From IMG/VR virus record IMGVR_UViG_3300032236_001473, positions 1-25,586 of that record: a DNA stretch of 25,586 nucleotides; one strand, written 5' to 3'. Made by a program: the position numbers and the translations under genes. Numbering within the stretch: the stretch's first letter is position 1; each line of letters opens with the position of its first letter. Shown here piece after piece: positions 1 through 25,586 of the stretch. Under the pieces are notes generated by a model. It was not told the DNA's origin and made no database searches. It saw only the letters and a program-made list of their open reading frames with translations. The DNA is from a virus.

Positions 1-2193
1 GCTTTGCAAAGTTTATTTATTGCTCATCAAATTTCTGCATACTTTGATGAATATGGCATGATGAAATTTATAAGCCTTAAATCAATTTTAAACAAGTTTA
101 ATGCTAATACATTTGCTCCAGATTTTTCTGTAACTGATAAAGCAGAAACAGTTAATGGAATTTCTTACACAGCAAATATAATACCAGCAACATTTACAGA
201 AACAATTGGACCAAAAGTTGGAAAAGTTATAATTAATTATAAAATTCCTAACACAGCATATAGCGATTATGTATCTGATTTAAATTCTCAAGTTGGTCTT
301 ATTTCTAAAAAAAGAAATACTGTCAAAACTATTTGGCAAGAAGATGTTGAGAATGCATTGCCTTGTACAGAAATATCAAAATCAATGAATACTTATCAAA
401 ATTATTTTAATTTTGATCCATCTATAATTCTTCAAATGTCAAGAACTATAGGTAATAATAAAGGTGAAATATTTATAGGGTCCGAAATAATTTCTTATGA
501 AGGATTAGAGTACAAATTTTTTCCAAGCAATAATTTTGGTTTAAGCATAAATAAAATAATAACTGGCCCCGCAGATATAGACAATGCAGTAAGAGAAATT
601 AAAGACTACATTGTAAGTTTAGGGCAAACATTTGATGAGATAAGATATTATCCTACGGGTAAAGCCGTAGGCGTAATGCGTGGAAAATACAATACACCAA
701 TTCAAAATCATTATATATTTGATAGTGCTGCTGGAACTGCAAATGAAGTATCGGGAACAATAAGTCCTACAAATTATTTTCAATCAGCTAATTTAGTTAA
801 TGGAAATACATCTGTGTCTTTTGGGACAATAGGTCAAGGTTCTGCATTTTCTTATGGAACAGCAAGAATGTCAAATGCTAACATAAATAATTCAACTTTA
901 TTATCTCCAAATGAATTATCTAAAAATTATAATTATTTTGCAACAACTTTTAATTCAAGTTATAGACATGCAGATCAAACACAGTTTGGTTTATTTTTTA
1001 ATGTAGTAAATGGAGATTCTTCAAACGCACAATTCTTAAAAGTTTCTAGATATATTCCTTCAAGTGGAACATCAACAAATACACAAATAGAATTATTTAC
1101 TGGAAGCCCTACAGGAACACCTACATCTGTAATATCAACCGCATCTTACTCATCTTCTGGAACTACAGCAGTAACAACTACACAGCCATACAAGCAAGTA
1201 GTCTCATTAGATTTGTTTGATGGAGTTAATCATAGACTTTCAGTCTATCTTTCATCTCCATATTTGTATATTTATATTGATGGTAGAGAAATAACTAAAA
1301 TACAATTAAATGGTAATCTTACAAGTATTATTCCAAATAGCACATCCAATTTTGGAGCATTTGTATCTTGTTCAAAAAATGGAATAGCTTCTGCAAAATT
1401 AACAGAAATATATGCAGCAAATTTTCCAGTTGTTGATGGATTAAATAACCAAGCTGATTTCAAATATCTTCCAAGATATCATTTCAATACAGAAAGCTTT
1501 TTAGATAATATTGTTCACGGAATACAAAATTCTGTTGATCATTATTTATGGCAAGCAAAACCACAAATTCGTGGATTTAAATTTTATGATGTAAAACACT
1601 CCCTATCTCCTGCTTTGCCAGATACGGCATCTCTTCAAAAAGTGTTTTATGGAACAGCAACAGCAAATGATAGTCTTACGAATATTATAATGGGGCGAGT
1701 AGACTCCTGGAATGCATCCTATTCAAAAATTGCAATGACCCCATTCAGATCTAGATTTGCTGTAGTAAATAACCATAATCAAATAATTTGGTTAAAAGCA
1801 CCTGGGGATAACATAGGAAATCTAACTATTTTTCCATTACAGATTCAAGCTAATTATCAATTTTTAACTAATCAAATAGTATTAGAAAAAGTTATTGATA
1901 GAAAATATGCAAATACTTCTGTTCAAATGACTACTGATTGGATTCAAGGAGAAAATGATGCAACTAGAATACTTCTTGATTCTGCAAGTTTGCTTACTGG
2001 ATTCCATAAAGAAATATCAATTCAGGTATTTGGCAATCCATTAATTCAAATTGGAGATTTTTGTAAATTTACATATTCATTAAAACGAATGGGTACACAA
2101 AGTCCAAGCTATTATTTTGTTAAAACAGTAACTCAATCATACAATAATGGATTAACTACACAATTAATCTTAAAACCAATGATTTTTGCATAA
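1..2193 (+). CDS. Tail-hub-like minor tail protein with lectin-type (LamG/ConA-like) domain, 5' partial
   Basis: The reading frame is open to the left edge, so the true start is probably outside the window; about 730 residues are visible and the TTG at base 4 has no visible support. Counting from that TTG, residues about 235-480 look like a laminin-G/concanavalin jelly roll: alternating beta strands with the typical 'LYIYIDGREI' strand-turn (bases 1264-1293) and a closing 'GAFVSC' strand. The C-terminal part has a 'GNPLIQIGDFC' segment (bases 2032-2064) and ends with 'GLTTQLILKP', a pattern seen in tail hub or baseplate proteins that carry an OB-like domain. I infer a distal tail protein whose lectin-like insert may touch a cell-surface glycan. 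Three further structural-looking genes follow at once. Lysine is mostly AAA, unlike the SSB gene. Family assignment rests on fold pattern, not alignment. Confidence 0.65.
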   Translation, partial: ALQSLFIAHQISAYFDEYGMMKFISLKSILNKFNANTFAPDFSVTDKAETVNGISYTANIIPATFTETIGPKVGKVIINYKIPNTAYSDYVSDLNSQVGLISKKRNTVKTIWQEDVENALPCTEISKSMNTYQNYFNFDPSIILQMSRTIGNNKGEIFIGSEIISYEGLEYKFFPSNNFGLSINKIITGPADIDNAVREIKDYIVSLGQTFDEIRYYPTGKAVGVMRGKYNTPIQNHYIFDSAAGTANEVSGTISPTNYFQSANLVNGNTSVSFGTIGQGSAFSYGTARMSNANINNSTLLSPNELSKNYNYFATTFNSSYRHADQTQFGLFFNVVNGDSSNAQFLKVSRYIPSSGTSTNTQIELFTGSPTGTPTSVISTASYSSSGTTAVTTTQPYKQVVSLDLFDGVNHRLSVYLSSPYLYIYIDGREITKIQLNGNLTSIIPNSTSNFGAFVSCSKNGIASAKLTEIYAANFPVVDGLNNQADFKYLPRYHFNTESFLDNIVHGIQNSVDHYLWQAKPQIRGFKFYDVKHSLSPALPDTASLQKVFYGTATANDSLTNIIMGRVDSWNASYSKIAMTPFRSRFAVVNNHNQIIWLKAPGDNIGNLTIFPLQIQANYQFLTNQIVLEKVIDRKYANTSVQMTTDWIQGENDATRILLDSASLLTGFHKEISIQVFGNPLIQIGDFCKFTYSLKRMGTQSPSYYFVKTVTQSYNNGLTTQLILKPMIFA

Positions 2194-2194
2194 A

Positions 2195-2203
2195 TGATAT
2201 AAT
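2195..2203 (+). promoter_or_regulatory. Extended -10 promoter candidate (TGATATAAT)
   Basis: A perfect extended -10 box lies in the 28-base gap right after the stop codon of the tail-hub gene. No good -35 hexamer is seen. Start of transcription would be near 2210, giving a leader of about 12 bases that holds the GGTGG ribosome site of the next gene. The same nine bases recur at 25094. TATAAT also appears inside coding sequence here, so position in the gap is the main support. Confidence 0.45.
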
Positions 2204-2221
2204 ATAGAAGGTGGTGAAAAT

Positions 2222-3100
2222 ATGCGTGAAGCAATGCTAATTGATGGAGGTAACGAACCTACTCCAGCAAAAACTTTTGATTTTGATCCTGCTGCAAATG
2301 TTCCACCAAATCCAGGACCAACAACAAGCACGTCTACATTAATTGATATATTTGCACAATCGGGTTTTTCTTCAAATAGTTCTTCTTCAACCTCAACAAA
2401 TGTTTCTAGTTATACACAACCAATTTCAGCACCTGTTCAACCAACAATACAACCTCTTTACCCAACAGATCCTAGAAACACAGAAGCTTTTGCCGTAGCA
2501 TTTAGAACAATAAATGGTCATGTTCCAACATCTGCAGATTTTGCAGCATGGAGACAATCTTTGATTCCACCAATGCCTACAGACGCTGGTCCAAATCAAC
2601 ATTATAAATACTATCCTCAAACTGGATGGAAATTATATTGGGATATTGGTTATGGTCCAGGAGGTTGGGGAAGCTCTTTACAAACTTTGGGAACAAATAC
2701 AAATGCATCAACAGACATATTTTCATCAAGCTCTTTGGGGTCTGTTATAGATTCAAGTTCTATAAATTCATTATCAGTTATTGACGCTCCAACACTTGAT
2801 ATAACTATCCCACCAGCAAACGGTGGGTCTGGCTCAGTTGAAACAGCACCTACAATATCTACTGATGTAACTTCTGTTCCTCAACCACCAGCAGCAATTC
2901 CAGCACCAATATACGCATTAGACACTCCAACAAATTTATATATAGATCCATCATCATTTGTTGCTGTCCCTATAACAGAAACTGTTATAATTAATGGATC
3001 TGCAACAATAATATCATCTACTGTATATACAACAAGCGTAAAATTTGATTCAGTAGATGGAGCAGTAAGTTATAACTTTAGGATAAGTGCAACCGTATGA
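2222..3100 (+). CDS. Ser/Thr/Pro-rich tail protein ending in an incomplete fibronectin III domain
   Basis: 292 residues. The ATG follows a GGTGG ribosome site by a few bases. Residues 25-80 are low-complexity Ser/Thr/Pro/Asn linker. Residues 84-150 form a compact aromatic-rich segment (AFRTINGH, FAAWRQSL, GWKLYWDIGYGPGGWG) that I do not recognise. Residues 160-230 are linker again. From about 234 the sequence looks like the first strands of a fibronectin III domain (PTNLYI, then VKFDSVDGAVSYNFRI), but the protein stops at residue 292 before the second half. The missing half appears to be the small gene at 5067-5258, on the far side of the next gene. Its stop overlaps the next start (ATGA). 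Likely a virion tail component. The function of the aromatic segment is unknown. Confidence 0.7.
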   Translation: MREAMLIDGGNEPTPAKTFDFDPAANVPPNPGPTTSTSTLIDIFAQSGFSSNSSSSTSTNVSSYTQPISAPVQPTIQPLYPTDPRNTEAFAVAFRTINGHVPTSADFAAWRQSLIPPMPTDAGPNQHYKYYPQTGWKLYWDIGYGPGGWGSSLQTLGTNTNASTDIFSSSSLGSVIDSSSINSLSVIDAPTLDITIPPANGGSGSVETAPTISTDVTSVPQPPAAIPAPIYALDTPTNLYIDPSSFVAVPITETVIINGSATIISSTVYTTSVKFDSVDGAVSYNFRISATV

Positions 3101-5067
3101 TAAAAGGCAAATATATAATAAAATCAGATGGCAAGATTATTGCTGAAAAAGAAAACCTAATTACTACAAATGGTTTTTATATGATTAATAGACACCTAGC
3201 TAAGTCAAGTATTGATTGGGCGGGAGGTCTAACTATTGGTGCTGTTCCAGCTAATCCAGCACTAACAGATAAAGTTTTATATTATGAGATTGATAGAATG
3301 CCTATTACTTTAAAATCTTATGCAAAAATGAGTCCAAAGTTTATTATTATTAATAAACAATTAACAAGTAATATAGCTTATTTAAATTTCAAATCTATAA
3401 CAGCTCCACTACTTGCATCAGGATATAAAATACAGGTAACTGGTATAGACTCAGTATTTAATGGTACTTATAATATATCATCTATACAATCATTGCAAGC
3501 TACAATAACAAACGTATCTGCTTCTACAGGCACTATAACTTATACTGCTGCTAATTCATTCACCCCTGGAGAACAGGTTGTTGTTACTGGAGTAAACCCA
3601 ACTGCATATAATATAACTGGAACAATTGCAACAGCATCTTCATCTCAATTTACAGTAGTAAATGCAGCAACAGGATCTTATGTTTCAGGCGGAACTGCAA
3701 CTCAAACCTATGGTTATCAAGTTCAATATCCAAAAACAAATACAGATGTTTCTTCTACTGTCGTATCAAGCAACACAGCTTTAGTTACAGTATTAACAGA
3801 TAATTTAGGAAACTCAATATTTAATAATGAAATAATTGTAAAAGCAACATTAGACCCAGCTTTAGCAGCAAGGATTTCTGAAGTTGGAATTATACCAATT
3901 AATTTAAAACAAAGTAATAATGCAACTACAAGAAATATAACTGGATTTTCTGAAAAATCAAATACAGATGCATCATTAAGTCAATGGTCAAGCACATCTT
4001 CAGGATCGCAAGTTGCATTACTAGGACAAACATCAATTAATGGATCAGCATTGTCTCAGCAATCGGGTTATACATGGCTTACTGGAACTTCTAATGTAAC
4101 AATAAATGTTGCAAATGCACAAGGTTTAAAAGTTGGAAGCTCTGTTTATATAACAGGGACAACAGCAGCATCAGGTTCTTCTCTTGCCCCATCTGGCTCA
4201 GGTACAGTTTATCAAGTAAATGGTAACTATCAAGTTGTAGTAACAATGGGTTCATCAAATTCAACTGGATCTACCCAGTATGGTTATGGTGGAACACTTT
4301 CATTAAATTCAACAACATTACAACAGCCAAGCACATATGGTCAATTTAATATAGCTTTATCTTCATCAGATACAGTTTCCATATCAAATGTTTCAATTGA
4401 TGCAACTGGACATTCATCTTCAGATAGTTTATTATTACTTTATTATTCAGGTTCAGCTGCAAATAATACTGCAATAACAATTAATTTAACAGATAACAAT
4501 AATGCATCTTCTCCGTTTGCATGCGTAGCTACTGGTATAGTTACTAATATTGGTTTAAATGTTGCTCGAATTCCTTTGCCTTCAACATTCCCAACAGCTG
4601 GAATAACTATAAATTCTTTAAGTATAAATATGTCAGCGGGCCCATCAGTGATATATTTGGATTCGTTAAAAATTGTTACAAATGATTATTGGACAGGGCA
4701 TCCATATGCGGGAACACTTGCAGTTACAACAGTAACTCCATCATCCCCATCATCTGGGTATGTAACATATACTACATCAGGAGCACATAACTTTGCAATT
4801 GGAAACCAGGTTGTTATATCAGGATTAACGCCTTCTGGATATAGTGGAACATTTACCATTTATTCTGTTCCTACTAAAAATACTTTTGTTATTGCAAATT
4901 CAACAACTGGCACAGCAACTATAGGATCTCCAGCTCAAGCAGTTTCTGCAACTGTTGTTATTCTTCCACCAGAGTATCAGCTCACAAGCAGATCATTATT
5001 TACAACACCAATTATTAAAAATTCAGGACAACAGATGGACATTGAGTATCATCTGCAGGTGACATAA
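3097..5067 (+). CDS. Tail-fibre-like protein with four degenerate beta modules
   Basis: 656 residues, starting in an ATGA overlap with the previous gene; the nearest AGGA is 13 bases upstream, so coupled translation is likely. The N-terminus (GKYIIKSDGKI, then NLITTNGFYMI) matches a pattern common at the start of phage tail proteins. Four versions of one module are visible at residues about 92-140, 146-200, 326-398 and 552-612. They share a 'F-x-G-x-x-V-x-V-x-G' core followed by 'Y-x-G-T' and a closing 'F-x-V-x-N' (compare FTPGEQVVVTG with FAIGNQVVISG). The C-terminus (QMDIEYHLQVT) is also typical of this class. Composition is rich in Ser, Thr, Asn and Gly, as in beta-rich fibres. I infer a distal tail or receptor-binding structural protein. 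The gene sits exactly between two halves of a fibronectin III domain. Confidence 0.7.
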   Translation: MIKGKYIIKSDGKIIAEKENLITTNGFYMINRHLAKSSIDWAGGLTIGAVPANPALTDKVLYYEIDRMPITLKSYAKMSPKFIIINKQLTSNIAYLNFKSITAPLLASGYKIQVTGIDSVFNGTYNISSIQSLQATITNVSASTGTITYTAANSFTPGEQVVVTGVNPTAYNITGTIATASSSQFTVVNAATGSYVSGGTATQTYGYQVQYPKTNTDVSSTVVSSNTALVTVLTDNLGNSIFNNEIIVKATLDPALAARISEVGIIPINLKQSNNATTRNITGFSEKSNTDASLSQWSSTSSGSQVALLGQTSINGSALSQQSGYTWLTGTSNVTINVANAQGLKVGSSVYITGTTAASGSSLAPSGSGTVYQVNGNYQVVVTMGSSNSTGSTQYGYGGTLSLNSTTLQQPSTYGQFNIALSSSDTVSISNVSIDATGHSSSDSLLLLYYSGSAANNTAITINLTDNNNASSPFACVATGIVTNIGLNVARIPLPSTFPTAGITINSLSINMSAGPSVIYLDSLKIVTNDYWTGHPYAGTLAVTTVTPSSPSSGYVTYTTSGAHNFAIGNQVVISGLTPSGYSGTFTIYSVPTKNTFVIANSTTGTATIGSPAQAVSATVVILPPEYQLTSRSLFTTPIIKNSGQQMDIEYHLQVT

Positions 5068-5258
5068 TGGTATTAGCATCACCTGGACAAATAATATATG
5101 ATGCAGCAGGAAATCCATTACCAATATCTTCTGTTACATTAACTAATCTAAAAGCAGGAACTTCTTATGTTGTTCAAGTTCAAGCAGTTGGCGGGGACAA
5201 CAATGCTGTATCAGATTGGTCTGTGGGATACGTATTTGTAGTTCCGAATTTAACATAA
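5067..5258 (+). CDS. Small protein matching the second half of a fibronectin III domain
   Basis: 63 residues, starting in a TAATG overlap with the fibre-like gene and preceded by AGGTGA (5057-5062), so it is probably translated. It reads as the C-terminal strands of a fibronectin III domain: VTLTNLKAGTSYVVQVQAV is the classic E-F region ('GLkpgTsYtvrVrAv'), followed by SDWSVGYVFVV as the F-G turn and G strand. The first strands (A to C) are absent here but are present at the end of the 292-residue protein ending at 3100. The two pieces would make one domain of usual length. It may fold by pairing with that upstream partner, or it may be a remnant left when the 1.97-kb fibre gene arrived. Confidence 0.7.
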   Translation: MVLASPGQIIYDAAGNPLPISSVTLTNLKAGTSYVVQVQAVGGDNNAVSDWSVGYVFVVPNLT

Positions 5259-5260
5259 GG

Positions 5261-5266
5261 TATAAT
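5261..5266 (+). promoter_or_regulatory. -10 box candidate (TATAAT)
   Basis: A perfect TATAAT lies two bases after a stop codon in the 25-base gap before the gene at 5284. No convincing -35 is visible. The strong AAGGAG ribosome site (5272-5277) begins about where transcription would start, so a transcript from here would have a very short leader. Confidence 0.35.
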
Positions 5267-5283
5267 AATACAAGGAGAAAAAT

Positions 5284-5718
5284 ATGGCAAGTAACGTAGT
5301 TATAGATTCAACAGTAATAAGCTCTTTGCAATCACAAATTGCATCTGTGCAACAGTTCCTATCAAAAGGACAATATTACTATAAGGGTAGAGAATATGCA
5401 TCTGCCTCTGTATTCCCATACCTACAATCTGGAACAATTCAAGCAATGTCTGTATTCCAAACTACTGTGCCAATTACGATTAATGGAGCAAAGGAAACGC
5501 TAGATCTTGTTGTTCCTCCAAATGCATTTAAAAATAAACCAGTGGTTAGTGCTGTAGTAGAATGTTCAAGTGCTCCAGGACCAATGATTCCAATCCTAAC
5601 AAATATTGATACCAGCTCTTATGCTATGAATTTTGACGTTCACACCATAACATCAAGTACATTTCCGTCTGGTGGTATCCCAGCGTTTGTTCATATTACT
5701 GCAATATCTTACGAGTAA
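5284..5718 (+). CDS. Small probable virion structural protein, unrecognised
   Basis: 144 residues with a strong AAGGAG ribosome site six bases before the ATG. The N-terminus (residues 5-28) is predicted helical with heptad-like Val/Leu/Ile spacing, which may allow oligomerisation. The rest is beta-rich: VFQTTVPITINGAKETLDLVV, then a Pro-rich stretch and a closing SGGIPAFVHITAISYE. There is no signal peptide or membrane segment. It is the last gene of the tail block and is followed by a new promoter, so it is likely a tail or fibre-associated component. I do not recognise the family. Confidence 0.6.
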   Translation: MASNVVIDSTVISSLQSQIASVQQFLSKGQYYYKGREYASASVFPYLQSGTIQAMSVFQTTVPITINGAKETLDLVVPPNAFKNKPVVSAVVECSSAPGPMIPILTNIDTSSYAMNFDVHTITSSTFPSGGIPAFVHITAISYE

Positions 5719-5721
5719 TTT

Positions 5722-5750
5722 TTGACTTATAAAATAATATAACTGATAAT
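5722..5750 (+). promoter_or_regulatory. Sigma70-like promoter, TTGACT-N17-GATAAT
   Basis: The -35 box TTGACT (5722-5727) and -10 box GATAAT (5745-5750) each match five of six consensus bases, with the ideal 17-base spacing. Both sit in the 53-base gap between the tail block and the phosphoesterase gene. Transcription would start near 5757 and leave a 15-base leader containing AAAGGA. This is the best two-box promoter seen in the window and probably starts the phosphoesterase, holin and early replication transcript. Confidence 0.65.
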
Positions 5751-5771
5751 TAACCAAAACAAAGGATTTTA

Positions 5772-6575
5772 ATGGCTAACGATTTAAAGTGGATGCTATC
5801 CTCTGATCAGCAATTTCCATATCAAGATGACAAAGCAATTGAGCTTTGGTTTAAGGTAATGAAATGGTTTAAACCAGATGTAGTTGATTACCTAGGCGAT
5901 ACTGATGACCAAGCATGCTACAGTAAATATACTGAAGGAAGATCAGCAGAATTTCTTCAGCTTCATAAAAATGACAGTAAAGATCTTATTGTTCCTATGA
6001 TGCGACATGAAGCAAAGGGTGCAAGAGATTTTTATGCAAAGACAAGAGACATGCTTCCAGATGCTCAATTATTCTCAGCATTGGGAAATCATGATATAAG
6101 AATTTTTGATTATCTTGATAAAAAAATGCCAGAGTATCTTCAAGATATTACACCAGAATCACTGTGGTCATTAGACTCTTTGGGTTATGAATATATATAT
6201 TATAATGAATTGCCCAAGCATCGTTTTGGTGATATTCACGTTCATCACGGTCTTTCAATTGCAGATACAGGTGCAGTAAGAAAAGACATAGATGATTTAC
6301 AAATTTCTTTAATTAGAGGTCATTCACATAGAATTGCTTCACATTTTCAAACATATGAGTTGCCACTTGCTACAGGCGGTAGAGCAATTCGTGGATATGA
6401 AATTGGACATATGTGTGATGAAAAAAGTGATGGTATGAAATATACACAAAATCACAATTGGCAAAAAGGTTTCGCAATCGCACATATTGAGAACGGTGAA
6501 CGTCCTCATGTACAGATTGTGGAAATTTCCCCAGACTACACTTGTTTTGTAGACGGGAAATTATTTAGTGTCTAA
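5772..6575 (+). CDS. Calcineurin-like metallophosphoesterase
   Basis: 267 residues; AAAGGA lies five bases before the ATG. The metal-binding motifs appear in family order: motif I D12-x-Q14 (SSDQQ), GDTDD at 42-46, GNHD at 105-108, HHG near 158-160 and GHSH at 183-186. These residues bind two metal ions in this superfamily, which hydrolyses phosphate mono- or diesters. Motif I has Gln where His is usual, a variant that may still bind metal. The length fits a single catalytic domain; no signal peptide or membrane helix is seen, so it should be cytoplasmic. It is the first gene after a strong promoter and its stop lies within the ribosome site of the holin gene. The substrate cannot be read from sequence: nucleic acid ends, nucleotides or signalling molecules are all possible. 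Confidence 0.85.
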   Translation: MANDLKWMLSSDQQFPYQDDKAIELWFKVMKWFKPDVVDYLGDTDDQACYSKYTEGRSAEFLQLHKNDSKDLIVPMMRHEAKGARDFYAKTRDMLPDAQLFSALGNHDIRIFDYLDKKMPEYLQDITPESLWSLDSLGYEYIYYNELPKHRFGDIHVHHGLSIADTGAVRKDIDDLQISLIRGHSHRIASHFQTYELPLATGGRAIRGYEIGHMCDEKSDGMKYTQNHNWQKGFAIAHIENGERPHVQIVEISPDYTCFVDGKLFSV

Positions 6576-6585
6576 AGGAGACAGC

Positions 6586-6849
6586 ATGAAGATTAACCAA
6601 GCGTTAATTGAATCATATGCTCGTAACTTGCTTGGTCAAGTTATTGCAGCAGCAACAATCGTTTCAAGCACAAGCCATGTTTCGATTGTTAACTTTAAGG
6701 GTGCACAATGGGCACTTGTTGCAAACGCTCTCTGGGGTTCATTAGTTCCAGTAATCTTGCGTTTTGTTAACAAGAAAGATCCAGCATTCGGTATTGTTGC
6801 AGAACAGGCAACAGATGCAGTCACAGAAAAGTTGAAGGCAACTAAGTAA
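6586..6849 (+). CDS. Probable holin (small membrane protein)
   Basis: 87 residues. I choose ATG 6586 because AAAGGAG (6574-6580) precedes it by five bases; a GTG at 6568 lies before that site and is unlikely. Two hydrophobic stretches are visible, residues about 14-36 and 40-60, the second being QWALVANALWGSLVPVILRF. It is followed by the charged hinge NKKDPAFG and a Lys-rich tail. Short length, two membrane spans and a basic C-terminus fit phage holins, which open the cytoplasmic membrane so that endolysin can reach the wall. Lysine is mostly AAG, as in the SSB gene, unlike most neighbours. The endolysin is far away at the right edge. Another small membrane protein function is possible. Confidence 0.6.
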   Translation: MKINQALIESYARNLLGQVIAAATIVSSTSHVSIVNFKGAQWALVANALWGSLVPVILRFVNKKDPAFGIVAEQATDAVTEKLKATK

Positions 6850-6870
6850 TACTTAGGGACAAAACTTAAT

Positions 6871-7056
6871 ATGTGGTGTAAAAAATGCAATGGAAGAGTC
6901 TTTATAGATCGTGTATTTTCTCAAAAATTACGAGTGGAGCTCTACTGCATTTCCTGCGGTAAACGCTGGATAATAAAAAAAGATGGAAACGCACTTGGCA
7001 CATGGCTAGAAAAAGTCGAAAAAAAGCTGAACGTAGAGTTCTGTATTTCTATTTAA
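6871..7056 (+). CDS. Small zinc-ribbon protein
   Basis: 61 residues with two knuckles, C3-x2-C6 and C26-x2-C29 (CISCGKRW), a classic one-zinc ribbon. The region between them is beta-like and the C-terminus (TWLEKVEKK) is helical. An AGGGA about 11 bases upstream can serve as ribosome site. The last 55 bases overlap the start of the next gene in another frame. Such ribbons often bind nucleic acid or a partner protein, but nothing here fixes the role. I do not recognise a named family. Confidence 0.65.
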   Translation: MWCKKCNGRVFIDRVFSQKLRVELYCISCGKRWIIKKDGNALGTWLEKVEKKLNVEFCISI

Positions 7057-7517
7057 ATAATGCCCTTCATAGGACTTTACAGGTAAATAGAGCAGATGAT
7101 ACTATAGTAGCGTGGAACTTCTTAGAGGGAAAGCGTGTTGCTTACAATAATTCTGATGTTCAGAAAAATAAACAACACGCTTACTCCATCTCTGAAGTTG
7201 GCAAATTAATAAATAGACACGTTGATACAATTAAACGGCACCTTAGATCGGGAGACATAAGAAAGCCTCAGCAGGCATATTCTCTTGATGACAAAGAAAA
7301 GCTGGGAAGATATTTATTTTCTGAAAATGATATCAGAGAACTTAGAGAATTTTTTAAAACAGTACATATAGGCAGACCAAGAAAAGACGGAAATATTACA
7401 GCAAGTAATATACCAAGTAAAGTAGAGCTAGAGGCTATGCTTAGAAATGAAACTGTATTATATGTAAAAAATAGCGAAGGAACATTTGTTCCAGTTTGGA
7501 AACAACCTGAGTGGTAG
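7002..7517 (+). CDS. MerR/excisionase-like helix-turn-helix protein
   Basis: 171 residues. The N-terminus is very basic (RKSRKKAERR). Residues about 25-52 (LQVNRADDTIVAWNF, KRVAYNNSDV) form a small beta unit. Residues 60-90 (YSISEVGKLINRHVDTIKRHLRSGDI) are a clear winged-helix HTH of the MerR/excisionase type, followed by a wing-like YLFSENDIRELREFF helix. A basic IGRPRKDG stretch, like an AT-hook core, follows at about 123-130. It lacks the long coiled-coil dimer helix of true MerR regulators, so it may be a DNA-binding control or replication-accessory protein. ATG 7002 has no good ribosome site and lies inside the zinc-ribbon gene, so translation is probably coupled. No other ATG start is available before the conserved part. 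Confidence 0.65.
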   Translation: MARKSRKKAERRVLYFYLNNALHRTLQVNRADDTIVAWNFLEGKRVAYNNSDVQKNKQHAYSISEVGKLINRHVDTIKRHLRSGDIRKPQQAYSLDDKEKLGRYLFSENDIRELREFFKTVHIGRPRKDGNITASNIPSKVELEAMLRNETVLYVKNSEGTFVPVWKQPEW

Positions 7518-7753
7518 ACACTAAATTAAATAAAGATGCTAAGCATGCATTAGATTTATCTTTAGCAGTGCTTGAGCATGCAATGGAATTGGCTTTACAG
7601 AAAGAAGATCTAGATGCTATAATTGCTATCTCAGATAGAATGATGATGCTGTATCAACACCTAGCAGATAAAAATGTAAAAAAGTTTAAAACTGGATTTG
7701 GATTGCCGATTGCTAAAAAGGATGAGGTAGAAGAAGAAAATGAGTCAGACTAA
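7511..7753 (+). CDS. Small helical acidic protein, unrecognised
   Basis: 80 residues, GTG start overlapping the previous stop by seven bases. It appears almost all alpha helical: residues 8-53 are Leu/Ala/Met-rich with heptad spacing (LDLSLAVLEHAMELALQ, then IIAISDRMMMLYQHL), with an acidic end (DEVEEENESD). No catalytic motif or cysteine is seen. It sits in the run of small genes that leads to the helicase and overlaps its neighbours, so it is probably co-expressed with replication. Function unknown. Confidence 0.55.
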   Translation: MVDTKLNKDAKHALDLSLAVLEHAMELALQKEDLDAIIAISDRMMMLYQHLADKNVKKFKTGFGLPIAKKDEVEEENESD

Positions 7754-7946
7754 TGTTCGAGTTGAACTACAGTTCACACGTAATTTAGGTAATTACGAAA
7801 GCATTAAGGTAAGTATTGGAGTTGAAGATTTTGTTCGATCAGGAGAAAATACTGATTCTGCAACAGATAGAATTTATGAATTTGTTGAAAACAAATTAAC
7901 TGAAAAAGTTCAAGAGATAGAAAAAGATTTAAAAGGAAATAAATAA
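7740..7946 (+). CDS. Small unknown protein upstream of the helicase block
   Basis: 68 residues. It begins within the end of the previous gene and stops in a TAATG overlap with the next. The pattern is a beta strand (VRVELQFTRNL), GNYESIKVSIGVEDFV, then a helix (RIYEFVENKLTEKVQEIEKDL). This compact layout is one I associate with small conserved phage proteins near replication genes, but no function is known to me. No membrane segment, cysteines or catalytic motif. Confidence 0.6.
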   Translation: MSQTNVRVELQFTRNLGNYESIKVSIGVEDFVRSGENTDSATDRIYEFVENKLTEKVQEIEKDLKGNK

Positions 7947-8278
7947 TGGCTAAAGAAGATGCAAAGCAAGCTTACTCGCTTGTTTCTCTTTACCTATCTC
8001 TTTATAAAAATAAATATAATAAACAACCAATGGTAAATCGTTACAGAGAAAAATGGGCGATGCAAGATGTCATTGATACAGTAGGATTTGAAAGAGCAAA
8101 AGAGCTAATTGAATATTATTTTCAATGCAGTAAAGCTGGACATCCATTAAACTGGTTCTTATACAACTTTGACAAGCTTAATGACATTATGATAAAATCT
8201 GAAGAAGATGCTGAGTATCGCAAAGTACTAAGACAGCAAACAAGATTATTAGTAGAACAGGAATTAAATGAACACTGA
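7946..8278 (+). CDS. Unknown helical protein directly before the helicase (candidate loader)
   Basis: 110 residues; AGGA sits eight bases before the ATG, which overlaps the previous stop. It is helical and rich in aromatic residues: AYSLVSLYLSLYKNKY, then AKELIEYYFQCS, then HPLNWFLYNFDKLNDIM. The 'W-F-x-x-N-F-D-x-L' end is reminiscent of short phage proteins that precede DnaB-type helicases. The next gene starts 11 bases before this one ends, so the two are translationally linked. Position makes a helicase loader or adaptor a reasonable guess, but no AAA+ motif is present, so it is not a DnaC homologue. Confidence 0.55.
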   Translation: MAKEDAKQAYSLVSLYLSLYKNKYNKQPMVNRYREKWAMQDVIDTVGFERAKELIEYYFQCSKAGHPLNWFLYNFDKLNDIMIKSEEDAEYRKVLRQQTRLLVEQELNEH

Positions 8279-9497
8279 GGCTGCATTACTTTCTGCAATT
8301 TGTAAGAATAAAGATATCGCCACAGTGCTTTCAGATAATGTTGATGATATTTTTACTTCCCACCGTGATGTTTGGGAAGGATTAAAGTCTTATTATTTAA
8401 AGTTTCGTGCGGTTCCCGATGTTTCTGTTATACAAGAAAAGTTTAAAGATTTTGAACCAGAATCCGTAAAAGGAGAGACTGGCTATTATCTTGATAATTT
8501 AAAGAATGAGTTTTTAACTACAAGAGTAAAAGATGTATTGTTGCGTAATGGAGCAAGTTTAAAAAATAATTCTGCTACAAGAGTTATTCTTGAAATGCAA
8601 ACAGAGCTAAACGCCCTTTCCAGACTCACAGGTGCTGTCAGAGATGTTGATCTTACAGACTTTGAGTTGGCAGAAAAACATTTTGAAGCAATCCGTGAAC
8701 GTTCTCTTGCTATGGGTGGAAGCCCAGGAATTAAAACTGGATTCAATGCCATTGACCTAGCCTACCCTACTGGAATGGCTCCAGGGCACCTTATAGTAAT
8801 GATCGGTTGGCCAGGCAGGGGTAAGACATGGTTTTCATCCTACTTGGCTTGTAAGGCGTGGGAACAGGGTTTTAGACCTATGATTATCTCGCTTGAGATG
8901 TCTCCAGAAAATATGCGTGATCGTATTTATACAATGATGGGTTCAGGATTATTTAGGGCATCAGATTTTTCAAAAGGTATGGTAAATACAGATGATTTCC
9001 ACTCTTGGGCGGAAAATAAATTTGCAGACAAAAACAGTTTTATCCTTATTTCCAATGAAGGTCAAGGTCAAGTAACTCCCAATACAGTACAGGCAAAGAT
9101 TGATCAATATAAACCTGATATTGTTATTCTTGATTATCATCAACTATTTAATGATTCATCTGGAGCTAAATCAGAAGTTGAAAGAAATAGAAATATTTCT
9201 CGTGACTTTAAACTTTTAGCAGTTCGAAATGGAATTCCAGTTGTTGATATTACCGCTGCAACAATGGATGATGTTTCAGATCAAGAAGGTCCTCCAATGA
9301 TGTCACAAGTAGCATGGTCAAAGGCTATTGAATATGATGCTGACGTTGCAATTGCTGTGCACAAACAACCAGATTCAAATATTATGGAAATTGTAAGTCG
9401 TAAAAATCGTCACGGAACTAATTTTGATTTCTATCTAGATTGGGATCTTAACCGTGGTATTGTAAAAGAAATTTATGAAATGGACATTCAGCAATAA
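8268..9497 (+). CDS. Replicative DnaB-type helicase
   Basis: 409 residues; AGGA lies five bases before the ATG. The N-terminal helical part (1-125) matches a shortened DnaB N domain. The RecA-like motor follows: Walker A GWPGRGKT at 180-187, the DnaB motif SLEM at 208-211, and Walker B IVILDY at 285-290. SRKNRHGTNFDFYLDWD near the C-terminus is the usual 'K-x-R-x-G' finger region. It should form a hexamer that unwinds the fork and recruits the primase encoded downstream. It is a little shorter than bacterial DnaB (about 450-470), mostly in the N domain. It follows the candidate loader and is followed by a promoter. Confidence 0.93.
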   Translation: MNTEAALLSAICKNKDIATVLSDNVDDIFTSHRDVWEGLKSYYLKFRAVPDVSVIQEKFKDFEPESVKGETGYYLDNLKNEFLTTRVKDVLLRNGASLKNNSATRVILEMQTELNALSRLTGAVRDVDLTDFELAEKHFEAIRERSLAMGGSPGIKTGFNAIDLAYPTGMAPGHLIVMIGWPGRGKTWFSSYLACKAWEQGFRPMIISLEMSPENMRDRIYTMMGSGLFRASDFSKGMVNTDDFHSWAENKFADKNSFILISNEGQGQVTPNTVQAKIDQYKPDIVILDYHQLFNDSSGAKSEVERNRNISRDFKLLAVRNGIPVVDITAATMDDVSDQEGPPMMSQVAWSKAIEYDADVAIAVHKQPDSNIMEIVSRKNRHGTNFDFYLDWDLNRGIVKEIYEMDIQQ

Positions 9498-9498
9498 T

Positions 9499-9526
9499 TT
9501 GAGGTGTAGCACTATTTTAGTATAAT
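9499..9526 (+). promoter_or_regulatory. Promoter TTGAGG-N16-TATAAT, likely leaderless for 9536
   Basis: TTGAGG (9499-9504), a 16-base spacer and TATAAT (9521-9526) fill the gap after the helicase stop. Transcription should begin near 9533, only about three bases before the ATG at 9536. No ribosome site precedes that ATG, so a leaderless mRNA is the simple reading. Confidence 0.55.
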
Positions 9527-9535
9527 TAGTTTATT

Positions 9536-9814
9536 ATGCTAAGAAAACAAATACATAGCTTCTTAATTGGCGGAGTCATAAAAGACGATGCTTCAATTAA
9601 AAGAATAAGAGAAATGCATGAACGCCTTTTGATACAAGATATGCGTTCTAGAGGCTATGTACCAGTGTTAGACCTTGATCCACAATTTTCAATTGAATAT
9701 AATGAAAAAAAAGATACTTACGGATTTACGCTAGAAATATACGGGGTCTACGTTGGAAAGAAAAAAGCAAATCAGCTTGAAGGATTTTCAGGGCAACAGT
9801 TTTACAAGAGATAG
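9536..9814 (+). CDS. Small unknown protein between helicase and primase
   Basis: 92 residues. The N-terminal half is helical (IKRIREMHERLLIQDMRSR), then comes GYVPVLDLDPQFSIEY and a beta segment (YGFTLEIYGVYVGKKKA) with a C-terminal EGFSGQQFY. The 'GYVPVLDLDP' and 'YGVYVGKKKA' blocks look conserved, as in a phage family of unknown role. There is no ribosome site; the -10 box nine bases before the ATG suggests leaderless translation. The position implies a replication accessory. Confidence 0.6.
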   Translation: MLRKQIHSFLIGGVIKDDASIKRIREMHERLLIQDMRSRGYVPVLDLDPQFSIEYNEKKDTYGFTLEIYGVYVGKKKANQLEGFSGQQFYKR

Positions 9815-9831
9815 ACAACAAATATCCAATT

Positions 9832-9840
9832 TGATATTAT
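9832..9840 (+). promoter_or_regulatory. Extended -10 candidate TGATATTAT just before the primase start
   Basis: TG-A-TATTAT lies in the 32-base gap before the primase. Its predicted +1 is base 9847, the A of the primase ATG. Five of six -10 bases match, but no -35 is seen. It differs by one base from the TGATATAAT boxes at 2195 and 25094. Confidence 0.4.
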
Positions 9841-9846
9841 GGAGTT

Positions 9847-10809
9847 ATGTTGCTTGCTGAAAGATATAATCAAAAACAAATAAAAGAAATCTTAAAAAGT
9901 GTTGGAGTACATATTACTTCTGAGACTACTACAGATTTTTTATGCTTATGCCCGTTTCATGATAATAAAAAAACTCCTTCTTTTGCGGTAAGTTATGAAA
10001 AAGGTTTGTATGTTTGTTACAATCCCTCATGCGGTGCTAAGGGTAAGCTCATTGATCTTGTAAAAAAAGCTGGTCAACTAAATGATTTTCAAGCTATGAG
10101 ATTAATGGCTAATCTTAAAAAAGAACAATATGAAACCTTTGATGATGACCTAGAAGCATTGATGGAAGACAAGCCAGAGTTTGAAGAATTCCCTCAAGAA
10201 ACGCTAGACAAACTTTTTAAAGATTTAAAAAATTCTGAAAGGGCAAAGCAATACTTTTTGTCTCGTGGAATAAACTTTGAGTCTATGGATTATTTTAAAC
10301 TAGGGTATTCTGAAAATCAAGATATGGTTATAGTTCCAGTGCATAGCCCAACAGGGATACCAGTTGGTTTAGTTGGTAGATCAATTGAAGGTAAAAGTTT
10401 TAAGAATAGCACCAACCTGCCTAGAAGCTTAACTATGTTTAATTTACATAGAGCTAGAAAACTTAGCGACACAATAATTGTTTGTGAATCTTCTTTTGAT
10501 GCAATCAGAATACATCAAGCAGGTTATCCAAATGTAATTGCAACATTAGGTGGAAGCTTGTCTAAAGAAAACCTAGCAAACTTAAATAAATATTCTTCAT
10601 CTATTATTATTGCAACAGATGCAGATGAGGCTGGCAGAAAGCTTGGCAGAGAAATTGCTGCACGGTTAAAGAATAAATCAATATCTTGGGCATCATATGA
10701 CATGGATATTGTATATCCACATGATGCAAAAGATGTGGGCGATCTCACAGATGAAGAAATAAAACAATGTATAAAGAACGCTGTAAGTAATTTTGAGTAT
10801 TTAAATTAG
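9847..10809 (+). CDS. DnaG-type primase
   Basis: 320 residues. A CHC2 zinc-binding domain is at the N-terminus (C35-x2-H38, then C57 and C62; CPFHDNKKTPSF is typical). The TOPRIM catalytic domain follows, with the acidic Glu in VCESSFDA (E214) and the DAD motif at 258-260 (IATDADEAGRKLG). It makes RNA primers for the DnaE below and should act with the DnaB-type helicase. It lacks the C-terminal helicase-binding domain of bacterial DnaG (about 580-600 residues), as many phage primases do. GGAG (9841-9844) is only two bases before the ATG; a TTG at 9850 would be better spaced, so the start may be one codon later or the mRNA leaderless. Confidence 0.92.
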   Translation: MLLAERYNQKQIKEILKSVGVHITSETTTDFLCLCPFHDNKKTPSFAVSYEKGLYVCYNPSCGAKGKLIDLVKKAGQLNDFQAMRLMANLKKEQYETFDDDLEALMEDKPEFEEFPQETLDKLFKDLKNSERAKQYFLSRGINFESMDYFKLGYSENQDMVIVPVHSPTGIPVGLVGRSIEGKSFKNSTNLPRSLTMFNLHRARKLSDTIIVCESSFDAIRIHQAGYPNVIATLGGSLSKENLANLNKYSSSIIIATDADEAGRKLGREIAARLKNKSISWASYDMDIVYPHDAKDVGDLTDEEIKQCIKNAVSNFEYLN

Positions 10810-10818
10810 TGCTATAAT
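10810..10818 (+). promoter_or_regulatory. Extended -10 promoter TGCTATAAT for ssb
   Basis: A perfect extended -10 box starts immediately after the primase stop codon. A weak TTTTGA lies 16 bases upstream of TATAAT. The predicted transcript starts near 10825 and has a leader of about 38 bases. Together with the strong ribosome site it indicates high expression of the single-strand binding protein. Confidence 0.5.
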
Positions 10819-10827
10819 AGAACCACA

Positions 10828-10856
10828 GGGCATAATACAGCCCCATACACAAGGAG
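10828..10856 (+). promoter_or_regulatory. ssb leader: small hairpin and strong ribosome site
   Basis: GGGC (10828-10831) can pair with GCCC (10840-10843) over an eight-base loop, near the 5' end of the predicted transcript. It is followed by AAGGAG (10851-10856), six bases from the ATG. The layout, a small 5' hairpin plus a long Shine-Dalgarno sequence, is typical of strongly expressed phage messages. The stem is short, so its role is uncertain. Confidence 0.35.
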
Positions 10857-10862
10857 ATATAT

Positions 10863-11537
10863 ATGAGTATAGTAAAAGGCTTAGCAGCCATGAACAAGCA
10901 AATGGAACAGAAGACAAGCTCAGCCGATTCTGGCGTTAAGGGCAGATGGCTTCAAGTTAAAGATGGTCAATCTGTTAAGATTAGATTCTTGCAAGAAATT
11001 GATCCAGATTCAGAACATTATAATGATAAAGCTGGTTTAGGCTTTATTGCAATTGAACATACAAATCCAAAAGATTATCGTCGCAAGGCTCTCTGCACAA
11101 TTGATGACCTAGGTCAGTGCTTTGGCTGTGAACAACACCGTCGCAATCCAAAGGATGGATGGAAGGGTCGCCCACGCTTTTACATTAATGTATTAGTTGA
11201 TGATGGACAAGAAGATCCATATGTTGCAATTTTTTCTCAAGGTACTGGACCAAAGTCTGCAACTCCAGAAATTAGTCAGTATGCTACAGAAACAAATAGC
11301 ATCACTAATCTAAACTGGAAGTTAAAGCGTACTGGTGAAAAGACTGAAACAAGTTACAGCATTATTCCACTTCCAACTGCAGAAGTAAAGCCAATTGATT
11401 TTGACAAGCTTGAGCTTTTTGATCTTGAAAAGACAGCAGTTAGAAATGTACCTTACATGGAACAAGAAAACTTCTACATGGGAGTTACCTCAGACTCATC
11501 TTCAGAGTCAACCACATCATCATCTGTTGAGTGGTAA
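10863..11537 (+). CDS. Single-stranded DNA-binding protein, T4 gp32-like with zinc site
   Basis: 224 residues. The N-terminus (MSIVKGLAAMNKQMEQK) is a short helix. The core has a zinc-type set H66, C78, C86, C89 (around DDLGQCFGCEQHRR), the same order and nearly the same spacing as the zinc site of T4 gp32 (a His and three Cys). Aromatic and basic residues around it (KGRPRFYINVLVDD) fit an OB fold that binds single strands. The C-terminus is acidic and Ser-rich (DSSSESTTSSSVEW), as in SSBs that recruit partners through the tail. It lies between primase and polymerase. Lysine is mostly AAG (about 14 of 18), unlike the flanking genes, in keeping with high expression. Confidence 0.75.
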   Translation: MSIVKGLAAMNKQMEQKTSSADSGVKGRWLQVKDGQSVKIRFLQEIDPDSEHYNDKAGLGFIAIEHTNPKDYRRKALCTIDDLGQCFGCEQHRRNPKDGWKGRPRFYINVLVDDGQEDPYVAIFSQGTGPKSATPEISQYATETNSITNLNWKLKRTGEKTETSYSIIPLPTAEVKPIDFDKLELFDLEKTAVRNVPYMEQENFYMGVTSDSSSESTTSSSVEW

Positions 11538-11560
11538 TCTAAACTAAAACTGGAGTATTG

Positions 11561-14500
11561 GTGAATTTCACACATTTACATGTGCACTCGCACTATTCTT
11601 TGATGGATGGCTTGTGTTCTGCTGAAGAACTATTGACTGCTGCAAAAAATGCGGGACAAACAGCAATGGCTATTACAGATCACGGAACTTTAGCATCTCA
11701 TAGAGAAATGCAAGTAGCAGCTAGAAAATTGGGAATGAAGCCAATACTCGGTATAGAAGCATATATATCAGCTACAGATCGTTTTGACAAGCGTGATATT
11801 AAAAAACGTGATGATAATACTCAAGTATTTAATCATATTATCTTGCTTGCTAAAAATAATGATGGTTTAAAAAACCTACAAAAGCTTTCTGAAATTGCAT
11901 GGACAGAAGGATATTATCGTAAGCCACGCATTGATTTAGAAGTTCTTGAAGAATATGGCGATGGACTTATTGTACTATCTGGTTGCATGAATGGTCTTAT
12001 TTCAAAAGCAATTCAGCGTAACGATATGGAAAAAGCATTTGAATATGCCAGATGGTTTCAAAATAGATTTGGCGATGATTTTTACTTAGAAGTGCAATCT
12101 CATAATGATAAAGAAATTAATGATGGTCTTGTGAATATTGGAAGAAAGCTTGGAATTAAACTAGTTGCTACTGGAGATTGTCACTATGCAACTAAAGAAC
12201 AAAAAGCATTAGAAGAAGTTCTTTTGATTCTTTCTACAAAACCTGATATTGCAGAAGGTGCCAACTACGAGTCTGGCAAAAAGTTTAAAGATATATTTGA
12301 AAGATTTAATCATTTGTATCCAGACCGTCCAATTTCATTTCAAGATATTAATGTTTATATTCAAAGCATTGATGAAATCAGATTTGATTTTGGAAGCGAT
12401 TGGTCAGATGAAATTTATTCAAATACCCAAGAGATTGCTGATAAAGTAGAAGAATATGATTTTCATGAAAATTTGCAACTTCTACCAAAGCCTAAAAAAG
12501 ATGCACATAAACAACTTATTGAAATGTGTAGCGAATCTTTAAAAGAAAAAGGATTAGAGAATGACCAATACAAAGAAAGGCTTGAAGAAGAACTTCAAGT
12601 CATTAAAGATAAAGAGTTTAGTAGTTATTTTCTTGTTGTTGGTGACATGGTACGTTGGGCTAAGGAAAACCAAATCATGGTTGGCCCAGGACGTGGATCA
12701 GCAGCGGGATCATTAGTATGTTATTTATTGGGCATTACTGAAGTAGACCCAATTAAGTTTGACCTATTGTTTTTCCGTTTTATTAACCCAGAACGCAATG
12801 ACTTCCCAGATATTGATACGGACTTTATGGACCGCCGTCGTGGTGAAGTAAAAGATTATCTACGCAAAAAGTTTAAGAATGTTGCATCTATTTCAACTTA
12901 TCAATACTTTAAAGATAAGGGGGTTGTTAGAGATGCTGGTAGGGTATTTGATGTACCCCTTGGAGAAATTAATAAAGCTCTTAAAGGTGTAGAAACATTT
13001 GAAGAGTTTGAATCAAATAAAAATGTTGACTGGTTTAAACAAAAATATCCAGAAGTTTTGCAATTTGCATCAGATCTTCGTGGAAGAATTCGTTCTGTAG
13101 GAATTCACGCTGCAGGTGTTGTTGTTGCTAAAGAACCTATTTCTAAATATGCTCCTATTGAAACTAGAAGCGATAAAGATGAGGAAGTTTCTGGTCGTGT
13201 TCCAGTGGTGGCATATGACATGGATCAAGCAGCAGATATTGGTTTAATTAAGTTTGACGTACTCGGACTTAAAACATTATCTGTTATTCAAGATACAGTT
13301 AATATGATTAAAGATAGACACGGTAAAGATATTGATCTTCACAATCTGCCATTAGATGATAAAGAAATATTTTATGATCTTTCAAATGGTTTTACAAAAG
13401 GTGTGTTTCAAGCAGAAGCAACTCCATACACAAACCTTTTGATTAAAATGGGTGTAAGCAATTTTGAAGATTTAGTTGCTTCAAACGCACTAGTTCGTCC
13501 AGGTGCAATGAATACTGTAGGAGCTGAGTACGTAGGCAGAAAAAATGGTGACAAGATGGTTACGTATGTCCATCCAGTCATGAAGCCCTTCACGGAGAGA
13601 ACATACGGAGTTATTATTTATCAAGAACAGGTTATGCAAGCTTGCGTACACTTGGGCGGGATGTCATGGTCTGAAGCTGATAAGGTAAGAAAGATTATTG
13701 GTAAAAAGAAAGATGCAAAGGAATTTGATGTATTCAAAGACAAATTCGTCGAAGGTGCAAGACGTTTTATTTCTAAAGAAGATGCTGAACATCTGTGGCA
13801 CGATTTTGAAGCTCACGCTGGCTATTCCTTTAACCGCTCTCACGCTGTTGCTTATTCTATGCTTGGCTATTGGACTGCTTGGCTTAAGCACTATTACCCA
13901 CTTGAGTTTGTATTTGCTCTCCTTAAAAACGAAAAAGACAAAGACGCAAGGACAGAGTATTTACTGGAAGCAAAGAGACTTGGAATAAAAGTACTTCTTC
14001 CACACATTAATGAATCTGATCTTGATTTTAATATTCAAGGCAATAGCATTCGATTTGGCTTAGCAAATATTAAATATATATCTGAAAATATTGGCAAGAA
14101 GATTGTAAATGCTAGACCATTTACTTCATATGCTAATGTCTTAGAAATAGCTGGGACAAAAGGTTCTGGAATAAACTCAAGAGCAATATCTGCACTTAAT
14201 GAAATTGGTGCGTTGGCTTTTGAAGATAATCCAAGAACTGGAGATGAATCTAAAAACTATTATGAATATTTAGGCATACCTAAGTTTGACGTTAAAGGAC
14301 TTACTCCATATATTAGATCTCAAATTACTCCGCTTGAAGAATTTCTTGAAGAAGGAACTTTTATATTGCAGGCAATGGTAAGGTCAATTAAAAAAGGTAA
14401 GGGTTGGTCTCGTGTTGAATTAGTTGATGATACTGGATCTATTGGTATTTTTCATAATGAAAATACACAAATTGAAACGGGAAACATGTACTTCTTCCTA

Positions 14501-14827
14501 GTAGGCGACAATAGAATTCATAGATATGTTACAATAGAGGATGTAGTTAATCACAAAGAAGATCCATTTATTAACTATATGCATAATAAAGATTTGGGAA
14601 TTCCACAAGATAAAAAGTATGTCGTGGACTTCACACACTATAAAACAAAAGCTAATAAAATGATGGCACACATTATTTATTGCGATGAAAATAAAGAAAT
14701 GCAGCGTGTAATTGCTTTTCCAAAGATGTATACATCTGCTTTAGGAAAGATGCGAGTAGGATCTTTCTGTTCACCAGTCGTTTCCGAATTGGACGATGGT
14801 ACTAAATATGTAAAGGATATAAAATGA
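11561..14827 (+). CDS. dnaE: DNA polymerase III alpha subunit (DnaE type)
   Basis: 1088 residues from GTG 11561, chosen because GGAG (11552-11555) is five bases away; the in-frame TTG at 11558 is too close. The PHP domain comes first with its metal ligands apparently intact (HLHVHSHYS, TDHGTL, GDCHY), so it may proofread. The polymerase core has GPGRGS at 375-380, catalytic PDIDTDF with D417 and D419, and the third aspartate D566 in IKFDVLGLKTL. QEQVMQ, a helix-hairpin-helix region and a late OB-like segment (FILQAMVRSIKKGKGWSRVEL) follow. It replicates the phage genome with the helicase and primase encoded just upstream. Length is close to bacterial DnaE. No obvious beta-clamp motif was found by eye, and no clamp gene is in the window. 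Confidence 0.95.
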   Translation: MNFTHLHVHSHYSLMDGLCSAEELLTAAKNAGQTAMAITDHGTLASHREMQVAARKLGMKPILGIEAYISATDRFDKRDIKKRDDNTQVFNHIILLAKNNDGLKNLQKLSEIAWTEGYYRKPRIDLEVLEEYGDGLIVLSGCMNGLISKAIQRNDMEKAFEYARWFQNRFGDDFYLEVQSHNDKEINDGLVNIGRKLGIKLVATGDCHYATKEQKALEEVLLILSTKPDIAEGANYESGKKFKDIFERFNHLYPDRPISFQDINVYIQSIDEIRFDFGSDWSDEIYSNTQEIADKVEEYDFHENLQLLPKPKKDAHKQLIEMCSESLKEKGLENDQYKERLEEELQVIKDKEFSSYFLVVGDMVRWAKENQIMVGPGRGSAAGSLVCYLLGITEVDPIKFDLLFFRFINPERNDFPDIDTDFMDRRRGEVKDYLRKKFKNVASISTYQYFKDKGVVRDAGRVFDVPLGEINKALKGVETFEEFESNKNVDWFKQKYPEVLQFASDLRGRIRSVGIHAAGVVVAKEPISKYAPIETRSDKDEEVSGRVPVVAYDMDQAADIGLIKFDVLGLKTLSVIQDTVNMIKDRHGKDIDLHNLPLDDKEIFYDLSNGFTKGVFQAEATPYTNLLIKMGVSNFEDLVASNALVRPGAMNTVGAEYVGRKNGDKMVTYVHPVMKPFTERTYGVIIYQEQVMQACVHLGGMSWSEADKVRKIIGKKKDAKEFDVFKDKFVEGARRFISKEDAEHLWHDFEAHAGYSFNRSHAVAYSMLGYWTAWLKHYYPLEFVFALLKNEKDKDARTEYLLEAKRLGIKVLLPHINESDLDFNIQGNSIRFGLANIKYISENIGKKIVNARPFTSYANVLEIAGTKGSGINSRAISALNEIGALAFEDNPRTGDESKNYYEYLGIPKFDVKGLTPYIRSQITPLEEFLEEGTFILQAMVRSIKKGKGWSRVELVDDTGSIGIFHNENTQIETGNMYFFLVGDNRIHRYVTIEDVVNHKEDPFINYMHNKDLGIPQDKKYVVDFTHYKTKANKMMAHIIYCDENKEMQRVIAFPKMYTSALGKMRVGSFCSPVVSELDDGTKYVKDIK

Positions 14828-15087
14828 CAGAAGAAAATAACACAACATCAGTAGTAGAAAATGCACTTGATGCAGCAACTGCTCCGACAAATAACATTAA
14901 CATTTCAATTGAACAAATTCTTGCAGCAGTAGTAAAGACTGTCGGACAAGTAAATGTTAAGATTGAAGATTTGCTTCAAGACTACAGCAATTTTACAATT
15001 GCTCTTAATCAAGAGGAAGACAAGTCAGTTAATTTTACATTAGTTGAACTTCAAGATACACCCGCTGAAGAAGCAGTAGCTGAATAA
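14824..15087 (+). CDS. Small acidic protein between polymerase and RecA
   Basis: 87 residues, starting in an ATGA overlap with the polymerase gene; AAGGA is six bases before the ATG. The ends are acidic and low-complexity (EENNTTSVVENALDAATAPTNN; TPAEEAVAE). The middle has a helix (IEQILAAVVKTVGQVNV) and a beta-rich part (FTIALNQEEDKSVNFTLVEL). No cysteine or catalytic motif. It could be a polymerase or RecA partner given its position, but I do not recognise it. Confidence 0.55.
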   Translation: MTEENNTTSVVENALDAATAPTNNINISIEQILAAVVKTVGQVNVKIEDLLQDYSNFTIALNQEEDKSVNFTLVELQDTPAEEAVAE

Positions 15088-15090
15088 AAT

Positions 15091-16089
15091 ATGACGATGC
15101 TAGCAGAAAAGATACTCGCTGGACTTGATCCAAAAACAAGACAGCGTGTTCAAATGGCTACTGGAGTTGATGCAGAGCGTCAAAAGACTCCAAGCATAAG
15201 CCTTAACCTTGCTTTAAAAGGCGGGTTAGGGTATGGTAGGCAGGTTCTTGTTTGGGGAAACAAGTCTGCTGGTAAGTCATCATTTTGTTTACAAATGATT
15301 GGCATGGCTCAAAAAGAAGGTAAGACATGTGCTTGGATTGATTCAGAACATTCTTATTCAGCTGAATGGGCAGAAAAGCTTGGAGTAGATTCATCTTCTC
15401 TTATTTATTCACAAGCTAAAACAATTAATGATATGGTTGATGTAGCTCAACAACTCATGGAAGCTGGAGTTGATATAATTGTAGTAGACTCAATCTCAGC
15501 ATTGCTTCCAGCAATTTATTTTGAAAAAGATAGTGATGAACTAAAAAAGCTAGAGGACACCAAGCAGATTGGTGCAGAGGCAAAGGATATGACACATGCA
15601 GTCAAAATGCTTAATTATGCAAACAAGAATACGTTATTGGTTCTTATTTCTCAGCAGAGAAACCAGTTTGGCAGTATGCATGCATCGCACATTCCCACAG
15701 GAGGGATGGCTGTTAAGTTTTTCTCCAGCACCGTCATCAAGCTTTGGTCATCAGAAGCTGAAGCAAATGCTATTAAAGCTGGAATCCAAGTTGGTGACAA
15801 GATACTTGAACAAAAAGTGGGAAGACCCGTCAACTGGATCATTGATTACAATAAGCTCGGTCCTATGGGCCAGTCAGGTCAATACGATTTTTACTATCAA
15901 GGGGATAAAGTCGGGGTTGATTCGATAGGTGAAGTTTTGGATGCAGCTGAAATGATGGGCAAAGTTCAAAAAGGCGGAGCCTGGTATACAGTTGGAGAAG
16001 AAAGATTGCAGGGAAGAAATAAGGCAGTTGAGTATTTAAGATCTAATCCTGAAGTCGTAGAAAGTTTAAAAGCATCTTTATATGAGTAA
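15091..16089 (+). CDS. recA: RecA-type recombinase
   Basis: 332 residues. Walker A is GNKSAGKS at 56-63, the catalytic Glu is E86 in IDSEHSYS, and Walker B is at 127-134 (VDIIVVDS). The L2 region (QQRNQFGSMHASHIPTGGMAVKFF) ends with the RecA-like 'TGG-x-A-x-KFF' block, so this is a RecA rather than a UvsX. It forms filaments on single-stranded DNA and drives strand exchange. E. coli RecA has 353 residues; the C-terminal domain is shorter here. A second ATG lies six bases downstream and neither has a clear ribosome site, so the start is uncertain by two codons. Neighbouring nucleases make a recombination module. Confidence 0.95.
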   Translation: MTMLAEKILAGLDPKTRQRVQMATGVDAERQKTPSISLNLALKGGLGYGRQVLVWGNKSAGKSSFCLQMIGMAQKEGKTCAWIDSEHSYSAEWAEKLGVDSSSLIYSQAKTINDMVDVAQQLMEAGVDIIVVDSISALLPAIYFEKDSDELKKLEDTKQIGAEAKDMTHAVKMLNYANKNTLLVLISQQRNQFGSMHASHIPTGGMAVKFFSSTVIKLWSSEAEANAIKAGIQVGDKILEQKVGRPVNWIIDYNKLGPMGQSGQYDFYYQGDKVGVDSIGEVLDAAEMMGKVQKGGAWYTVGEERLQGRNKAVEYLRSNPEVVESLKASLYE

Positions 16090-16270
16090 GATAAATGATT
16101 TTGTAAAAGGTTCTAAAAATAAAGAACTAGATCACTTAGAAAAGCTTTATGGTAATTATGGATGCAAATACTGCAAAGAAGATTCGGATATCGCATATTG
16201 GGATAGAAGTTCTTCAAAAATAATTTGGATATGTTCTGAAGGACATAGATCGGAAATGCAATTTGACTGA
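16082..16270 (+). CDS. Small zinc-binding protein
   Basis: 62 residues starting inside the last codons of recA. It has C28-x2-C31 and C51-x3-H55 (GCKYCKEDSD, WICSEGHRSEM), which would hold one zinc ion. The first 25 residues are basic and helical. It overlaps both neighbours by eight bases, so it is translated with recA. It is likely a nucleic-acid or protein-binding adapter; there is no named family. Confidence 0.6.
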   Translation: MSKINDFVKGSKNKELDHLEKLYGNYGCKYCKEDSDIAYWDRSSSKIIWICSEGHRSEMQFD

Positions 16271-16577
16271 GCGTGGGGAAATAAAACGTGATGGAGCAAA
16301 AGCTCAAAAGAATTCTGGACGTGGAGATTATCAAAAAGGTGATGCTATCTGGAACGATTTTGTGGTTGATTATAAAGAGTACTCAAAGTCAATTTCCATT
16401 AGTAAGGAAATATGGGCAAAGATTTGCACGGATACTTTTAAGGTCAGCAGGGATAAATATCCAGTTCTTAAATTAATTTTAGGCGATGAAGGTGCTAAAA
16501 CTAGATTAGCAGTAATCGAATGGGCGTTGTTAGAACAATTAATAGAATGTTGGGAGAAAGAAAATGGGAAAGCATAG
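16263..16577 (+). CDS. Putative PD-(D/E)XK-type nuclease, small
   Basis: 104 residues, TTG start with GGAA upstream. After a basic stretch (KRDGAKAQKNSGRG) comes KGDAIWNDFVVDYKEYSKS: D25, D34 and K36 could form the D...(D/E)-x-K active site of restriction-like nucleases, seen in phage Holliday junction resolvases and VRR-type nucleases. The following helix and strand (EIWAKICTDTF, PVLKLIL) fit the fold. It is next to recA, which suits processing of recombination intermediates. Second-line alternative: a DNA-binding protein that lost activity. I cannot confirm catalysis. Confidence 0.5.
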   Translation: MTERGEIKRDGAKAQKNSGRGDYQKGDAIWNDFVVDYKEYSKSISISKEIWAKICTDTFKVSRDKYPVLKLILGDEGAKTRLAVIEWALLEQLIECWEKENGKA

Positions 16578-16713
16578 AGGATCACATCCGTTTAATGATA
16601 TACAAATAAAAGACGGTAATATTGTAAAGCTTCGTAAAGATGGAACAATTAAAGCAATAATTGGACCTTATATTGTAAAGCATACAAAGCAACTACCTAA
16701 GAAGAATAAGTAG
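16564..16713 (+). CDS. Small basic 49-residue protein
   Basis: 49 residues, starting in the final codons of the nuclease-like gene with GGGAGA about eight bases upstream. The sequence is strongly basic (MGKHRGSHPFNDI; DGNIVKLRKDGTIKAIIG; HTKQLPKKNK) and could form a small beta hairpin pair around VKLRKDGTIKAII. It ends seven bases before the next ATG, so it fills the gap and is likely real. Function unknown; charge suggests nucleic acid contact. Confidence 0.55.
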   Translation: MGKHRGSHPFNDIQIKDGNIVKLRKDGTIKAIIGPYIVKHTKQLPKKNK

Positions 16714-16720
16714 GTTTAAA

Positions 16721-17050
16721 ATGGCAGAGACAACAACAGTAATAGAACAAATAAGTCAAATAACAGAATTTAATGATATGTCTGAGTTTATGAATGATAA
16801 AGACTTAGATGCTGCACTTGACTTAATCATTAAATTAATTACAAAACCAGATGTTCCATCTGCCAAAGCACCATCACTTATAGTTCAACTACAAGCTATT
16901 AGTGCAAAGTTTGCTATGCAAGCTAGATACTATACGACTTTTGAAAAAGGCGGAGACGCTTCAAAGAAAAAAAACACATACTACACAGCAGCAGACACAA
17001 TAGACAAACTTGTTGATGCCCTGAAATATTCAGCAAGATTTGGAGCATAA
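16721..17050 (+). CDS. Helical unknown protein upstream of the Cas4-like nuclease
   Basis: 109 residues with TAGG six bases before the ATG. It is mostly helical: residues 5-27, 30-43 (AALDLIIKLITK) and 49-70 (LIVQLQAISAKFAMQARYYTTF), then a basic turn (GGDASKKKNTYY) and a final helix (IDKLVDALKYSARFGA). No cysteines or catalytic motif. Its end holds GGAG, the ribosome site for the next gene's TTG, so the two are translated together. It may partner that nuclease; unproved. Confidence 0.6.
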   Translation: MAETTTVIEQISQITEFNDMSEFMNDKDLDAALDLIIKLITKPDVPSAKAPSLIVQLQAISAKFAMQARYYTTFEKGGDASKKKNTYYTAADTIDKLVDALKYSARFGA

Positions 17051-17830
17051 TTGGGATCTATATCCACACTTAAGTTAAAAAAGAAAGATGGGTTCGACCC
17101 AGTAAAGTTTGCATCAGAGTTTGAAGAAACATATGAAAGTAAAGCAGGCTTTACACAGAAAAATACATTCTCACCCAGCACATTAGGCTATGGTCACGGT
17201 AACTGTGCTAGATACTGGTTCATAGCATTTAATGGTGCGGACTTTAAAGATACTGCCAAACCACAAGCTAAAGCTGCTATGGAAAATGGTAACTTTGTTC
17301 ATGATAGATTGCAAGAGCGTATGAGTAAAATGCATAAATCTTATAAAGTTATTGCTCATGAAGTTGAAACAACTTATGACAATCCACCAATCAGAGGTTT
17401 TCTTGATACTCTTATTCAAGATATGGACAATGATCAAATTGTTCCAATTGAAATTAAATCTGCAAAAGATGCTCAACACAACATAAAAGCAATAAGCAAA
17501 GAGCCATCAGATAATCATAGAATTCAACTATTGACATATATGAAAATCTGGGGATATAAAGAAGGTTGCTTTATGTATGAAAATAAAGATGATCAAACTT
17601 TAGTATTTATTCCAATTCAAATGGATGCAAAAAATCAAGAATTAATTGAATATGTATTTGATTGGTTGCGTGGAGTAAAGCAATTGCATATTGATGAAAC
17701 ATTGCCAAACAGAGCATTTACAAAATCTACTTGGGCATGTAAAGGTTGTCCAGTATTTGATGCATGCTGGAAAGACATGAAAGATAAAGAAGGGGAAGTT
17801 CAGTATCCTGCAATGGAGGTTAAGATATGA
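17051..17830 (+). CDS. Cas4/AddB-like PD-(D/E)XK exonuclease with Fe-S cysteines
   Basis: 259 residues. The TTG start follows the previous stop directly and has GGAG with a five-base gap, so it is well supported. The nuclease core has H84, D119 (GFLDTLI), E134-x-K136 (PIEIKSAK) and Q159 with Y163 (HRIQLLTYMKI). Four cysteines, C52 and C230, C233, C239 (CKGCPVFDAC), match the split iron-sulphur site of Cas4 and AddB. Such proteins resect DNA ends in recombination and repair. In phages they usually stand alone, without CRISPR genes, as here; no array or other Cas gene was seen. With RecA and the resolvase candidates it forms a DNA end-processing set. Confidence 0.85.
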   Translation: MGSISTLKLKKKDGFDPVKFASEFEETYESKAGFTQKNTFSPSTLGYGHGNCARYWFIAFNGADFKDTAKPQAKAAMENGNFVHDRLQERMSKMHKSYKVIAHEVETTYDNPPIRGFLDTLIQDMDNDQIVPIEIKSAKDAQHNIKAISKEPSDNHRIQLLTYMKIWGYKEGCFMYENKDDQTLVFIPIQMDAKNQELIEYVFDWLRGVKQLHIDETLPNRAFTKSTWACKGCPVFDACWKDMKDKEGEVQYPAMEVKI

Positions 17831-18552
17831 TAACTCTTAGCAAAAAAGCAATTGTATTTACAGCTTTTGATCGTGTAGATTATTTAAAACAAACTCTTGA
17901 ATCATGGTCAAAAGTTAGATCAATTCAAGAATATGACATTTATTTTAAAGTTGAACCATCTGATAGAACAGATGAAGTTTGTGACATTATTAATGATTTT
18001 GCAGAAAAAATTGGTAACATTATAAATGTTAATATAAATAATAAAGTTATGGGATGTGCTGCAAATACATGGTTTGCACTTGATAAAACATTTGAAGAAT
18101 ATGAATTTGTAATACTTGCCGAAGATGACATTATGGTATCAGAAGATGTTTGTGAATACTTTAACTATTTAGAAAATAAATATAGAGATGATCTTTCTGT
18201 AGGAACTATATCTGCATCAGGAGAAAGACCAGAATTTGATCCCTCAAAAGTTTTAAGAGTATCAGGATTTCAAGGATTAATTTGGGGAACATGGAGAAAT
18301 GTTTGGCTAAATTACTTTAAGGATACTTGGGATTGGAACTATTCAAGTGGTAACGGCGGACCTTCTGGTTGGGATTGGAACTTAAATCTTAGAGTTATGC
18401 CAAGAAATCATCTATTCTGTATTGTTCCGCATACAGCAAGATCATTGCATATTGGTGTAAATGGATTACATTCAAATGAAGAAATATTTGATGGCACACA
18501 AACTAAATCTTTTAAAAATGATTATCAATGGGAAGAGCTGATAGAAGTATGA
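17827..18552 (+). CDS. Glycosyltransferase, GT-A type
   Basis: 241 residues; GGAGG lies just before the ATG, which overlaps the previous stop. The N-terminus (KKAIVFTAFDRVDYLKQTLESW) is the usual nucleotide-sugar-binding start of GT-A enzymes, and EDD at 99-101 (VILAEDDIMVSED) is the metal-binding acidic motif. Trp/Gly-rich stretches (FQGLIWGTWRNVWL, GPSGWDWNLNL) may shape the acceptor site. No membrane segment, so it is cytosolic. It transfers a sugar from an NDP-sugar; the acceptor may be phage DNA, a virion protein or a host glycan. An epimerase/dehydratase that could make the sugar lies at 24060-25088. Donor and acceptor cannot be read from sequence. Confidence 0.75.
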   Translation: MITLSKKAIVFTAFDRVDYLKQTLESWSKVRSIQEYDIYFKVEPSDRTDEVCDIINDFAEKIGNIINVNINNKVMGCAANTWFALDKTFEEYEFVILAEDDIMVSEDVCEYFNYLENKYRDDLSVGTISASGERPEFDPSKVLRVSGFQGLIWGTWRNVWLNYFKDTWDWNYSSGNGGPSGWDWNLNLRVMPRNHLFCIVPHTARSLHIGVNGLHSNEEIFDGTQTKSFKNDYQWEELIEV

Positions 18553-18842
18553 TATGTGCTTATGAAGATTGTCAAGGGCCAAATACATTTGAGCCTAAAA
18601 CTCATAATCAAAAATATTGTTCTGACGAATGTTGTCGAATTGCAACCAATTTAAAAATTAAACAAAAGTATCAAGCTAAAAAAGATAGATTAGCTGGTAA
18701 AAAAAGAATTTGTAGCAATAAAGGCTGTAATCAAGAATTAACAATGTATAACGAAGATGATGTATGTTATGGGTGCCATGCTGATGTTAAAGAAAAAGAA
18801 AGACAATCTTTGTTAGGTATGCTCAATGGCTCATCTAAGTGA
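18549..18842 (+). CDS. Small protein with two zinc sites
   Basis: 97 residues. I prefer ATG 18549, an ATGA overlap with the transferase stop, over the in-frame ATG at 18528. The first site has C3, C8, C24 and C28 (HNQKYCSDECCR), a pattern like FCS or MYM-type fingers. The second has C55, C60, C73 and C76 (RICSNKGCNQELTMYNEDDVCYGC). A basic helix joins them (IKQKYQAKKDRLAGKKR). This looks like a DNA- or protein-binding adapter. It ends 17 bases into the resolvase gene, so the two are co-translated. Confidence 0.65.
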   Translation: MICAYEDCQGPNTFEPKTHNQKYCSDECCRIATNLKIKQKYQAKKDRLAGKKRICSNKGCNQELTMYNEDDVCYGCHADVKEKERQSLLGMLNGSSK

Positions 18843-19392
18843 TCTTGTAAAAAGCCGTCCAAAAAAGATTTTAGGCGTAGATGCAAGTACAAATAGTTTT
18901 GCTTTTTGTATTATTGATAACGGCAAAGCTACAAGTTGGGGAGAAATTAACTTTACAGGAACCAATATTTATGATAGAATTATAGATGCAAAGAAAAAGA
19001 TTCGTGCCCTAAAAGCTTCGGGTCAATTAGATGTAAATTTAATTGCACTTGAAGCAGCAGTAATGGTTAAATCAGCTGCTACAGGACTTAAAATGGCTTA
19101 CGTCTTTGGAGCAATTTTGGGGGAACTTATAGATGAGCAACTTGAGGTACTTGAAGTCCATCCTATTGAATGGCAGAGCTTCCTTGGTAACAAGAACTTT
19201 ACTAAAGCTGAGAAACTCAGAGTTAAAGAAGAGCACCCAGGAAAATCAGAATCCTGGATCAAAAACAAAATAAGGGAAATGCGTAAGCAAAAAACTATAG
19301 ACTTTGTTAAATCTATTGGAGTAAATACAGATAACAACAATGTCTCGGATGCAGCGGGAATCGCTTGGTTTGCTTATAACAAAACAAAATGA
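18826..19392 (+). CDS. RuvC-like Holliday junction resolvase
   Basis: 188 residues; AGGT sits seven bases before the ATG. RNase-H-fold acidic residues are visible: D19 in LGVDASTNSFAF, E76 in LIALEAAV and D175 in VSDAAGIAWFAY. The Gly-rich first strand and the 'S-D-A-x-G-I-A' end are characteristic of RuvC and related phage resolvases. It should cut four-way DNA junctions and branched replication products before packaging. The protein is slightly longer than E. coli RuvC (173 residues), with a basic middle insertion (FTKAEKLRVKEEHPGK). It precedes the terminase genes. Confidence 0.8.
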   Translation: MAHLSDLVKSRPKKILGVDASTNSFAFCIIDNGKATSWGEINFTGTNIYDRIIDAKKKIRALKASGQLDVNLIALEAAVMVKSAATGLKMAYVFGAILGELIDEQLEVLEVHPIEWQSFLGNKNFTKAEKLRVKEEHPGKSESWIKNKIREMRKQKTIDFVKSIGVNTDNNNVSDAAGIAWFAYNKTK

Positions 19393-19538
19393 GTAAATTA
19401 TATGAATCTAAAGAATGGCTTTACAAACGTTACATTGTTGAACGTAAAGATATTAACACTCTTGCAAAAGAAGCAGGATGTAGTCATATGACAATTATTC
19501 GTTATTTAGAAAAGTTTGGAATTACAAAAAGGAGATAA
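19389..19538 (+). CDS. 49-residue helix-turn-helix protein
   Basis: 49 residues, ATG overlapping the resolvase stop (ATGA). WLYKRYIVERKDINTLAKEA, then GCSHMTIIRYLEKFGI, is a textbook HTH: helix, 'D-I-x-x-L-A-x-E-A-G-x-S' turn, recognition helix 'T-I-I-R-Y-L'. The layout fits homeodomain-like helices found at the start of small terminase subunits, resolvases and HNH nucleases. Here it stands alone and could be a stand-alone DNA-binding protein or a detached domain. Its last codons contain the AGGAG site for the next gene. Confidence 0.7.
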   Translation: MSKLYESKEWLYKRYIVERKDINTLAKEAGCSHMTIIRYLEKFGITKRR

Positions 19539-19539
19539 C

Positions 19540-19713
19540 ATGCCTACTTATGAATATGCATGTATTGAATGCGATGAGTCGCAAGAGGTGGTAAGAGGGT
19601 TTAACGATCCAGAAGTTACGCCAGTATGTTCAAGAGAACATACGATGGTAAGAGTTTTTAACACATTTGGCATCCAATTTAAGGGTGGCGGATTTTACAG
19701 CACTGGAGGATAA
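19540..19713 (+). CDS. FmdB-like zinc-ribbon protein
   Basis: 57 residues from ATG 19540, chosen because AGGAG (19530-19534) precedes it by five bases; an upstream in-frame TTG lies before that site. It has the FmdB-type start MPTYEYACIECDESQEV, with C8-x2-C11 and then C30 and H34, which hold one zinc ion. The Gly-rich end (FKGGGFYSTGG) is typical of the family, whose name comes from a gene of methylotrophs but whose role in phages is unknown. It ends two bases before the next ATG, in the packaging gene block. Confidence 0.75.
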   Translation: MPTYEYACIECDESQEVVRGFNDPEVTPVCSREHTMVRVFNTFGIQFKGGGFYSTGG

Positions 19714-19714
19714 C

Positions 19715-20239
19715 ATGGATAATGTTGTAGAGATAGCAGATCATTTTGAGCAAATGAATAAAGTTGTTGCTGAATTTATTAAAGGCAATAATGTAAATCA
19801 AATTGCTAAATCATTTCAACTAAAGCCTATGCAGGTAAATCAAATGCTAGAAAATTGGCGTGATTTAATGCAGGGAGATGCTGGTATCAGTGAAAGAGCA
19901 AGAGAAGCATTGGGTGCTGCTGATCAACATTATTCTATGATCATTAAAGAAGGCTGGAATACTGTAGAGCAAGCAAATGAACAAGATGCTTTAAATGTTA
20001 AAGCTCAAACTTTAAAACTTATTGCAGATGTTGAAAGCAAAAGAATTGATATGCTTCAAAAAGCGGGAGTGCTTGAAAGAAATGATATGGCTGACAGCAT
20101 TCTTGAAACAGAACGTAAACAAGAAATACTAGTAGGAATACTTAGAGATGTAACCTCATCTTGTCCTACATGTAAACAAGAGGTTGCACGTAGATTGTCT
20201 GAAGTAACTAATAAGGTAGAGGTAATATCAGTTGACTGA
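19715..20239 (+). CDS. Probable terminase small subunit
   Basis: 174 residues from ATG 19715; GGAGG (19706-19710) is four bases upstream, so an earlier TTG at 19667 is rejected. The first third has a helix-turn-helix (VAEFIKGNNVNQIAKSFQLKPMQVNQMLENW in two pieces, about residues 18-48). A long helical part follows, then a C-terminal CPTC pair (SSCPTCKQEVARRLSEV) that may bind zinc. The gene directly precedes the large subunit and overlaps it by eight bases, the usual order. It would recognise phage DNA for packaging. HTH plus oligomerising helices fit, but the family is not certain. Confidence 0.65.
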   Translation: MDNVVEIADHFEQMNKVVAEFIKGNNVNQIAKSFQLKPMQVNQMLENWRDLMQGDAGISERAREALGAADQHYSMIIKEGWNTVEQANEQDALNVKAQTLKLIADVESKRIDMLQKAGVLERNDMADSILETERKQEILVGILRDVTSSCPTCKQEVARRLSEVTNKVEVISVD

Positions 20240-22076
20240 TTTTAGTGATTTTTTAGGTGCACTTGAAGAAGATGCATTTGAAGAACGCCCAATAGATATT
20301 GAAGAGTTTGTAACATCAAGAGATTACCTTGGCCTTCCTCCATTGTCTGAATATCAATATACAATGATTAAGGCTTCAACTCAAATCTATAAAAAAGAAA
20401 CTTTAGTTAAGCTTTATGGAGAATTAGAAGGCGAAAAACGTTGGAATCAAACTTGTAATGAAGTTATATTTCAATTAGGTAAAGGTTCTGGAAAAGACTA
20501 CACATCTACTATTGCTTGTGCTTATGTTGTTTATTTATTGCTATGTCTTAAAGATCCCGCAAGATATTATGGTAAGCCTCCAGGCGATTCTATTGATATC
20601 ATTAACGTAGCTATTAACGCTATTCAAGCACAACAGGTTTTCTTTAAAGGATTTAAAAATCGCATTACCAGATGTCGTTGGTTTGATGGAAAATACGAAG
20701 CAAAAATGGGAAGTATTGTATTTGATAAAAGCATTACAGTTCACTCAGGTCACTCACAAAGAGAATCTTGGGAAGGATACAACCTTTTATTTGCTGTGCT
20801 TGATGAAATTTCAGGCTTTGATCTAGACTCTACAAGCGGTAATGAACAGGCTAAAACTGCTGCTGCTATTTATAAGATGTTTAGAGGTTCTGTTGACTCA
20901 CGTTTTCCACAGTTTGGAAAAGTAATTCTTCTTTCATTCCCACGTTTTAAAAATGACTATATTCAGCAAAGATATAATGAAGTCGTGGCGGAAAAAGAAA
21001 TTGTTATTCGCAAGCATACATTTAAAGTTGATGAAGATTTGCCAGATGGTACAGAAGGTAATGAATTTGAAATTGAATGGGAAGAAGACCATATTATCAA
21101 TTACAATGTACCTAGAGTATTTGCATTAAAACGCCCCACTTGGGAAATTAACCCAACAATTAAAATTGAAGATTTAGCAATGAATTTTTATTCAGATCCA
21201 ATTGATGCCCTATCTCGCTTTGCATGCATGCCTCCCGAATCTATTGATGCTCTTTTCCATTCCCGTGAAAAAGTAGAAAAAGCATTTAGCAATTTAAATA
21301 TTGCATTAGATGATAGCAATTCATTTAAAGATTGGTTTATTCCAGATCCAGAAAAACAATATTATGTTCACGTTGACTTAGCTTTAAAACATGACCATTG
21401 TGCTGTTACAATGGCTCACGTTGATAAATGGGTAACAATGAAAATGTCTGGAGCTTATACTGATGCACAACCTTATGTTGTGGTAGATGCTGTAAGATAT
21501 TGGACCCCTACAAGAGAAAAGGTTGTTGATTTTACAGAAGTAAAAAATTATATTATTTCTTTAAAACAAAGAGGGTTTAATGTAAGAAAGGTTACATTTG
21601 ACCGTTGGAACTCTTATGACATGATGGAACAATTAAAATCTTATGGGATGAATTGCGAAGTTCTTTCTGTTGCTAAAAAGCATTATGAAGATATGTTATT
21701 GTCTGTAATGGAAGAAAGAGTGTCTGGACCAAGATTACCTCTTTTAATTGATGAGTTACTTGAATTAAGAATTGTTAAAAAAGATAAAGTTGATCACCCA
21801 AGAAAAGGATCAAAGGATTTGGCTGACGCAACTTGCGGGGCAATTTATAATGCGATAAGCTTAACTCCTAAAGGTGATGGAGAAATCCATATTTATTCAT
21901 ACGATGCATTTGATGAAGATTTAATTTCAGAATCAAAGCCTAAACAAGACAATGTTATTCGAGCACCTAAGAGTAATTATATGCCTGCGGGACTGAGAGA
22001 GTATTTGGGGATAGATGATGACGAAGATAGCCCAAATCCAGACACAGGATTTATTGACAACTTTACCATATTGTAG
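20232..22076 (+). CDS. terL: Terminase large subunit
   Basis: 614 residues, TTG start overlapping the small-subunit gene. The ATPase has Walker A with GKGSGKD at 83-89 and Walker B LLFAVLDE at 185-192. The nuclease domain has D382 (YYVHVDLALKHDH), D419 (VVVDAVRYW), D457 (TFDRWNSYDM) and a late aspartate in KDLADATCG. It powers packaging and cuts the concatemer. Length is usual for this family. The acidic C-terminal tail (DDDEDSPNPDTG) could bind the portal. No portal gene is in the window, so the head genes lie to the right. Confidence 0.93.
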   Translation: MTDFSDFLGALEEDAFEERPIDIEEFVTSRDYLGLPPLSEYQYTMIKASTQIYKKETLVKLYGELEGEKRWNQTCNEVIFQLGKGSGKDYTSTIACAYVVYLLLCLKDPARYYGKPPGDSIDIINVAINAIQAQQVFFKGFKNRITRCRWFDGKYEAKMGSIVFDKSITVHSGHSQRESWEGYNLLFAVLDEISGFDLDSTSGNEQAKTAAAIYKMFRGSVDSRFPQFGKVILLSFPRFKNDYIQQRYNEVVAEKEIVIRKHTFKVDEDLPDGTEGNEFEIEWEEDHIINYNVPRVFALKRPTWEINPTIKIEDLAMNFYSDPIDALSRFACMPPESIDALFHSREKVEKAFSNLNIALDDSNSFKDWFIPDPEKQYYVHVDLALKHDHCAVTMAHVDKWVTMKMSGAYTDAQPYVVVDAVRYWTPTREKVVDFTEVKNYIISLKQRGFNVRKVTFDRWNSYDMMEQLKSYGMNCEVLSVAKKHYEDMLLSVMEERVSGPRLPLLIDELLELRIVKKDKVDHPRKGSKDLADATCGAIYNAISLTPKGDGEIHIYSYDAFDEDLISESKPKQDNVIRAPKSNYMPAGLREYLGIDDDEDSPNPDTGFIDNFTIL

Positions 22077-22082
22077 GATGAG

Positions 22083-22322
22083 ATGAAGTTACTGAAGAGT
22101 AAGAAGCCTGTAATAGATTATGAGCAGCTATATCATGATTCCCAGCAAAAATTAAGCTGGTATATTGAGGCTTTAGAGACAAAACAAATACAATGTGATA
22201 GAATAGAACATGTTGCTTCAGAATTGAAGCAAGAAAATGCAAACTTAAAAAAAGAACTTGCAGCCCTAAAACAGGGACTTTTAGATTTGCCTAAATTATT
22301 AGGTAAAAACCTAGGAAAATAA
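22083..22322 (+). CDS. Small coiled-coil protein
   Basis: 79 residues with AGGA four bases before the ATG. The residues 14-70 form one long helix with heptad spacing (WYIEALETKQIQCDRIEHV, ELKQENANLKKELAALKQG), so it should form a coiled coil. No cysteine pair or membrane segment. It sits between the terminase and the exported-protein gene; its role could be in packaging or head assembly, but nothing proves it. Confidence 0.6.
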   Translation: MKLLKSKKPVIDYEQLYHDSQQKLSWYIEALETKQIQCDRIEHVASELKQENANLKKELAALKQGLLDLPKLLGKNLGK

Positions 22323-22344
22323 ACTAATAAGGAAAAGGAAAAAC

Positions 22345-23997
22345 ATGACAAAAACAAATAAGATCATCTCAATCATTGCTGCAGCTTTGATTGGCACAAT
22401 GGTCACAGGTGCTCCTTCACATGCAGCACCCACAATCGCAAATACCGTTATGTATGATACTACAAACGGAGTACAAGTGGTTGGTGGATTTGCAACACTA
22501 ACATTGTCAACAGATACAAGTACTGTTACAAATGTTGTTGTTTCAGGTGCAGGAAGCGTAGTGCTTGCTGTTGCAGGAACAAATACATCAATCTCAATCC
22601 CAGTACAAACTAACGGTTGGTACCAAGTTACCACTAACGGAACAGGTGCTGGAACATCAACTCTAACACTTACCAGTGCAGCAGTAGGAACAACAACCAT
22701 TACTGCTACACCAGTGCTATCAAATGGAACACAAGGAACTCCAGTTGTTAAGACATTAACATGGACTTCAACAGGATCTCTTCTTCCATCAACTGCATAT
22801 ACAACAGTATATTCAGCATCAGGTTCAACTGCTCCAACTTCTACAACAAATGCTGTAGCAGTAGTTTCACCATTAACAGCAAACCTTCTTGCTGGCAATA
22901 TCAAGGTAGATCTTCGTGATGGCAACAATGTTGCTATTGCAAATGGCACACTTACAGCAACTGTAAGTGGTCCAGGACTTATTGGAATTGGTACAACTCA
23001 AGCTGCTGCAACTGTCGCAGGACGTGCAGTAACTGGAGCATCAGGTGCATATTACATTAACGTATTTGGAGACGGTACTCCAGGAACATCTACAATTACA
23101 ATTTCTAGCGGAACAACAGTTCTTGCTACAAAGACATTTGTATTTTCTGGCGTGGCATCATCATATTCTGCAGTAAACGCTTCAAGTGTTTATAAGGTAG
23201 GAGCAAATGCTTCTGCTGTTGCGGTAACAGTTAAGGATGTTAATGGAAATCTTGTTGCTGATGGAACTACAGTTTATGCAACATCTGATGCAACATCAGT
23301 TGCTACAGTTGCATCTTCTGCAGTAACAGTATCTGGAATTGCTACTTTTGCAATTCAGGGAATTGCAACAGGTACAGCAAATATTACATTTGCTAATGAC
23401 CCAACAACTCCTACAATTGCTACTAAATCAGCAGTAAAGGTTGGCTCATCAACAATTGCATCAGTTGCACTTGCTTTCGATAAGTCTGCATATGTAAATG
23501 GAGAAGCAATTAAGCTAACACTTACAGCAAAGGATTCATCAGGACTTGCAGTCGCTGATGGCACATATGCAAATGTACTTTCTGCAGATTTAATTTCATC
23601 AACACAATTGGGCGGAGCGACATTAGTTGGTTCTGCATCTCCAACTTTTGTTAATGGAGTTGCTACATGGAGCGTCTATGCTCCACTCTCTGCTGGAACA
23701 TTTAGCGTAAATGGAGTATTTGCACTTACAAAGGCTGCCATTACAACATCTGCATCAGTTGCTGATCCAAATGCAACTGCACTTAGCACACTAGTTGCTT
23801 CAATTCAATCACTTAATGATAAGTTGACAGCACAAATTACTGCTCTTAATGCACAAGTTGCATCATTGCAGGCACAGCTTACAGCTTCACAAGCAACAGC
23901 AACAGCTGCTGCTGCACAAGCAAAAGCTGATTACAATAAGTTGGCTGCAGCATGGAACAAGGCTCATCCAACAAAGAAGGTTGCTCTTAAGAAGTAA
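22345..23997 (+). CDS. Exported Ig-like repeat surface protein with C-terminal coiled coil
   Basis: 550 residues; AAGGAA is four bases before the ATG. Residues 1-27 form a Sec signal peptide: basic start (MTKTNK), hydrophobic core (IISIIAAALIGTMV), and an S-H-A cleavage site at 27. The body is Thr/Ser/Ala/Val-rich beta sheet with at least three Ig-like (Big/invasin-like) units, starting near residues 173, 282 and 374; compare VTVKDVNGNLVADGTTV with LTLTAKDSSGLAVADGTY. Residues about 465-535 form a coiled coil (LQAQLTASQATATAAAA), and the end is basic (KKVALKK). I infer secretion to the host surface. Codons differ from the neighbours: about 18 AAG to 3 AAA for Lys. A host-derived envelope gene, or a surface-altering exclusion factor, is possible. 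Confidence 0.75.
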   Translation: MTKTNKIISIIAAALIGTMVTGAPSHAAPTIANTVMYDTTNGVQVVGGFATLTLSTDTSTVTNVVVSGAGSVVLAVAGTNTSISIPVQTNGWYQVTTNGTGAGTSTLTLTSAAVGTTTITATPVLSNGTQGTPVVKTLTWTSTGSLLPSTAYTTVYSASGSTAPTSTTNAVAVVSPLTANLLAGNIKVDLRDGNNVAIANGTLTATVSGPGLIGIGTTQAAATVAGRAVTGASGAYYINVFGDGTPGTSTITISSGTTVLATKTFVFSGVASSYSAVNASSVYKVGANASAVAVTVKDVNGNLVADGTTVYATSDATSVATVASSAVTVSGIATFAIQGIATGTANITFANDPTTPTIATKSAVKVGSSTIASVALAFDKSAYVNGEAIKLTLTAKDSSGLAVADGTYANVLSADLISSTQLGGATLVGSASPTFVNGVATWSVYAPLSAGTFSVNGVFALTKAAITTSASVADPNATALSTLVASIQSLNDKLTAQITALNAQVASLQAQLTASQATATAAAAQAKADYNKLAAAWNKAHPTKKVALKK

Positions 23998-24012
23998 ATC
24001 TTCATAAACTTA

Positions 24013-24041
24013 GGGGATGGGAGAAATCCCATCCCCTTTTT
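24013..24041 (+). terminator. Strong Rho-independent terminator
   Basis: GGGGATGGG (24013-24021), a six-base loop AGAAAT, and CCCATCCCC (24028-24036) make a perfect nine-pair stem followed by TTTTT (24037-24041). It ends the exported-protein gene 15 bases after its stop codon. It is the only clear terminator seen in the window, so that gene is expressed as a separate unit or is strongly limited at its end. Confidence 0.9.
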
Positions 24042-24050
24042 GATTAAAAT
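24041..24050 (+). promoter_or_regulatory. Possible -10 region before the epimerase gene
   Basis: TAAAAT (24045-24050) with a TG a few bases upstream lies right after the terminator and nine bases before the ATG at 24060. Because the terminator should stop upstream transcription, a promoter near here is expected. The same nine-base spacing from -10 to ATG occurs at 9521 and 25097. The box matches five of six bases. AAGGAA is also present before this ATG, so a normal leader is possible. Confidence 0.3.
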
Positions 24051-24059
24051 AAGGAAATT

Positions 24060-25088
24060 ATGAATATATTAATAACTGGCGGTGGTGGTTTTGTTGGACA
24101 TCATTTGGTAGATTATTTATTAGAGAATACTGATTGGAATATATCAGTAATTGAATCTTTTAAGCATGGCGGGATGTCTCAAAAATTATCATATGTAATA
24201 GATAAACACAAAGATGAATTTAATAGAATAAATATTGTAACTCATGATTTATCAACTCCTATAGATCCTATAACATCATATAAAATTGGTAAAGTTGATG
24301 TAATTGTTAACGTAGCTTCAAAATCAAGTGTAGATGAATCAATAGAAAATCCCGTAGATTTTATAAATAATAATATTAATCTTCAATTAAACATGCTTGA
24401 ATATGCAAGATCATTAAATAATTTAAAAACTTTTATTCAAATATCTACAGACGAAGTATTTGGACCAGCCGAAGATGATCAAAAACATTCTGAATGGCAA
24501 GAATTTATACCTTCCAATCCATATTCCGCATCCAAAGCTTCTCAAGAATCTATATGCCATGCTTATTGGAGAACTTATGATTTACCAATAGTAATAACCA
24601 ATACTATGAATATGTTTGGAGAAAGGCAAAGCACTAAAGCTTTTATACCAAAAACAATTGAGCACATATTAAATGATAAAATAGTTCCAGTATATTCAGA
24701 ATTTGTTGATGGTAAACTAGTGCCTTTTAGTAGATTTTATCTATATATAAAAAATCAAACAAGTGCTATTAAGTTTTTAATAGATTATTATTGCAAGACC
24801 CCGCATAGGATTAGTGATGGGCTTGAAAGATTGCCTAAATTTAATATTACAGATGGTCATGAATTTGATAATGATGAGATTGTTAAAATGGTTGCAAAAT
24901 TATTAAATGTTGAAAAAAATACATTTGAATATGTAAATGGTGTAAAATTTAGGCCAGGTCATGATAAAAGATATGATTTAAATGGTAATAAGCTTATAGG
25001 TATGGGTTGGAAGCCACCATATTCATTTGAAGAATCTATTGAAAAAACAGTTAATTGGGGCAAAAATAACCTTGATTGGTTAGTCTAA
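24060..25088 (+). CDS. NAD-dependent sugar epimerase/dehydratase (extended SDR)
   Basis: 342 residues; AAGGAA lies before the ATG. The Rossmann start NILITGGGGFVGHHL has the GxxGxxG motif, followed by STDEVFG at 129-135 and the catalytic Y155-x3-K159 (YSASK). The T-D-E triad after the beta strand is typical of dTDP-glucose 4,6-dehydratase (RmlB-type) and related NDP-sugar enzymes, and NMFGERQ and RPGHDKRY fit the substrate domain. It would change the sugar of an NDP-sugar in the cytosol. The glycosyltransferase at 17827-18552 could use the product. The length is usual (about 340). The exact substrate is not readable from sequence. It starts after the terminator and is followed by a small promoter-like box. 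Confidence 0.85.
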   Translation: MNILITGGGGFVGHHLVDYLLENTDWNISVIESFKHGGMSQKLSYVIDKHKDEFNRINIVTHDLSTPIDPITSYKIGKVDVIVNVASKSSVDESIENPVDFINNNINLQLNMLEYARSLNNLKTFIQISTDEVFGPAEDDQKHSEWQEFIPSNPYSASKASQESICHAYWRTYDLPIVITNTMNMFGERQSTKAFIPKTIEHILNDKIVPVYSEFVDGKLVPFSRFYLYIKNQTSAIKFLIDYYCKTPHRISDGLERLPKFNITDGHEFDNDEIVKMVAKLLNVEKNTFEYVNGVKFRPGHDKRYDLNGNKLIGMGWKPPYSFEESIEKTVNWGKNNLDWLV

Positions 25089-25093
25089 ATATT

Positions 25094-25102
25094 TGATATA
25101 AT
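25094..25102 (+). promoter_or_regulatory. Extended -10 promoter candidate (TGATATAAT)
   Basis: A perfect extended -10 box, identical to that at 2195-2203, lies in the 23-base gap after the epimerase stop. The predicted start, near 25109, is about three bases before the ATG at 25112, so a transcript from here would be nearly leaderless. No -35 is seen. GGGG lies between the box and the ATG and could serve as a weak ribosome site on a longer transcript. Confidence 0.45.
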
Positions 25103-25111
25103 GGGGTTAGA

Positions 25112-25387
25112 ATGAATACACAATTATGGTCTTGGACATTATCAACAATTGGAGTCATAGGAATATGGCTTACGGGTCGTAAAAATTGGCGAGGATATGC
25201 TGTAGGTATTATAACTGAATGTGCATGGGTAGCCTACAGTATTCAAACAAAACAATGGGGATTCATATTTGGATCAACAATTTATATTTCTGTATACCTA
25301 TTTAATATAAATAAATGGCTTACAGAGGCAAGATCATTTAAAAATAAAATACATTTAAGTGTATTTCAAACAAGAAAGGTAAAATAA
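25112..25387 (+). CDS. Small three-helix membrane protein (PnuC/SemiSWEET-like)
   Basis: 91 residues with three hydrophobic helices: about 5-20 (SWTLSTIGVIGIWLTG), 28-45 (GYAVGIITECAWVAYSI) and 49-66 (GFIFGSTIYISVYLFNI), then a basic C-terminal tail. The 'W-V-A-Y-x-I-x-x-x-Q-W-G' turn and three-helix layout resemble half of a PnuC or SemiSWEET transporter, seen often as a small phage membrane protein. If it dimerises it could move nicotinamide riboside or a similar metabolite; a lysis or exclusion role cannot be excluded. It precedes the endolysin gene by one base, so they are co-expressed. Confidence 0.6.
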   Translation: MNTQLWSWTLSTIGVIGIWLTGRKNWRGYAVGIITECAWVAYSIQTKQWGFIFGSTIYISVYLFNINKWLTEARSFKNKIHLSVFQTRKVK

Positions 25388-25388
25388 T

Positions 25389-25586
25389 ATGGGAGCAGCA
25401 AAACCAGTTCCAGCAGTTGGAGCAAATAAACCAGGATCAGCAGCACGTTTTCTTGAGGTAGCAATGTCTCAAGTTGGTGTAATTGAAGGTCCAGCAGACA
25501 ATGAAACAGATTACGGTAAGTTTACAGGACACGATAAGCAAGCATGGTGCGGAAGTTTCATGATGTGGTGTGCAAAACAAACGAAC
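25389..25586 (+). CDS. CHAP-type endolysin, 3' partial
   Basis: 66 residues are visible; the frame runs off the right edge. After a Pro/Ala-rich start, ARFLEVAMSQVGVIEGPADN followed by TDYGKFTG matches the first part of CHAP/NlpC-like wall amidases, and WCGSFMMW contains the expected nucleophile Cys54 ('WC-x-x-F'). The catalytic His would lie beyond the edge. CHAP enzymes cut peptide or amide bonds in peptidoglycan. It follows the membrane protein at 25112 by one base. No export signal is visible, so a holin is needed for access. A tail-associated hydrolase is a less likely alternative. Confidence 0.75.
   Translation, partial: MGAAKPVPAVGANKPGSAARFLEVAMSQVGVIEGPADNETDYGKFTGHDKQAWCGSFMMWCAKQTN

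What the first reader, a model, noticed from the sequence alone, without database searches (positions are those of the whole stretch)
2924..5258. A fibronectin III domain interrupted by a whole tail gene
The 292-residue protein ends with the A-to-C strands of a fibronectin III domain (PTNLYI ... VKFDSVDGAVSYNFRI). The 63-residue protein at 5067 supplies the missing strands (VTLTNLKAGTSYVVQVQAV, SDWSVGY). Between them lies a complete 656-residue fibre-like gene joined by ATGA and TAATG overlaps. GTAT occurs at both junctions (3095-3098 and 5070-5073); joining there gives an uninterrupted frame reading ...SATV|LASPG.... A short repeat of four bases can arise by chance, so the in-frame rejoining is the stronger point. 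Options are gene insertion into a tail gene, a domain assembled from two chains, or recoding.
Basis: partly seen in the sequence, partly recalled or inferred. Interest (0 to 1): 0.65.

Follow-up and report, generated by a model that had tools for sequence, protein, structure and literature searches.

The report
Fibronectin domain split across tail genes
In this phage and in hundreds of related phage sequences, one small building block of the tail seems to be coded in two separate pieces with a complete sugar-binding-type tail gene between them, so the block must be put together from two proteins, much as the phage lambda tail tip is.

Summary
In detail: a 292-aa protein, a 656-aa protein and a 63-aa protein overlap by ATGA and TAATG, and the 63-aa protein is the E-F-G half of a fibronectin III (FN3) domain. 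The layout is not a recent insertion in this phage. The same order (hub, N-half protein, middle tail protein, C-half protein) with breaks at the same places occurs in three freshwater relatives, 127 Streptomyces phage records, Rhodococcus phages and about 110 IMG/VR loci. No uninterrupted version was found in 50,697 phage records. In Streptomyces phages the C-half opens a fibre of up to about 2,000 aa with four more FN3 domains. The shared GTAT is not conserved, so it is chance. The reading phase at junction 2 differs between lineages and no slippery site was found, so recoding is not supported. No intron was found. Best explanation: two chains, made by coupled translation, complete one FN3 joint in the tail tip, and the middle protein (a carbohydrate-binding-like jelly roll) is a third chain. 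Lambda gpL/gpI/gpJ is a solved precedent. Weakest point: the N-half is not significantly FN3 by sequence profile and did not fold alone. New variant of a known kind.

The parts
4..2193 (+). C-terminal part of the tail hub/minor tail protein (open at the left edge of the record)
   Evidence: phrog_10359 minor tail protein, E 3e-12; full-length relative is 1,464 aa in L001; same position as the hub-like gene of Streptomyces phages
2222..3100 (+). N-half protein, 292 aa: linker, small domain (residues about 85-148), and putative FN3 strands A-C at the C-terminus
   Evidence: conserved in L001, L002, L019 with the same end FRISAT[VI]/YRISATI; counterpart of phrog_11696 proteins of Streptomyces phages
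2912..3097 (+). Putative FN3 strands A-B-C (last 62 residues)
   Evidence: pattern and register with FN3 C strand; profile support weak
3097..3100 (+). Junction 1, ATGA stop/start overlap (AGGA at 3080-3083 upstream)
3097..5067 (+). Middle tail protein, 656 aa; ends homologous to the 265-298 aa middle protein of Streptomyces and Rhodococcus phages, enlarged here by extra beta modules
   Evidence: tblastn 2e-7, phrog_9983 tail, alignment A3; model of a 298-aa relative has a CBM11-like jelly roll
5057..5062 (+). AGGTGA, Shine-Dalgarno-like site 4 bases before the start codon of the 63-aa gene
   Evidence: sequence; conserved in the relatives, partly because it codes for middle-protein residues
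5065..5069 (+). Junction 2, TAATG stop/start overlap
5067..5258 (+). C-half protein, 63 aa: FN3 strands (C')-E-F-G, stand-alone in this lineage
   Evidence: Pfam fn3 E 1.6e-5; PDB profile E 6e-12; N-terminus of the large fibre in Streptomyces phages

Best explanation
The three genes are consecutive, translation-coupled tail-tip genes. The end of the N-half protein (strands A-C) and the start of the C-half protein (strands E-G) are made as separate chains and complete one FN3 sandwich by non-covalent assembly. The protein coded between them is a separate chain with a carbohydrate-binding-like jelly roll that is probably mounted at the same place. In Streptomyces and Rhodococcus phages this joint would fix the long FN3-rich fibre to an adaptor next to the hub; in the window's lineage the C-half has been reduced to a free 63-residue cap. 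The colinear order suggests an ancestral chain with the middle domain inserted in the C-E loop of the FN3, later cut into three genes. Shown: the gene order, its conservation, selection on all three frames, the FN3 nature of the C-half, the jelly roll of the middle protein (in a Streptomyces-type relative), and the absence of recoding or intron signals. Inferred: translation coupling, the FN3 nature of the N-half, assembly of the halves in one particle, position next to the hub, and the ancestral insertion.
For: Same three-gene layout, breaks at the same places, in L001, L002 and L019; in GenBank phages and IMG/VR loci read directly; matches to the middle protein in 127 Streptomyces records and to the N-half in 121; 79 of 80 loci of a second freshwater lineage with TAATG at junction 2. 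In every Streptomyces-type locus the N-half protein ends just after its C-strand-like motif and the next-but-one gene starts at the E strand; joined they give 85-88 residues, the length of one FN3. The C-half is FN3 by Pfam and PDB profiles and is followed in most fibres by four whole FN3 domains. Low dN with high dS in both halves. The N-half alone does not fold confidently (pLDDT 30-43), as expected of half a domain but not proof. Solved precedent: in lambda the C-terminus of gpL and the N-terminus of gpJ together form the domain that is one chain in T5 pb3, and gene I between them matches the inserted plug domain (PMC10721106).
Against: The N-half has no significant FN3 match in Pfam or PDB. 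Its best profile alignment is in register with the FN3 C strand but at under 10% probability, and true N-halves of neighbouring FN3 domains score better. The joined profile beats a column-shuffled control only slightly. No complex could be modelled here. One related locus (L022) has two N-half proteins for one C-half, so a simple 1:1 pairing may not be general.
Confidence: 0.64

Rival explanations
1. The C-half is a truncated FN3 that is completed by another partner (a neighbouring subunit of the fibre trimer, or the middle protein), and the end of the N-half protein is an unrelated beta hairpin that binds elsewhere. The gene order is shared only because tail genes travel together.
For: N-half not recognised as FN3 by any profile; in the window lineage the C-half is a free 63-aa protein; L022 has two N-half proteins.
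Against: N-half ends and C-half starts complement each other in strand content and total length in the lineages read; the N-half C-strand motif is in FN3 register; the C-half always lacks strands A-C.
Confidence: 0.22
2. The pieces are joined into one or two longer chains by programmed frameshifting or ribosomal bypassing at the ATGA and TAATG junctions.
For: Most junctions put the next gene in the -1 frame.
Against: ATGA, GTGA and TAATG overlaps are -1 by construction; no slippery heptamer at either junction in the window and three relatives; junction 2 has phase 0 in Francesca and NiceHouse and +1 in Trina; to my knowledge no bypass of 2 kb is known.
Confidence: 0.05
3. The middle gene is a recent mobile insertion (with a GTAT target duplication), an intron or an intein-like element in a formerly whole tail gene.
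For: In-frame rejoining in the window; group I introns are known in mycobacteriophage tail genes (PMC3706429).
Against: GTAT not conserved; same interruption in distant phages with no empty site found; no Rfam match in 2000-6000; the middle gene is a conserved tail protein with no mobility domain found.
Confidence: 0.05

Closest known systems
Phage lambda tail tip gpL / gpI / gpJ compared with T5 pb3 (PMC10721106)
   Same: A tail-tip domain that is one chain in one phage is divided between two proteins whose genes flank another tail gene; that intervening gene matches a domain inserted in the single-chain version; solved by cryo-EM.
   Different: There the split domain is the HDII-insertion domain with an iron-sulphur site in gpL and the gene between codes a lumen plug; here it is an FN3 domain and the gene between codes a carbohydrate-binding-like protein. 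No single-chain version has been found here.
Rhodobacter gene transfer agent RcGTA gp13 / gp15 (described in PMC10721106)
   Same: HDII-insertion domain distributed over two tail-tip proteins with a gene between.
   Different: No FN3; different domain and partners.
phrog_11696 / phrog_9983 / phrog_11445 gene run of Stanwilliamsviridae
   Same: Direct counterparts of the arrangement; N-half, middle and C-half fibre in the same order.
   Different: C-half is the start of a fibre of up to about 2,000 aa there and a free 63-aa protein in the window; middle protein is 265-298 aa there and 656 aa here. The split itself was not described in the papers found.

Membership tests
Pfam fn3 (PF00041), the 63-aa C-half | score above the gathering cut-off, strands E-F | tested here: met
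   25.4 bits against 25, profile 49-72/84; only the second half of the profile
Pfam fn3 (PF00041), C-terminus of the 292-aa protein | match to profile positions 1-48 (strands A-C) | tested here: not met
   no fn3 match for any of 13 N-halves alone; hhalign against fibre FN3 domains 0.1-8% probability
Split FN3 domain | two chains in one sandwich | not testable with these tools
Tail-tip domain divided over two genes around a third (lambda gpL/gpI/gpJ kind) | conserved gene order half - whole gene - half | tested here: met
Tail-tip domain divided over two genes around a third (lambda gpL/gpI/gpJ kind) | a relative with the domain in one chain | tested here: inconclusive
   none in 50,697 phage records at 80% coverage nor in the IMG/VR loci read; a diverged single-chain version could be missed
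Programmed frameshift | conserved slippery heptamer and conserved phase | tested here: not met
Self-splicing intron | covariance-model match and an empty-site relative | tested here: not met
   no Rfam match at E 0.1; no empty site
Carbohydrate-binding jelly roll (CBM11-like) in the middle protein | fold | tested here: met
   model pLDDT 89.8 of the Streptomyces-type relative; CBM11 Z 13.4, 142 residues, rmsd 2.9. Sugar binding not tested; the 656-aa form of the window was not modelled

The most novel reading that the evidence does not exclude
Actinophages use a natural split FN3 as an assembly lock: neither half folds until the hub-side adaptor and the fibre meet during or after coupled translation, so completion of the domain is both the mounting step and a check that the tail tip is complete. 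The lock is kept even where, as in this window, the fibre has been lost from the C-half.
Probability: 0.3. Interest if true: 0.75.

Novelty: new variant of a known kind. Interest (0 to 1): 0.55.

Why it matters
If right, it is a widespread natural split domain that annotation has missed ('hypothetical protein' before the 'tail protein'), a second example after lambda gpL/gpJ of a tail-tip domain cut by gene boundaries, and a guide to how the fibre is mounted in Stanwilliamsviridae and freshwater phages. It also warns that an FN3 half at the end of a phage protein need not be a wrong gene call.

Tried and rejected
GTAT as target-site duplication: not conserved. Frameshift: no heptamer, phase varies. 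Intron: no Rfam match. Uninterrupted relative: none by tblastn of the joined halves, none among 30 plus 80 IMG/VR loci; the one bacterial hit (L078) showed nothing resembling the array. N-half as FN3 by sequence: Pfam, PDB hmmsearch, HMMs from fibre FN3 domains with shuffles, hhalign with column shuffles, and a joined versus shuffled profile control all gave weak or no support. Model of the 292-aa protein: C-terminus not confident. The VIA/Foldseek rows cover residues about 59-262 of the middle protein; its N- and C-terminal strands are barely tested. An alignment of all N-halves was not conserved enough to scan with.

Full report
WHAT IS THERE. The window is a whole IMG/VR virus record of 25,586 bases. 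From the left edge it holds the C-terminal part of a hub-like minor tail protein (phrog_10359, E 3e-12), then three genes that overlap: 292 aa (2222-3100), 656 aa (3097-5067) and 63 aa (5067-5258), joined by ATGA and TAATG. The 63-aa protein is the second half of a fibronectin III domain: Pfam fn3 positions 49-72 of 84 and, as a family profile, fibronectin itself in the PDB at E 6e-12. The last 62 residues of the 292-aa protein look like strands A, B and C (VKFDSVDGAVSYNFRI), but no profile recognises them.

IT IS NOT PRIVATE TO THIS PHAGE. IMG/VR relatives L001, L002 and L019 have the same three genes, broken at the same residues. The middle protein led to Streptomyces phages. There the order is again hub, a protein of about 112-131 aa annotated 'hypothetical', a 265-298 aa tail protein, and a fibre of 1,100-2,000 aa. 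The 'hypothetical' protein ends in ...VVDVVIELEDVTGATEYDVRMTKA and stops; the fibre starts MTRILLRDLEPGRLYHIQARATNGEQSSQWSQLWDLQTT, the E-F-G half of FN3, and in most cases goes on with four whole FN3 domains. The middle protein has matches in 127 Streptomyces records, of both subfamilies of Stanwilliamsviridae read here, and in Rhodococcus phages. Joined halves matched no record over 80% of their length, so no uninterrupted version is known there. All 30 IMG/VR loci found by the Streptomyces-type C-half, and the three of the window's type, are split. A second freshwater lineage, found through L020, has the same layout, with TAATG at junction 2 in 79 of 80 loci; the remaining one lacked an ATG in the script's search range.

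A VARIANT. L022 has two tandem N-half proteins (FPWPITIKSVTADKDPSGETWANLIIEFDEIVGASGYEVRMNLL), each running on into another domain, then the middle gene, then one C-half fibre. So the N-half can carry a domain directly after strand C, which fits an ancestral insertion in that loop, but it breaks a simple 1:1 count.

IS IT TRANSLATED AND SELECTED? Between the window and its three freshwater relatives dN is 0.02-0.32 and dS 0.34-1.22 in the FN3 end of the N-half protein, and dN 0.04-0.25 and dS 0.61-1.07 in the C-half. An AGGTGA lies 4 bases before the 63-aa start codon.

IS IT RECODED, SPLICED OR A FRESH INSERTION? No slippery heptamer occurs at either junction. The phase at junction 2 is -1 in most, 0 in Francesca and NiceHouse, +1 in Trina. 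Rfam finds nothing. GTAT is absent at junction 1 of L019 and at junction 2 of L002 and L019. None of these three readings is supported.

HOW GOOD IS THE FN3 CASE FOR THE N-HALF? For: it ends just after a C-strand-like motif, the C-half begins at the E strand, and joined they have the length of one FN3 (85-88 residues in Streptomyces and Rhodococcus phages, about 122 in the window lineage with longer loops); the best profile position is the FN3 C strand in register; the joined window sequence scores 29.9 bits to fn3 against 25.4 for the C-half alone. Against: no significant match alone, real N-halves of neighbouring FN3 domains score better, and the joined profile exceeds a column-shuffled control only slightly (best E 2.9e-4 against 2.1e-3). 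AlphaFold2 gives no confident fold to this end alone, which half a domain would also show. This is the weak link, and it sets the confidence.

THE MIDDLE PROTEIN. A confident model of a 298-aa relative (pLDDT 89.8) contains a jelly roll like carbohydrate-binding module 11 (Z 13.4 over 142 residues) and like part of the turret of Haloferax tailed virus 1 (Z 16.3). It is most likely a cell-surface binding tail protein (inference from fold and annotation). In the window it is enlarged to 656 aa by extra beta modules.

MECHANISM. I take the three as separate chains made in balanced amounts by stop-start coupling; the two halves complete one FN3 in the tail tip. In Streptomyces phages that joins the fibre to an adaptor; in the window the C-half is only a cap. 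The precedent is lambda: the C-terminus of gpL and the N-terminus of gpJ together correspond to one domain of T5 pb3, and gene I between them corresponds to the plug domain inserted in pb3 (PMC10721106). The same order half - inserted unit - half suggests that here too a domain inserted in a loop was turned into its own gene.

NOVELTY. The held open-access papers gave no description of this split; most subscription papers could not be searched. The kind is known (lambda); the domain, the partners and the spread are new. I class it as a new variant of a known kind.

Noticed in passing
L022:2185-3971: Two tandem paralogous N-half proteins (280 and 320 aa), each with an FN3 A-C-like start and a different following domain, before one middle gene and one C-half fibre.
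   Followed up: partly
window 3097-5067 (residues about 137-203 and 544-620) and L020:3716-4465: A beta module (..GTITYTA..F..GE.V.VTGV.P..YN.TG....F.......G..) appears in the window's middle protein, in two diverged copies, and also in the C-half protein of the other freshwater lineage, so modules seem to be shuffled between middle and C-half proteins.
   Followed up: no
window 2474-2665 (residues 85-148 of the 292-aa protein): A small domain (NTEAFAVAFRTINGHVPTSADFAAWR..GWKLYWDIGYGPGGWG) modelled with pLDDT about 62-87 and with no evident counterpart in the Streptomyces N-half proteins.
   Followed up: no
window 5284-5718: 144-aa probable tail fibre tip (weak phrog_14469), followed by a metallophosphoesterase (5772-6575); a metallophosphoesterase also lies downstream of the tail genes in Coruscant and Francesca.
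   Followed up: no
window 11558-14827 and neighbours: Phage-coded DNA polymerase III alpha subunit with PHP domain, with DnaB-like helicase (8268-9497), DnaG-like primase (9847-10809) and RecA/UvsX (15091-16089).
   Followed up: no
window 24060-25088: GDP-mannose dehydratase/NAD-dependent epimerase family protein, and a weak glycosyltransferase-like match at 17827-18552.
   Followed up: no
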